Shown in pieces: positions 1 through 51,428 of a DNA stretch of 51,428 nucleotides (positions are counted from its first letter, which is position 1; every line of letters starts with the position of its first letter). The stretch comes from a virus. Under the pieces are notes generated by a model. That model saw only the letters and a program-made list of their open reading frames with translations. It did no database searches and was not told the DNA's origin. Both the position numbers and the translations under genes were made by a program. Location of the stretch: the IMG/VR virus record IMGVR_UViG_3300012929_000023, positions 1 through 51,428 of that record; one strand, written 5' to 3'.

Positions 1-83
1 TAAGGCGGTATACAGACCTTACGCAACCACCCAATACTGTTAGTGATTTCCCAACTTAAGGGCTGCGCTACAGCGGTAACCGC

Positions 84-299
84 TCAATGCTTCGTGGCTT
101 CCTCGGCCGGAGCTTCCGCTGCGGGGTCGACGTCGTCCCAGACGACTGTGTCGTCGAAGGCGACTCCTTCGAGGTAGTCATCGGACTGGACGACTCCAGC
201 GTAAGCAGCTGGATTGATGGCGTATCCGTCAGTATCGACGTATACTGTGGGGTTGACGGGGGTGGGTTCAGCCACTGGCGTATTCTGTTGAACATTCAT
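84..299 (-). CDS. Acidic small phage protein, unknown
   Basis: A 71-residue protein starting MNVQQNTPVAEPTP. It is strongly acidic and rich in Ala, Asp, Glu and Pro, with no membrane segment and no recognised domain. The start has a good Shine-Dalgarno (AAGGAAAG) just upstream. It is the last leftward gene before the left window edge. A second minus frame over the same bases has a low-complexity translation and looks like a shadow. Function unknown; small acidic phage proteins sometimes act as DNA mimics or inhibitors of host enzymes, but nothing in the sequence proves that here. Confidence 0.75.
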   Translation of the reverse strand: MNVQQNTPVAEPTPVNPTVYVDTDGYAINPAAYAGVVQSDDYLEGVAFDDTVVWDDVDPAAEAPAEEATKH

Positions 300-329
300 G
301 TTTCTTTCCTTTGGGACAAAATGTCCTAA

Positions 330-653
330 TTATAGGTGGTGTTTTAGTTCTAATAGAAGTTCGCGGAGTTTAAACCGTTCTCCTTCCATTCGCCACTTGA
401 GATATGGATCATACGAGTATGTCTCATATCCGTTGAAAGTAGTTGGGAAGTACGAAGGGTAGTAATCTCTGCTGAACTTATAATGAGAATCTCGTTTCAG
501 TTGACAGTAACTACAGTCGCAACCTTTACGAATTCCCTGTCGACAATGGAAGTCGACTGCCTTAGAAATCAGGTGTGGAAACTGCTTCTTCGCTATCTCC
601 GTCTCGATCCGACTTCTTATGGTCTCCAGTTTGCTTGTCGAGGTTGTAGACAT
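330..653 (-). CDS. Cys-containing hypothetical protein
   Basis: The reading frame is open further upstream, but I place the start at the internal Met MSTTSTSKLE (107 residues). This reduces the overlap with the upstream gene to 92 nt; the Shine-Dalgarno is weak, so the start is uncertain. The middle carries a C-x7-C-x-C-x2-C pattern (around CRQGIRKGCDCSYCQLK) that could bind zinc, followed by a Tyr-rich stretch and a Leu-rich helical C-terminus. No family recognised. Confidence 0.6.
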   Translation of the reverse strand: MSTTSTSKLETIRSRIETEIAKKQFPHLISKAVDFHCRQGIRKGCDCSYCQLKRDSHYKFSRDYYPSYFPTTFNGYETYSYDPYLKWRMEGERFKLRELLLELKHHL

Positions 654-972
654 CAGAGAAATCACTGTTCTCCAAAGCCTTAGCGATGGCTTTGGTAAAT
701 TTGCCAATCTTCTCATTCAACTTCTTGTACTCTTCGGACTTCACCTTCGAGTAGCTCTCGCTTGCAACCTTACCGTTGATATCGTAGGTCACAACGTCAG
801 GCTTGATCTTCTTTAGATCAACCTCTAATTTTGAAAGCTTGTCCATAGCTTGGACTAAGGAGTCTGATCGACGGTTCAGTTCACGAGAAACTAAAGCGTC
901 GACGACTTTGTCTTCGACCTTCGGAGCGATGTTAATGATTTGTTCTGCAACTTTTGTTTGTACTGAATTCAT
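562..972 (-). CDS. Lys/Glu-rich helical protein, unknown
   Basis: 136 residues starting MNSVQTKVAEQ, with a GAAAGA ribosome site upstream. It is highly charged, with predicted long helices from about residue 30 to 110 (heptad-like Leu/Val spacing), suggesting a coiled coil. There are no catalytic motifs. Its 3' end overlaps the downstream gene in another frame. No function recognised. Confidence 0.75.
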   Translation of the reverse strand: MNSVQTKVAEQIINIAPKVEDKVVDALVSRELNRRSDSLVQAMDKLSKLEVDLKKIKPDVVTYDINGKVASESYSKVKSEEYKKLNEKIGKFTKAIAKALENSDFSDVYNLDKQTGDHKKSDRDGDSEEAVSTPDF

Positions 973-1001
973 TTACTCGGTCTTTCAATGATTTGTTTTA
1001 G

Positions 1002-1235
1002 TTACGATCTCTTGGGTTGTCTGATCCTGTTGGCGTGACGGCTGACAACACGGACAGCAACATGATCCAAAGAACCTGTCCGGTGGAAGCCGACATGGTC
1101 GAGTTCCTTAGCGTCACCTTTATGGACCTTGCCTGCTCGGATTGCTTTTCGTCTAGCTGTGTTACGAGCTTCTCTTCGTTTGACTTGCGCCGGAGAATTC
1201 TCATAGGCAGTTTCTTTCGCGTAATTCCTAGCCAT
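1002..1235 (-). CDS. Conserved small basic phage protein
   Basis: 77 residues starting MARNYAKETAYE, very basic. The layout (an Arg/Lys-rich helix, then GKVHKGDAKELDHVG, then a C-terminal SRHANRIRQPKRS) matches a small protein family I recognise from many tailed phages and often see labelled hypothetical or HNH-like. A single DH pair is present, but a complete HNH zinc site is not. Nucleic-acid binding is likely from charge, but the role is unknown. GGAGG lies 14 nt before the ATG. Confidence 0.75.
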   Translation of the reverse strand: MARNYAKETAYENSPAQVKRREARNTARRKAIRAGKVHKGDAKELDHVGFHRTGSLDHVAVRVVSRHANRIRQPKRS

Positions 1236-1284
1236 ATAGTTAGTAGTCCTAACCTCCTTCTAAAGTGATCTTAATAATTTAAGA

Positions 1285-1440
1285 TCATGATTTTGTAAAT
1301 ACTCTTAATTTGGTATATTCAGTATCGCTCGATCCGAATAGATCGGAGAATTGAATGTTGGTTATGTCTTGGCTGTCCTTGACAGCTCGGGTTGCGTGAA
1401 GCCATGCAGCCATGCAATCAACGATCGTCTGGCGTGGCAT
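1285..1440 (-). CDS. Small hypothetical protein
   Basis: 51 residues starting MPRQTIVDCMAAW. The frame extends upstream to 1506, but the internal ATG at 1440 has a strong AGGAAG Shine-Dalgarno seven bases away and cuts the overlap with the upstream gene to 23 nt, so I prefer it. No recognised domain. It sits at the end of a chain of five very small overlapping genes. Confidence 0.6.
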   Translation of the reverse strand: MPRQTIVDCMAAWLHATRAVKDSQDITNIQFSDLFGSSDTEYTKLRVFTKS

Positions 1441-1588
1441 CGTCACTTCCTGATATGGATAACCTAGGAAGTCCTTCTTCCGACGGATAGTCAGCTTTCT
1501 TACCATGGAAGGTGTCCTTACGACGGTCTTTCTTGGCTTTGATACGCAGGCGTTCTGCGCGATCAGCCGGGTGGTGTGTCTTATTCAT
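1418..1588 (-). CDS. Small basic protein in tiny-gene chain
   Basis: 56 residues starting MNKTHHPADRAERLRIK. The first half is very basic and the C-terminus acidic. The start overlaps the stop of the upstream membrane peptide as ATGA, a classic translational-coupling arrangement, which is the main reason to accept a start without a good Shine-Dalgarno. Function unknown. Confidence 0.55.
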   Translation of the reverse strand: MNKTHHPADRAERLRIKAKKDRRKDTFHGKKADYPSEEGLPRLSISGSDDATPDDR

Positions 1589-1680
1589 TTCAAATAAGCG
1601 TAAATTAAAACACAGACTATTGCACCTAGCATTAACATCGATGCAATTTCTAAGTTATAGATGTGTTCAGCTGTGCTCAT
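1585..1680 (-). CDS. 31-residue single-pass membrane peptide
   Basis: Starts MSTAEHIYNLEIASM and continues into one hydrophobic segment of about 18 residues ending in YAYLK. The start follows the previous stop by one base and the stop overlaps the next ATG, so it is tightly embedded in the operon. Probably inserts in the inner membrane. Phage peptides of this kind may be lysis accessories, superinfection exclusion factors or toxins; nothing here discriminates. Confidence 0.55.
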   Translation of the reverse strand: MSTAEHIYNLEIASMLMLGAIVCVLIYAYLK

Positions 1681-1681
1681 C

Positions 1682-1807
1682 TTAAAACTCCAGCGGTTTA
1701 ATTTTAGGAAGGATTAAGAACTCTTCTTCAACTAAGTAAACTAAAGCATCGGCAGGAGTTAAATCGTTGTAGTTAAGGATGTCTTCTAACGTATATGTAT
1801 CAAGCAT
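1682..1807 (-). CDS. Small acidic protein
   Basis: 41 residues starting MLDTYTLEDILNY, rich in Leu, Glu and Asp, probably helical. The frame is open for 13 more codons upstream but has no ATG, GTG or TTG there. It sits between two membrane peptides with one-base spacing to the next start. Function unknown. Confidence 0.5.
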   Translation of the reverse strand: MLDTYTLEDILNYNDLTPADALVYLVEEEFLILPKIKPLEF

Positions 1808-1830
1808 ATGTTCGGCTTCTTCGTAGGTAA

Positions 1831-1923
1831 TTACGGCGGTCCTATTCCATTAGCCCATAATGCTATGTACTCTACAACAAGACACGAAAGAAAGCCTAGC
1901 CCGAACCAAAATGTCTTATTCAT
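1831..1923 (-). CDS. 30-residue single-pass membrane peptide
   Basis: Starts MNKTFWFGLGFLSCLVVEYI, one membrane segment, ends NGIGPP. Its ATG overlaps the endonuclease VII stop codon as ATGA, supporting coupled translation. Role unknown. Confidence 0.55.
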   Translation of the reverse strand: MNKTFWFGLGFLSCLVVEYIALWANGIGPP

Positions 1924-2237
1924 TTGCGTTTCTTCCGTTTACGTTTTCTTGGTGGGATGATCCATCCAATTCTTCCTGCTCGTAAATATTCACCAGCTCT
2001 TTCAAAAATTCCCGCGTCTCGGTGGCGTCCGATAACACGTCTATTGCAGTAAGTACAGAGCAGTCCCCTGATTTCTCCAGTACGATGGTCATGGTCAACG
2101 CACAATCGGCTTTTGAAGACTCCGTGAGGTCTGCGACATATTGCGCAGCAGCCGCTCTGTTGGAGAAGTAAGTCAGCATATTGTTGCTCCGTTATCCCGT
2201 ACTTCTTAAGTAAGTAATTATTTCTGGTATTGTTCAA
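1920..2237 (-). CDS. Recombination endonuclease VII (HNH/His-Me)
   Basis: A 105-residue protein of the phage endonuclease VII family, which resolves branched DNA and trims recombination intermediates before packaging. Two CxxC knuckles (CAICRRP near residue 32 and CTYCNRR near 61) frame the catalytic LCVDHDHRTG segment followed by IRGLLC, the family signature. The C-terminus is a run of Arg/Lys. The start appears to be TTG and overlaps the upstream 39-residue gene. Length fits the family core. Confidence 0.9.
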   Translation of the reverse strand: MNNTRNNYLLKKYGITEQQYADLLLQQSGCCAICRRPHGVFKSRLCVDHDHRTGEIRGLLCTYCNRRVIGRHRDAGIFERAGEYLRAGRIGWIIPPRKRKRKKRK

Positions 2238-2337
2238 GGTATCCGTTACGGATTAAACGTTGTAACGCTAGGATAGCAACGCCTGTCCAATAGTCTCTAA
2301 GTTCATCATCAAACTTAATTATAAACGATCTTGCCAT
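2218..2337 (-). CDS. 39-residue hypothetical protein
   Basis: Starts MARSFIIKFDDELRDYW and looks like one globular helix-rich peptide. It begins inside the last 23 bases of the nuclease gene and runs 20 bases into the endonuclease VII gene, so it fills the gap between them exactly. No recognised family. Confidence 0.5.
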   Translation of the reverse strand: MARSFIIKFDDELRDYWTGVAILALQRLIRNGYLEQYQK

Positions 2338-3070
2338 TTTTGTCAACTTCAACGATATGAGGGAGTGGATGCTTTACGACTTTAACGAAGTCAACGGGTC
2401 CGGAGGCGTAGAGGAAAGTGCGAAGCCCCGGAAAGCAAATATGCTTGAAGTCCGAGTAGCTAGCTTTCGTATCAAGCGTGATATTACCGCTTTTTCCCTC
2501 GGCTTGAGTGCCGCAAGTACATGCGGGGGCATGATCGCGTCCGACAATCTCTTTGTAAGTACGGACTCGGTCTCTAATGTTTTGTAGTCTAAGGTGGTGT
2601 TCATATAATGCTAAGTGTCCCAGAGTTTTATCCACAGCCAATAGAAAGGCAGATTGTTTATTCCGAACAACGTCGTCATCCAAGCTGCCACCCAGATAGC
2701 CGTCCAGTTGATCCAGATAACCGAACGGATCGTCCGTTGCGATCGACTTATCTTTGAACTTCTTAAAGCCAAAGCTGCTAGCAGACTTGACGTCCACAAG
2801 ATTACCATCAATAACACAGTCACGATGACCTTCGACCCCATCAAAAACGATAGCATCTTGCTCTCCTGTGACTTCGTGGCCAGCTGCCTTTGCTAAGGTT
2901 ATAACTAACGCTTCGATGATGTGTCCGTATCCGTACTTGATCTGCGCCCATGGAGGAAGGGGTTGGGCAAGATGAGGGGTATGGATGGAGTGCCAAAGTG
3001 CTTTCGGACAGCGCGGTCCCATCTGTGACAGACGGAGGCGAGGCGCTGACCTTGGACCCATACTTGCCAT
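2315..3070 (-). CDS. PD-(D/E)XK (RecB/Cas4-like) nuclease
   Basis: A nuclease of the PD-(D/E)XK superfamily common in podovirus replication modules, probably a 5'-3' exonuclease for recombination or host DNA degradation. From the annotated Met the order is: an LRLSQMGPRCPKALW motif, then IKYGYGHIIEALVI (metal-binding Glu), then GHRDCVIDG and LVDVKSASS, which supply the catalytic D...D-x-K. C-terminal cysteines (CTCG) suggest a small zinc or Fe-S like site. The frame stays open and plausible for about 40 codons upstream of 3070 (to about 3193), but contains no ATG, GTG or TTG. The true start is therefore uncertain (see findings). Confidence 0.88.
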   Translation of the reverse strand: MASMGPRSAPRLRLSQMGPRCPKALWHSIHTPHLAQPLPPWAQIKYGYGHIIEALVITLAKAAGHEVTGEQDAIVFDGVEGHRDCVIDGNLVDVKSASSFGFKKFKDKSIATDDPFGYLDQLDGYLGGSLDDDVVRNKQSAFLLAVDKTLGHLALYEHHLRLQNIRDRVRTYKEIVGRDHAPACTCGTQAEGKSGNITLDTKASYSDFKHICFPGLRTFLYASGPVDFVKVVKHPLPHIVEVDKNGKIVYN

Positions 3071-3210
3071 GAGCGCTGTAGATATAGTTGCTCCAAGCGT
3101 GTCGGATATCTGTGTTGTGAGCCAGCCATCTTTACTCCCTATGAGTTTGTAGATGTCAGGAATTAACGAATGTATGTCTGAAATGTGTTTGCTCGACTGC
3201 TAATAGATAG

Positions 3211-3273
3211 GTGTTTAAATGGCCTACGGAGGCCCGTGGTGCGTTTAAATCTTACAAGGCTACCTAAGTAGCC
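3211..3273. repeat. Dispersed intergenic repeat, copy 1
   Basis: Contains two GTTTAAAT boxes (3213 and 3243), each followed by a short hairpin: GGCCT/AGGCC and GGCTAC-ctaa-GTAGCC (3258-3273). The core GGCCCGTGGTGCGTTTAAAT recurs near 9.5 kb and 22.8 kb. It lies in the gap upstream of the nuclease and overlaps the stop codon of the 56-residue gene. Could be a promoter, terminator or mobile repeat. Confidence 0.7.
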
Positions 3274-3430
3274 TTTGGGCAGATTTCTCTTGTTCTTCGA
3301 TGTATTTCTTCAGCATTGGCCTGTTGTTCAGGTCAGGCGGAGCGTTGATGATCGCAGCGGTAACTGGCTTACGATCACAGTCGCACTTCGGATACTGACA
3401 GTGTTCTTTGAACGTAGCTTGACAATCCAT
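3260..3430 (-). CDS. Cys-rich 56-residue protein
   Basis: Starts MDCQATFKEHCQYPKCDC. Four N-terminal cysteines plus a His suggest a small zinc site; the rest is a charged helix. The start overlaps the upstream stop as TGATG, and the stop lies in repeat copy 1. No family recognised. Confidence 0.6.
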   Translation of the reverse strand: MDCQATFKEHCQYPKCDCDRKPVTAAIINAPPDLNNRPMLKKYIEEQEKSAQRLLR

Positions 3431-3741
3431 CAGTGTGCTCCGAAGTAAGTTGCTACAGTCTTGGAGATCATTCCGTAGATAATGAACTGAAGTCCACCGA
3501 GTGGCATAGCTGAAAGGAGAAGTAGCATCACGGTTTCACGGAATGTAAACGTCCACTTCTTCTTCTTATCGTCTTCCTTCTTCTCCGGGGTCTTCTTCTT
3601 AGCTGCTTCGGCTTTCTTCAAAGCCTTCGCTACCTGCTTGCTGATCTTCTTATAGATCGCGACTTCATCTGGAGTCTGCGGGGGTGGAAAACCATACTGC
3701 GGCGGCGGTGGGTATCCATAAGGCGGAGGATATCCATACAT
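3430..3741 (-). CDS. PYG-rich membrane protein
   Basis: 103 residues. The first 22 are a low-complexity Pro/Tyr/Gly run beginning MYGYPPPYGYPPPPQYG. Then come a strongly basic Lys-rich helix (about residues 28-62) and a C-terminal hydrophobic region (about 68-95) that could form one or two membrane passes. This tail-anchored layout suggests a membrane-associated scaffold. It has an excellent ribosome site (GAGAGGAAAC). Part of the Lys-rich coding sequence is duplicated, slightly altered, at about 3908-3938. Confidence 0.7.
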   Translation of the reverse strand: MYGYPPPYGYPPPPQYGFPPPQTPDEVAIYKKISKQVAKALKKAEAAKKKTPEKKEDDKKKKWTFTFRETVMLLLLSAMPLGGLQFIIYGMISKTVATYFGAH

Positions 3742-5758
3742 GATGTTTCCTCTCTTGTTAGTGGAGACTGGGGCCTCGGTTAAGAGGCCCCAGCTCGATC
3801 TCGGCCCGCGATAACCGGGCGTCTGTTGTGCCTCTTAGGGAGGCTGCGAGAGCTGCTGGTGGTTGAGGACGCTGTTACACATCGCCTTCCTCCTTCTTCT
3901 GCCTAGGCGGCTTTCTTCAAAGCCTTTGCTACTGGCTTAGTCACGCTAGTCCGGCGTGTGAATAGATTGTGGTTTGGACTTGGCCTTCGTCAGGGCAAGG
4001 AGGGTATAGTCTACAGAACCCCTAGAATTGCGCTCGCCGTGTAAAGTCTTACTGTGAATGGCCGTTGAACTCCAGTTAGTGACTGTAAGGTCACAGGTAT
4101 GGGCACAGTCCCCTATGTATTTCAAGGTCAGACGGTACATCCACTACGCTTTGTACGCGCCATTGGCCAACGCTTCCGTTACTGCCACGGCCGACACGGT
4201 CGTAGTCTTGTGGTCCCTGAGTCAGGGAAGATAGACAGACGGTAGACTACCGTCCCATCTAGCATCAGTTTCCGTTAGACATCCTATATGACTCTAAAGC
4301 AGCTACTTTGTCCGTAACCCGGCTCGTCGTGCCGACGCGTCTCCGTCATAAGAATGAACGTCTCTCTATGTCTCCCTTCAATATCGGACTCATGTGGCTG
4401 CTAAGCTTTGGTCCTTCTATCCAGAACGATCCATACCCATCACGGTATGTCCTGAGCCATAGTCTTATATCCCGCTACAGAGCACTTACGTGCGCCTCTC
4501 ACCGATTACAGTGGTTTGCTTCAGGATACGACAGCATCTGGGGCTAGCTTCAAAGGCCGCATTTCAGATCATCGCCTCGGAGTTTGGTTACGACCAACGA
4601 CTCCGTACCTTAGACTAATTCCAACGGTACGTCAACTGCTTCGGAGGGGTCCGTACTTCGTCAGTTTAGTCGCAACCGGAGGTTGCTCTATTACCTGCCG
4701 CTACTATATCCACTTGCTGCTGCCTCAGTACGAAGGAGTCGAACCTTCACGCCTGAGTGGATGGGTTTCAGTAGAAGACCTTCCTCTTCTCTAGCTTTGT
4801 TCGGGCTGTTTATCCTAACGGCGGAGAGCCGTTGGAAGATGTACCGGACGTACTTCAGGCAGGCTATACCCACCTTCGGTTCAGTCTCTTACGTTTACTC
4901 ACAGTCACATCCCCACGGGAGAGCCTTCTGCAGCCAAGACAGGTTTTCAACGCGTCTTCTTAAAGCTTATACCGACCGGGTCGGTTGGTGTCGGACATCT
5001 CCCTCACTCACCGCGACTGTTACTCTACCGTTTCGAACGGCGCTTCCTTGTCCAGTAAGCTTAAGCTTTTTAAGCTTACTCAGAAGTGTCCCCTCGCGTG
5101 TATTGTACGTATGTTTAATGTGGTTGTCTCCCACAGAGATATCGGTCAGAACCTTAAGGTATCTTAAGGTTCGTTATACACACCTTAGTTTGCTTGATTT
5201 TAGCCTCCATCCAAGCTCACGGGCATCTGTACGCCTTTGCTTTTCAGGGCCAGTCTCGCCTTGCAGGGCATCGTACAGGCATTACCCCCTACGGGGCTGC
5301 AGAACTACAGTTCAAGGAGGGTGATCTTTACCTACATGTCTTGTAGTCTGGGAGCGCTTCACCTTGTGGAGGGGGCGCGCACACACCAAGCTCGGATCGC
5401 AACTCCGATTACAGCTGTATCGGCTGACACCAAACCATGCGTTTAATGCTACTTGGGATTACGTAGGTGGGTTCAGGCTGACTGCCGCCACACTGCGAGG
5501 ACGGCGGGAGAATAAGAAGCTTTATGCCGCAACTCCCACTGATCATGCTCCGCATCCCTTGTCAGGTCGAGCAAGCCACCACTGTGATGTTGATTCTGTC
5601 GTCAGACTATCCTGCACCACAGATAAAAGAAACAGGCGACACCGTTACTGATGCCGCCTGTGTCCCGGTGCTCGGAGAAGGAGGGCGTAATAAGCACCGG
5701 GTAAAGTAGCCAGAGCTATGGGTAATTGCTTACCTCTTCGTTGGCTCTGGAATAGGTG
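3742..5758. ncRNA. Large structured noncoding region (putative giant RNA)
   Basis: Two kilobases in a gene-dense phage with no convincing gene on either strand. Perfect or near-perfect hairpins occur throughout: 3768-3793 (10 bp), 4079-4094, 4238-4254, 4432-4449, 4482-4493, 4578-4605 (11 bp), 4672-4686, 4817-4833, 5028-5040, 5054-5080 (11 bp), 5149-5172 (10 bp), 5227-5278, 5392-5408, 5482-5510, 5632-5661, 5664-5701 (9 bp) and 5710-5750. Strand evidence is mixed but leans minus. The 5632-5661 stem becomes 12 continuous pairs with two G-U only as minus RNA, and two loops (4482-4493 and inside 5710-5750) become GUAA and GCAA tetraloops. Minus also matches the neighbouring operon. It ends just before two coding genes. 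It resembles in style, but I cannot equate it with, giant phage RNAs such as GOLLD or ROOL. Confidence 0.7.
4724..4757 (-). other. tRNA-minihelix-like hairpin inside the RNA region
   Basis: On the minus strand a five-pair stem GAAGG/CCTTC carries a canonical T-loop (TTCGACT), enclosed by a second five-pair stem CTCAG/CTGAG. This mimics a T-arm stacked on part of an acceptor stem. No D-arm, anticodon arm or matching 5' acceptor strand is found upstream, so it is not a normal tRNA. Confidence 0.5.
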
Positions 5759-5902
5759 TTAACAAAACGAACGAATCTCTTTCAATCCATTAATCATCTG
5801 TTGATACTGATAAGTCCAGTATCCGTAAAACGCAACGATAAGAAACAGTGTTGCAATCGTTGTGCCGATCATGTCGGCTTGGGTACATGTACTCAATTCC
5901 AT
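5759..5902 (-). CDS. 47-residue single-pass membrane protein
   Basis: Starts MELSTCTQADMIGTTI and has one membrane segment (about residues 12-29) ending in FYGYWTYQY, then a short basic tail. AGAAGGAAC precedes the ATG, and the start overlaps the end of the ssDNA-binding gene by 10 bases. It is the last coding gene before the 2-kb structured region. Function unknown. Confidence 0.65.
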   Translation of the reverse strand: MELSTCTQADMIGTTIATLFLIVAFYGYWTYQYQQMINGLKEIRSFC

Positions 5903-6402
5903 AGTTCCTTCTGTGGCGGAGTAGCCATTGTCTCAGCGACTGCTGCTTGCTCCGCTGGTGTGTAATCCTTATGTGGGGTAAATGGATTAAGCTTGTCGAC
6001 ACGTACGGCCTTCAATCGAAGGGCACGTCCTTGTCCTTGTGCTCCGGGTATCCTGTGTTGGTAGCATTCGACAGTCAAGGTAAGATCACTGCCATGTCCT
6101 ACGAGCTGGTCTACTAACGGCATACCATCTGCTTTCATAACAAGTGGAGGAGCTAGTGGAGTGTTCTTACCCTTGACCCACATCTCGGGTTTACGGCTAA
6201 TTTGCATATTGAAGCCGTCTTCGTCCTTCTTGAGTTGGTTCTTAATTCCTTGTATCTGACCAATACCAGTCTGCAGTTCCCGAAGAATACCAAGACTCTT
6301 ATCGTCTGGGTAGAACTTCAATCCCCACTTACCGAACTGATCGAGTGCTACGAAGTGACAGTGCTGCCCCTTGCCTTGAAGGGTAACTAGTTCTGTGGCC
6401 AT
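5893..6402 (-). CDS. Probable ssDNA-binding protein (T7 gp2.5-like)
   Basis: 169 residues beginning MATELVTLQGKGQHCHFVAL. The composition and the core pattern (a beta-rich first half, then DLTLTVECYQ and a late ALRLKAVRVDKLNPF) resemble the OB-fold ssDNA-binding proteins of T7-like phages. The tail is acidic and ends in Leu-Trp-Asn, as expected for a protein-interaction tail. It lies directly downstream of the polymerase and a 57-residue gene, the expected context. Likely coats single strands at the fork and recruits polymerase and helicase. Assignment rests on pattern and neighbourhood. Confidence 0.6.
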   Translation of the reverse strand: MATELVTLQGKGQHCHFVALDQFGKWGLKFYPDDKSLGILRELQTGIGQIQGIKNQLKKDEDGFNMQISRKPEMWVKGKNTPLAPPLVMKADGMPLVDQLVGHGSDLTLTVECYQHRIPGAQGQGRALRLKAVRVDKLNPFTPHKDYTPAEQAAVAETMATPPQKELWN

Positions 6403-6575
6403 TACTTATTAACAATCTCTTTCACTGTGATAATTTCTACGTCTGAGACATCCAAGAACGTCTCTTTGACGTACTCTCTAGCCACAGTCTCCGCGTGTTC
6501 AACGTTATCGCCTTGGATGGTTACAACACCACCGTCACGAATTGTATAATCATATTCGACTTCATAAAAAGGCAT
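6402..6575 (-). CDS. 57-residue hypothetical protein
   Basis: Starts MPFYEVEYDYTIRDGG, beta-rich at the start and with an acidic helix at the end. The start overlaps the polymerase stop (TGATG) and the stop overlaps the next start (TAATG), so all three are co-translated. No family recognised. Confidence 0.7.
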   Translation of the reverse strand: MPFYEVEYDYTIRDGGVVTIQGDNVEHAETVAREYVKETFLDVSDVEIITVKEIVNK

Positions 6576-8512
6576 CAGTGTATCTCACTCCAGTTAAGTC
6601 CTACCCCGCCTGAGCCAGCTAAGGGACATTTTAAATTCAACTTCTTACCAGCGTTGACGATTTCTTCTTCGAACACATGCTGTATGTATTCAGCATATCG
6701 GATATCGTTGCGGGTCTCTATGACAACTTCGTCATGTACTATATTGGTTAATATATATTCAATTTCCTCCTTTGTCAACCTCTCTGAGGCAGAGATTGTC
6801 GCTTCTTTCATGATTATTTGTTCGCCGTTCTGCAGATATCCAGACATGCAAAGATGTCTCCTGAGTCCCACGGTATCCCCCGGTATAGCGACTTTTCGTC
6901 CATCAAGACCCACAAACCATCCCCGTCTTGCATCAGCGGGAATGACATTCTCTTTGAGCATCGCAAACCCTTCGTACCGGGATAATAGACGGTCAAGTGC
7001 GCCTTTAGTTTCATCCGTGGATGACGAAAGGATCTCTGCCAATTTCGAAATGCCTGCTCCCAACAAGAGAGCAAAGATGAACCGCTTAGAGGCCGCCCTA
7101 GTCTTGCAGACAGGACCAAGTATTCTTTGGTTGAGGCTATGGGGGTCAGTGCCATCTTCTTTCCTTCCATCGACAAGAGCTTTGGTAAACTCTGCATCGT
7201 CGATGTAATGTGCAAATATTCTTAACTGAATTCCTTCGGCGTCGACGCCAACCAATAGTCTGTTCTTCGGCGCACACCATAAGCTTCGGAGTTCTTTGCC
7301 GAGAAGCTTTGGTCTACCTTCTAAATCAAGATCGACGGGGATGTTAGCTGTGTTGGGCTTCTGATGAGCCATCCGGTGCGTCCATGCACCGATGCCAAGG
7401 AAGTCACCGTGGATGCGGCCATCAGGTTGAACAAGACCAATCCATTCAACTAATGTTCTTCTACGACTTTCGTAGAGAATTCTCTGCGCTAGAGTACGGG
7501 CGGCATCCGGAGCCGAGGTAGGGAGAGTCTCTAGGTTGGCTTCGTTGACTTTCCAGCCAGTCTTTCTCAATTCTTGAAGCTTAGTCTGACATAGTTTCAA
7601 GTCTGCGTCAAGCGCAGCAGACCTAGCTTTCGAGAACTTAAGTTGGTTAAGCGTTCTTTCGGTATCTATGTGAGTCTGCGTACGATCTACAGGAGCCCAG
7701 CCTGCATGAGACAAGACCTCAATGATTTGCTTGTGACTATTAGGGTTAAAAGACTCCCAACTGCACCGGCAGAAAGGCCCACCATTAAACTCACTAAGGT
7801 CACCATGCCCCAGAAACCTAAAGTCCGTCTTAGAAAGCGTTCCATGCTTTGTTACCTTCGGTGTGACTTCTCTGATTAACTTCAATCGATCAGGGAACAC
7901 CTTAAGTATCTCTTTATCTAAAGTACTTAACACTAGAGTTACACTAGTAAGATATTCTAGTGCTTTACTCTTGTTAAAGAAAAAGCCATTAGTATTTAAT
8001 GTATTAGTAATACTTACGAACTTATGTTCTCTTTCTAAAGAGTTCTTATGTTCTTCTTTAGATATATACTTAAGGTACTTAAGGTATATCTTATACGTTA
8101 TGTCGACATCACGTACGCAGTACTCCTCCATCTCTGGAGAGTACTTACTCCAGTCGGTGTACTTGCCCTTCAGAAGTCCGAACTCTTCGCCGTAACTCTC
8201 GACACTATGCGATTTTCGAGAGTAGTCAACGAGCTTGCTAACAAGATACGTATCGAGGCATTGTCTTCCAACATCTTCGAATGAGACCCCAAGAAGATTT
8301 TTAAGTACTGGTGCATCATAACCAAGCAGATTATGTCCAATGAAATACTTACAATGTTTCCAAAAATTAACAAAGCGTTCTCGCTCTTCTGGGTCCGTAG
8401 TTACATTTCTAAAAATGTGCTTATGACAGGTATCGATGTCCATACAGACGATCACCCAGACCTGCGTCGGGTTGACTAATCCATTGGTTTCTAAATCTAA
8501 GACTATTCTCAA
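6575..8512 (-). CDS. Family A DNA polymerase (T7 gp5-like)
   Basis: A 645-residue replicative polymerase. The 3'-5' proofreading domain comes first: Exo I DLETNGL (D6, E8), Exo II around NLLGYDAP (D66), Exo III YCVRDVDITY (about 131-140). In the polymerase domain, motif A is VGVDAEGIQLRIFAHY (about 421-436), motif B KRFIFALLLGAG (about 476-487) and motif C IVHDEVVIE near the C-terminus. Length is slightly below T7 gp5. The likely start is TTG with a purine-rich AGAAGA upstream; no in-frame ATG is near. A structured noncoding stretch sits immediately upstream. Confidence 0.96.
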   Translation of the reverse strand: MRIVLDLETNGLVNPTQVWVIVCMDIDTCHKHIFRNVTTDPEERERFVNFWKHCKYFIGHNLLGYDAPVLKNLLGVSFEDVGRQCLDTYLVSKLVDYSRKSHSVESYGEEFGLLKGKYTDWSKYSPEMEEYCVRDVDITYKIYLKYLKYISKEEHKNSLEREHKFVSITNTLNTNGFFFNKSKALEYLTSVTLVLSTLDKEILKVFPDRLKLIREVTPKVTKHGTLSKTDFRFLGHGDLSEFNGGPFCRCSWESFNPNSHKQIIEVLSHAGWAPVDRTQTHIDTERTLNQLKFSKARSAALDADLKLCQTKLQELRKTGWKVNEANLETLPTSAPDAARTLAQRILYESRRRTLVEWIGLVQPDGRIHGDFLGIGAWTHRMAHQKPNTANIPVDLDLEGRPKLLGKELRSLWCAPKNRLLVGVDAEGIQLRIFAHYIDDAEFTKALVDGRKEDGTDPHSLNQRILGPVCKTRAASKRFIFALLLGAGISKLAEILSSSTDETKGALDRLLSRYEGFAMLKENVIPADARRGWFVGLDGRKVAIPGDTVGLRRHLCMSGYLQNGEQIIMKEATISASERLTKEEIEYILTNIVHDEVVIETRNDIRYAEYIQHVFEEEIVNAGKKLNLKCPLAGSGGVGLNWSEIH

Positions 8513-8524
8513 ATGTATTTTCTT

Positions 8525-8679
8525 CTAATCAAGCAGCCGTAGTGTGGTGTAAGGGTGCAGCCTTAGGGAGGGACGATCTCCCATTCACCCTAGCGTCCGT
8601 CGACTTCCACAATCTAAGCAACCCGCAGGGTTGCGCTAGTCCGGCGCCTTACCTCACCGTCTGATCACCGGCGAGGAAG
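8525..8679. ncRNA. Short structured noncoding region upstream of polymerase
   Basis: About 155 bases without a gene, full of pairing: 8552-8591 (AGGGTG/CACCCT) enclosing 8566-8582 (GGGAG/CTCCC), 8618-8634 (seven-pair stem GCAACCC/GGGTTGC), 8633-8647 and 8653-8675. The last gains a G-U pair only on the minus strand. The hairpin CGCTAGTCCGGCG at 8633-8647 also occurs at 3942-3958 with a compensated outer stem. Could be a leader controlling the TTG-initiated polymerase, an RNA related to the 2-kb region, or a processing signal. Confidence 0.6.
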
Positions 8680-8814
8680 CTAGTGCCAGCTGGCGACGCA
8701 GAACTTCACGAAGAAGTCGTTGCAGTCCAGCGTCGTGTGGTTATAGATCACAACGAACATCGCCGCTAAGAAGGCGAGTGAAACGATGTATACGATTTCC
8801 CGAATAACTCTCAT
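8680..8814 (-). CDS. 44-residue membrane protein with Cys tail
   Basis: Starts MRVIREIVYIVSLAFL, one membrane segment (about residues 6-24), then a periplasmic-type tail with two cysteines (TLDC and KFC). Start overlaps the previous stop as ATGA. Role unknown. Confidence 0.6.
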   Translation of the reverse strand: MRVIREIVYIVSLAFLAAMFVVIYNHTTLDCNDFFVKFCVASWH

Positions 8815-9008
8815 GCTGCTGCTTTCTGGGGTTGGTTGTCATTGGCAGGGAGATACTTACCAAGGATTTGCTTATAGAGATCTGCCTCCATCTCCAGCGC
8901 CTCAGCGAACTTTGGTTGGTTCTTCTCGCGGTAATAATCGACTGATCGTTTCAATTGTCCGATCGTTCTCCAATCACCTAATGAAATAGGTCCGATAACT
9001 ATAGTCAT
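8811..9008 (-). CDS. 65-residue hypothetical protein
   Basis: Starts MTIVIGPISLGDWRT; two amphipathic helices are likely. GGAGCACGT precedes the ATG, and the start overlaps the upstream stop as ATGA. No family recognised. Confidence 0.7.
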   Translation of the reverse strand: MTIVIGPISLGDWRTIGQLKRSVDYYREKNQPKFAEALEMEADLYKQILGKYLPANDNQPQKAAA

Positions 9009-9346
9009 ACGTGCTCCGCTTCTATAATCGTAAAGAATTCGTTATCTGTGCTGAACCTAACCGGATCAACCCAACGGAAAGTCGTTTCCTTCTCTCCGAT
9101 TTCTCCGATGAAATACGCCTTACCCGCATACCCTACTACATATTGACCGAGGACACAACCGAAGTAATTCTTCGGTCGAGCTAGGAAGCGTGCTCCATGC
9201 GTTAGCTTCAACAGCCAGTCGTCTTTCCCTCCGGTGGGAGGTCCTTTGCCTCCGGTGAGGACCTTGAGGAAAGGAGTCTTCGTCTCTCGGAGTTCTTCTT
9301 TGCCCAGAGCAGCATCCTCTTCCGTCTCTGCTGTACCCTTGTCCAT
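9005..9346 (-). CDS. Hypothetical protein, beta-rich
   Basis: I start it at MDKGTAETEEDAALG (113 residues). The frame is open to 9484, but the extra N-terminus overlaps a better upstream gene and reads like out-of-frame translation. The C-terminal half (FLARPKNYFGCVLGQYVVGY and onward) is a convincing beta-rich domain. It overlaps the preceding gene by 139 nt, which is unusual here and may point to a frameshift fusion. Confidence 0.65.
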   Translation of the reverse strand: MDKGTAETEEDAALGKEELRETKTPFLKVLTGGKGPPTGGKDDWLLKLTHGARFLARPKNYFGCVLGQYVVGYAGKAYFIGEIGEKETTFRWVDPVRFSTDNEFFTIIEAEHV

Positions 9347-9501
9347 GTCTTCCGCTCTTGTTCTGGTAAAAGATTTAATAAGCATTTGATATCGAAGTCT
9401 CGCTCCATAATTATTCCAGCTTGAAGCTGGTTTAGTTCCGAGATTTCTCTTGCTTTCGTGAGTTGGAGCTTCCACCACTCCCAATCAGGGTGTTTTTGCA
9501 T
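9208..9501 (-). CDS. 97-residue charged protein
   Basis: Starts MQKHPDWEWWKLQLTKA with a GGTGGAG ribosome site. The first 60 residues look like a real helical domain; the remainder becomes Arg/Ser/Lys-rich and overlaps the next gene in another frame, so the last third may be poorly constrained. No family recognised. Confidence 0.6.
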   Translation of the reverse strand: MQKHPDWEWWKLQLTKAREISELNQLQAGIIMERDFDIKCLLNLLPEQERKTWTRVQQRRKRMLLWAKKNSERRRLLSSRSSPEAKDLPPEGKTTGC

Positions 9502-9520
9502 TGCTCCACCTTTATTAGAT

Positions 9521-9586
9521 AGGCCCTAGGATGCCCTAGGAAGGCCGCTGGTGCGTTTAAATACATGCGTGGCTACCACCCTAGCT
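9521..9586. repeat. Dispersed intergenic repeat, copy 2
   Basis: Contains the core AAGGCCGCTGGTGCGTTTAAAT, then GTGG-cta-CCAC and CCCTAGCT. The left side carries two CCTAGG boxes that pair with each other. It occupies the gap between 9502 and 9606 and contains no gene. Same plus-strand orientation as copy 1. Confidence 0.7.
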
Positions 9587-9606
9587 CTCTAGTACTCAAA
9601 AGCAAA

Positions 9607-9952
9607 TTATTGCCTGTTTATGGTAATAGATTTGTAGCTGAAAGACCGTCTAAAGCGGTAGGTTCTTTGCTGCTCTGCGTCGAAGCCTATTACCTTCGGG
9701 TATCGGCGCTGGATGTATCTGATTATCCGAGGCGACGATGGTCTTGCTAGAATTTCCTCGACTGTCGGTTTGATTACGAATCCCCTGATTTCCATACCCC
9801 CTCCAGCAATAGGAAATTCGAACAGGCGAACTATCCGTCCAAATTTTCCAGACAATTTTTTTATAACCATATTCAGTTCGACTGACTGCGAAGTACATCG
9901 TCATCTCCTGCGCAGGATACCGATAGCTCTTAAGAGGCTTATAATACTCCAT
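9607..9952 (-). CDS. Hypothetical protein split by A7 frameshift
   Basis: Two frames each look half real. From 9952 the N-terminus (MEYYKPLKSYRYPAQEM) is convincing until a run of seven A (minus strand, 9856-9862). Beyond that, the other frame (…IRGFVIKPTVEEILARPSSP…) is convincing to 9607, while the original frame degenerates. Removing one A would give a single coherent protein of about 114 residues. Either a +1 slippery site, a mutation or a sequencing error. Alternatively only the 87-residue ORF from 9870 is made, but it lacks a ribosome site. Confidence 0.6.
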
Positions 9953-10065
9953 CGGATATCCGCCCCTGCTTCTGGGTTGTATTCATCAGCTTCAGGTAGT
10001 TCGAGTTCGAGTTCCTTCACGATCCGTTGTAATTTCTCGGCCTTCTTGTGTTTCTGATAATTCAT
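9901..10065 (-). CDS. 54-residue charged hypothetical protein
   Basis: Starts MNYQKHKKAEKLQRI with AAAGGTG seven bases upstream. A Lys-rich helix is followed by an acidic segment (ELELELPEADE) and a basic tail. It overlaps the next gene's ATG. No family recognised. Confidence 0.6.
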   Translation of the reverse strand: MNYQKHKKAEKLQRIVKELELELPEADEYNPEAGADIRWSIISLLRAIGILRRR

Positions 10066-10159
10066 GGCGACACCTTTCCGGTGTTCTTATTGCTTCTACT
10101 ACGTACCAGACTTGACCGTTGTATTCACGTTTTACGAGCAGCTCCCTTACCGTCCCCAT
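9992..10159 (-). CDS. Candidate 55-residue ORF overlapping ung
   Basis: Starts MGTVRELLVKREYNGQ with GGAG eight bases upstream. Its first half fills the gap after the glycosylase gene and looks plausible (GQVWYVVEAIRTPE). Its second half overlaps the 54-residue gene and becomes Thr/Arg-rich. May be real only in part, or a coupling leader. Confidence 0.35.
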   Translation of the reverse strand: MGTVRELLVKREYNGQVWYVVEAIRTPERCRHELSETQEGREITTDREGTRTRTT

Positions 10160-10820
10160 CGTCAAGTCTCCAGTCTATTGGCGCATCTCCTTGAGTTGCC
10201 AACTTACTGTTAATAGTGCTGAACAACCGGCTTCCGAAGAATGGATTCCTAGCTGCGATACTCGCTCTCGGAGATGGATGCGACAGTTCGATGACTTCGC
10301 ACCGTTCTTGGTCTATGTATTTAACGAAACTTCTTGCCTTCCCACCTAAAAGAACTATAATACAACCGAGGTTGTTAAGCTTCTTAATGATCTCTATCGT
10401 CAATGGTTTGTATTCTTCCCAGTCATGAGATAAAGACTTATCTTCAGTGCACGACGGGATGACATTCCACAACAACACCCCTTGATCCGTCCATTTCTTT
10501 AGGTTTCCGTGAGGCGGCTTTGGGTAATGGAGGTCATCTTGGTACTCTTTGAAGATATTAATCAGAGTTTGAGGAAATATATCCAGATCAGCAGGTATGC
10601 TAAAGGCAACGCCACTGGCATAATTGTGTTGGGGGTAAGGGTCTTGACCAAATATCGCCACTTTGACATCTTCTTCCCTCACTGCTGATAAAGCCTTAAA
10701 GAGATTAACTCGCTTAGGGTTCATCTGTCTGCCGGTAATCTTCAGGTCTTCAAGGTGTTCTTGGACTACTTGCCATTCTCCTGTCTTCCAATAAGACAAA
10801 TCACTCCACGGATAAGTCAT
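10125..10820 (-). CDS. ung: Uracil-DNA glycosylase, family 1
   Basis: 231 residues. Removes uracil from DNA by base excision, leaving an abasic site. The water-activating motif is FGQDPYPQ with the substrate loop ASGVAFSIP just after; the uracil pocket Asn lies in LLWNVIPS; LLGGKARSF follows; the minor-groove intercalation loop HPSPRAS includes the catalytic His. All key elements are present and length matches bacterial Ung. The ribosome site AAAGGAAAAACA precedes the ATG. It may limit uracil during replication, or indicate that the phage DNA must be uracil-free. Confidence 0.95.
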   Translation of the reverse strand: MTYPWSDLSYWKTGEWQVVQEHLEDLKITGRQMNPKRVNLFKALSAVREEDVKVAIFGQDPYPQHNYASGVAFSIPADLDIFPQTLINIFKEYQDDLHYPKPPHGNLKKWTDQGVLLWNVIPSCTEDKSLSHDWEEYKPLTIEIIKKLNNLGCIIVLLGGKARSFVKYIDQERCEVIELSHPSPRASIAARNPFFGSRLFSTINSKLATQGDAPIDWRLDDGDGKGAARKT

Positions 10821-10840
10821 TGTTTTTCCTTTGTTGATGG

Positions 10841-11083
10841 CTACGCCATCTTAGATTTATATATTAAAAAGTAATTACCCGCTACGGTTCCTAGTAGCCA
10901 ATGCTCTTGAAGATGAATACCCGGAGGGTAATGCGTAAAACTACTGTACGTAACAGTCACCCAAGCGTGATCGCGGTAGAGTTCTGAAGTACTGTCTTTG
11001 ACATACCCAGACACTCGATAGTGTTCGTCGTCATGCGACCATCGAGTCAATTCGGCTGTTATCATTGGCGGGCGCGGCATCAT
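10841..11083 (-). CDS. 80-residue beta-rich hypothetical protein
   Basis: Starts MMPRPPMITAELTRWS with GGAG eight bases upstream. Alternating hydrophobic pattern (YRVSGYVKDS, WVTVTYSSF, HWLLGTVAGNYFLIY) suggests a small beta-barrel. Overlaps the primase-helicase 3' end by 53 nt. No family recognised. Confidence 0.65.
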   Translation of the reverse strand: MMPRPPMITAELTRWSHDDEHYRVSGYVKDSTSELYRDHAWVTVTYSSFTHYPPGIHLQEHWLLGTVAGNYFLIYKSKMA

Positions 11084-12653
11084 AGATATTCTCCGATAGC
11101 GTATACGTTTGAGGATCGAAGATCAATTGTCCCGCTGGACCAGTTCTCCCGCAGAACCTATTCTTACTGACTAAGACATTCATCAGACTTCTGACCACAG
11201 GATCACTGTGCTTCAGGTCACGGGTAAGATCAATACGGATATCCGCAACCTTGGATATGTTACGACTACCCCGTGTCAGACCATCATCGTTGACATGAGA
11301 GACGATAATCAACGAGAAGTCTAACTCCTTCACCATCATTTCGAGTCTGGTGGAGAGGTAGTCAAGTGCACGGCGTTCGCTCTCGCCTGCGAGGCCGCTA
11401 ACCGCCATAGTAATATGGTCGAGAATAACGAACCTACAAGCACGGGCAGCAACGAGGAACCTAATAGTGTCAATAAGATCGTCTGGATCAGCACTACCAA
11501 AATGAGAATAAATATGAAGACGGTCATCGTTGCCCACAGCAGTGGCGAGAGCAGCAGCAATCTCACTAGCTGAGCAGCCGCTATCCGGCAAGTGGACAGG
11601 CTTCCTGAGCTGAAGTCCCGCAATAGCTTGGAGATGCCTTCGTTTTGGCTCTTCAAGAAAGATTGCTCCGACGTTGTCTTTGGTTTCCTTAAGGATGTGG
11701 TACTCCAAAGCATGACATACCTCAGTCTTTCCTACGCCCTCTTGGGCTGTCAAAAGAATTGTCTCTCCGGTACGGATACCGTATGTCATATACGTCAATG
11801 TAGGAAACGGATAAGACACACCTGACTTCGGAACTTCCGCGAGGATTTTCTCAAATATATGTTGCGATGAGATAATCGTCTCTGGGAGAAACCGTTTAGC
11901 GTTCCACCAAATCTGTCTTAGTTCAGAGGCGGCTCCGTGGGTGAGGAAGTCATTGGCGTCTTTTCGGTCTCCACCGGGGAAGTTGAGCTGGTAGACTTTG
12001 TTGTAGTCAAAGAGCTTAGCCACGCGAGATGCGGCTTGACGGCCTGCCTCATCTCCGTCGAAAGCAAGGTAAATCCTTTCGAATGAATTAAGATAGGCCC
12101 GATCAACAGCACAATCAGACACAGCAGAACTGCTTGATTGAACAGAAACAACAGGCGACCTAATGACTTGATGAAGGCTGACAGCATCGAGTTCCCCTTC
12201 TGTGATTGTCACATATTTGTGACTACCGGCCGGAAATCTGTTACGACCAAACAAACCAGCTTTACCGATATCGCCTTGAGTATAAAATCCCTTCTTGTCT
12301 AACGTCCTTATTTTATAACTACCATTACTATAAGCAAAGCCAACAGAAAGAGGTTTACCCGAAGCATCCACTTTTGTCTTGACATCATAAAATTGTAATG
12401 TCTCGCGGTCAACACTACGGTAGGGTATGTATTCGTAAGTATATTCTGCATCCATAAATTCTTTTCCGGTGGCTTTGCCACCTTTTTTATCTCTAGGTTT
12501 ATAATAATTACATGCGAAACACCAACCATGCCCATCATCGTAGGTGCAAAACGCATCACTAGATGTACAGGACGGACACGGTTGATGTAGCTCGGTGATC
12601 TTACCCTTTTGGAGGTGGGTGGAGTTTAAGTCCGGGATGGAGTTCGTAGTCAT
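11031..12653 (-). CDS. Primase-helicase (T7 gp4-like)
   Basis: A bifunctional replication protein of about 540 residues that makes RNA primers and unwinds the fork. An N-terminal zinc-binding domain has CPSC and CFAC pairs; a TOPRIM core follows with the ITEGELDAVS Glu motif and LAFDGDEAGRQAA; the C-terminal RecA-like helicase has Walker A TAQEGVGKTE, Walker B FVILDHITM and a downstream LIIVSHVNDDG. The open frame extends to 12773, but I start at MTTNSIPDLNST just before the zinc domain; it lacks a clear Shine-Dalgarno and overlaps the upstream gene by 53 nt, so the start is uncertain. Confidence 0.95.
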   Translation of the reverse strand: MTTNSIPDLNSTHLQKGKITELHQPCPSCTSSDAFCTYDDGHGWCFACNYYKPRDKKGGKATGKEFMDAEYTYEYIPYRSVDRETLQFYDVKTKVDASGKPLSVGFAYSNGSYKIRTLDKKGFYTQGDIGKAGLFGRNRFPAGSHKYVTITEGELDAVSLHQVIRSPVVSVQSSSSAVSDCAVDRAYLNSFERIYLAFDGDEAGRQAASRVAKLFDYNKVYQLNFPGGDRKDANDFLTHGAASELRQIWWNAKRFLPETIISSQHIFEKILAEVPKSGVSYPFPTLTYMTYGIRTGETILLTAQEGVGKTEVCHALEYHILKETKDNVGAIFLEEPKRRHLQAIAGLQLRKPVHLPDSGCSASEIAAALATAVGNDDRLHIYSHFGSADPDDLIDTIRFLVAARACRFVILDHITMAVSGLAGESERRALDYLSTRLEMMVKELDFSLIIVSHVNDDGLTRGSRNISKVADIRIDLTRDLKHSDPVVRSLMNVLVSKNRFCGRTGPAGQLIFDPQTYTLSENIYDAAPANDNSRIDSMVA

Positions 12654-13311
12654 AATAATGGTTGAGCCATGGACGTTGGATCTTCGTGCTAATACGCACT
12701 GGATCGAAGGATAAAGCATCAATCTGATCTCCCCAATATTCAGGGACGCCGATGTACATCCACGCCCAAACACCTTTGATGTGCTCAGCTGTGACTGTTA
12801 TAGCTCGGCCGGAGAATGAGTTGGGATCGCGTTCCTTCAAGAATTGTTGGTCTTGGAAAGGAACCGCGACGAAGATGAGTTTTCGATAGAATTGTACCGT
12901 ATTCAGCCTGTGATTGTCAAGATCAATGAAAGCTCTAGGCCGAATTAACCACAATTCTCCCTTGATTCGTGCTGGTGGTGCTCCGCGTTGCTCAGCCCAT
13001 GGATGGAACTGTAGAGAATTCTTTCTAGAAACGCTCAAGATCGGGACTGGGAAAGATTTTTCTCCAAGATTTTTCTTCCAGAACGAGAAGTGATCGTTGG
13101 AGAATGCGACAGATCGACGCACGGAGTGCGGACCTAGCAGATGCCGGTTGGGGAAACCAGCCTTCATATCGTCAGCTACGAAGATATGGTGGAATTCTTT
13201 CTCTTGGAGCGTGCAGTAGTCAGGCGTGTGCTTAGCGAAGTCACTAGCCCATTGCAACCACTCTCCGGTTGGAGCCTTGATATTCTTCTTCCGAGACCAG
13301 TTCATCTTCAT
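12601..13311 (-). CDS. Gamma-glutamylcyclotransferase-like (AIG2 fold) protein
   Basis: 236 residues. The layout matches the GGCT/AIG2-like fold: an early FVADDMKAGFPNRHLLG (the YGxN-type substrate loop position, but altered), IKGELWLI, then FIDLDNHRLNTVQFYRK in place of the usual LDxxEG...YxR segment, then WAWMYIG. The catalytic Glu normally seen after LD appears replaced, so the protein may be a non-cyclotransferase relative. Enzymes of this fold cleave gamma-glutamyl groups. It lies beside a protein resembling a class II glutamine amidotransferase. Confidence 0.6.
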   Translation of the reverse strand: MKMNWSRKKNIKAPTGEWLQWASDFAKHTPDYCTLQEKEFHHIFVADDMKAGFPNRHLLGPHSVRRSVAFSNDHFSFWKKNLGEKSFPVPILSVSRKNSLQFHPWAEQRGAPPARIKGELWLIRPRAFIDLDNHRLNTVQFYRKLIFVAVPFQDQQFLKERDPNSFSGRAITVTAEHIKGVWAWMYIGVPEYWGDQIDALSFDPVRISTKIQRPWLNHYYDYELHPGLKLHPPPKG

Positions 13312-13323
13312 CTCCCATAGGTT

Positions 13324-13369
13324 CCCCGGAGACCAACTTTGTGGACATTCACGGTGCTAATCTCCGGGG
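13324..13369. other. Intergenic hairpin with nine-pair stem
   Basis: CCCCGGAGA (13324-13332) pairs perfectly with TCTCCGGGG (13361-13369) across a 28-base loop in the 96-base gap between the 579-residue gene and the cyclotransferase-like gene. No U-run follows on either strand, so more likely an RNA processing or stability element than a terminator. Confidence 0.5.
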
Positions 13370-13407
13370 TTCCTGCTAAGCTACAACGTAGTACGCAGTA
13401 TTGGGGT

Positions 13408-15147
13408 CTACGCTGCAGCCCCTCCTCGACGAGACCCGAACGGCGCTCGACGCCTTGGTGCCCCAATAGTTGGGGCTTCCAAAGGAAGAGTCGTTGCTTC
13501 GGGTTTGCCGAGAAGCCTGTTGGCTTCGGTAAGTTCCTTGTGTGTATTCTTGACTTGGAGTTCGAGGTTCTCGGCGTACTTCCAGAGATCGCGGAACGCC
13601 GTAGCCATCGCTTCGTCGGCGTTGTGCGCGAGGTCTTTGATAACCTCCCACGGCCATCGCCGTGTAACTTCGATGCCGACAATACCTGCAGTCTTAGCGA
13701 AGGATGGAAGCTTGGCTTCGGCTTCGGCAAACTTCCTCGGATCGTCGATTTGACCGTTTTCGTCAAGACTTGCTACGACAATCTTATTCATCATCAACCT
13801 CTCGTGCAGCCACTTCTTCTGCACCGCAGTTATGACAGGTAGTCCGGCTTCTACTTGCGTCTTCTCGGCCTCACGTTCAGCCCGCTGTGCCTTGATCTCT
13901 TCACCGCTCTTCGGTGCGGCCACCGCAGTCATCTTCGGTGCAGCTTCAGCGAACGATTTCGCTGTAATTGGCTTGCCATCCTTGGAGAACAAACCTTTCT
14001 TGACCTTCACCGGTGGATACTGCATGTAGTTATCAGGGAGTTTAACTCCCAACCCCTTGTAGAATTTCTTGACATCCTGTCGATGCCCCCGGACAGAAGC
14101 AGGCGGGTAGATCAATTCGTAATCATCGTCGACGACATTCTGCAGGACGACGTTCTGCGCAGTCACCGCCGGATCGGCATCCGGATGTGGCGCAGCAGGT
14201 GAAGGTGCAGGAGGTGCCGTAGGCTTCGGCTGTTCCACAGGCTTCTGCTCAGGGGCAGCCGGTTTGTTAGTGCCGAACTGATGTCGTCTCTTACGTTCCG
14301 GCGCAGGAAGTGGTGCTTCCAACCCAAGTTCCTGTGCCTTCGCCTTGAACAACGAAACCCATTCAACGTCATCCATGTCGTCATCGGTAGACATGACGAT
14401 GTCAAACAGTTGTTCGTCGGAGAACATCTTCGTCTGATCTGGAAAGTCCTGCCGATACTTCGGCATCTCCAGTGCGACGTATTCCTCTGGCGTGTACTTC
14501 GCGACCTTGCCGAGTTCTTCGGCAGTCTTCCCCCAGTCGAGATGGTTGGATGTCTGACCCCAGTCGAAAGAGCCTTCGAATTCGGTATCGGAGATGTTGA
14601 TGACCGGGCCTTCGGTGGAGAGAAACGTAAACGTCGTCGGCCCCGTAGAGTTCATAAGCAATTCTTTGTGCAGAACAGTGTTCGCGAGTTCTTCGTCCAT
14701 CTTCTTGATGTCGCCGCCGAGCAGGTTGAAGAGATGATCGAACTTCGGCTGCAAGACTTCATCGACGAAGTGGAAGATGCTGCTATGCGCTGACTCCTTC
14801 TTCTCGAAACCTGAAAAGACACCGTCGATCATGACGCAGAGCAAATCCTTTTCGTCTTTGCCGACGACTAGACCGAACGGCATGACATCATCTTCGATGA
14901 AGCCTTCAGGGTAATCATGGAATATCATGACCAGCTTGTTCGGAGCTTCATTCCGCTGGAGATCCATGACTTCCTTGATGTCCGGTGTCGGGATTGAGTA
15001 GTCAGAGAAGAGGACGTTCTTGCCGTCCTCCTTGTCGACTACCATATACCCGAATGCTGAGCTGTACCCTGCACAGCATAGTTCGATGTAGTCTTCCGGA
15101 GCTACTTGATCCGGGTCTACGGTTACGATGACTTGGTTATGCGCCAT
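13408..15147 (-). CDS. Multidomain protein, possible degenerate class II amidotransferase
   Basis: 579 residues. Residues 1-170 follow the order of class II glutamine amidotransferase (Ntn) domains: ELCCAGYSSAFGYMVV, then DVMPFGLVV, LLCVMIDGVFSGF and SAHSSIFHFVDEVL, then FTFLSTEGPVINI. However, the nucleophile Cys is internal and the HNG position reads IDG, so activity is doubtful. Residues about 285-345 are a Pro/Ala linker; the rest is charged and helical with an Arg/Gly-rich end. Large multidomain size and position beside replication genes suggest a structural or scaffold role. Assignment tentative. Confidence 0.5.
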   Translation of the reverse strand: MAHNQVIVTVDPDQVAPEDYIELCCAGYSSAFGYMVVDKEDGKNVLFSDYSIPTPDIKEVMDLQRNEAPNKLVMIFHDYPEGFIEDDVMPFGLVVGKDEKDLLCVMIDGVFSGFEKKESAHSSIFHFVDEVLQPKFDHLFNLLGGDIKKMDEELANTVLHKELLMNSTGPTTFTFLSTEGPVINISDTEFEGSFDWGQTSNHLDWGKTAEELGKVAKYTPEEYVALEMPKYRQDFPDQTKMFSDEQLFDIVMSTDDDMDDVEWVSLFKAKAQELGLEAPLPAPERKRRHQFGTNKPAAPEQKPVEQPKPTAPPAPSPAAPHPDADPAVTAQNVVLQNVVDDDYELIYPPASVRGHRQDVKKFYKGLGVKLPDNYMQYPPVKVKKGLFSKDGKPITAKSFAEAAPKMTAVAAPKSGEEIKAQRAEREAEKTQVEAGLPVITAVQKKWLHERLMMNKIVVASLDENGQIDDPRKFAEAEAKLPSFAKTAGIVGIEVTRRWPWEVIKDLAHNADEAMATAFRDLWKYAENLELQVKNTHKELTEANRLLGKPEATTLPLEAPTIGAPRRRAPFGSRRGGAAA

Positions 15148-15182
15148 AGTCTTGCCTTCTCCTAGGTTGTCTTGATACGCAG

Positions 15183-15692
15183 CTAAAGCTGCTTATTGCG
15201 CCTATTGGCTAACAGACGCCGAGGTTCCTTCACTCCCGGAATCAAAACGATCTTGTCGTAGAATGGTTGTTCACCAGATGGCACGCGCTCCCGACCCTTC
15301 CGTATCTTCGGAACGGTATTCAAGCGACGTTTGATCTGCTGTTTAATAAACGGCTGACTACGTCTGCTTGGTATTAAGTCACCCAAACCGAACGCAAGGA
15401 ATAAATCTTGGTAGTATTCGTTAGCTTCTCGGTCACAGATCACGCCATCTGTAACCATCTTCTCGACCATCTCGGTTAGATAGTCAGCCTTCACCCGTCG
15501 TAGTTTCTCGTTCCGCCCTGCGACCGCCATTCGCGTAGCCTTCCCCTTGATGTACAGGTTTAACCCGTATCCTACCCCTAGAATTACGCCTAGGGCAACA
15601 AGTCCTCCCAACAAATCAACCAACAGTTGCTGGTCAATCCAGAATTGATACCAGTCTGCCGGCGTATACAACTTCCTGATAAAGTAGTCCAT
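15183..15692 (-). CDS. Single-pass membrane protein with cytosolic domain
   Basis: 169 residues. An aromatic N-terminus (MDYFIRKLYTPADWYQFW) precedes one membrane helix (about residues 25-50, LLVDLLGGLVALGVILGVGY). A basic cytosolic domain follows, ending in an Arg/Lys/Asn-rich tail. No family recognised. Confidence 0.75.
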   Translation of the reverse strand: MDYFIRKLYTPADWYQFWIDQQLLVDLLGGLVALGVILGVGYGLNLYIKGKATRMAVAGRNEKLRRVKADYLTEMVEKMVTDGVICDREANEYYQDLFLAFGLGDLIPSRRSQPFIKQQIKRRLNTVPKIRKGRERVPSGEQPFYDKIVLIPGVKEPRRLLANRRNKQL

Positions 15693-15711
15693 TTAGCTTC
15701 CTCCAAGTAAT

Positions 15712-15807
15712 CTAACCAAGATAGTAGAAGATTAAGATCACCATCCCTAGCATAACTCCCCAGACTACTGCTGAAGCTAATACACAACCGCGTTCATTCC
15801 CCTGCAT
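15712..15807 (-). CDS. 31-residue membrane peptide
   Basis: Starts MQGNERGCVLASAVV, one membrane segment ending IFYYLG. Strong AGGAGG ribosome site four bases before the ATG. It sits between the HAD gene and a larger membrane protein. Confidence 0.65.
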   Translation of the reverse strand: MQGNERGCVLASAVVWGVMLGMVILIFYYLG

Positions 15808-15808
15808 G

Positions 15809-16228
15809 CTATCCTCCTAAGAGACTGTCTATTCTTTGGAGTTTCTTAAGCTCCAGCCCTCTAACTTCAGAAGTCTGAACTAAGAAAGGTCGCTGCTCTT
15901 TAAGAAATTCAGACGGAGTGTAATCATCAAGGATTACGTAACGTTCGGGTTTATGGATTTCTAACGAAGCTTCGATCTCACTACCACGTTTTCTAAACGG
16001 CATGTGTGGTGTTGCACTTATCCATGTTATTCCGTTACGTGTGAGTTCTTCCGTGAACTCCACGTCAGTACGCCATGAACTAGACAGTACAATGCTGTAA
16101 GGCTTGTCTTCCAACCATCCGAGAAACATATCTCGGAGTTTCTTATCTATGCCTGTGAAATTCTGGAACCTTTCTTTTGTATAAGCGTTGTTCAACACAC
16201 CATCGATATCTAGATATATAATATTCAT
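15809..16228 (-). CDS. HAD-superfamily phosphatase
   Basis: 139 residues with the HAD core. Motif I is YLDIDGVLNN (nucleophile Asp and general-acid Asp), motif II is IVLSSSWR (Ser/Thr), a Lys follows in MPFRKRG, and motif IV is YVILDDYTPSE (metal-binding Asp pair). Short HAD proteins of this shape are frequent in phages and act on nucleotides or RNA/DNA 3' or 5' phosphates; the substrate here cannot be told. It is the first gene after a strong terminator. Confidence 0.85.
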   Translation of the reverse strand: MNIIYLDIDGVLNNAYTKERFQNFTGIDKKLRDMFLGWLEDKPYSIVLSSSWRTDVEFTEELTRNGITWISATPHMPFRKRGSEIEASLEIHKPERYVILDDYTPSEFLKEQRPFLVQTSEVRGLELKKLQRIDSLLGG

Positions 16229-16237
16229 GGTATCTCC

Positions 16238-16278
16238 TAAACAAAAGCCCCCGGCAGAGGGCGGCTCTGCCGAGGGCT
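16238..16278 (-). terminator. Rho-independent terminator
   Basis: On the minus strand a 13-pair stem (one G-U) with a five-base loop, 16277-16265 with 16259-16247, is followed by TTTTGTTT. It separates the 64-residue gene from the HAD phosphatase gene, so the latter needs readthrough or its own promoter. Confidence 0.85.
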
Positions 16279-16332
16279 ACGCTGCTGACCTGTATGCGAA
16301 GGGGGAGGACGCCTTCAGGCCGCGCGATTCGA

Positions 16333-16527
16333 TTAACTATCTACGTATTCCCAGTTATAAACGGCGATTGCCATCCCCCTGAGATGCCGCTGTTTCATCC
16401 AATCGGCGAAGTCGTGCCAATCGGCGAAGTGCTTCGTCTCGATTACAGCGAACACCCATCTGTCCAGCCGCAGTCGATGCGTATCTTGCGCATCTTCTTC
16501 TTCGGACAGTTTGCTGCTATAAACCAA
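16333..16527 (-). CDS. 64-residue hypothetical protein, TTG start
   Basis: The C-terminal 45 residues (WVFAVIETKHFADWHDF and on) look like a genuine Trp/His-rich domain. The start appears to be TTG and overlaps a separate 33-residue ORF that has the better ribosome site, so the start is uncertain. Confidence 0.5.
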   Translation of the reverse strand: MVYSSKLSEEEDAQDTHRLRLDRWVFAVIETKHFADWHDFADWMKQRHLRGMAIAVYNWEYVDS

Positions 16528-16544
16528 TCAGGTATAAAGTCCAT
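16443..16544 (-). CDS. Candidate 33-residue ORF
   Basis: Starts MDFIPDWFIAANC with an ideal GGGAGGAAAAG ribosome site. It overlaps the 64-residue ORF in another frame. May be a real leader peptide coupled to that ORF, or the true N-terminus of a frameshifted gene. Confidence 0.4.
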   Translation of the reverse strand: MDFIPDWFIAANCPKKKMRKIRIDCGWTDGCSL

Positions 16545-16554
16545 CTTTTCCTCC

Positions 16555-17004
16555 CTAGAGTTGAACCGGCTTGTCCCAAACTACTTCGTTGTTTTCGAGG
16601 CGTTCCAGAGCTAGCCATTTATACCGATAAACACGCGACTTACGCACCGTAGCCATCCGATGGTTCTCTTCCATGAAGAACCAATGGTCTTTACTTGACT
16701 GAAAGTACAGCCATATCCTGATGATGTTCCCCTCTAATACAAGAACACGCATCTCATGCGGAGTTTCCCCTAATAGTTCATCACGCTTCTTCAGCGCAGC
16801 TTTACGGCGCTCTGAAGTCATTAGCGTAGCGTGGAACCCGAGCGATTGCTTCTCGGCTTCGACGTTGAAGTTGCCGTTGAAATCCTTCAACGATTGGTAG
16901 TTAGTGCCCGGACGTGACGCTCTAGTGTGGATTACCGATGAACTCCAACGTCCCTTCTGCCACGGCGGCTTCCGTGGTTTCTTTCGTCGACGTTTGCTGC
17001 CCAT
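16555..17004 (-). CDS. Basic hypothetical protein
   Basis: 149 residues, very basic at the start (MGSKRRRKKPRKPPWQKG), then a mixed domain. Overlaps the upstream stop as TGATG. The basic head suggests nucleic-acid binding. No family recognised. Confidence 0.7.
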   Translation of the reverse strand: MGSKRRRKKPRKPPWQKGRWSSSVIHTRASRPGTNYQSLKDFNGNFNVEAEKQSLGFHATLMTSERRKAALKKRDELLGETPHEMRVLVLEGNIIRIWLYFQSSKDHWFFMEENHRMATVRKSRVYRYKWLALERLENNEVVWDKPVQL

Positions 17005-17195
17005 CAGAAGCCCGTCCTTGGATTATTCCACTTCGGAAGACGGATCCGAACCCGTGGTTTACGCAATACGGGTTCATAATTGTGTGTTGCCAGACGATGC
17101 CGAATCTGTCCCTTCAGCCGCTTCTGTTCCTTCTCTGGCAGCTTCTTGTTGGCTTCCATCACCAACCACCACCGGCGTAATCTTTCTCTCCACAT
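17004..17195 (-). CDS. Basic Trp-rich small protein
   Basis: I start at MWRERLRRWWLVMEANK (63 residues) because AGAGGAAAC is just upstream and a promoter transcription start falls near 17214, after the longer in-frame ATG at 17285. Basic throughout. First gene of its transcript. Confidence 0.65.
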   Translation of the reverse strand: MWRERLRRWWLVMEANKKLPEKEQKRLKGQIRHRLATHNYEPVLRKPRVRIRLPKWNNPRTGF

Positions 17196-17221
17196 TGTTT
17201 CCTCTTTCTCATTGTCCCTAG

Positions 17222-17250
17222 ATGTTAGCACAAATTCTCTCCTACGTCCA
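17222..17250 (-). promoter_or_regulatory. Leftward sigma70-type promoter, copy A
   Basis: Minus-strand -35 TGGACG (17250-17245), 17-base spacer, -10 TAACAT (17227-17222), then CTAGGGACAAT at the expected start. Aligns over about 55 bases with the site at 19.7 kb. Confidence 0.65.
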
Positions 17251-17303
17251 CCGATGTAACTCTTTAGAAGTCCCTCGATGGACATAAGTCGTTAGCGAGG
17301 TAT

Positions 17304-17405
17304 CTAGCGGGGTCTACGCCGCCTCGTCAGGAAGTAGATTGTCGCTGATCCGCAGATAATGATCGTAGCGAAGACGATGAGAGCGTCTGCCATAATCGGA
17401 TCCAT
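17304..17405 (-). CDS. 33-residue membrane peptide
   Basis: Starts MDPIMADALIVFATII, one membrane segment (about residues 6-25), and ends in a basic anchor LTRRRRPR. N-out/C-in topology is likely. Role unknown. Confidence 0.55.
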   Translation of the reverse strand: MDPIMADALIVFATIIICGSATIYFLTRRRRPR

Positions 17406-17435
17406 ACTAGTGCTCCATGTGCGTTGTGATAGGTG

Positions 17436-17774
17436 CTAGCGAGTCTTAACCAAACGATACCCCGTACGCGGGTTACCTGTATTCAGAGTAATGGTGTACC
17501 CTGTTGGTTCTAAGAGAGTACGTATTTCTCTTAGATGGTAGAAGATCATATTACGTTCTTGCCAAGTTGGTGATCCGTACACCATCAACGCCAACTCTCT
17601 CCCATTCTTTATCCCACCTCCGTTGCGCCTCAGCCATATTACATCGAAGACGCGACTCCTTGTAGTACTAAGGTAGACGGCAATCCCTCCGCCGATGAAT
17701 GTCCTCCGTTCTAAGTCCCACACTACGAGTTCTTCAGGCAGCGGTGATCCGCAAGTTGGACATACTTCAGCCAT
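17436..17774 (-). CDS. Zinc-finger plus winged-helix DNA-binding protein
   Basis: 112 residues starting MAEVCPTCGSPLPEE. A CPTC pair is followed by a domain ending in IFYHLREIRTLLEPTGY and then TGYRLVKTR, which matches the recognition helix and C-terminal hairpin of OmpR/PhoB-type winged helices. A likely phage transcription regulator. The start overlaps the previous stop; the longer upstream frame overlaps that gene and is ignored. Confidence 0.7.
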   Translation of the reverse strand: MAEVCPTCGSPLPEELVVWDLERRTFIGGGIAVYLSTTRSRVFDVIWLRRNGGGIKNGRELALMVYGSPTWQERNMIFYHLREIRTLLEPTGYTITLNTGNPRTGYRLVKTR

Positions 17775-18129
17775 CAGTATGCTTCGTATGTACTGGATTG
17801 ACAAGACCGAGTGATGCAACACGTTCGATGGACGCTCGTTCGAAGCGAACCCACTTCTCGATCGAGACAGGCAGATTGTACCCGGCCTTTTCAAGTTCAT
17901 CGCCTTCGGCGTCGAGTTCATCAGCTACCTTACGCAGCATTGTAGCTCGATGCCTAATGCGAGCGACGGTGTCAGTGAACTGCTGATCCATCGTATCGAT
18001 GAAGTCACGCGCCCGTTGAGGCAATGCGTCTGTGACTTGGATGGTAAGTGCCGACATATCCTGAACATTCAGGTCTTTCACCTGTTCGCCCAGAATCTGT
18101 TCAGCAAACGTAGGATACTTCGCGTTCAT
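17767..18129 (-). CDS. Helical hypothetical protein
   Basis: 120 residues from MNAKYPTFAEQILGEQ, chosen because AAGGGGAATAAC precedes it. Long amphipathic helices (about residues 35-85) suggest a coiled coil. No catalytic motif. Confidence 0.7.
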   Translation of the reverse strand: MNAKYPTFAEQILGEQVKDLNVQDMSALTIQVTDALPQRARDFIDTMDQQFTDTVARIRHRATMLRKVADELDAEGDELEKAGYNLPVSIEKWVRFERASIERVASLGLVNPVHTKHTDG

Positions 18130-18173
18130 GTTATTCCCCTTCTGGCGACTCAGTCGCCTTTGTTTGGTGCCTT

Positions 18174-18398
18174 CTAGGCACCTTTGATATGCCAGTAGCC
18201 ACCGAGTGCATCGGTCCACTGATCTTCGAATCTATCTGCATCGAATTCATCAACATCACCACCGTAGAAGTCTACGATGATGGTCTCTGGTATCGGAATG
18301 TCATCCGTCTCATCGTCCATCAAGACGGTACGGATGATGCCGTTAGCATTAGGTCGATCGCCGATCCATACTCTGTCGCCTTTCGTTGGTATCTTCAT
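18174..18398 (-). CDS. Acidic hypothetical protein
   Basis: 74 residues starting MKIPTKGDRVWIGDRP, with a GAGGGAGT ribosome site. An SH3-like beta start, then a very acidic middle (DDETDDIPIPE; DVDEFDADRFEDQW). Overlaps the NYN gene by 50 nt. Confidence 0.7.
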   Translation of the reverse strand: MKIPTKGDRVWIGDRPNANGIIRTVLMDDETDDIPIPETIIVDFYGGDVDEFDADRFEDQWTDALGGYWHIKGA

Positions 18399-18957
18399 AC
18401 TCCCTCATTATTTTAGGTTTGAGTTCGATTAAATCTACGAACGTATCAGCTTGACGGCGGAGTTCATCCGCAATCATTGGCGAGCGTTGTCTGCCCCGTC
18501 CATCAGGCAAGCCTTCAAGCATAGTGCTCACGATAGTTACCTTCACCCCGTACTTCAACTGAACAGCGGAGACTAACTTGCGATAGTCACCATCACCACT
18601 GAACAACACCATATGGTCGATGTGCTCAGCGAATAGCATCGCGTCAACGGATAACTCACCGTCCATATTACCCTTTACTCTCGTTCGCCCCGTCTCCGGA
18701 TCGAAGAATTCTTTCGTTGGCTTAGTCACTACAGTATACCCGTGATAGTCCAGCCAGTCTACCAACGGACGCAGCTTACTGACTGGGTCACTAGTCACCG
18801 CAGTGTAATAGAAGATACGCAATAGGTTAGTTGTGTCTTGGTAATACTTCAACAACCTACTGTAGTCGACGTCAAAACCCAACGCCTTAGTAGCTTCATA
18901 GAGATTACTGCCGTCCAAAAATACAGCAGTCCGTTCCTTCTCACGTCGCAGCATCAA
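18349..18957 (-). CDS. NYN-domain (LabA/DUF88) PIN-like nuclease
   Basis: 202 residues of the NYN/PIN fold, usually Mg-dependent RNases. The four acidic positions are present: FLDGSNLYEA near the start, NMDGELSVDAM in the middle, and FSGDGDYRKL later; MIADELRRQADTF closes the domain. In phages such proteins may degrade host RNA or process phage transcripts, which is interesting given the structured RNAs here. Start overlaps the upstream stop. Confidence 0.88.
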   Translation of the reverse strand: MMLRREKERTAVFLDGSNLYEATKALGFDVDYSRLLKYYQDTTNLLRIFYYTAVTSDPVSKLRPLVDWLDYHGYTVVTKPTKEFFDPETGRTRVKGNMDGELSVDAMLFAEHIDHMVLFSGDGDYRKLVSAVQLKYGVKVTIVSTMLEGLPDGRGRQRSPMIADELRRQADTFVDLIELKPKIMREYEDTNERRQSMDRRST

Positions 18958-19202
18958 CCCTCCTTAAAGACACTCCGATTGTGGAGTTTCTGCTTCATAA
19001 ACCAAATGTGCCAGACGTTTATTTCTTTCTGACACCACAGAGAAAGCATGGCAGTGTCGGGTAGTACAGGCATCGGGAAGTTAGGCGGTCCGATGCCTAC
19101 CGCATAACGACTGCACAACCTGCAGTGATGTATGTGCCCACCGCAGTACGGTGCATCGAATGGACATGGCCCATCGACTTGTGTTTGAATTGGCTTAGGC
19201 AT
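18954..19202 (-). CDS. Cys/His-rich hypothetical protein
   Basis: 82 residues starting MPKPIQTQVDGPCPF. CPFDAPYCGGHIHHCRLC is a probable zinc-binding cluster. Two tandem ATGs follow AGGAGGAA; the second gives better spacing. No family recognised. Confidence 0.65.
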   Translation of the reverse strand: MPKPIQTQVDGPCPFDAPYCGGHIHHCRLCSRYAVGIGPPNFPMPVLPDTAMLSLWCQKEINVWHIWFMKQKLHNRSVFKEG

Positions 19203-19450
19203 CATTTCCTCCTGAGCATTAGAGGACGGCCCATGCAACGCATCGGATGGACTTCATGGCGGTCCTTCGATGCCAGCCAGACAGCAGCGAACTGACCGCA
19301 GTGCGAACACTTCGTGTCAGTCTCCTTGCCATTGCGTAGATGGACGATCTCGTGAGCTTCGGCCTCACGGATGCCGTCGGTTTCCCCGATCACAACAGTC
19401 TCAGGTTTGTTAACTAATGCATGGGATAATAACCTGACATTGAAGGTCAT
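19202..19450 (-). CDS. Zinc-ribbon-like hypothetical protein
   Basis: 82 residues from MTFNVRLLSHALVNK, whose ATG overlaps the previous stop. CSHCGQ with a later C suggests a partial zinc knuckle; the middle is EAEAHEIVHLRN. No family recognised. Confidence 0.6.
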   Translation of the reverse strand: MTFNVRLLSHALVNKPETVVIGETDGIREAEAHEIVHLRNGKETDTKCSHCGQFAAVWLASKDRHEVHPMRCMGRPLMLRRK

Positions 19451-19659
19451 TCGTCGCTCCCAAACACGCTGTCTTGGCAGGACTGGCACATGCCGGAGAT
19501 GCTGAACTCTTTGATGGATAGATCATCACGGAACTCGGTCACCTCGCCTGAACACGTCGGACAACGGCCTGCCCCTAACGCATTATGACCGCCGATAGCC
19601 TTGGCAGCAAACCGTGTAAACGGACGTGATCGTGGATCGCCGTACTTATATATGCTCAT
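19447..19659 (-). CDS. Phage zinc-ribbon protein
   Basis: 70 residues from MSIYKYGDPRSRPFTRF, with AAGGGGAATAAC upstream. CPTC and CQSC pairs form a zinc ribbon. The MSIYKYGDPRSRPFT start and GGHNALGAGRCPTCSG centre are a pattern I recognise from small conserved phage proteins; their function is unknown to me. First gene behind the 19.7-kb promoter. Confidence 0.75.
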   Translation of the reverse strand: MSIYKYGDPRSRPFTRFAAKAIGGHNALGAGRCPTCSGEVTEFRDDLSIKEFSISGMCQSCQDSVFGSDE

Positions 19660-19703
19660 GTTATTCCCCTTCGCTTCAACCAGAGATTTCTGATTGTCCC
19701 TAG

Positions 19704-19732
19704 AGTCTAACACGTTTGGGTTGCTACGTCCA
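19704..19732 (-). promoter_or_regulatory. Leftward sigma70-type promoter, copy B
   Basis: -35 TGGACG (19732-19727), 17-base spacer, -10 TAGACT (19709-19704), then CTAGGGACAATCAG. Same arrangement as copy A, including conserved sequence upstream of -35. Confidence 0.65.
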
Positions 19733-19811
19733 GCGATGCAACTGTTAGTTAATCGATGTAGTAACGTAAGTGATTATTCATCTAACCAGCCCATGCGCGT
19801 ACAAGTCACCT

Positions 19812-19841
19812 ATCATAACTAATAAGGTTTTTGTATAACAA
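19812..19841 (-). promoter_or_regulatory. Possible additional leftward promoter
   Basis: TTGTTA (19841-19836), 18-base spacer, TATGAT (19817-19812). Good hexamers but no second copy elsewhere; it lies in the roughly 285-base noncoding gap between 19733 and 20016. Confidence 0.4.
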
Positions 19842-19915
19842 GTGTATGTATGTACTTAAGTACTTAATACAGACCGGAACACGCGACACGATAGCACCTA
19901 TCACATGAATTAAAT

Positions 19916-19992
19916 TGTGCACTGCAATAGATAGTTGTGCATCGCACAACAGTACATAACGGCAACGCAACAAATCTATTGTGCGGTGCACA
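19916..19992. other. 77-base nested inverted repeat
   Basis: TGTGCAC (19916-19922) and CAATAGAT (19925-19932) pair with ATCTATTG (19974-19981) and GTGCACA (19986-19992), and a hairpin TTGTGC/GCACAA (19935-19949) lies inside. Sits between a terminator and a promoter; could be an operator, an RNA leader, or a replication element. Confidence 0.65.
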
Positions 19993-20016
19993 CAGACGAT
20001 GGCGAGATGTAGGCAA

Positions 20017-20046
20017 AGAAAAACCCTCGCCTTTGTCTGGCGAGGG
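20017..20046 (-). terminator. Rho-independent terminator
   Basis: Minus strand CCCTCGCC/GGCGAGGG eight-pair stem, seven-base loop, then TTTTTCTTTG. Directly downstream of the 377-residue gene. Confidence 0.92.
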
Positions 20047-20068
20047 CTTGGTTTGCGCCGCGCGTGGA

Positions 20069-21202
20069 TTAAGCGGCGTTCTTTTCGTCGGCCTGTTCGA
20101 CCGTCTCTTGCATCGCGGTGTAGCGTGCCTTCCAGTCCTTGTTGCTGGTTAGCCGGTCAAGGTCGAAAGACAGCAAGAACAACTCCGCGAGAAACTCGTC
20201 ACTATCCGCGCCATTGACGCGGGTGAGCAACTTGGCCCGGAACTTCTCCGGATCGCCCTTCTTCTGCATGTCCTTCATGAAGTTGCGGATTGCGTAAACA
20301 GCGCCTTCAAATACTTCGACGCTATCGACATTGATACCTTTGACAGGCTCTCCGCTTTCCCGGCTGATAGTCGAGATCAAAGCTTGCCACGTCCCACCTT
20401 TCTTATTGGCAAGCGGAACATCCAGCGTCAGGAACGTAGGCACGCTGAACAGCTTGCGTTCATCCGTATTGCGAGCATTGCCGATACGGATAGGCTTCGG
20501 AGTGTTCTTGCGAGAACGGATATCCTCCGATCCATCCTCCGGAGCATCGCCTTCCAGCAGGAAGGAAAGGTTGATGTTTCGCATATTCTCGACGCGCGTC
20601 CATTGCTTATCGATCTTGAGCGCTTGCACTAACGCCTTACGGCCGGCAGACTTGCGTCCGTTGATACGGTTGCGCTCGGCGACCAGCCAATCGTCGCCCT
20701 TGGTCTTGTACTTTGCGGGCGTTGTCGCTGCACCGTTCTTCGCCTTTGTCAGGCCGTCGAGATCATGATCAAACGCCTTGCAGATCGGAGTAAGACTGTA
20801 CAGATAATCGACAACTTCGATGTTGGTGAATTTCGTCAGCCCGTCTTTGTCCTTAGACGGGATAGCAAACGTATTCAACAATGTCTTGTTATCCACATCC
20901 TTGACACCCGGCTCCGGGATTAAGTGCAGTTGTTCCGGAGACATGATATCATTGAGGTAGTCGAGCATAGCCAAAGACGCCATGTCTCTGACTTCCTTAG
21001 CATCAGCCGCTTCATTAACGATAGTTTCAAAGCCATCGTCAAACAACTCGGCAATGAGTTTGATACCATCGATCGTGATAGGTATCAATTCGACTTCCTT
21101 TGCCGGGATCACGGCGGGAACCTGCGCGGGAACAACGGGTGCCTGCGCTGCATCAGCGGCCACGTTAACGGGCCGATGGGTACGGTTAGGACGGTTAGCC
21201 AT
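20069..21202 (-). CDS. 377-residue early protein, unknown
   Basis: Starts MANRPNRTHRPVNVAAD, with AGGAAGAG nine bases before the ATG; a longer frame to 21307 is ignored because it lacks a ribosome site and overlaps another gene. After an Ala/Pro-rich head the protein is a mixed alpha/beta domain rich in Asp, Lys and Leu with no recognised motif. It has its own good ribosome site and strong terminator, so is probably abundant. Confidence 0.75.
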   Translation of the reverse strand: MANRPNRTHRPVNVAADAAQAPVVPAQVPAVIPAKEVELIPITIDGIKLIAELFDDGFETIVNEAADAKEVRDMASLAMLDYLNDIMSPEQLHLIPEPGVKDVDNKTLLNTFAIPSKDKDGLTKFTNIEVVDYLYSLTPICKAFDHDLDGLTKAKNGAATTPAKYKTKGDDWLVAERNRINGRKSAGRKALVQALKIDKQWTRVENMRNINLSFLLEGDAPEDGSEDIRSRKNTPKPIRIGNARNTDERKLFSVPTFLTLDVPLANKKGGTWQALISTISRESGEPVKGINVDSVEVFEGAVYAIRNFMKDMQKKGDPEKFRAKLLTRVNGADSDEFLAELFLLSFDLDRLTSNKDWKARYTAMQETVEQADEKNAA

Positions 21203-21297
21203 AGTAGTCTCTTCCTTATCGGACACACGGAAACCGAATGGTTTCCTACATGATTGTCCGCCTTTGCCCTGACTTTCGAGAGGGCAATGGCAGATAA

Positions 21298-21564
21298 TCA
21301 AAACCAATCTGTTCTACCGTCCGAACGATAGACAGTATGCCAGTAACGCTCTTGTTCAATCATCACCGGATCAACGGCCATTGTGCCGATGATTATAACC
21401 AATGGATCAGGATAGTACTCAACCTCAAGCGGGATAGCAGGCACGGAATAGTGAGGCGCTTCGCAACCATAGTGGTACGAATTACTCACCTTGAAATGGT
21501 AGCCAAGGTGTTCATTGTATCGGTTAAATCCGTTGTTGTGACGGACGGTTATTGTATGCGTCAT
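21298..21564 (-). CDS. His/Tyr-rich hypothetical protein
   Basis: 88 residues from MTHTITVRHNNGFNRYN, behind GGGGAG. Beta-rich and rich in Tyr and His. Its ATG overlaps the previous stop. No family recognised. Confidence 0.7.
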   Translation of the reverse strand: MTHTITVRHNNGFNRYNEHLGYHFKVSNSYHYGCEAPHYSVPAIPLEVEYYPDPLVIIIGTMAVDPVMIEQERYWHTVYRSDGRTDWF

Positions 21565-21761
21565 GTGTCTCCCCTTTTGTTCATAATCCGTGCGGCATCC
21601 ACGCCCCCGACCGCGCAAAGAACTAGCGCGATGACTTCATTGCCATCAACGTTGCCCATGATGGTTAGCAACCTTTCGTATTCCTTCACGATGGCCGGGT
21701 ATTCAGATGTTAAGATAACATCAGCCATCGCTTCTTCGATCTCAGGTATTGTATTGAACAT
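21561..21761 (-). CDS. 66-residue helical protein
   Basis: Starts MFNTIPEIEEAMADVI with AAGGGGAG upstream. Acidic amphipathic first half, then a hydrophobic segment (VIALVLCAVGGVDAARI). First gene behind the promoter at 21.8 kb. Confidence 0.7.
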   Translation of the reverse strand: MFNTIPEIEEAMADVILTSEYPAIVKEYERLLTIMGNVDGNEVIALVLCAVGGVDAARIMNKRGDT

Positions 21762-21792
21762 CGATCTCCCCTTTTCAATTCACCAAAGAACA

Positions 21793-21821
21793 AGGTTAGC
21801 ACATGATCCGACCTAACACCA
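21793..21821 (-). promoter_or_regulatory. Leftward sigma70-type promoter, copy C
   Basis: -35 TGGTGT (21821-21816), 17-base spacer, -10 TAACCT (21798-21793). A six-pair hairpin ATCACG-aaat-CGTGAT begins at the -35 box, a possible repressor site. More diverged than copies A and B. Confidence 0.5.
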
Positions 21822-22089
21822 TCACGAAATCGTGATATACGATGGTTTTCATCACAACTCCGTGATCGGGAGGTATGCAGATTTGAGGGCACTCGTTATG
21901 TTGCAGTGCCGAAAAGCTCTGCGCTGGCTGCATACGTGTTGCGGTGCAACATTCATTTAGAAGGCCGTGGATTGATCGGGCTTGCCCATGACCGGATGAT
22001 ACACGGATTTGAAACGCTATCCCTTGGCCATCACAAGTCCAGCAATCGGTAGAATAATATTCTCTTTTTCCATGGTGCACTGCACCCAA
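21796..22089 (-). CDS. Candidate 97-residue ORF
   Basis: Starts at a TTG behind AAGG. A CWTCDGQG motif suggests a zinc knuckle, but the rest is not protein-like and the 3' part overlaps promoter C and hairpins. May be noncoding. Confidence 0.35.
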   Translation of the reverse strand: MGAVHHGKREYYSTDCWTCDGQGIAFQIRVSSGHGQARSIHGLLNECCTATRMQPAQSFSALQHNECPQICIPPDHGVVMKTIVYHDFVMVLGRIMC

Positions 22090-22147
22090 TATGTACCTTT
22101 TGGTAGGGAAGTCACACTCGGGCGCCCGGGCAACTCGCCCCTTATGT

Positions 22148-22279
22148 ATAACGTATGTTAAACGAGCGAGACTCGCTTGAGGTATACGTTATTAGGAGTA
22201 TCTTCTTAGGGGTAATACGCGAGAGTAGAGTATTCTCGCGTTACTCTTTCTTACTCTAGAGTACTCTAGTACTAAAGAG
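22148..22279. promoter_or_regulatory. Dense palindrome cluster
   Basis: Three consecutive dyads: ATAACGTAT/ATACGTTAT (22148-22192) enclosing AGCGAG/CTCGCT; CGCGAGA/TCTCGCG with outer GTAA/TTAC (22212-22244); and a perfect 14-base palindrome CTAGAGTACTCTAG (22256-22269) inside CTCTTT/AAAGAG. A 62-codon TTG ORF crosses it (22192-22380), but its translation is built from the palindromes. The rest of 22090-22414 holds no convincing gene. A replication origin, operator array or structured leader are all possible. Confidence 0.6.
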
Positions 22280-22414
22280 AACTCTATCGTATTCTTAAGG
22301 TAATTATTGCTATTGAGAATCAGTTGCAACAAGGTTTCGCTCAAACCGGTTGTGGGGGTCGAGGGGTCGAATTGCAGCAATGAACTCCACCTAAAGAATT
22401 ACTCGTAGAAATTT

Positions 22415-22558
22415 CTACACGGAGAAAGTATCGGATAATTTTTTCCGGTATATTTTTACGATACCTTCTTCAAACTCTTTCTGGATTCGGTCTACACACG
22501 GAATGTACCGAAGTTTGTTAACTTCAACTAAGAAAGTAGAAATATCTTTATCGAACAT
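22415..22558 (-). CDS. 47-residue hypothetical protein
   Basis: Starts MFDKDISTFLVEVNKLR, mixed charge with a basic tail. A GTG-started 19-codon ORF (22548-22607) bridges it to the upstream gene and may couple translation. No family recognised. Confidence 0.5.
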   Translation of the reverse strand: MFDKDISTFLVEVNKLRYIPCVDRIQKEFEEGIVKIYRKKLSDTFSV

Positions 22559-22603
22559 CACATATCCAACTCTGGTCTATTTCGGTTGCTGTTATGTTTT
22601 CTG

Positions 22604-22771
22604 TCACAAAATCTCCTTGATCTGACGGATTTTCAAATCATAGTCATCGAAGACTAAATCGTAGCTTTGGATCGGACTCAGTCCCGGACCAGCAATGACT
22701 ACCCAGTTTATCCGTTTTGGCTTGTCTAGAATGTAATCTACATCGCTAGATTTCGTTTTAGTTATTTTCAT
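22604..22771 (-). CDS. 55-residue hypothetical protein
   Basis: Starts MKITKTKSSDVDYIL; a central strand INWVVIAGPG is followed by an acidic region. Resembles the first strand and loop of a Rossmann-like fold but is too short to assign. Confidence 0.55.
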   Translation of the reverse strand: MKITKTKSSDVDYILDKPKRINWVVIAGPGLSPIQSYDLVFDDYDLKIRQIKEIL

Positions 22772-22797
22772 CGAAATATCCTTATTTTACTCGATAG

Positions 22798-22895
22798 GCG
22801 TTTAAATGCCATTAGAAGCCCACTGGTGCGTTTTGTACTTTCGAAGCTAGGGTGGTAGCCAGTGGTACATTTAAACTCACCCACGGCCTTCTAAT
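22798..22895. repeat. Dispersed intergenic repeat, copy 3 (inverted pair)
   Basis: Two divergent copies face each other. On plus: GTTTAAAT, TTAGAAGCCCACTGGTGCG. On minus: TTAGAAGGCCGTGGGTGAG, GTTTAAAT, GGCTACCACCCTAGCT. The minus half aligns with copy 2 over about 48 bases. Lies between two genes and contains no ORF. Confidence 0.7.
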
Positions 22896-22912
22896 TGAAT
22901 CCTAGAGGCATT

Positions 22913-23251
22913 CTACGGTACGTCGATGGTATGAATTGGAATATTTGCTAATTTAGCTAGTTTTACCATATTTGCTGTCCCTTTTCCTCCGGGGAAGGCT
23001 ACTACTAAATCTGGCTTGCCTTCCGCCAACATCTGCTTATTTCGGATATATCCAGCAGACTTGCTGTACTTTCCCCAATCAGCGGGAAAAGGCATGACGG
23101 GGACTTCATTAGCTCTAGCCCAATTATCGGCTAGATCATCCGCTCCTTTAGCGTTCCCGTGTATAATACTACTAGGACCTAAAGAACTAAGTACTTCAGA
23201 GACTTTACTCTGATTACTATAGTCTCTTCCTCCGCATACTAATACTCTCAT
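22913..23251 (-). CDS. SLOG/DUF2493 nucleotide-binding protein
   Basis: 112 residues. Begins MRVLVCGGRDYSNQ, then IIHGNAKGADDLADNWA, then NKQMLAEGKPDLVVAFPGGKGTANM: the Rossmann-type GGRDY, HGxAxGAD and PGGxGT signatures of the SLOG superfamily (DUF2493). Members bind nucleotides or nucleotide-derived ligands; some are linked to NAD or conflict systems. A single complete domain. First well-supported leftward gene beyond the divergent control region. Confidence 0.9.
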   Translation of the reverse strand: MRVLVCGGRDYSNQSKVSEVLSSLGPSSIIHGNAKGADDLADNWARANEVPVMPFPADWGKYSKSAGYIRNKQMLAEGKPDLVVAFPGGKGTANMVKLAKLANIPIHTIDVP

Positions 23252-23326
23252 AGTTCCTTAGTTCCTTCTGTATCCTTTAGTATATTACTCATTTAAGATA
23301 TATCCTTAGGTTCTTTAGTTCTTAAG

Positions 23327-23437
23327 TTACCTTAAGTTATCTATTATAACTCTACTACCTTCTATAACTATATACAGAAAATATATAGTACCTATGAAGA
23401 CTGCTGGTATACTCAGTAGTATCAACAGACAACCCAT
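23327..23437 (-). CDS. 36-residue membrane peptide
   Basis: Starts MGCLLILLSIPAVFIG, one long hydrophobic segment, then a short charged tail. An in-frame ATG at 23455 would add six residues; neither has a well-placed ribosome site. First leftward ORF of the divergent region. Confidence 0.45.
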   Translation of the reverse strand: MGCLLILLSIPAVFIGTIYFLYIVIEGSRVIIDNLR

Positions 23438-23473
23438 GTTATTTCTATTAAACATCTCCTATAATCCTCGTAT

Positions 23474-23503
23474 TTGACAAACGAAGTACTTTAGTGGTAT
23501 AAT
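23474..23503 (+). promoter_or_regulatory. Consensus sigma70 promoter for the rightward arm
   Basis: TTGACA (23474-23479), 18 bases, TATAAT (23498-23503): both hexamers perfect. The -10 box abuts an ATG at 23504, and transcription would begin about 23510, exactly on the next in-frame ATG, implying a leaderless first gene. Confidence 0.9.
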
Positions 23504-23509
23504 ATGCAG

Positions 23510-23854
23510 ATGTCAAGTCTTATTACGGTCTTAAGCTGTCTTAAGACCTTTATTACCCTTAAGAAGGTACTAATCCTTTTTCTTCTAACAAGTTTAATCT
23601 ATGGATTGGGAACTCTTGGTCTTCATGCTCATGATTGGTATCCCGCCGCTTGTTGTAGCGGCGTTGATTGTCATCCTATAGCAAGTTGTTCAGAGTTGAC
23701 AGAAGGGTTGAAAGGAACGGTAGATTGGGGGAAGTACCACTTTCAAGACTTCCAAGTCCATCCTTCATTAGACAATCAATGTCATGTCTGTATTCACCCT
23801 TATACGACTATAGGGGAGAAACCTATGTGCGTCTTCATCCAACAAGGGAGCTAA
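23510..23854 (+). CDS. Secreted Cys-rich protein (HDWY...CCSG family)
   Basis: 114 residues. A basic start and a hydrophobic segment (about residues 19-39) form a signal peptide or anchor, followed by HAHDWYPAACCSGVDCHPI. The mature part has paired cysteines and a CHVCIHP ... MCVFIQ end. This layout is one I know from short exported proteins of Rhizobiales-type bacteria, so the gene may have come from the host. The ATG at 23504 lies upstream of the expected transcription start, so I start at 23510. Function unknown. Confidence 0.75.
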   Translation: MSSLITVLSCLKTFITLKKVLILFLLTSLIYGLGTLGLHAHDWYPAACCSGVDCHPIASCSELTEGLKGTVDWGKYHFQDFQVHPSLDNQCHVCIHPYTTIGEKPMCVFIQQGS

Positions 23855-23855
23855 A

Positions 23856-23996
23856 ATGTCTTCTGTCTTTCATATAATTAAGATAGCCGTCTCTGTCATC
23901 GCAGGCGTAGCCGCTTGTGTCTGTCTATTTGTCGCGATGGGCTTAGTTGTCCCGTTGTCTGCTGTCTCGATAGCATTCTCGCTTATGCCTGAATGA
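23856..23996 (+). CDS. 46-residue hydrophobic membrane peptide
   Basis: Starts MSSVFHIIKIAVSVI behind GGGAG, and is almost entirely hydrophobic with probably two membrane passes. Its stop overlaps the next ATG. A small holin or exclusion peptide is possible. Confidence 0.65.
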   Translation: MSSVFHIIKIAVSVIAGVAACVCLFVAMGLVVPLSAVSIAFSLMPE

Positions 23997-24334
23997 AGCG
24001 TCTTCCGAAGCAAGCGCAGATGCAAATCTCGCATATCAACAACAAACTAGATTTAATACTGAATCTTCTCATACACGTAATCAATAAGGAAAACTACATA
24101 ATGGCTAATATTCAAGATGTCTCCGCCGCAGTCGCTGCTGAAAGCTCTGTCGACGATTCAATTATCACTCTTCTGAACGGTATCGTTCAGCAGCTCAAGG
24201 ATGCCCAAGCATCTAACGATCCTGCTGCTCTTGATGTCGTTGTTGCTAGCATCCAAGCTAACACTAAGAAGCTCCAAGACGCCGTAACAGCTAACACGCC
24301 TGTTACCCCTGTACAGGCTGCTGCAACTTCATAA
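23993..24334 (+). CDS. Small helical virion-type protein
   Basis: 113 residues. The first 36 have a coiled-coil pattern (INNKLDLILNLL). An internal MANIQDVSAAVAAES at 24101 has its own AAGGAAAAC ribosome site, so two products or the shorter one are possible. The rest resembles small phage structural or accessory proteins. Confidence 0.65.
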   Translation: MKRLPKQAQMQISHINNKLDLILNLLIHVINKENYIMANIQDVSAAVAAESSVDDSIITLLNGIVQQLKDAQASNDPAALDVVVASIQANTKKLQDAVTANTPVTPVQAAATS

Positions 24335-24456
24335 TGCCCTTCAAGAAGCAATCAAACGGTAAGTACAAATCTCCTTCTGGGAGGACCTTTACTAAAAATC
24401 AAGTAAAGATGTACTACGCTACAGATGGCTTCAAGAAGAAACCTAAAGGAAAATAA
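24334..24456 (+). CDS. 40-residue basic protein
   Basis: Starts MPFKKQSNGKYKSPSG, rich in Lys, and ends KKKPKGK. Start and stop overlap or abut the neighbours. Small Lys-rich proteins in this position are common next to head genes. Confidence 0.65.
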   Translation: MPFKKQSNGKYKSPSGRTFTKNQVKMYYATDGFKKKPKGK

Positions 24457-24765
24457 ATGGCTAAACTATACATATCTGAATACCCCCAAGCAGGTGTGAT
24501 GGGAGTTGGTGGAGTTACAGAAGTAGCTAGTTTACCATCCTCCGTCGAACAAACACCCGTCGTTATCGGAGCCGGTAGTCTACAATCTGCTGTCTTCAAT
24601 CCCGGTACTACCTTCCTCCGTCTTCACACCGATGCTATTTGTTCTGTAGCCGTAGGAGTTAATCCTACCGCTACAGCTAACAGCTTCCGCATGGCGGCTA
24701 ATACTACTGAATACTTTGGTCTTCAAGCGCAAGGCTTGAGGCTTGCAGTTATTACTAATACATAA
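24457..24765 (+). CDS. Beta-rich putative virion protein
   Basis: 102 residues starting MAKLYISEYPQAGVMG. The FLRLHTDAICSVAVGVNPTA segment and TTEYFGL pattern are familiar from small phage head-associated proteins often labelled hypothetical. Likely a capsid decoration or fibre component, from pattern and context. Confidence 0.7.
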   Translation: MAKLYISEYPQAGVMGVGGVTEVASLPSSVEQTPVVIGAGSLQSAVFNPGTTFLRLHTDAICSVAVGVNPTATANSFRMAANTTEYFGLQAQGLRLAVITNT

Positions 24766-24773
24766 GGATAAAA

Positions 24774-25181
24774 ATGTCTGTCGTCTACAGCAATACCGTC
24801 AAGGATAACCGACTCAATGTCGCCAATGACGCCGTTAATTCTAAGACCTACGCCTCTGGTACAGGAGCAGGGTCTGTTGGTTCGCTAGTCATTGGTACGT
24901 CTTCCCTATCGGGTGCTACTGGTGTACTAGCTACTATTGTTCTTCAAAATCCAGCCTTTACAGAAGCTTCGCAAGTACTAACTCTTGCTGGTGTTCCGTT
25001 GTCTGTAGCGGCTTCTGCTAGCGGTACTGCCGCTAAAGCGGAACTCCGTAACAATGCGGGTACTGTCGTAGTCTCCGGACTGACTGTCGGTACTTCCGCT
25101 ACCGATATCATCCTCGGTACTACTACAATTACCTCAGGTGGTACGGTTACGATTACTGCTGGTACGATTACACACGGATAA
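24774..25181 (+). CDS. Beta-rich putative virion protein
   Basis: 135 residues starting MSVVYSNTVKDNRLNVA, rich in Thr, Ser, Ala and Gly, with repeated TVTIT-like strands. Predicted all-beta. Probably a virion surface or decoration protein. Confidence 0.65.
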   Translation: MSVVYSNTVKDNRLNVANDAVNSKTYASGTGAGSVGSLVIGTSSLSGATGVLATIVLQNPAFTEASQVLTLAGVPLSVAASASGTAAKAELRNNAGTVVVSGLTVGTSATDIILGTTTITSGGTVTITAGTITHG

Positions 25182-25184
25182 CAA

Positions 25185-25478
25185 ATGGCAAGAGATTTTA
25201 TTAAAATAGATGTTTCTAATCCTTCCGTTGCAACTCAAGCAGCACTTCTGAAAAACTATGTTGCTGTCTTGCGGCAGGCGTATGAAACCGGCACTCGTGT
25301 CAAGGCCATCATGACCCATAACAACGACGGAACGGTTTTTACCGACATTGAGACTTATTTTGGTTTACCCGCTGGGAAAGGTCAAACTATGTTCAATCTT
25401 GTCAACGGTTCAATTGGTTCGATGGAAGGGACGTTTCAGGTTTCCGATGCTAAGACAATTACGGAATCGGTTGGGTAG
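25185..25478 (+). CDS. 97-residue conserved-looking protein
   Basis: Starts MARDFIKIDVSNPSVATQ, helical first half, then a beta part around FGLPAGKGQTMFNLVNG. Sits in the string of small virion-type genes upstream of the terminase. No family recognised. Confidence 0.65.
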   Translation: MARDFIKIDVSNPSVATQAALLKNYVAVLRQAYETGTRVKAIMTHNNDGTVFTDIETYFGLPAGKGQTMFNLVNGSIGSMEGTFQVSDAKTITESVG

Positions 25479-25480
25479 TC

Positions 25481-26176
25481 TTGGCGATAGCCCTAGTTGC
25501 CCACGGTGTTCAAGGGTCAACCGACAGCAACGGATTTACTAGTAGTTCAATAGATACTACTGGCTCAAACTTTCTTGTCGTTTGTCTTGCTTCTCAAGTG
25601 TTCGGCACAGGGACAATCTCAGATTCTAATAGCAATACTTGGACTGCACTAACAAATCAAATTGGATCATTCGCAGATCGATGGTGTCGTGTTTTCTACT
25701 CTGAGAATCCTACAGTCGGATCAGGACATACATTCACAGTCACCGGCACGAATATCTTTCCTACTATAGCATACGCAAGTTTTAGCGGTGTTGCAACGTC
25801 ATCATCATTCGATGTTGAGAACGGTCCGGGTTCAACTGGCTACGGTACTAGCACCGATACTGGCACCGTTACTCCGAGTTCAACCAATGAATTAATAGTC
25901 GCTGGTCTTAACTACGATGATAATTCAGTCTCAACGGTAGATTCCGGTTTTACCACGATAGATACGATTTCTCGTTCTGGTTTTGGTTTCTCAGGAATTC
26001 ACTTCGCATACATAGTCGAGACTTCGATTGTTGCAAAAGATCCTACGTTTAGCTGGTCAAACAACGATCGTGCTGTTGCAGCGATAGCTTCTTTTAAACC
26101 GGGCGGTGGTGGCCCGGCCTTCATTGCTAAACAATACGAAATCTTACAAGCAATCAAACGTTCTTCTTATATTTAG
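25481..26176 (+). CDS. Beta-sandwich virion-associated protein
   Basis: 231 residues, TTG start three bases after the previous stop. Ser/Thr/Gly-rich strands such as FLVVCLASQVFGTGTISD and HTFTVTGTNIF suggest an Ig-like or lectin-like domain that could bind host surface glycans. C-terminal helix after a Gly-rich hinge (FKPGGGGPAF). Confidence 0.65.
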   Translation: MAIALVAHGVQGSTDSNGFTSSSIDTTGSNFLVVCLASQVFGTGTISDSNSNTWTALTNQIGSFADRWCRVFYSENPTVGSGHTFTVTGTNIFPTIAYASFSGVATSSSFDVENGPGSTGYGTSTDTGTVTPSSTNELIVAGLNYDDNSVSTVDSGFTTIDTISRSGFGFSGIHFAYIVETSIVAKDPTFSWSNNDRAVAAIASFKPGGGGPAFIAKQYEILQAIKRSSYI

Positions 26177-26183
26177 GATTCTA

Positions 26184-26693
26184 ATGGCACTTTATCTACT
26201 TCAAAATGGCGCGGCCGGTACAACTGCAGCTCCTGTTGCAGTTACTACAGGTACAGCAATCAAAACATTAATACAGTTTAAACCCTCAGCTACTATAGCT
26301 GCTAAGATTGTTGAGTGGGGGATTAGTTTTGATGGTTCTGCCGCAGCAACTCCCGGTAAGGTAGAACTAATGGAAAGCGATGTAGCAGCGACAGTTACTG
26401 CATTGGCAGCGGCCGATATCACAAAATACGACGGCGATGCTCTTGCAGGCGGCGACCCAACTACAAATCTTATACAAGTAGGTACTACTTCAACAGGCTT
26501 TACAGCTTCATCTGAAGGTACGACTACTGTATCTAGAATGTTTGATCTACAGTTACTTCCTCCTACAGGTCCTTATGTGAAACAGTTTCCGTTGGGTCGA
26601 GAACCAATTCTTCAAGTAGGTAAATTCGCTCGTATTAGAGTTACATTCGGCACCGCGATTAATGCTTATTGCTACATGATCGTTAGTATCTAA
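26184..26693 (+). CDS. Putative virion protein
   Basis: 169 residues from MALYLLQNGAAGTTAAP, behind AGGA; a longer frame from 26106 overlaps the previous gene and is ignored. Beta-rich with an Ala/Thr-rich middle. Similar style to its neighbours. Confidence 0.65.
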   Translation: MALYLLQNGAAGTTAAPVAVTTGTAIKTLIQFKPSATIAAKIVEWGISFDGSAAATPGKVELMESDVAATVTALAAADITKYDGDALAGGDPTTNLIQVGTTSTGFTASSEGTTTVSRMFDLQLLPPTGPYVKQFPLGREPILQVGKFARIRVTFGTAINAYCYMIVSI

Positions 26694-26709
26694 TAAAGGA
26701 TAACAAGGC

Positions 26710-27642
26710 GTGTCAAGATTAGGTCGCGCCTATCCGGCAAAAGGTGTTCAAAGTAAACTCCTCCCTTCAGGGGTCGTATCAGGTACACTAGCAGCAACTG
26801 AAACCGCAGACGTTGCAGCATTCACCGGCACATTCTCGGATCAAGGCATTCTTGCGGTAACTGAAGTTGCAGATACTGCTGCCTTTACTGGAACATTTGC
26901 TGATACAGGTGTATTAGCAGTTACAGAAGCGCAGGACATTGCTGCGTTTACCGGTGCGTTCTCCGACCAAGGTATTCTAAGTACTACCGAAGCGCCAGAT
27001 GTTCTCGCCTTTACAGGCACATTTAGCGATCAAGGTATACTAGGTGTAACTGAACCTACAGATATCGCCTCCTTTGTTGGAGGAGGTATAATCACCGGAA
27101 CACTGGCTGTTACGGAAATTCCAGACGTCTCAGCGTTTACTGGAGATTTCTCTGATCAAGGTATACTATCAACCACCGAAACAACTGATATTGCTGTCTT
27201 CAACGGTAACACAGTTGTCTCTGGAACGTTGGTTGTAACTGAAGGTGTAGACACTGCAGCATTTGCCGGTGCCTTTGCTGACCAAGGTATACTGTTAGTT
27301 ACAGAAGCGGCCGACATCGCCGTCTTTACTGGGACTTTCGCAGACCAAGGCATATTGTCAACTACAGAACCTACAGACATTGCCTTCTTTAACGGCAGTA
27401 CTGTTGTTGGAACACTGGCCGCTACAGATCCTCAAGATACTGCGTTATTCATCGAGCAGCTACTGTTCGGTGGTAGGTGGTGGGGTCCTCCTTCTAAGAT
27501 TAAAGTTAACAATCATGCAGAAGATGTAAAGAAAGCTGCAGCCGTCCTTTCTAGCCTAGGTGGTCATGCAAGAGCTAAGGCATTAACACCAAATCAGCGT
27601 TATAATATAGCCTTAAACGCCGCTAAAGCGCGGTGGAAGTAA
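26710..27642 (+). CDS. Tandem-repeat protein with basic C-terminal motif
   Basis: 310 residues, GTG start. Residues about 25-245 are roughly ten near-identical units of about 20 residues, each like FTGTFSDQGILAVTEVAD, with two variant linkers (NGNTVVSGTL). The C-terminus changes to a basic helix (LGGHARAKALTPNQRYNIAL and AAKARWK), a GGxARAxxL...AxxAAxxRW motif seen in assorted bacterial proteins. The repeats suggest a solenoid fibre that extends from the particle or binds host surface. Confidence 0.7.
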   Translation: MSRLGRAYPAKGVQSKLLPSGVVSGTLAATETADVAAFTGTFSDQGILAVTEVADTAAFTGTFADTGVLAVTEAQDIAAFTGAFSDQGILSTTEAPDVLAFTGTFSDQGILGVTEPTDIASFVGGGIITGTLAVTEIPDVSAFTGDFSDQGILSTTETTDIAVFNGNTVVSGTLVVTEGVDTAAFAGAFADQGILLVTEAADIAVFTGTFADQGILSTTEPTDIAFFNGSTVVGTLAATDPQDTALFIEQLLFGGRWWGPPSKIKVNNHAEDVKKAAAVLSSLGGHARAKALTPNQRYNIALNAAKARWK

Positions 27643-27688
27643 ACCAGTAAGCATAGTCTTAGATTTAATCCATATCCAGCAAGCATTC

Positions 27689-27811
27689 ATGAAAACACCA
27701 ATTAAAACCAGCAAGCAAGCCGCTAAACCCAAGTCAAAACCTGCAAGCATAAGTAAGCACGCTAAAGTGCTTGGCAAGCTAGGTGGCAGGCCAAAAGCTA
27801 ATTATGGATAG
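27689..27811 (+). CDS. 40-residue Lys-rich protein
   Basis: Starts MKTPIKTSKQAAKPKSK and ends HAKVLGKLGGRPKANYG; the KLGGRPK part echoes the basic C-terminus of the repeat protein and AT-hook-like motifs. Likely binds DNA or RNA. Stop overlaps the next start. Confidence 0.55.
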   Translation: MKTPIKTSKQAAKPKSKPASISKHAKVLGKLGGRPKANYG

Positions 27812-28097
27812 AATTCCAGACACAGTGATACTAGCAGTTAGTATAGCCGTTTTTGTAGGTGGCTCAGTATGGGGGCTGGCTTGGTGGTTATCAGGACAAT
27901 TTTCTTCATTGAGACATCTTGTTTACGAACAAATCACTAAGACTGAAGCGTTGATTTTAAGTAAGTTAGAATATCATGAGCGGCATGATGACACTAGATT
28001 CGAAAATATGCGCAAAGATATGTTTACTATCCAACTTAGGCAAGCAGCGGGTAAAGGCTTAGAAAAAATACTGAATGGCCAGTCGTCGACTTCCTAA
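27804..28097 (+). CDS. Single-pass membrane protein, possible holin
   Basis: 97 residues from MDRIPDTVILAVSIAVF. One membrane helix (about residues 6-28) and a charged coiled-coil tail. Immediately precedes the terminase, where podoviruses often keep a holin or small terminase; the topology fits a holin or spanin-like protein, not a small terminase. Confidence 0.6.
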   Translation: MDRIPDTVILAVSIAVFVGGSVWGLAWWLSGQFSSLRHLVYEQITKTEALILSKLEYHERHDDTRFENMRKDMFTIQLRQAAGKGLEKILNGQSSTS

Positions 28098-29658
28098 ATC
28101 AGAGATCGAACAAGCCCGAGACGCGAGAAGACAACTTGCTGAGAATTCCTTAGAGGAATTCATCAAGCTAGTTCATCCTAATAGGTGTCTAGGCAATATC
28201 CATAGAGAAGTCATCACTTGGTGGACTGGCAGTAATGCTAGTACTCACCAACTACTGCTTCTACCTAGAGATCACATGAAGTCAGCGTTGATCGCTTACC
28301 GTGTGGCATGGGAGTTGACAAAGAATCCGACACTACGAATTCTTTATATATCCTCAACTAGAAACTTAGCTATCAAACAATTAAAGTTTATTAAAGATAT
28401 CCTGACTTGTGCGCGGTATACTGCACACTGGTCGGATATGGTAAACAAAGAAGAAGCCAAACGCGAGAAGTGGACAGAAGGTGAAATCTCTCTCGATCAC
28501 CCGAAAAGACGGGAAGAGTCGATTAGAGATCCTAGTATCTTCACCGCCGGGTTGACTTCTAACATAGTTGGTATGCATTGCGACATTACTGTCTTAGATG
28601 ACGTAGTAGTTGCAACTAATGCTTACATAGAAGAAGGCCGTGTAAAAGTTCTAGACCAATACGGTTATCTATCTTCTATCGAAGGTACAAACGCCAAGGA
28701 ATGGGTCGTAGGAACACGATATCATCCTAAAGATCTATACTCTAGTCTGTTAGACATGGAGATCGAAGAGCACGACGAAGTCGGCAACCGTATCGGTGCC
28801 CAACAGTTGTTTGACAAGTTCGAAAGAGCTGTCGAGACCATCGGTGACGGTACAGGCGAGTTTCTCTGGCCCCGCCAGAACCGTGGTGATGGTGTATGGT
28901 TCGGCTTCGATGCCAAGATCTTATCGACTAAGCGAGCACAATATAAGAACAGAGTTTATTTTAGAGCACAGTATTACAATGACCCGCACGATGTTGACTC
29001 CTCTCCAATTGGCCGAAATCTATTCCAATACTACGATTCCAATTATCTCGTCCGTAAAGATTATGTCTGGGCGTACAAGCGTGAAAGACTTAATGTCTTC
29101 GCCGCTGTGGACTTTGCTTACTCCGTGGGAAAAAGGTCGGATTCGACTTCTATCGTGGTTGTTGGGGTCGATGGTCACAGTAACTACTATATATTGGAAA
29201 TCGACAGGTTCAAAACAGACAAGATCTCAGATTACTTCAACCGTATCCTTAAGCTTTATGAAAAATGGGGGTTTAGGAAGATACGCTGTGAAGTATCAGT
29301 CGCCCAAGCCGTAATAGTCAAAGACCTTAAGGACAACTACATCCGTCCACATGGGTTGTCTTTGTCTGTAGACGAATTCAGACCTACTCGTTGGATCGGT
29401 TCGAAGGAAGAACGGATCATGAGTGTTCTAGAACCTAAGTATTCCAATGGTCAGATTTGGCACTATCAAGGCGGTAACATTCAATATCTTGAGGAAGAAT
29501 TAATCTACCAAAACCCAGCCCACGACGATATCAAGGACGCACTAGCTTCTGCAATTGATTTTGCACAAGGTAAGGCTCCGATGAGTGTATTTGCAATAAA
29601 GAGAATTCAAAATAACGATGAAGTTCAATATCACAGTCAATTCGGCGGTGTCGTGTGA
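28075..29658 (+). CDS. Terminase large subunit
   Basis: 527 residues. ATP-driven DNA packaging motor and nuclease. Walker A-like LLPRDHMKSA (about 62-71), coupling region ILYISSTRNLAIKQ, Walker B CDITVLDDVVVA, then TNAKEWVVGTRYHP. The RNase H-type nuclease has AAVDFAYS with downstream acidic residues and a final HDDIKDALASA. T7-like in length and order. Overlaps the upstream gene by 23 nt and the portal by four. No separate small terminase is evident. Confidence 0.95.
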   Translation: MASRRLPKSEIEQARDARRQLAENSLEEFIKLVHPNRCLGNIHREVITWWTGSNASTHQLLLLPRDHMKSALIAYRVAWELTKNPTLRILYISSTRNLAIKQLKFIKDILTCARYTAHWSDMVNKEEAKREKWTEGEISLDHPKRREESIRDPSIFTAGLTSNIVGMHCDITVLDDVVVATNAYIEEGRVKVLDQYGYLSSIEGTNAKEWVVGTRYHPKDLYSSLLDMEIEEHDEVGNRIGAQQLFDKFERAVETIGDGTGEFLWPRQNRGDGVWFGFDAKILSTKRAQYKNRVYFRAQYYNDPHDVDSSPIGRNLFQYYDSNYLVRKDYVWAYKRERLNVFAAVDFAYSVGKRSDSTSIVVVGVDGHSNYYILEIDRFKTDKISDYFNRILKLYEKWGFRKIRCEVSVAQAVIVKDLKDNYIRPHGLSLSVDEFRPTRWIGSKEERIMSVLEPKYSNGQIWHYQGGNIQYLEEELIYQNPAHDDIKDALASAIDFAQGKAPMSVFAIKRIQNNDEVQYHSQFGGVV

Positions 29659-31526
29659 CGGGTAAAGTTTTAGAGCTACAGGCAGTATTAGTACCAGATT
29701 TATTGGCTACACGAATTACTGAACGTTGGTTAAGCTGGGAAGGATTGCGCCAACCAAAGAAAGTCGACTGGGAAGAAGTCCGTAGATATGTCTACGCTAC
29801 TAACACCCGTCAGACTAGCAACAGCAAGAATCCGTGGAAGAACACAACTACAATTCCTAAGTTGTGTCAAATCCGTGATAATCTCTACAGCAATTATACA
29901 GCAACTCTCTTTCCGAAGAGGAAATGGTTGATCTGGGAAGCTAACGAAGCTGACTCCAACAGTCGTGACAAGCGTAATGCTATTGTCAACTATATGAGTT
30001 GGTGTATCGAACAGCCTACATTTAAGCATGAACTCGATAAAATCATCCAAGATTACATCGATTTCGGTAATTGCTTCGCTACCGTAGAGTGGACTGATCA
30101 GCGTGTCCAGCAGCCCGGTTATATTCAATCAGGATATGTCGGCCCATCTGTTCGTAGAGTCTCGCCACTAGATTTAGTGATGAACCCAACGGCAGAGAAC
30201 TTCATGTCTTCGCCAAAGATCATTCGTTCTATTATAAGCCTAGGAGAATTGAAAGATCTTCTAGAGCGTATGACTAACGACGAGAATAGAGATACATACC
30301 AAGAACTCTACCGTTATCTACAAGACCTCCGTTTCCAAGCCAGAACCTTCTCAGGTGACTGGATGCAGCGCGATCGGCTATTTGCGATGGATGGCTTCGG
30401 TTCCTTCCGTGACTATTTGTTGTCAGATACTGTCGAAGTCCTTACTTTCTATGGAGATTGGTACGATCCGTATACGGACATCTTTGAAAAGAATCGTGTA
30501 GTAACTGTTGTTGATCGTCATAAGCTTATTGGTAATAAGCCTAATCCTTCTTTCTTTGGGTATCCACCGATCTTCCACGCCCCTTGGCGTAAGAGACAAG
30601 ACAACCTCTGGGGAATGGGTCCATTAGACAATCTAGTCGGTATGCAATACCGGATGGATCATGTCGAAAACATGAAAGCCGATATCTGGGATCTGACTAC
30701 TTATCCAGTTCAGAAGATCAAGGGCTTTGTCGAAGATTTCGTTTGGCGTCCGGGTGAGAAGATCTTTACCTCCGAAGAAGGAGATGTAGAACTTGTCCAG
30801 CCTGATGTCAACATCATGCAATCAAACTCAGAGATTGCTTATATAGCAAGTCTCATGGAAGAGATGGCTGGTGCACCCAAGGAAGCCATGGGCTTTAGAA
30901 GCCCCGGCGAAAAGACTAAATACGAGGTCCAGCGATTAGAAAACGCTGCCAGTCGTCTGTTCCAGAATAAGATCAATCAGTTTGAAGAGCAAGTCGTAGA
31001 GCCTATTCTCAACGCTATGCTAGAGCTGGCTCGTCGTAATCTCAACGGTGTTCAAAGCATCCGTGTATTCAACGACGATCTGAAGTTCGCTACCTTTCAG
31101 ACATTGACTGTCGAAGACATTACAGGCGTAGGCCGCATTAAGCCTATCGCCGCTCGACACTTCGCAGAACAAGCTGAACTAATCCAAAATCTTACATCAT
31201 TGACCGGGTCAGGATTGTGGCCGATTGTGCAGCCTCATTTCTCCGGTATTGAGAGTGCTAAGCTCATCGAAGACATCTTTAATCTAAAAGACTACAGTAT
31301 TGTCGTTCCCTTTATCTCTTTGCAAGAACAAGCAGAAGGACAGCGTCAAATCCAGCTACTGCAAGAACAACTCCATCAGGAGATGGGCACTGCAACAGGT
31401 ATGGGGCATGACCATGACTTGGGTCCGAACGGACAACCTGCAACTCCTCCCCCGTCACCGGGAATGGGGCTACAGAGGCAGCCTCCTGCTAACGCAACAC
31501 CGACAGGAACAATTGGAACACAATGA
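29655..31526 (+). CDS. Portal (head-tail connector) protein
   Basis: 623 residues, GTG start overlapping the terminase stop. Dodecameric portal at the DNA entry vertex. The T7-type N-terminal region (RWLSWEGLRQP...), NPWKNTTTIPKLCQIRDNLY, KADIWDLTTYPVQKIKG and SPGEKTKYEVQRLENAASRL are typical of podovirus connectors. The C-terminus is a Gly/Pro/Met-rich tail. Somewhat longer than T7 gp8. Confidence 0.9.
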   Translation: MTGKVLELQAVLVPDLLATRITERWLSWEGLRQPKKVDWEEVRRYVYATNTRQTSNSKNPWKNTTTIPKLCQIRDNLYSNYTATLFPKRKWLIWEANEADSNSRDKRNAIVNYMSWCIEQPTFKHELDKIIQDYIDFGNCFATVEWTDQRVQQPGYIQSGYVGPSVRRVSPLDLVMNPTAENFMSSPKIIRSIISLGELKDLLERMTNDENRDTYQELYRYLQDLRFQARTFSGDWMQRDRLFAMDGFGSFRDYLLSDTVEVLTFYGDWYDPYTDIFEKNRVVTVVDRHKLIGNKPNPSFFGYPPIFHAPWRKRQDNLWGMGPLDNLVGMQYRMDHVENMKADIWDLTTYPVQKIKGFVEDFVWRPGEKIFTSEEGDVELVQPDVNIMQSNSEIAYIASLMEEMAGAPKEAMGFRSPGEKTKYEVQRLENAASRLFQNKINQFEEQVVEPILNAMLELARRNLNGVQSIRVFNDDLKFATFQTLTVEDITGVGRIKPIAARHFAEQAELIQNLTSLTGSGLWPIVQPHFSGIESAKLIEDIFNLKDYSIVVPFISLQEQAEGQRQIQLLQEQLHQEMGTATGMGHDHDLGPNGQPATPPPSPGMGLQRQPPANATPTGTIGTQ

Positions 31527-31810
31527 AGAGTGTATGGACCAAGCACTTAAAGAATGAACCTGAAGAAATACAAGAACGTTTTCGCAATACTATTCTCGGC
31601 AGTCGTACAGCGCTAGATCGCCTATCACAGCTCCTAAAGGAAGACGAAGACAGTCTTGGTAGAGCCGAGATAAATCCAGACGTATACAAGTTACCCGGCT
31701 GGGACTACAGGCAAGCAGATGCGAATGGATACCGCCGCTGTCTCAATAACATCCAATCACTAATTAACCTAGACCAAAAGGAAACCCATGGACTTGCTCG
31801 ACCAGAGTAA
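31523..31810 (+). CDS. 95-residue head-region protein
   Basis: Starts MKSVWTKHLKNEPEEIQ, mainly helical and charged. Lies between portal and scaffold with overlaps at both ends, the place T7-like phages keep small head assembly genes. A conserved DxYKLPGWDYRQADANG stretch suggests real constraint. Confidence 0.7.
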   Translation: MKSVWTKHLKNEPEEIQERFRNTILGSRTALDRLSQLLKEDEDSLGRAEINPDVYKLPGWDYRQADANGYRRCLNNIQSLINLDQKETHGLARPE

Positions 31811-32534
31811 TCAAGCCGATAAGGCATTCGAAGAACAAACTCGTGCTAAGTGGAAAGACAAGCCACTTGAAGAGGTGTTAACCGCCAAAGTAGAATCTGA
31901 CCGATACATTAGAACTTTGGAAACCCAGAAGGATGAACTCCGGACGGACTACAAGAAGCTCTGGGATGAGAACCAGAACAGAGCTAAAAACGAAATAACT
32001 GAAGCAAAACTACAGGCGTTGGTTGACCAACTAGAAGCCCGAAGTCTAACACTTGATACGCGACAACCCAATGCGGACGGTGAGAAAAAGCCAGTGATCG
32101 ATCCTATTGAACTACAAACCTTAGTCTCCAAGCAATTCGACGAAGTCGTAAAGCAGCGGAAGGCTAGTGAGAATTTCAATAAGGTTCAAGAAAAGTTAAA
32201 AGAAACTCTCGGCGGTAATTATGCCGAAGTTCTTAAGGATAGAATGAATACCCTTGGTATTTCAAATGAAAGCATGAATGCTCTAGCTAAGGAGTCTCCT
32301 GATGCGTTTTTCAACACATTCGGTATTAATCCTCCGCAGCGAGTAGACAGCTTCCAGCCCCCAGTACGCTCCCAGCAACGGATGGACACATTCGCACCTA
32401 AGACTGAGAAACGTAACTACGCTTATTATCAGGCGCTAAAGGCGAAAGACCCAAGAATATATCATGATCCTAAAATCGCAGTTCAGATGGATAAGGATTC
32501 CCAAGAGTTGGGAATGGCTTTCTTCGAGAACTAA
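31788..32534 (+). CDS. Scaffolding protein
   Basis: 248 residues, highly charged and almost all helical, with long coiled-coil-like stretches (about residues 15-140) and an unstructured Gln/Pro-rich C-terminal part. Position directly between portal and major capsid gene plus composition make capsid assembly scaffold the likely role. Confidence 0.85.
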   Translation: MDLLDQSNQADKAFEEQTRAKWKDKPLEEVLTAKVESDRYIRTLETQKDELRTDYKKLWDENQNRAKNEITEAKLQALVDQLEARSLTLDTRQPNADGEKKPVIDPIELQTLVSKQFDEVVKQRKASENFNKVQEKLKETLGGNYAEVLKDRMNTLGISNESMNALAKESPDAFFNTFGINPPQRVDSFQPPVRSQQRMDTFAPKTEKRNYAYYQALKAKDPRIYHDPKIAVQMDKDSQELGMAFFEN

Positions 32535-32577
32535 TATTCACTAACTCGTGTCTATTTAGACACTAGGAGATTACTTT

Positions 32578-33537
32578 ATGGCAGGTTTTACAGACCTCAC
32601 ACAAGCAAATCTCATCAGGACAACTTTGTGGTCAAGTAACCTCAAAGAACTCCTGCTTGACGATTTGAACGCTATGAAGTTTGTCAAGATCCTCACCGAC
32701 TTCCCCGACGGGTACACAATTAACATTCCGTCGATTGGTGAAGCAGAAACTGCCGACTTCAATGAAGGTCAGGCAATCAAGTACAATCAGATGGACACTG
32801 GTAACTTCCAGTTCTCGTTTGACCAGTATAAGTATTCTGCTCATGCAATCAGCGAAAAGTTTAAGCGTGACTCCTTCTACGCGAACCAAGTTATCTCGGC
32901 CTTTGTGCCGCGCGAACACCGGGCGCTAATGGAAGCTGTTGAGACTCGCATCTTTGCTCAGGCAAATGCAGGACAAACTGCAAGCTCCCCTAACATCATC
33001 AACCTTGCGGATCACCGCTGGGTGGGTTCTGGCACAGGCCAGAGCATCACTCTATCGGACTTCGCTCGTGCTCAGTACGCTCTGACTAAGGCAAACGTGC
33101 CTTTGACGAACCTCTGTGCTGTGGTTGATCCCTCAGTTGCTTATACACTACAGACTCAAGCCAACCTTGTCAACCTCATGACTCCCACACCTATGTGGAG
33201 TGATGTTGTGGGCACAGGTCTTGTGACGGGCTTTAAGTTCCGTTTCAATATCTATGGCTTTGATATCTACGTTTCTAATTATCTCCCGGCGATTGCCTCG
33301 GAAACAATTAACAGCGTTGCTGTCACTTCAGGTGTTTGCAACTTCTTCTTCTCAGCCGCTCCCGGAGATACTACTCCTTGGATCGGTGCTTTCCGTCAGC
33401 AACCTACTGTCTATAATAAGTTCAACATGGACTTGCAGCAAGACGAGTATCTGACGATTGCCGAGTATGGCTTCAAGCTATACCGCCCTGAGAATATGAT
33501 CACCATCATCACCGCCCTCGGCGTTGTTCCCAGCTAA
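32578..33537 (+). CDS. Major capsid protein (HK97 fold, podovirus type)
   Basis: 319 residues starting MAGFTDLTQANLIRTTLW behind GGAGATTAC. The sequence flow, DFPDGYTINIPSIGEAET, FSFDQYKYSAHAISEKFK and later TPWIGAFRQQPTVYNKFNMD, matches capsid proteins of T7-relative podoviruses. Forms the icosahedral shell. Its gene has a clean intergenic leader of 40 bases. Confidence 0.92.
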   Translation: MAGFTDLTQANLIRTTLWSSNLKELLLDDLNAMKFVKILTDFPDGYTINIPSIGEAETADFNEGQAIKYNQMDTGNFQFSFDQYKYSAHAISEKFKRDSFYANQVISAFVPREHRALMEAVETRIFAQANAGQTASSPNIINLADHRWVGSGTGQSITLSDFARAQYALTKANVPLTNLCAVVDPSVAYTLQTQANLVNLMTPTPMWSDVVGTGLVTGFKFRFNIYGFDIYVSNYLPAIASETINSVAVTSGVCNFFFSAAPGDTTPWIGAFRQQPTVYNKFNMDLQQDEYLTIAEYGFKLYRPENMITIITALGVVPS

Positions 33538-33551
33538 AGGAGACTACTATT

Positions 33552-34094
33552 ATGGTTTCAGGTAATTGGATGGACAACGATGGAAAGTTTCGTCAGTTCG
33601 GAACTTCCAAGGCTGTCCCCGAAACAGGTGGTGAGTATTTGTCTTACGGAGATCTCCGTGTGGCAGAATTCACTATCGATCTTACTACACTGACGACTTC
33701 GCCTTTGGCACAGTCGTTTACTACAGTCTTCCCGACGGGATCTCAATCATTTGTTGAACAAGTGGTTATTGATGTCGAAGTCGGTGCAGTTGGTGGTACT
33801 TCAGTAAGCGTTGGTACAGGGTATATTTCCCTTACTAGCACTACTAATCCGCCTACGATGACTGCTATTTCTAATACAGCTTTTGTCAATGCTATTATTA
33901 CAGCTAGCATCGATACAGCTGGTAAGAAAGTCACGCTAACTAATGGTTCTACCTCTGCAGGTGGCATCATTGGCAGCAATTCGACTGATACAACCCATAA
34001 GAATCTCGTAACCGCTCTTGCCGCTGGTACTTTCAGTGCCGGTCGCATCAAGGTGCGTATCTATTGGCGTGGTATTGGTACAATCACTCAGTAA
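33552..34094 (+). CDS. Head decoration or accessory protein
   Basis: 180 residues starting MVSGNWMDNDGKFRQFG. An N-terminal small-domain pattern, then a Thr/Ser/Ala-rich beta region. Directly downstream of the capsid gene and directly upstream of a terminator, so it is probably made at high level with capsid. Capsid stabilisation is likely but unproven. Confidence 0.7.
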   Translation: MVSGNWMDNDGKFRQFGTSKAVPETGGEYLSYGDLRVAEFTIDLTTLTTSPLAQSFTTVFPTGSQSFVEQVVIDVEVGAVGGTSVSVGTGYISLTSTTNPPTMTAISNTAFVNAIITASIDTAGKKVTLTNGSTSAGGIIGSNSTDTTHKNLVTALAAGTFSAGRIKVRIYWRGIGTITQ

Positions 34095-34098
34095 GTAT

Positions 34099-34125
34099 AT
34101 GGGGAGCCTAAAAACTCCCCATTTT
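34099..34125 (+). terminator. Rho-independent terminator after the capsid genes
   Basis: ATGGGGAG/CTCCCCAT eight-pair stem, eight-base loop, TTTT tail. Placed after the capsid operon as T-phi is in T7. Confidence 0.85.
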
Positions 34126-34140
34126 ACTAAAGGATAATAA

Positions 34141-34395
34141 ATGGTACAATCACAAGTTCTTGATTTTACAGGGAACAGTAATAAGTGGGATAGTGCGCAG
34201 ATTGCGTATGATTCCATGACTAATGTTCCAATCCCTGCAGCGAACCAACCTCTTATTACCGCAGGTACTGGTGCACCCACCTTTACTGCTCCTAAAGGTT
34301 CGATGTACATTCGCCTCGACGGTGGTGCTGGTACTCGTCTATATATGAACAGTACAGGTTCTACTACTTGGATTGTTGCAGGGAGCGCGGCTTAA
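34141..34395 (+). CDS. 84-residue beta-rich protein
   Basis: Starts MVQSQVLDFTGNSNKWD with AAAGGATAATAA upstream. GSMYIRLDGGAGTRLYMNS is typical of phage head or fibre adaptor proteins. Probable virion component. Confidence 0.65.
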   Translation: MVQSQVLDFTGNSNKWDSAQIAYDSMTNVPIPAANQPLITAGTGAPTFTAPKGSMYIRLDGGAGTRLYMNSTGSTTWIVAGSAA

Positions 34396-34652
34396 TGGCT
34401 TTTAATCCCAGCAATCTTTCAATATCCATAGAGTCAGGTTTACCCGGACAACCTAATTGCATGGATTACACAACTTCTGATACAATAGCTACAGCAGAAG
34501 GCAGTAGCTATTTTTCAGATAATAGATTTTTTAGAACATACAATCTATTAAGAATTACTGCTAATGATGGTAAAGGTATATACGACATTGTTTCACTAGA
34601 TCCTGTGGGTCTAAGGAAATTAGCTGTTGTTACAAGTTTTTCGAGTTTATAA
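34395..34652 (+). CDS. 85-residue hypothetical protein
   Basis: From MAFNPSNLSISIESG. A beta domain with FRTYNLLRITANDGKG and a final SLDPVGLRKLAVVTSF. Overlaps its neighbours by one to a few bases, so co-translated with the tailspike. Confidence 0.65.
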   Translation: MAFNPSNLSISIESGLPGQPNCMDYTTSDTIATAEGSSYFSDNRFFRTYNLLRITANDGKGIYDIVSLDPVGLRKLAVVTSFSSL

Positions 34653-36931
34653 TGAGCAAAATAGTACTTACAGACTTAGCTAATTTACAGAATGAAACTA
34701 CAGCTGTAAATGCTATCAACTCTAATAGTGCAGCAATAACAGCTGCATTCGACAATACTCTATCCAGAGATGGGACTGCTCCTAATACGATGCTTTCCTC
34801 TCTGGATATGAATTCTAAGAGTATTATTAATCTTCCTGTGCCTGCCAGCAGCACAGAACCCATTCGTGTTTTAGACGCCGCTCTTCTCAATGGCGGGGGA
34901 AGCATCACGATTCAAGGCACCCCTACAGGAGGTCTTACTGGTCAGGTTTTGACTAAAGCCAGTAATACTAACTACGATACGACTTGGACAACTCAATTAA
35001 GTAATATTACTCTTGAGCAATACGGTGGTGGTATAGCCAAAACTGGTGCTCAAAACGTAACTGCTTGGAATAGTTTAGTCTCCGCGAATCCTAATGGTTT
35101 TCAAGTAACCTTCAATGCGGGAAACTACGTCTTTAATTCAACATTAACTGTACCTCAGAAGGTTGTTTTACAAGGTTCAGCTGTTTACGGATGTACACTT
35201 CAATTTCAACCCACTAGCAACAGTTCGTTCTTAAGTTTTGGCGCAGCTAATTCATTAGATTGGTCTAGCTTTGCTTTGAAAGATATATCAATTTATTCTT
35301 CGGATACAACCTTTACTAAGGTTGCTGTAGACTTGATTGACTTCAATGGAGTTATGTTTGAGAACACCATAATTTATGGAGCAGGTGGTTTTGGCACTTG
35401 GTCCGGGGGCACTGGATCAGGAGCGGTTAGAACCCGTGGGCGACAGTTTCTTAAATGTTATGGGTTTAATACTTGGGCGGCAGATAAACCTCTTCAACAT
35501 TCTCTAAATCCAAATGTCAACATCGCAGCAGATAGCTTTGACTTCAAAGGCGTCTATTTCTTAAGCAGTGGTACTACTTTCCCACTTGTAACTGTAGACC
35601 CCGGTGTTATTACTTACGATACTTATTACGAGGAATGTAACTGGGTTACTGGTTCTTATGGGTATTACTCTAACGATACTTCTCCGTTTAACTTAGTTAA
35701 TGGGATTGTTGCCGGTGGTAGTGGTTATGCGATAGGAGATATAATCTCTATAGCAGGTGGGACTTTTACACAGCAAGCTCAAGTAAGAGTTGTTTCTGTT
35801 AGTGGTGGTGCTGTAACTACAGCCGTCTTGTTTACTCCGGGTGTTTACAGTGTAAATTATCCTAATCTACCTGCTACACAAGCAAGTACTTCAGGTTCTG
35901 GTACAGGTTGTACCTTTAATATGGCTAACTTGGTTAATACGTCGAGTTTAACACTTGGTGGACGTAGTGAGCAAGGTAATCCAGCCGGTGTAGATTATAG
36001 CGTTTATATTAATTGTAAAGTAGGTAGTTACGGATGCGTTAATTTGCGTAACTTTACTTTCGATAATGCTCGTAAAGGTCTTTTTGCTAAAGGTATCAAA
36101 AATCTTAACCTTTACAACTGTTCTTATGTCTTTAGTATCGGACCTTCCGAAGCTTTAAATATCGATGCCAATATAAACCATTTTAATATAAGTGGTTGTT
36201 ACTGGGGCTTAGGAACTACAGCGGTAATCGGTTTATTGCCGTACTGGTACTGTGCTTCTCCTTCAGGTTCTTCAGTTACTATTCCTCCTTCTGCTTTATA
36301 TGGAGGTTCAGGAGGTTTTGCTGCCAGTACAGTTACGACAAATAGTGTTACTTACGTTGGTGCTACTTCAGGTACTTCGTTTGTACATGCACCAACAGTA
36401 GCTGGAAGTGGTAGCTTTACTTTACCAGCATCTGCTACAGATACATTAGTAGCTAGAGCTTCTACAGACACGCTGACTAATAAGACGCTGACATCTCCTG
36501 TTATCACTTCACCAGCAATTACTCTACCTACAATCGATGGTGCTTCCCCTGCACAACGAATGGTAGTAACAAGAGGGGTCAACTTTAACTTAGCTAATAC
36601 CGATACTACTATTGCAATACCGCTTCCTTCCGGGTTCACCCGTTATCAAGTTCAATCGATTGTAATTGGTAATGCAAGCTCAACTTTAGTAGCCTCAACC
36701 TTTGGTGTATTCTCTGCTGCTGCTGCTGGTGGTACAGCTGTGGTAGCGAGTGGAACGGCTTCTGCTGTTACTGCTTCAGCTGCTGAGACTGCTGCTAACT
36801 TCCAATCGGCTACATTGACAGCTACCGGCGCTACAGCATTAGACTTTGCTAATTTGTTCTTCAGAGTTCAGACAGCTAAAGGTACTGCTGCTACTGCAGA
36901 CGTAACTGTAATTTACTATCCACTTTCTTAA
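34652..36931 (+). CDS. Tailspike or tail fibre (beta-helix)
   Basis: 759 residues. The N-terminal head-binding segment (about 1-115) has the NAINSNSAAITAAFDNTLSRD and SLDMNSKSIINLP pattern common in rhizobial podovirus fibres. The middle (ITLEQYGGG... AGNYVFNSTLTVPQKVVL and on) looks like a right-handed beta-helix with the pectate-lyase layout, then Ser/Gly/Thr-rich strands. Expected to bind and possibly cut host surface polysaccharide. Host range determinant. Located far from the tail tube genes, unlike T7. Confidence 0.85.
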   Translation: MSKIVLTDLANLQNETTAVNAINSNSAAITAAFDNTLSRDGTAPNTMLSSLDMNSKSIINLPVPASSTEPIRVLDAALLNGGGSITIQGTPTGGLTGQVLTKASNTNYDTTWTTQLSNITLEQYGGGIAKTGAQNVTAWNSLVSANPNGFQVTFNAGNYVFNSTLTVPQKVVLQGSAVYGCTLQFQPTSNSSFLSFGAANSLDWSSFALKDISIYSSDTTFTKVAVDLIDFNGVMFENTIIYGAGGFGTWSGGTGSGAVRTRGRQFLKCYGFNTWAADKPLQHSLNPNVNIAADSFDFKGVYFLSSGTTFPLVTVDPGVITYDTYYEECNWVTGSYGYYSNDTSPFNLVNGIVAGGSGYAIGDIISIAGGTFTQQAQVRVVSVSGGAVTTAVLFTPGVYSVNYPNLPATQASTSGSGTGCTFNMANLVNTSSLTLGGRSEQGNPAGVDYSVYINCKVGSYGCVNLRNFTFDNARKGLFAKGIKNLNLYNCSYVFSIGPSEALNIDANINHFNISGCYWGLGTTAVIGLLPYWYCASPSGSSVTIPPSALYGGSGGFAASTVTTNSVTYVGATSGTSFVHAPTVAGSGSFTLPASATDTLVARASTDTLTNKTLTSPVITSPAITLPTIDGASPAQRMVVTRGVNFNLANTDTTIAIPLPSGFTRYQVQSIVIGNASSTLVASTFGVFSAAAAGGTAVVASGTASAVTASAAETAANFQSATLTATGATALDFANLFFRVQTAKGTAATADVTVIYYPLS

Positions 36932-36939
36932 GGTAAAAC

Positions 36940-37593
36940 ATGAAACAAAATTATGACTTCTTTATAAAGGAAGTCCTCAAGTCAGAGGGTGGTTATTCTA
37001 ACGATCCTAATGACAAAGGTGGTCCGACTAACTTCGGTATCACTATCGCAGACTACAAGAAATATATCAACAAAGCTGGTACTGCCGAAGACGTTAAGAA
37101 CATGACGGTAGACCAAGCTAAAGCAATCTACAAGACGAGGTATTGGGATGCTGTCAATGGTGATACGCTGGCTTCGGGTCTTGATTATACTGTCGCTGAT
37201 TATGGCGTTAATAGTGGTGTGGGCCGAGCTAATTCAGTATTAGCTCAATTCAAAGATAAGAGTACTATTGACCAGATCAACGGCATCAACGACGAACGAT
37301 TACACTTCCTCCATAACATTCGTAATGGATCGGACTGGATGCACTTCGGTAGAGGTTGGCAGTCACGGGTAGATCGTGTTCGTAAGGACTCTCTTGCATT
37401 AGCTAATCCGAAATCTTCAGCTCCTGCTGCAACTGCTGCTACAGCTACTGTAGTTGTTGGTACAGCTACTATCGCAGCTACACCAGTACATCACTGGGCT
37501 TGGCTAATCCCAACAATATTAATTACAGCATTCGTGGCGTTTATCGCAGTCGAATGGATTGAATTCAGACGTCAGGAAAAACAAAATGGATGA
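36940..37593 (+). CDS. Endolysin, GH108-type muramidase, membrane-anchored
   Basis: 217 residues. VLKSEGGYSNDPNDKGGPTN with a catalytic Glu, then FGIT, AKAIYKTRYWDAV and DYGVNSGVGRAN, define the GH108 lysozyme family. C-terminal Ala/Thr-rich linker and a membrane segment (about residues 181-203, HHWAWLIPTILITAFVAFIA). A C-terminal anchor is unusual, so the enzyme may be held at the membrane until the holin acts. Confidence 0.88.
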   Translation: MKQNYDFFIKEVLKSEGGYSNDPNDKGGPTNFGITIADYKKYINKAGTAEDVKNMTVDQAKAIYKTRYWDAVNGDTLASGLDYTVADYGVNSGVGRANSVLAQFKDKSTIDQINGINDERLHFLHNIRNGSDWMHFGRGWQSRVDRVRKDSLALANPKSSAPAATAATATVVVGTATIAATPVHHWAWLIPTILITAFVAFIAVEWIEFRRQEKQNG

Positions 37594-37876
37594 CAAAATC
37601 GTAATAACTCCGGCTTCGGCTGTTCCCGTCAGTACTTGGTGGGATGAAGTAAAAGCTTTCTTCAAGTATTCAGAGACTATCTTACTAGCACGTTTAACCG
37701 CTATTACAGGTTTGGTTACTACAGCTGTAGGATATATGGATTGGAGTCCGTTGCTAGGTCTTGATCTAAATACCGGATTCTCCAAAGCACAAGTTATGTG
37801 GACCGGCGGTATAGTCTTTATCAAGGGTATCATCGACGAAATCGCTCGTCGTAGGAATGCTTTGGATCTTAAGTAA
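37586..37876 (+). CDS. Holin-like membrane protein
   Basis: 96 residues from MDDKIVITPASAVPVST, behind AGGAAAAAC. Two probable membrane segments (LLARLTAITGLVTTAVGYM and AQVMWTGGIVFIKGI). Directly after endolysin. A class II holin is a good fit. Confidence 0.7.
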   Translation: MDDKIVITPASAVPVSTWWDEVKAFFKYSETILLARLTAITGLVTTAVGYMDWSPLLGLDLNTGFSKAQVMWTGGIVFIKGIIDEIARRRNALDLK

Positions 37877-38247
37877 TGCTTAGTTGGCTCCCTATTGTAG
37901 GACCAATCATTGAAGGTTTGCTGAATACGGTATCTTCGATCTATAATAAGAAACAAGATACTGTATTAGCCCGCCAACAGGACGATAATAAAACGGATGT
38001 CGCTGTTATTCAAACGCGGGCTCAAGTAGCTATAGCGTTTAAAGATGACCTCGGTGTCCGTCTTGTTCGTGATTTCATCATGTTTCCAGTAGGTGTGTGG
38101 ACAGCCTTGAAGGCTTACTACCTTTGTATACACGGATATGCTCCTGAATATACATGGGAAATCATGAATTGGCCTTCTGAGTTAATGTACATTCCTTACG
38201 CCGTTGTAGCTTTCTTATTTGTAACAGCTTGGAAGGGTAGAGGATGA
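37876..38247 (+). CDS. Membrane protein, possible holin or spanin partner
   Basis: 123 residues starting MLSWLPIVGPIIEGLLN, with a soluble charged centre and two C-terminal hydrophobic segments. It abuts the upstream holin-like gene by one base. Similar proteins are annotated as three-TM holins in related phages. Confidence 0.65.
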   Translation: MLSWLPIVGPIIEGLLNTVSSIYNKKQDTVLARQQDDNKTDVAVIQTRAQVAIAFKDDLGVRLVRDFIMFPVGVWTALKAYYLCIHGYAPEYTWEIMNWPSELMYIPYAVVAFLFVTAWKGRG

Positions 38248-39350
38248 AATACAATCTTCTCGAAATGACCCAAACCATCCTCTCCGAGATGAGTTCGGAT
38301 GAAGTCAATAGTATTTCAGATACTGCAGAATCTCTGCAAGTAGCCAACATCATACGTTCTAAATACTTCGACATTGTCTCTAGAGCAAAGCTTCCAGATA
38401 GTAGCCAGCTAATTCAGCTAGAACCTTCTTTGAATGTTCTGCAGCCTACGCTGATGACAATCCCAGATGGAGTAATCAGTATTGACTGGATTAAGTATTT
38501 CAATAGTAATATTCTAGACGGTACTGGTCCTAGTGATGGTCATGACGTAAATACAGATATCAACAGTAGTACTTGGTCTACGTCTTCGGTTACTTCTAAT
38601 ACAATCGGTATTGGTACTAAAACCTTTATTGTAGCAACAGGATTGCTGATACATACAGGTGATCCTGCTCTTGCTGTAGCCGGTGTCAATCAAATGTCCG
38701 GTACAGTTACAAGCTATACAGGAAGTACATTAGTACTTAATATAACTTCTATTATAGGATCAGGTACGTTTACAGCTTGGATTATCTCCAAGATCGCTGG
38801 ATTACTCGCCCCTCCGGGATACGCGGATATCCAGATACTATCTGTCCGCCAATTACTTGATTATGTCGAAGGCTTCAATCCTGCTGATAGCAACGTACAA
38901 ACGATGTTTTCTCCGCAAGGATATACAATTTACTATATGAACGATAGACAGCCTAAGTGTTGCGCTATCTTCGGTAATGAAACAGTAATCTTCGATTCTT
39001 ACGACAATACTCAAGACTCAACACTACAGAGTATTAAGACACAGTGCTACGGACAGACTCTTCCAGTTTTTAATCTTGTAGATACTTTCATACCTACTTT
39101 AGATCATCAAGAATTTCCTTTGCTTCTAAACGAAGCCAAGGCATTGGCCTTCTACGTTCTCAAGCAGCAGCCACATCAATTGGCAATGCAGGAGACTAAG
39201 CGGCAGTGGAGTTCAGTATCGAAGAACAAGTCAGTTATTAATCGACCGAGTTACTTCGATGAACTTGCGAACTTCGGTAGGCTAGGAGGTTCGCTATATA
39301 GCACCAGAGGGTTCAACAATGACGGTAACCTTAGAGGAATAAATGGCTGA
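38244..39350 (+). CDS. Tail tubular protein A-like (gp11-like)
   Basis: 368 residues. Starts MKYNLLEMTQTILSEMSS. The N-terminal helix pair and the C-terminal FPLLLNEAKALAFYVLKQQ with QETKRQW match the gatekeeper/tail adaptor of T7-like phages. A central insertion of Ser/Thr-rich strands makes it about twice T7 gp11 in length, a probable added domain. Followed by the gp12-like gene. Confidence 0.8.
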   Translation: MKYNLLEMTQTILSEMSSDEVNSISDTAESLQVANIIRSKYFDIVSRAKLPDSSQLIQLEPSLNVLQPTLMTIPDGVISIDWIKYFNSNILDGTGPSDGHDVNTDINSSTWSTSSVTSNTIGIGTKTFIVATGLLIHTGDPALAVAGVNQMSGTVTSYTGSTLVLNITSIIGSGTFTAWIISKIAGLLAPPGYADIQILSVRQLLDYVEGFNPADSNVQTMFSPQGYTIYYMNDRQPKCCAIFGNETVIFDSYDNTQDSTLQSIKTQCYGQTLPVFNLVDTFIPTLDHQEFPLLLNEAKALAFYVLKQQPHQLAMQETKRQWSSVSKNKSVINRPSYFDELANFGRLGGSLYSTRGFNNDGNLRGING

Positions 39351-39639
39351 AGCAGCTGAAAGTAAAATGCGTTCACAAGACAGGGTTCTTGTTTTAGAAG
39401 TTATAGACGGTAAGAAGACTTTGTCTTCCGCTGGTATGGTAGACTCCGGATTATTCTCTGGGAAGAATAAGCTCCATGCTATTCAAGATCCTAGTTCGAC
39501 TATGTGGTACTTCAAGTATGACATGGGTATCGTCCCGCCTATTCTTAAAGGACAGTTTACAAGTTTTAAAGCATTGAAGAAGTTCGCTGATGTTTACTAC
39601 GAGCGTAGGAATATGCGGATTAAGGAAGTACTCGATTAG
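39343..39639 (+). CDS. 98-residue tail accessory protein
   Basis: Starts MAEAAESKMRSQDRVLV. Mixed, with ATMWYF-like and FKALKKFADVYYERRN motifs. Inserted between tail tubular A and B genes, overlapping both. Function unknown; position suggests tail assembly. Confidence 0.65.
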   Translation: MAEAAESKMRSQDRVLVLEVIDGKKTLSSAGMVDSGLFSGKNKLHAIQDPSSTMWYFKYDMGIVPPILKGQFTSFKALKKFADVYYERRNMRIKEVLD

Positions 39640-41948
39640 TGCCTAATGTTCCTGTAATACAGAACAACTTCACTAAAGGGTTGATGACAGAGTTCACTGG
39701 GCTTAACTTCCCTGAGAATGCTGCTACTGATGCTGATAATTGCGAGTTCACTCTTATTGGAGATGTTCTACGTCGTTCAGGCATGGACTACGAAGACAAC
39801 TTCGCAATGACTAGTATTATTAGTAATTCTGTAGTTAATACCTATAAATGGAACAATGTAGGTGGCGACGGTAGTACTCAACTAATAGTAGTTCAAGTAG
39901 GCAATTTTCTTAGGTTTTATAAAGCTAGCAGCGCTACTATTGATAACCCTCTGTCTACTTGGAATCTTCCAACTACAGTAGATCTTACTTCTTATATAAC
40001 TACAGGCGGGAGTTTAATTCAAACTGAATGTACTTTTGCGGATGGTAATGGATATCTTTTCGTTTACAGTCCAACTACAGAACCTGTGTATTGCAGCTTT
40101 GATCCTGTTACCAACGTAGTTACTCCTCATGTAATAGCAGTAAATATACGAGATTTCTCAGGTATGCCTGATGGTCTCACAGTCAATCAACGTCCTGCAG
40201 TATTCTCTGCTGAACATAATTATAATCTTTCTAATCAAGGGTGGACTGCAGGTAGTAGTTGGGCAACTAACTCTACAACCGTAGCAGGATTGTTTGTAAC
40301 TTCTCAAGTATTCACAGTACCTGCTGGAATGGGAGTTACTCTAGGTGACTTAGTAGTACTGACTTATACCGGAAGTAGTTTTGTTATTCCAACTGGAGTT
40401 ACTTTAGCATGGGGTACAGTCACAGCTTATGTAGGAACAAATTTAACTGTTAATATAGCGGCTATTAATACTACTTATGGAGGACAAACTATTAATGGAT
40501 GGTTTATCTCGCCAACTAACCACGGTTATATAAATACTTGGTTTAGTGCTGAAGGTAATTATCCTAGTAACGCTGACGTATGGTGGTATTTTAAGGACGA
40601 CACTGATACCTTTAATCCAGCTACTACCCAACCTAAAGTAACGTTATCTGCAGGACAAGCTCCGCAGGGACATTATATTATAAATGCCTTTGCACAGCAA
40701 CGTAGTCTAGTTTCTTCTATATCAGGCTTAACTGATGTTACTACTAATTTAAGACCTAACAACGGAGCATGGTTTCAAGGCAGGACTTGGTTTACAGGAT
40801 TAAACTCTGGTCAGCAAGCAAAAGGCGATGCAGCCGCTTATATTTGGACGGAGAATATATATTTTTCCCAAGTCAATGTCGGTAGTCAAACTAACTTCGG
40901 TAATTGCTATCAAGTCAACGATCCTACTTCCGAAACACTCTTCGATCTTCTTCCTACTGATGGCGGTGTAATAACCGTCCAAGGTTCCGGTCCGATTTAT
41001 AAACTCTTTCCTATTCAGAATGGCATGCTTGTCTTCGCTGCCAATGGTGTATGGTTTATCACAGGTAGTCAAGGAATAGGTTTCAAAGCCGATGACTATA
41101 CTATAACTAAAATATCTTCCGTACAGAGTATTTCAAGTACATCCTTTGTAGATGTAATGGGATTGCCTTATTTCTGGAATGAAGAAGGTATTTATTCGGT
41201 CCAACCTCAGCAGCAAGGCGGACTGTCGGTAGAACCTATTACGGTCGGGACGATATTATCGTTTTATAATAACATTCCTATACAAAGTAAGAAATATGTC
41301 CGCGGAGCTTACCATCCAATCGATTACGTTATTCAATGGATTTATAAGTCTGAGATTGAAGTAGCCTTCGGAGATCGCTACAGATTTGATAAGATACTAA
41401 ATTATAACGTCTACAACAAAGCGTTTTATCCATACACAATAACTAGTATCCATAATTGGATATCAGGTATTAATTACGTACAAGGACCGGGCGGAAGTAC
41501 TTCACCAGATCCTGTATTTAAGTACCTTACCAACGCTAATGATAAAACTACATTCTCTGAATTAAACGACGACGTTAATTTCAAGGATTGGGTTTCTAGC
41601 GATAACGTCGGTGTGTCCTACGAAAGTCACTTCGTAACTGGGTTCAGTCTATCAGGTAAATCATTATTGAAGTTTCAAGCTCCTTACATCTATGTTTTCT
41701 CAAGAAACGATCCTCTAGGTAGTTATAAGATACAGAGTATCTGGGATTACGCTACGAGTGGAAACTCCGGAAGATTCTCTTCTCAACAGGTAATTAGAAA
41801 TATTAAGCCTAATTATGGATTCAGCTTTGCTAAAGTAAGACTGAGAGGCAGAGGATTGGTAATGCAAATCAAAATATCTTCATGGGTCAACGAACCCTTC
41901 GACATCATGGGCTGGAGTCTTATGGACACGGTTAATCAAGGCGTATAA
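39639..41948 (+). CDS. Tail tubular protein B-like (gp12-like)
   Basis: 769 residues, GTG start (VPNVPVIQNNFTKGL). The nozzle of the short tail. Characteristic FTKGLMTEFTGLNFPENAATDADNC start, DLLPTDGGVITVQGSGPIY, MLVFAANGVWFITGSQG and GLPYFWNEEGIYS. Length matches T7 gp12 family. Confidence 0.9.
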   Translation: MPNVPVIQNNFTKGLMTEFTGLNFPENAATDADNCEFTLIGDVLRRSGMDYEDNFAMTSIISNSVVNTYKWNNVGGDGSTQLIVVQVGNFLRFYKASSATIDNPLSTWNLPTTVDLTSYITTGGSLIQTECTFADGNGYLFVYSPTTEPVYCSFDPVTNVVTPHVIAVNIRDFSGMPDGLTVNQRPAVFSAEHNYNLSNQGWTAGSSWATNSTTVAGLFVTSQVFTVPAGMGVTLGDLVVLTYTGSSFVIPTGVTLAWGTVTAYVGTNLTVNIAAINTTYGGQTINGWFISPTNHGYINTWFSAEGNYPSNADVWWYFKDDTDTFNPATTQPKVTLSAGQAPQGHYIINAFAQQRSLVSSISGLTDVTTNLRPNNGAWFQGRTWFTGLNSGQQAKGDAAAYIWTENIYFSQVNVGSQTNFGNCYQVNDPTSETLFDLLPTDGGVITVQGSGPIYKLFPIQNGMLVFAANGVWFITGSQGIGFKADDYTITKISSVQSISSTSFVDVMGLPYFWNEEGIYSVQPQQQGGLSVEPITVGTILSFYNNIPIQSKKYVRGAYHPIDYVIQWIYKSEIEVAFGDRYRFDKILNYNVYNKAFYPYTITSIHNWISGINYVQGPGGSTSPDPVFKYLTNANDKTTFSELNDDVNFKDWVSSDNVGVSYESHFVTGFSLSGKSLLKFQAPYIYVFSRNDPLGSYKIQSIWDYATSGNSGRFSSQQVIRNIKPNYGFSFAKVRLRGRGLVMQIKISSWVNEPFDIMGWSLMDTVNQGV

Positions 41949-42505
41949 TGGATCCTTTTACCTTAGCGCTGACTGCAGTTAGCGTAGGAACTCAACTCTT
42001 TTCTGCCTTTAGTGGTGCTTCCGATGCTAAAGCAGCCTACGGTGTCCAGCAGGACATGGCTAAGCAAGAACAAAACATCAATGATCAGAAGCAAGCGCAG
42101 ATGGAATTGTCAGCTAAACGTCAGAGCTTAGAACAGTTCAGAGTAGCCCAGAGGCTTAGAGCTCAAGGCGTCAATGCTGCTGTTAACCAAGGAGCTTCAC
42201 TAGGTTCAGGACTACCGGGCGGAGAAGCTCAGAACAGCGGACAATTGTTTACTAATCTTGCAGGTATCAATCAGAACCTACAGTTCGGAAGAGATATCAA
42301 CCAGATCAATAGTACGATCAGTCAAGACAAGATTAGACTTGGAGGTATCCAAGGCCAGATGGCTACAGACCAAGCGATTGGTCAAGCTGGAAGCGCTATT
42401 GGTAAAGCTGCAGGTCCTCTTGGCAGTATCTTTGGAGGTTTCGGTAAGTCAACGGGGAATTACTCAGGTACGCCGGGAGCATTCAACACAGGTGGTCTAT
42501 ATTAA
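41948..42505 (+). CDS. Internal virion protein (gp14-like)
   Basis: 185 residues starting MDPFTLALTAVSVGTQLF. Helical with Gln/Ala-rich middle (QNINDQKQAQMELSAKRQ) and a Gly-rich end. In T7-like phages this protein forms the outer-membrane part of the ejection channel. Order and size agree. Confidence 0.8.
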   Translation: MDPFTLALTAVSVGTQLFSAFSGASDAKAAYGVQQDMAKQEQNINDQKQAQMELSAKRQSLEQFRVAQRLRAQGVNAAVNQGASLGSGLPGGEAQNSGQLFTNLAGINQNLQFGRDINQINSTISQDKIRLGGIQGQMATDQAIGQAGSAIGKAAGPLGSIFGGFGKSTGNYSGTPGAFNTGGLY

Positions 42506-45500
42506 TGGATCCTGTAGAACAAGTCTCTATCGATACAACTCAGCCTGAAGTCAACCAAGTCTCTGCTAATCCTAACGCAGTAGGTGATCCTGCTCCGTCA
42601 TCGGATACTGCGCAAAAGCTTGCTTCTAAGACTTCATTCGGGCTAGGAGATATCGTTGGTAAGACTCCTACTGAATTATACCAGATGTATACTCAAGGTC
42701 AGGAGCAAGGCATCCGTCAGGATGCTGCTGCTCAGCTTGATCGACAGGCTAGCATTGGTAACGTCAAAGCGATTACAGATCTTGCTAATCAAAAGCTAGG
42801 TCCACTTAATCTCGCTGAAGTCCAGAAGCTCGCCCAGTTTCCTAAGACTGATCCCGGTTCAGTTGTAGAGTCTGCTTACGCTAAGCAGTATATGAACCGT
42901 GCTTATAACGCTGCATTCAACATTCAAGATACTTGGATGGATGAAGCAATGGAAAAGATGCCGGATCAAGTCGCTAAGACTAAGGCTATTGCTGAAGACA
43001 AGCTGACCCAGCGTGAGTACGCTGAGACTGTCGCTAATCGTTTGGCAGATGTCAAAGCTAACCAACCTTTCATCGAACACCTAGGTGGTATGGTTGAATC
43101 GATGGTTCCTTTCTACAATCCACTGAAGCTTCAGGCTGCTATGGAAGCTGTAGATGGCAGTCTTATTGGAAGTATCCTACCCGGAGAGAATCTCTATCAG
43201 AAGACACGGGCTCTTCTGCGTATGCCATTTCCTGAGTTCAAAGACAAGTTCGACGCTGTCGTCGACCAGCTCAAGGGTACTCATCTCCATTTAGCACAGC
43301 AGTTCGTTGAAGCTGTCTTAGGTATGTCTACATCTGACCGTGTCATCAATGACGTAATGCCATTAGTTGATACGACAGTAGTTGCTGCTCCTTTGATCGA
43401 TAGCGCAAGGCTGTTCAATCAAATGCGCACAGGCTTCAGACAAGGTGTCCGAGGTGGGCGTCTACCCGGACCTGACGCAGCCAGAACTGCAGATACGTTT
43501 GGTGACGCAGCAGAAGCTGCTGTTCAGACAGTCACTCCTAATCTACGCGCTGACATAGACGGGGTGTATCGTCCTACTGCCCAGCCATTCGTAAGGACTG
43601 GTAAAGACCCTATTAGTCGTGCCACAGACAGTCTACCTACAGGATTGAAGGCTGACAAAGATGTCTTCTCAGACGATGCTGTTCAGACAGGCAGTCTATC
43701 TCGTGAGTTAGTTACCCGTATCGAAGCACAGTTTGATAACTCAGCTACCAATATCGTTGATACGATTGTCAACACTGCTAAGGTTCAGAGAACAGGCCTG
43801 CAAGAAGCTACGGAAACTCAAGTACGTAAAGTCCTAGAGGAAGTCCGTAACAGCAACCCAACGATCCGTAATATGATCTTGGACATCGGTAGTCCTATCC
43901 CTAACCCAGTATCTGGTGAGAACTTTGTCCCAGTCAGGTTAGGTAATGAAACAGGTGAACAGTATTCTAGTGAAGAACTAGCAAGGACTGCAGCCAGAGT
44001 ACACGGTATTCTTGAGTACGATCTCAAGGGTAAAGAAGGATTACGCCAGTACGTTCCTGAGGCAGCTCTACAGCGCCCATGGGAGACACAGTCACGTCTA
44101 CAGGAAGTACGTGTAGAAAATGGCGAAGCCCGTATCTTTACTGACGGTGGAGTTGAAGTAGCTACAACTACTCGCCCTGCTCTTGGACATATTCCAATCG
44201 AAGTCAAGGGTACTAAGGTAACCTTCCATCCAACAATTAAATCAGAGGACGACCTAGCTAGAGCTACAATCGAACAGCAGGGCTTAGGCTTCCATCTGAT
44301 TGTTTACAAAACCTTGCCAGAGAATAGCACTCTGGCGAAGGATCTTCTGCTTAATCTTGATACCGCTAGATCTATGGCTGGTAAGAGTGGCTTCGGAGAT
44401 TGGTTAAAGACCATCCCCGGTGTCGGTTACGCGCTGGGCTCAGATGAAACGTTGAGCGTCCTAGAGCGTCAAGCTCGTAAGACCGCTACGTTTAGTCTTT
44501 CTAATTACCACAAGATGTTTCAGGAAGAGATGCGGTACATCAACGATGTCTACCGTGGTGTCGAACGTGTTGACCAAGTAACTGGTATTCCGTACACTAA
44601 AGCTGAGATGTACGATAAGAATTCTCTGCAAGATAGAATACCACGTCGTCAAGTCTGGAAAGACTTCCAGCGTGCGTTAGAGGCTGGACCCCATACACCT
44701 AACCCGGAGATACCGGGAACTAAAGGTTATTACTACAAGACCGCTACAGAGATCAACCATTTCTGGCTGAGTAACTTCAATCGTCTGCCGACGTTCACCG
44801 AATTACAAGGTTATCTTGCTTGGGGCAGAGCGTACGAGATGGACAGAGTTCTTCGTGCCAATCGTGAGGCAACCAACAAGCTTCGTCTGGCTGTAGAACA
44901 ACATCAGTTCAGTGTCACAGACACCAATGGTGTCACTACTGACAGTGGCTTCGTAGAAGGTACTACTCGTAAGGAGCTACCCGGCGGACGATACCCTCTA
45001 CTTGTAGTACGTCCTGATGGTAAGCTCGATCTTAGACTGGCTTCCAACCTTGGTGGGTCTTATAAAGATCTCGTCGAGCAAGTACGCTCAGGTCGTATGG
45101 CTGCTATCGAAGTCTACAACCCAGAACGCTTCCCTTACGCCAAGATGGGACTAGGACGCCAGCTCGTACGTTACGTAGTAGCGCCTAAGTTTGAGATGAA
45201 GTCTCTAGACTATAACGATCAAGTCAATCGGCTGAGTGGCGGTCACTTCGACTATGATTTCACCCACGCTGTCAAACAAGCTAAGATGGTACGTACTAAA
45301 GCTGGTGGTACTGTCTTGGACAGTTATGTTGGTGATACTACAGTGATGCTTACCAGCAACCCAAGGGCTGCTGAAGACTTTACTAGGGGTCTCAACCAAG
45401 TTATGCAACTGATGGTCAAGAAGGATATTGCAACAGCTAAAGCTCTGCTGAAGACCATCTGGCCTATCGAATGGAAAGACTGGGCTGTTAAGTTCAAAGA

Positions 45501-47847
45501 GACTAAGAATCCTACTACAGGGGAGATGGTTCCTCCGGAACTACATCTGCCTAAGAATCCCGGCGATGTCTTCGAACCGTTGAGCGTTGTTCCTAAAGGT
45601 AGATCTATTATTGACATGGGTGATGCGCTTAACAAGCGTTACCAGATTACTCGTCCTAATGGTACTGTTATCGATAGTTTCCAAGATGAAACCAAGAACG
45701 GTAGTCTCGCACGCCAGTATCAAGTCGGTTACACTCAAGAGCGTGACAGTCACGATCTCCAGAGTTTGAACGTCAAGGGTACTAAACACAATCCGATCTT
45801 TGTAGTAGAGCCTGCTAAGTTCGTAGATCCTATCACAACGATGAGCCGTGCTATAAATCGTATTGCGCAGAGCACGCTTATGGATGATTATAAGCTACTC
45901 ACCGTAGAGCTATTCCTTCGTGAAGCCGGTCCGTGGATGAAGATGGATGAGAGTCTCATCAGATCTGCTCCATTCCGCGCCTTCCACGAAGCTAACAATC
46001 CCGAGGCGTACAAGCCCGGTATGCCTGCTGGTCTTAAACGCCAGATCATGGCGAATAGGTTTAAAGCTCAGCAGTTCATCGGTATGCCTAGTCCATTCGA
46101 TACCTTTGCTCATGAGACAGCTGTCAGATTGGCTGGTTGGAGTTACGATACCTTCGGTCCTAAGGGACCCATCGTACCGCTGTGGATGCTTAATAACTTC
46201 ACTAATCCGGTATCCATTCTAAGAAGTTACGCCTACCAAGTAACAATGGGATTGTTCACGCCTACTACTATTCTTACACAAGCGCAAAGCTTCGCCACTA
46301 TTCTCGCGGTAGCTCCTAGGTCAGCTGGTGCTGGTACCGTGGCAAATCTTCTTTATAACTGGAGTCGTGGTGCTAGGAGTCCGGGGTACTTAGATCTATT
46401 AGATGACTGGGCTACTAAGCTAGTCATGCCCGGTATCGGCTCCCACAGATGGAAGCCCGGTGAGTGGAAAGAAGCTACGCTGGAATTAGAACGTCGTGGG
46501 TTCGCGGCTACGGGCGGCGGGGAGCATGCACCATTAGACGTTCAATTGAATAAGCGCTGGGTTGGAGGTGATCTCCACGCAGCGCTAGAGATGGGCACTG
46601 TCTTCTTCAAAGGCATATCCCACCAGATACGTCTAGGTGCTTGGTATACAGCGTGGAAGGAAGCTCGCGTAGCTAAACCTTACGGTGCATTCACCGAAGC
46701 TGAGACAGCGGCTATCCTCGATCGGGCAGACATGATGGACGGTAATATGTCCAGAGCTTCTGCTAGTATTATGCAGAGCGGAGTACTCAGTCTACAAGGC
46801 CAATTCTTGACTTATCAGCAACGTCTCGCTGAGCTGGTTTGGGGTAAACGTCTTGCTGACACAACCGGCGAGCGTGTTTTAGCTCGGCTTCGAATGCTTG
46901 GTATATACTGGGCAATAGGCGGTATCGGTGCTCTCGGTATAGCAGGTTTACCTATTAGCGATTACTTCCGCAAGGCTGCTATCGAACAAGGTTATGTTGT
47001 CGGGGATAACTACGCTACGACGTTATTGATGGAAGGGCCTACGTCTCTCGCTTTAGCTTGGGCTACAGGCGGTGGAGATGCTCAGAAGGGTAACTTCTAT
47101 AATCTAAATAACAAACTAGGTGCCAGTGGGTTGTCTCAATTGAAGGATATGTTTAAATCAGACACTCCTTGGTGGCAGTGGGTAGGTGGTGCCAGCACTT
47201 CTATTCTAGCTAACCAAATCAGAGACTTCTCAGGCTTCGTCCATGCTATGTCTTCAATGATGACTAACAAGCCTGAAGATGAACAGTTTCCCCCGACAGT
47301 CGAAGACGCTATCGATATCTTCAAAGAAATAGCTGTAGTTCGCCAGTCATGGAAAGCTATCGTCGCTGCTAATACTGGTAAGTGGTTGAGTAAGAACGAA
47401 GCCCATCAGGCTGACGTCTCTCGTTGGAATGCTGTCACTATGGCAGTTACTGGACTTAATCTACAAGAAGCTGATGACAACTATCTCATTGGTCAGATAT
47501 TAAAAGATCGTAAAGACCTTCAAGCTTACGCTCTGAGTAGGTCTATCGAGGAAGCTAACAGAGGCTTCGACGCCCAAGACAGTTCTCCTAAGACTAGCCA
47601 CGCCTTCTTCCAGAGAGCTTGGGCTTGGTTGAGGTTCAGCGGATATCCGGAAGACAAGTACGGTACGGCTGTGTCTCTATGGGCTAATGGTAATGAAACA
47701 CGTATTGACGATGCACGGTGGAGTCTGACTAAAGACGCACCAACGCAGACTTCGTATCTAGGAGGGTTACTTACCTTCAAGGGTACTGATCAAAAGAACA
47801 GAGATGCCTACGAAGCATTCAAGAAAATACAAGGTAAAAAAGAGTAA
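42505..47847 (+). CDS. Giant internal virion protein (gp15/gp16-like)
   Basis: 1780 residues. Mainly helical and charged, with a hydrophobic stretch near residues 1450-1500 (LRMLGIYWAIGGIGALGIAG). Expected to be ejected with the DNA and to form part of the trans-periplasmic channel. No lytic transglycosylase motif is evident to me, so it differs from T7 gp16 at the start. It may join gp15 and gp16 roles. Confidence 0.78.
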   Translation: MDPVEQVSIDTTQPEVNQVSANPNAVGDPAPSSDTAQKLASKTSFGLGDIVGKTPTELYQMYTQGQEQGIRQDAAAQLDRQASIGNVKAITDLANQKLGPLNLAEVQKLAQFPKTDPGSVVESAYAKQYMNRAYNAAFNIQDTWMDEAMEKMPDQVAKTKAIAEDKLTQREYAETVANRLADVKANQPFIEHLGGMVESMVPFYNPLKLQAAMEAVDGSLIGSILPGENLYQKTRALLRMPFPEFKDKFDAVVDQLKGTHLHLAQQFVEAVLGMSTSDRVINDVMPLVDTTVVAAPLIDSARLFNQMRTGFRQGVRGGRLPGPDAARTADTFGDAAEAAVQTVTPNLRADIDGVYRPTAQPFVRTGKDPISRATDSLPTGLKADKDVFSDDAVQTGSLSRELVTRIEAQFDNSATNIVDTIVNTAKVQRTGLQEATETQVRKVLEEVRNSNPTIRNMILDIGSPIPNPVSGENFVPVRLGNETGEQYSSEELARTAARVHGILEYDLKGKEGLRQYVPEAALQRPWETQSRLQEVRVENGEARIFTDGGVEVATTTRPALGHIPIEVKGTKVTFHPTIKSEDDLARATIEQQGLGFHLIVYKTLPENSTLAKDLLLNLDTARSMAGKSGFGDWLKTIPGVGYALGSDETLSVLERQARKTATFSLSNYHKMFQEEMRYINDVYRGVERVDQVTGIPYTKAEMYDKNSLQDRIPRRQVWKDFQRALEAGPHTPNPEIPGTKGYYYKTATEINHFWLSNFNRLPTFTELQGYLAWGRAYEMDRVLRANREATNKLRLAVEQHQFSVTDTNGVTTDSGFVEGTTRKELPGGRYPLLVVRPDGKLDLRLASNLGGSYKDLVEQVRSGRMAAIEVYNPERFPYAKMGLGRQLVRYVVAPKFEMKSLDYNDQVNRLSGGHFDYDFTHAVKQAKMVRTKAGGTVLDSYVGDTTVMLTSNPRAAEDFTRGLNQVMQLMVKKDIATAKALLKTIWPIEWKDWAVKFKETKNPTTGEMVPPELHLPKNPGDVFEPLSVVPKGRSIIDMGDALNKRYQITRPNGTVIDSFQDETKNGSLARQYQVGYTQERDSHDLQSLNVKGTKHNPIFVVEPAKFVDPITTMSRAINRIAQSTLMDDYKLLTVELFLREAGPWMKMDESLIRSAPFRAFHEANNPEAYKPGMPAGLKRQIMANRFKAQQFIGMPSPFDTFAHETAVRLAGWSYDTFGPKGPIVPLWMLNNFTNPVSILRSYAYQVTMGLFTPTTILTQAQSFATILAVAPRSAGAGTVANLLYNWSRGARSPGYLDLLDDWATKLVMPGIGSHRWKPGEWKEATLELERRGFAATGGGEHAPLDVQLNKRWVGGDLHAALEMGTVFFKGISHQIRLGAWYTAWKEARVAKPYGAFTEAETAAILDRADMMDGNMSRASASIMQSGVLSLQGQFLTYQQRLAELVWGKRLADTTGERVLARLRMLGIYWAIGGIGALGIAGLPISDYFRKAAIEQGYVVGDNYATTLLMEGPTSLALAWATGGGDAQKGNFYNLNNKLGASGLSQLKDMFKSDTPWWQWVGGASTSILANQIRDFSGFVHAMSSMMTNKPEDEQFPPTVEDAIDIFKEIAVVRQSWKAIVAANTGKWLSKNEAHQADVSRWNAVTMAVTGLNLQEADDNYLIGQILKDRKDLQAYALSRSIEEANRGFDAQDSSPKTSHAFFQRAWAWLRFSGYPEDKYGTAVSLWANGNETRIDDARWSLTKDAPTQTSYLGGLLTFKGTDQKNRDAYEAFKKIQGKKE

Positions 47848-50000
47848 TGGCTTTATTTAACCCACAAGTTCCTAGTACTCGTGATCCTATCTGGACTGAT
47901 GTAACGCGTCCTATATCTACTACTCCAGTAGATGTTAGTACAGCTACAGCATTGAAAGGAACTACAGATGCTTTCGGAGATCTAGTCTCAGGTATCGATA
48001 CAAGTATCAAGAAGGGTTTAGAGAATAATATCTTCAAGGATGTCGATAGTCAGCGTGAACAATATCAAGCAGCATTAGAGACTGTTAAGAACGCTCAGAG
48101 AGCGTCTACACCTACACAAGACCTAACCCAAGGACCTACTACACCTGATAACATTCCCGTTCCTTTGCAGAACGGAATGGACCAAGTTAAAGCTATCGGG
48201 CAAGCTGTACAGATTGGTGGAACGGGTAAGGTCAACGACACAGATTATACTTTTGAATTGCAGAAGATTGCTAAGAAGTACAGAGCACAATATCCCGGTT
48301 ACGTTTCTTATATCGATGATCAAGTATCTAAGGCTAGCGGTATCCCAGTAGCTAATGCCTATATCAAGAACCTTCTTGAAGATATCAACCGTAATTCTAC
48401 TGAAGGTAAGACTGAGTTAAACGCTACTAGAACTCAGCTTAGACAGATGAACATGGAAGGTGCGCCTCATGCTGCGGATATGTTAAATGCATTAGACGCA
48501 GGTAGAACTACAATTCCTGCTGTGAATCTTTGGATCGGAGAGCAAAATAAACTCAAGTATACTCTTAAGAATTACCAAGATCTCAGAGCAGCTCAGAAGG
48601 GACAGAGCGAGGATGCAGTAGACACAGGCAAAACTGAGCTATCCGATGTTACTGCTAAGCTTGTAAATAATAAAATCAATACGATGCTGGTTACAGCTGG
48701 AAGTGGAGAAGGTGGGGAACTTCCTCTGAAAGACTTTTTACAGAAGTACGCAGGTACTGGTAAGGTCTCTGATGAAGAGATGCTGGCTAAGGGGCAGGCT
48801 TTACAGGCATTACGTAATAACATTGCTACAGACGCCTTTACTTATGCTAACCAAGGCGGTGCTAACTCTGTCATTAATAAACAATTCAAGGGCGATGCTG
48901 AACTGGCTAAGAAGACTATCGAAGGTCAGATGTACTCTCTTGACATGGCAATTCACAGCATTGCAGAAGACAAGGATCTTAAGGCAGCGTTCAGTCATTT
49001 GAACTTCAATAAAGCTATTGCAGCAGATACAACTAATCTACTATACAATGCACCTGATCCAGTAGTACGTAACTACAACCGTTTCGTTGGTGCTCTTCAG
49101 CAAATCAGTCCAACAGATGCTAGCAAGTTCTTTAGCTTTGCAATCAGTCGTGATGTTCCTCAGAAAGAACGTGAATGGTTGAAGCTACAGAACTTAGACG
49201 TCATGACACAGACTGGCATCAGTACAGGTCGCGTAGCTAACGTTAAGCAGCAAGTTCAAGATGCTAAAGCACAAGGTGTTACTTCGCCTAAGTCTTATGG
49301 AGCTTTGCTAGCTCCGATAGATACACTGAACGATCCTAAGACTGATCCCAAGATCAAAGAGAATATCGCTAATGGTTTCTTCAGCGACGCTACTCATGGA
49401 TTGCTCCATGAATATAAACCATCTTCAGAAGACCCTAAAGGTGGCCAAGGCCATGTCTTCACCAAGTTGACGTCTCCAGAGACTACCCAGACTATGTGGG
49501 CTCTAGGCCAGAAGAAGCCTCAGTTGTGGCAGAACTATAGGACATTCGTTGAGCGTGAATTCGGTGAACAGCTCTTCAGTACTGAACTACACGACCTTAA
49601 TGTCTCCCCATTCGCTGGGTGGATCACCGAACAGTTCGGCGGTGGTAAGCAATACCACCTACACTTCGACGACAAGAATAATCGCTTTGAGCTGACAGAT
49701 CTTAAAGACCAGCCTATGACCAACCTCCAAGCGCTATACGTTCATGCGCCAGTGCAGGTAGTTAACCGAATTAACACCGGGCTGTACAGTCTATCCAATG
49801 TCTACAAGCAAGAAGGCCGTGGGGATGTCGGGTCATATCTGATGTCTACTATGCAACGCTATGGCTTCGATCCTAATGCTAAGGGTAACGAGAGTATGTC
49901 TGACATCGTTAAGATGTTCTGGAGTTCTATAAGCAACTCAGCTCCGCCTCCTAAGCCTAAGCCTACTGACTCTAAGGTCAAGCCTCCGGTATCTCAATAA
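47847..50000 (+). CDS. Internal virion protein, second component
   Basis: 717 residues, strongly helical, Gln/Lys/Asp-rich, ending in a Pro/Lys/Ser tail (PPPKPKPTDSKVKPPVSQ). Overlaps the giant protein stop by one base. Probably a core protein ejected with the genome. No catalytic motif. Confidence 0.72.
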   Translation: MALFNPQVPSTRDPIWTDVTRPISTTPVDVSTATALKGTTDAFGDLVSGIDTSIKKGLENNIFKDVDSQREQYQAALETVKNAQRASTPTQDLTQGPTTPDNIPVPLQNGMDQVKAIGQAVQIGGTGKVNDTDYTFELQKIAKKYRAQYPGYVSYIDDQVSKASGIPVANAYIKNLLEDINRNSTEGKTELNATRTQLRQMNMEGAPHAADMLNALDAGRTTIPAVNLWIGEQNKLKYTLKNYQDLRAAQKGQSEDAVDTGKTELSDVTAKLVNNKINTMLVTAGSGEGGELPLKDFLQKYAGTGKVSDEEMLAKGQALQALRNNIATDAFTYANQGGANSVINKQFKGDAELAKKTIEGQMYSLDMAIHSIAEDKDLKAAFSHLNFNKAIAADTTNLLYNAPDPVVRNYNRFVGALQQISPTDASKFFSFAISRDVPQKEREWLKLQNLDVMTQTGISTGRVANVKQQVQDAKAQGVTSPKSYGALLAPIDTLNDPKTDPKIKENIANGFFSDATHGLLHEYKPSSEDPKGGQGHVFTKLTSPETTQTMWALGQKKPQLWQNYRTFVEREFGEQLFSTELHDLNVSPFAGWITEQFGGGKQYHLHFDDKNNRFELTDLKDQPMTNLQALYVHAPVQVVNRINTGLYSLSNVYKQEGRGDVGSYLMSTMQRYGFDPNAKGNESMSDIVKMFWSSISNSAPPPKPKPTDSKVKPPVSQ

Positions 50001-50512
50001 TGGGTATCGGTAGTAGTTCAGGAGCATTTTACGAAGACGAACGGGATCGTATCTTAGGACGCGGTCTCGGTCAGGATGGTCTGCCTTTCGCACCTAAGGG
50101 TGACGAAGGTATGGTACAGCGTCCTCCGGGTACACAAGACAAGAACGAAGTCGGGCCTGACGAGCAGACTATGCCTCGTACAGATAAGATACTCCGTATC
50201 TCTGATCCTAGTACAAGGATTGACGAAGCCTTCAGGGCACTGCGTGGTGAACCTCCTCTTTTAGATAGTTATAAAGCAATACCTAATTCTATCGAAGATC
50301 TATTAGGACCACCGTCAAGGTACGAACGTTACCGAGAAGACGAACCCGGACCTGCTGAAGTTCTGCGTAGGAGTTCAAAAGAACCTTCTGAAGGAGACGA
50401 TGCTATGGCTAAGAATCCTAAGGATCTCTTAGGCATCGATCCTACTAACGATCATAGCATCTATCCTTACGACATCCTTTACAAGTCTCCTACTCTGCTG
50501 CAAAAGATTTAG
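50000..50512 (+). CDS. Last rightward gene, disordered protein
   Basis: 170 residues starting MGIGSSSGAFYEDERDR. Acidic, rich in Pro, Asp, Glu and Arg, apparently disordered. Ends 50 bases before a bidirectional terminator. Probably a small internal or tail-linked protein; no family recognised. Confidence 0.65.
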   Translation: MGIGSSSGAFYEDERDRILGRGLGQDGLPFAPKGDEGMVQRPPGTQDKNEVGPDEQTMPRTDKILRISDPSTRIDEAFRALRGEPPLLDSYKAIPNSIEDLLGPPSRYERYREDEPGPAEVLRRSSKEPSEGDDAMAKNPKDLLGIDPTNDHSIYPYDILYKSPTLLQKI

Positions 50513-50560
50513 ACCTGTCATAGCAGTCCGAATAAGACCTTAAATCTCAAATCGGCATAG

Positions 50561-50595
50561 AAAAACCCCGGCCCTCTCGCGAGGAACCGGGGTTT
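50561..50595. terminator. Bidirectional terminator between convergent arms
   Basis: AAACCCCGG (50563-50571) pairs with CCGGGGTTT (50587-50595) plus inner CCTC/GAGG. Five T follow on the minus strand, three on plus, so it is best for the leftward transcript ending after the tRNA but also stops the rightward one. Confidence 0.88.
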
Positions 50596-50604
50596 ACTAT
50601 TGTC

Positions 50605-50677
50605 TGGAAACGGTGGGACTCTTACCCACAACCTCCGCCGTTACAGGGCGGACTCATACACTTGAGCTACGAATCCA
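50605..50677 (-). tRNA. tRNA-like gene, anticodon GUA (tyrosine codons)
   Basis: A 73-base cloverleaf with a perfect anticodon stem CCGCC/GGCGG around CTGTAAC, giving GUA at 34-36, and a five-pair T stem GTGGG/CCCAC. D arm GCTC...GAGT. Oddities: T-loop TAAGAGT rather than TTCRA, and two adjacent T-T mismatches in the acceptor. The variable loop is short (five bases), unlike bacterial tRNA-Tyr. The body resembles tRNA-Asp with a changed third anticodon base. No CCA encoded. Confidence 0.6.
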
Positions 50678-50683
50678 GATCAA

Positions 50684-51358
50684 TCAGTTGGCAAGGCCAG
50701 TCGGCAGCCAAGCAGCGAACGCCTCGACTGCAGCCAGTCCAGCATCAGCATCCTTGATGACGATGATGTCCTTCACCTTAGTCATGGCTTCCTTCAGGTC
50801 CTTACGAGCCTGATCGAAGCCCTTGCGATCAGGCTGCGGACCATCGAAGTCGATGCCCCAGAACGGACCGCTGTACTTGATTTCGTCGGCGTACTCAGGA
50901 TCGTCCAGCTTCGAAGCCAGCTTGAACTTGCCGCCAGTAATGGCAGCCACGAGGTCCTTGGCGTTCTTCGGCTCGTTGCAGACGTGCAGATGGAACTGCT
51001 CTTCCAGTTTGTAGTCGAGCTGACGGTAGGTCTGGGCCAACCTTTCGCCAAGATACTCACGCTGAATCTGCGTGTCCGGGCGGGCGCCAGTAACCGAAGC
51101 AGTAGCACAGTTGTCGGTATAGTTCTTCATGGGGGTTATCCCTTCTTCTTGATACCCGATGCCATATGGATTGCAGTTATACTTAATCATTGGGCTCGGG
51201 GCACACGGAGATGTGCAAACAATATTGCATGGGCCTTTGATATGAGCTGCGGCTAAAGCCTTCTTTGCTTTCATAAAGTCTTCCACTTTTAAGTCTTGTT
51301 TATACGATTTCTTGGGTGCTTCAAAGCCACAAGAGTTTACTAATCTACCAATATCCAT
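50684..51358 (-). CDS. 224-residue protein, Cys-rich first half
   Basis: Starts MDIGRLVNSCGFEAPKK. Cysteines cluster in CNIVCTSPCAPSPMIKYNC. A second start at 51130 (MKNYTDNCATASVTGA) has GAAGGGATAAC upstream and begins the better-looking domain with LVAAITGGKFKLASKLD. Ends seven bases before the tRNA, so they are probably one transcript. No family recognised. Confidence 0.65.
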   Translation of the reverse strand: MDIGRLVNSCGFEAPKKSYKQDLKVEDFMKAKKALAAAHIKGPCNIVCTSPCAPSPMIKYNCNPYGIGYQEEGITPMKNYTDNCATASVTGARPDTQIQREYLGERLAQTYRQLDYKLEEQFHLHVCNEPKNAKDLVAAITGGKFKLASKLDDPEYADEIKYSGPFWGIDFDGPQPDRKGFDQARKDLKEAMTKVKDIIVIKDADAGLAAVEAFAAWLPTGLAN

Positions 51359-51368
51359 CTAAGTCTCC

Positions 51369-51409
51369 AAAAAAAGAGGAGGGACCGAGACACCGCTCAG
51401 TACCCTCCT
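51369..51409 (-). terminator. Strong rho-independent terminator at right edge
   Basis: Minus strand AGGAGGG-ACTGAG pairs with CTCGGT-CCCTCCT, then CTTTTTTT. It sits only 11 bases upstream of the 224-residue gene. It fits the end of the leftward arm continuing from the left window edge if the contig is circular. Confidence 0.88.
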
Positions 51410-51428
51410 TAGTTATCCGCCTGCTCCA

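Follow-up and report, generated by a model that had tools for sequence, protein, structure and literature searches.

Genomic context of the noncoding block

The window analysed here is a 51.4-kb viral contig (51,428 nucleotides) of a soil phage, in which the replication genes occupy the minus strand of the left half. Within this early region, an ORF-poor block, a mini-ORF and the gene of a small membrane protein are flanked by the gene of a Cas4-like exonuclease and by a conserved gene that follows the DNA polymerase. The features of the locus are listed in Table 1.

Table 1 Features of the locus, in the order of minus-strand reading
Feature	Position	Strand	Remarks
Primase-helicase	11031-12773		Minus-strand half
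Polymerase A	6575-8512		Minus-strand half
Conserved gene after DNA polymerase	5893-6402	-	Upstream anchor
47-aa ORF	5759-5902	-	Directly adjoins the RNA on its 5' side
Body of the candidate giant structured RNA	3883-5758 (ends approximate)	-	ORF-poor, at a conserved place; noncoding and covarying in relatives
CCCGU and hairpin with invariant loop GGAGGCUAAAA, covarying stem	5179-5225	-	Model R1, covariation, swap test
Second T-loop-like hairpin, weaker, loop UUCGAAA	5027-5041	-	
tRNA T-arm-like hairpin GAAGGTTCGACTCCTTC	4732-4748	-	Same type counted 86:0 by strand in the blocks of relatives
Mini-ORF MCNSVLNHQQLSQPP, Pro-Pro-stop, with Shine-Dalgarno sequence	3835-3882	-	Like ORFs in relatives
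GC-rich hairpin, 8 bp	3770-3791	-	Between mini-ORF and membrane-protein gene; read from sequence
103-aa protein: N-terminal part Pro-rich, middle Lys-rich, one C-terminal membrane helix	3430-3741	-	Follows the RNA in most relatives
Cas4-domain (Cas4-like) exonuclease	2315-3070	-	Downstream anchor

The 103-aa membrane protein matched no known family. Among cultured phages, the polymerase is most closely related, with about 31-38% identity, to marine phages including Zobellviridae (Cobavirinae). At the DNA level, the window has no close cultured relative, and a search for a host genome returned one distant match only. A stretch of 31 bp from the coding sequence of the membrane protein (3609-3639) is repeated with 90% identity in the 3' part of the block (3908-3938). 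A single ordinary tRNA-Tyr gene (50604-50677, minus strand) is located near the opposite end of the contig.

Conservation of the locus in related phages

Relatives were fetched through the polymerase (80) and, in addition, through the exonuclease, and about 70 loci were assigned to the family. Owing to this mode of sampling, and because close relatives were only partly removed from the locus set, the loci are not independent. Exact peptide patterns derived from the upstream anchor gene recovered no relatives, while synteny yielded 65.

Both anchors are present in about 55 relatives, and in all of these the gap between the homologue of the upstream anchor and the exonuclease gene spans 1.6-4.3 kb. 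Most gaps contain an ORF-poor block of 1-2 kb on the early-operon strand. Shortly 3' of the block follows an ORF of roughly 100 aa, the product of which is in many cases Pro-rich at the start and Lys/Glu-rich in the middle and has a single membrane helix. The block is absent from the cultured phages CRP-13, CRP-4 and ICBM2 as well as from more distant contigs, where the neighbours are alike and coding sequence is found throughout. The block is thus an innovation of one soil-phage clade.

The block DNA of the window showed no similarity to phage records or, using blastn and nhmmer, to the 80 relatives; it is without an alignable relative. A 21-base motif of the clade was found in 13 stretches of the whole viral collection, all within the clade: 12 either had been assigned before or contain a marker gene in the retrieved locus, and one (L285) shares its contig with member L075. 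A broad scan of viral contigs with the m1 pattern returned mostly chance strings, with high model scores in clade members only.

Noncoding character and folding energy

In nine pairs of relatives with block stretches that are 70-87% identical, block substitutions are spread over the codon phases without preference (chi-square 0.1-3.4), and the majority of indels break the frame, their length not being divisible by three. In eight of these nine pairs, strong periodicity is seen in the coding sequence on the flanks. ORFs within the block of the window reach at most 213 aa, the longest having a TTG start and no family, and block ORFs of at least 60 aa had no match among the 80 relatives. Decayed or fast-evolving protein-coding DNA would account for such chance ORFs and for the 31-bp piece of the membrane-protein gene repeated in the block. 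The lack of codon periodicity, the mostly frame-breaking indels, the lack of conserved frames and the conserved noncoding motifs, however, refute this reading for the relatives and render it the least probable of those considered.

An earlier note on this DNA, made from the sequence of the window, had described 3742-5758 as free of credible genes on either strand. This holds for 3883-5758, while the mini-ORF at 3835-3882 had been overlooked, so that the noncoding part extends from about 5758 down to 3883. Conserved coding frames in homologues, named there as an observation that would speak against an RNA, were not found. The hairpins listed in the note are present, for example the stem of 12 pairs at 5632-5661 on the minus strand. 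Their dense packing, which had been taken as a sign of structure, does not distinguish the block: its folding is no more stable than that of dinucleotide shuffles or of coding DNA from the same phage. Scored in windows against dinucleotide shuffles, the mean z of the block is -0.74 (minus strand) and -0.89 (plus strand), compared with -0.26 to -0.94 for the coding DNA; z is -1.77 for positions 4300-5260. Since neither the hairpin density nor the folding energy of the block is above chance, hairpin density alone is no evidence, and the structure is shown by the comparison with relatives.

Conserved hairpins, covariation and strand

Three hairpins with invariant loops recur in the blocks, with the loops GGAGGCUAAAA, UCUCAUUAG and the T-loop GUUCGANNC. 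Their stems were examined by a swap test, in which the pairing of a locus's own flanks is compared with that of flanks exchanged between loci (2000 permutations). Own flanks form 4.8 bp at GGAGGCUAAAA (3.2 when swapped), 4.1 at UCUCAUUAG (1.9) and 3.6 at the T-loop (1.4), in each case beyond all 2000 permutations. For seven alignable members, RNAalifold reported 16-27 compensatory pairs per window of the alignment, compared with means of 4-9 after column shuffling. The z-scores of the early strand are -3.0 to -5.9; those of the reverse strand are negative too, so that this analysis shows structure and not strand. The strand is indicated by the strict T-loop hairpins, of which the blocks contain 86 on the early strand and none on the opposite one.

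The window carries one of the two invariant hairpins without a T-loop, in addition to T-loop hairpins. A covariance model built from ten relatives, with the window left out (R1), scores its hairpin at 31.3 bits, with E-values of 1e-5 over 1.5 Mb and 3e-7 in the window alone that are rough owing to a short calibration. A further motif, m2 (CCGGTGACAGACG..GATCAGTC), is conserved and specific to the clade; it was not found in the window, and the swap test has no power for its stem. The motif CCTCCGGTGACAGACG..GATCAGTC is likewise strongly conserved and restricted to the clade. It occurs on the early strand of L027, L041, L057, L073, L075, L128 and others, in many cases following the GGAGGCUAAAA hairpin at a distance of 40-100 nt, and has no recognisable copy in the window.

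Taken together, the sequence comparisons make it very probable that a conserved structured RNA family exists, and the membership of the window is equally well supported. Reading from the minus strand is, by the same kind of evidence, close to certain. The giant structured RNA proposed in the earlier note is borne out by the invariant-loop hairpins, the swap test, the leave-out model match and covariation above shuffles in related contigs, the last being a check that the note had suggested. Its preference for minus transcription with the early operon agrees with the confinement of the recurrent motifs to that strand. The family as a whole displays what characterizes giant ornate structured phage RNAs, i.e. 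a long noncoding sequence with extensive covarying structure, and the window joins it through R1.

The same hairpins could act as DNA, for instance in a replication origin or a packaging signal. The block sits among replication genes, and inverted repeats fold in single-stranded DNA as well. Such an element is nevertheless very improbable: the motifs occur on one strand only, the stems tolerate G-U pairs, the T-loop and D-loop sequences are RNA motifs, and the block is missing from relatives that are further away but have the same replication genes.

Permuted tRNA-like modules

Many relatives carry the T-loop hairpin within a larger module that has the order T-arm, short closed hairpin, U-G and D-arm (TGGCGAAAyyGGyAnACGC). 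The covariation score of the module is 0.61 in an unfitted MAFFT alignment and at most 0.17 when slid. A fitted alignment, which leans towards the structure, has both-side changes in 13 of 13 pairs. At the place of the anticodon stem lies an additional helix of about 5-10 bp, which pairs better than shuffled partners (6.0, shuffled 4.5 +/- 0.23); the MAFFT alignment of the full module put this stalk helix in the wrong place. A variable arm is often present, and free-energy folding alone produced a cloverleaf in most modules tested. All 104 hits of the module model R2 are on the early strand. The module list contains duplicates and one false positive (L130, where R2 matched ordinary tandem tRNAs), leaving about 15 distinct relatives, with the closed acceptor hairpin in about 10. 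The window has T-loop hairpins only and no full tRNA-like module.

A normal-order cloverleaf with an open acceptor, as in a tRNA, was not found in the modules, and ARAGORN called a tRNA only after they had been un-permuted, i.e. with the normal order restored, a neutral anticodon loop and the stalk trimmed. Five of six un-permuted modules were then called, compared with none of 500 shuffles. As 8 of 20 were still called with swapped acceptor strands, these calls support the geometry of T-arm, D-arm and anticodon stem and not the acceptor pairing. The blocks themselves are without tRNAs, except for L051, in which ARAGORN made one call, of undefined type (13065-13160). To judge from sequence and predicted pairing, a permuted tRNA fold in the relatives is very likely. 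The modules look like class II (Leu/Ser-type) tRNAs with a closed acceptor and an opening in the anticodon loop, at which they join the large RNA. Ordinary tRNA-Leu(UAA) genes are present in the early region of L025, L036, L038, L040, L041, L051, L052, L054, L058 and L075, and the Leu-type permuted modules may derive from them. A repeated string, GTATCCTAGAA, occurs in the variable arm or the acceptor insertion of some modules (L286, L112 and L034, early-strand blocks) and might serve these as a common docking sequence.

T-loops occur widely as tertiary motifs in large RNAs, and T-loops and permuted tRNA folds could serve as tertiary building blocks of a purely architectural cage or scaffold that makes no contact with translation. 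GOLLD and ROOL, which build RNA-only cages (PMC12286853), provide a precedent for such an RNA, and many members including the window do not have the full module. Against this, the D-arm and variable arm resemble those of tRNAs in detail, and the probably stalling ORF described below points to translation. The architectural alternative is accordingly regarded as improbable.

A Pro-Pro-stop mini-ORF at the 3' end

Shortly 5' of the membrane-protein gene, 59 of 70 loci contain a tiny ORF with a Shine-Dalgarno sequence that ends in Pro-Pro-stop, the stop codon nearly always being TAA. CCNCCN-stop occurs 3.7 times per kb at the 3' end and 0.2 times per kb in the remaining block. A start codon with a Shine-Dalgarno sequence is in frame in 56 of 58 cases, whereas the other two frames give 11 and 5. 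Synonymous variation is seen at the first Pro codon and suggests that the peptide is under selection. Translation of this ORF is probable, judging from its sequence features. In E. coli, a C-terminal Pro-Pro (YbeL-PP) leads to impaired termination, stop-codon cleavage and ssrA tagging (PMC3834316). By analogy, the ORF is likely to act as a programmed termination stall.

Such an ORF would also fit a very long cis-acting leader, in which the block and the mini-ORF fold and stall to control the downstream membrane-protein gene only. Both the mini-ORF and this gene lie 3' of the block on the same strand, and stalling leader peptides are a known control device. On the other hand, the block, which has several tRNA-like or T-loop modules and a length of 1-1.9 kb, is far larger than known leaders, and the conserved hairpins are 500-1500 nt away from the gene to be controlled. 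A leader of this kind is considered unlikely, if somewhat less so than a purely architectural RNA.

Proposed function

The reading favoured here, at a probability of roughly 55%, is that the block encodes a giant, multi-domain, early structured RNA of about 1-1.9 kb that is read from the minus strand together with the replication operon, engages translation and belongs to a family outside Rfam. The RNA would accumulate in infected cells as a folded scaffold, and its T-loop and tRNA-like modules would engage the ribosome or tRNA-binding proteins. The modules would not be chargeable, since their acceptor end is closed. A ribosome stalling at the Pro-Pro-stop ORF could either gate the downstream membrane protein or help to set the 3' end of the RNA by stop-codon cleavage. 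The Lys-rich membrane protein might anchor the RNA in a manner comparable to OapA and OLE RNA.

Within this proposal, engagement of the translation machinery, which is deduced from shape, is a tentative assignment at a little under even odds. Anchoring by the neighbouring membrane protein, put forward by analogy, is rather doubtful. The most far-reaching version would be a new class of giant RNA with unchargeable permuted tRNA mimics, a ribosome parked at the 3' Pro-Pro-stop and a membrane-protein anchor, i.e. a ribosome-tethering ribonucleoprotein made by the phage; this combination is speculative and more doubtful still. The family offers about 70 diverged members, a replication-operon context and two pointers to translation, namely modules shaped like tRNAs and a conserved peptide that probably stalls. 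All this renders the functional hypothesis directly testable.

Comparison with known RNA families

Rfam returned no family for the window or for 22 relatives, save ordinary tRNA genes outside the block. The window was unmatched at the gathering score, and relaxing the threshold to E<=5, in the search that the earlier note had suggested, gave a chance match only. The covariance models of GOLLD, ROOL and OLE were unmatched by the window and the 22 relatives. Of the two options raised in that note, GOLLD/ROOL or a new class, the latter therefore holds. By its sequence, the family is new and not in Rfam. In the open literature, a scope that takes in few subscription papers, GOLLD, ROOL and OLE are the nearest kind, and nothing was found on the present family. 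To our knowledge, the function of giant ornate phage RNAs is unknown and few classes have been described.

GOLLD is a giant (>800 nt), ornate RNA of phages and prophages, sometimes with embedded tRNAs, that is reported to bind ribosomes in pull-downs (PMC12286853). The block is alike in being a giant ornate phage RNA, but has other loops, permuted tRNA-like modules and a Pro-Pro-stop ORF, and lies in an early replication operon and not in a tRNA island. ROOL is also a large ornate phage RNA of unknown function; it measures about 660 nt, as opposed to 1-1.9 kb for the block, and differs in motifs and gene context.

The OapA gene sits next to OLE RNA, and the arrangement of a large RNA beside a membrane-protein gene is shared by the present family, in which RNA binding by the adjoining gene's product is putative. 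OapA is the membrane partner of OLE RNA (PMC12286853). OLE RNA occurs in extremophile bacteria, whereas the present RNA is confined to one soil-phage clade and its membrane protein is without a known family.

In tmRNA, especially in its circularly permuted two-piece form, a tRNA-like domain is joined via the anticodon-stem position and a short ORF is located on the same RNA. The blocks with permuted modules combine a tRNA-like domain attached at this position with a short ORF as well. In contrast to tmRNA, the acceptor of the module is closed by a loop and thus unchargeable, the D-arm is complete and the module is not placed at the RNA ends; no tmRNA with a tag ORF and a chargeable acceptor was found by ARAGORN. 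Algae and archaea have circularly permuted tRNA genes, in which the 3' half precedes the 5' half and a short linker bridges the acceptor strands. The phage module differs from these in belonging to a larger RNA and not being a tRNA gene of its own; its opening is in the anticodon arm, which connects it as a stalk to that RNA, and no CCA or splice features were seen; the order of the halves and the linked acceptor strands are the same. Embedded, closed, circularly permuted tRNA folds would represent a new way to build a tRNA mimic.
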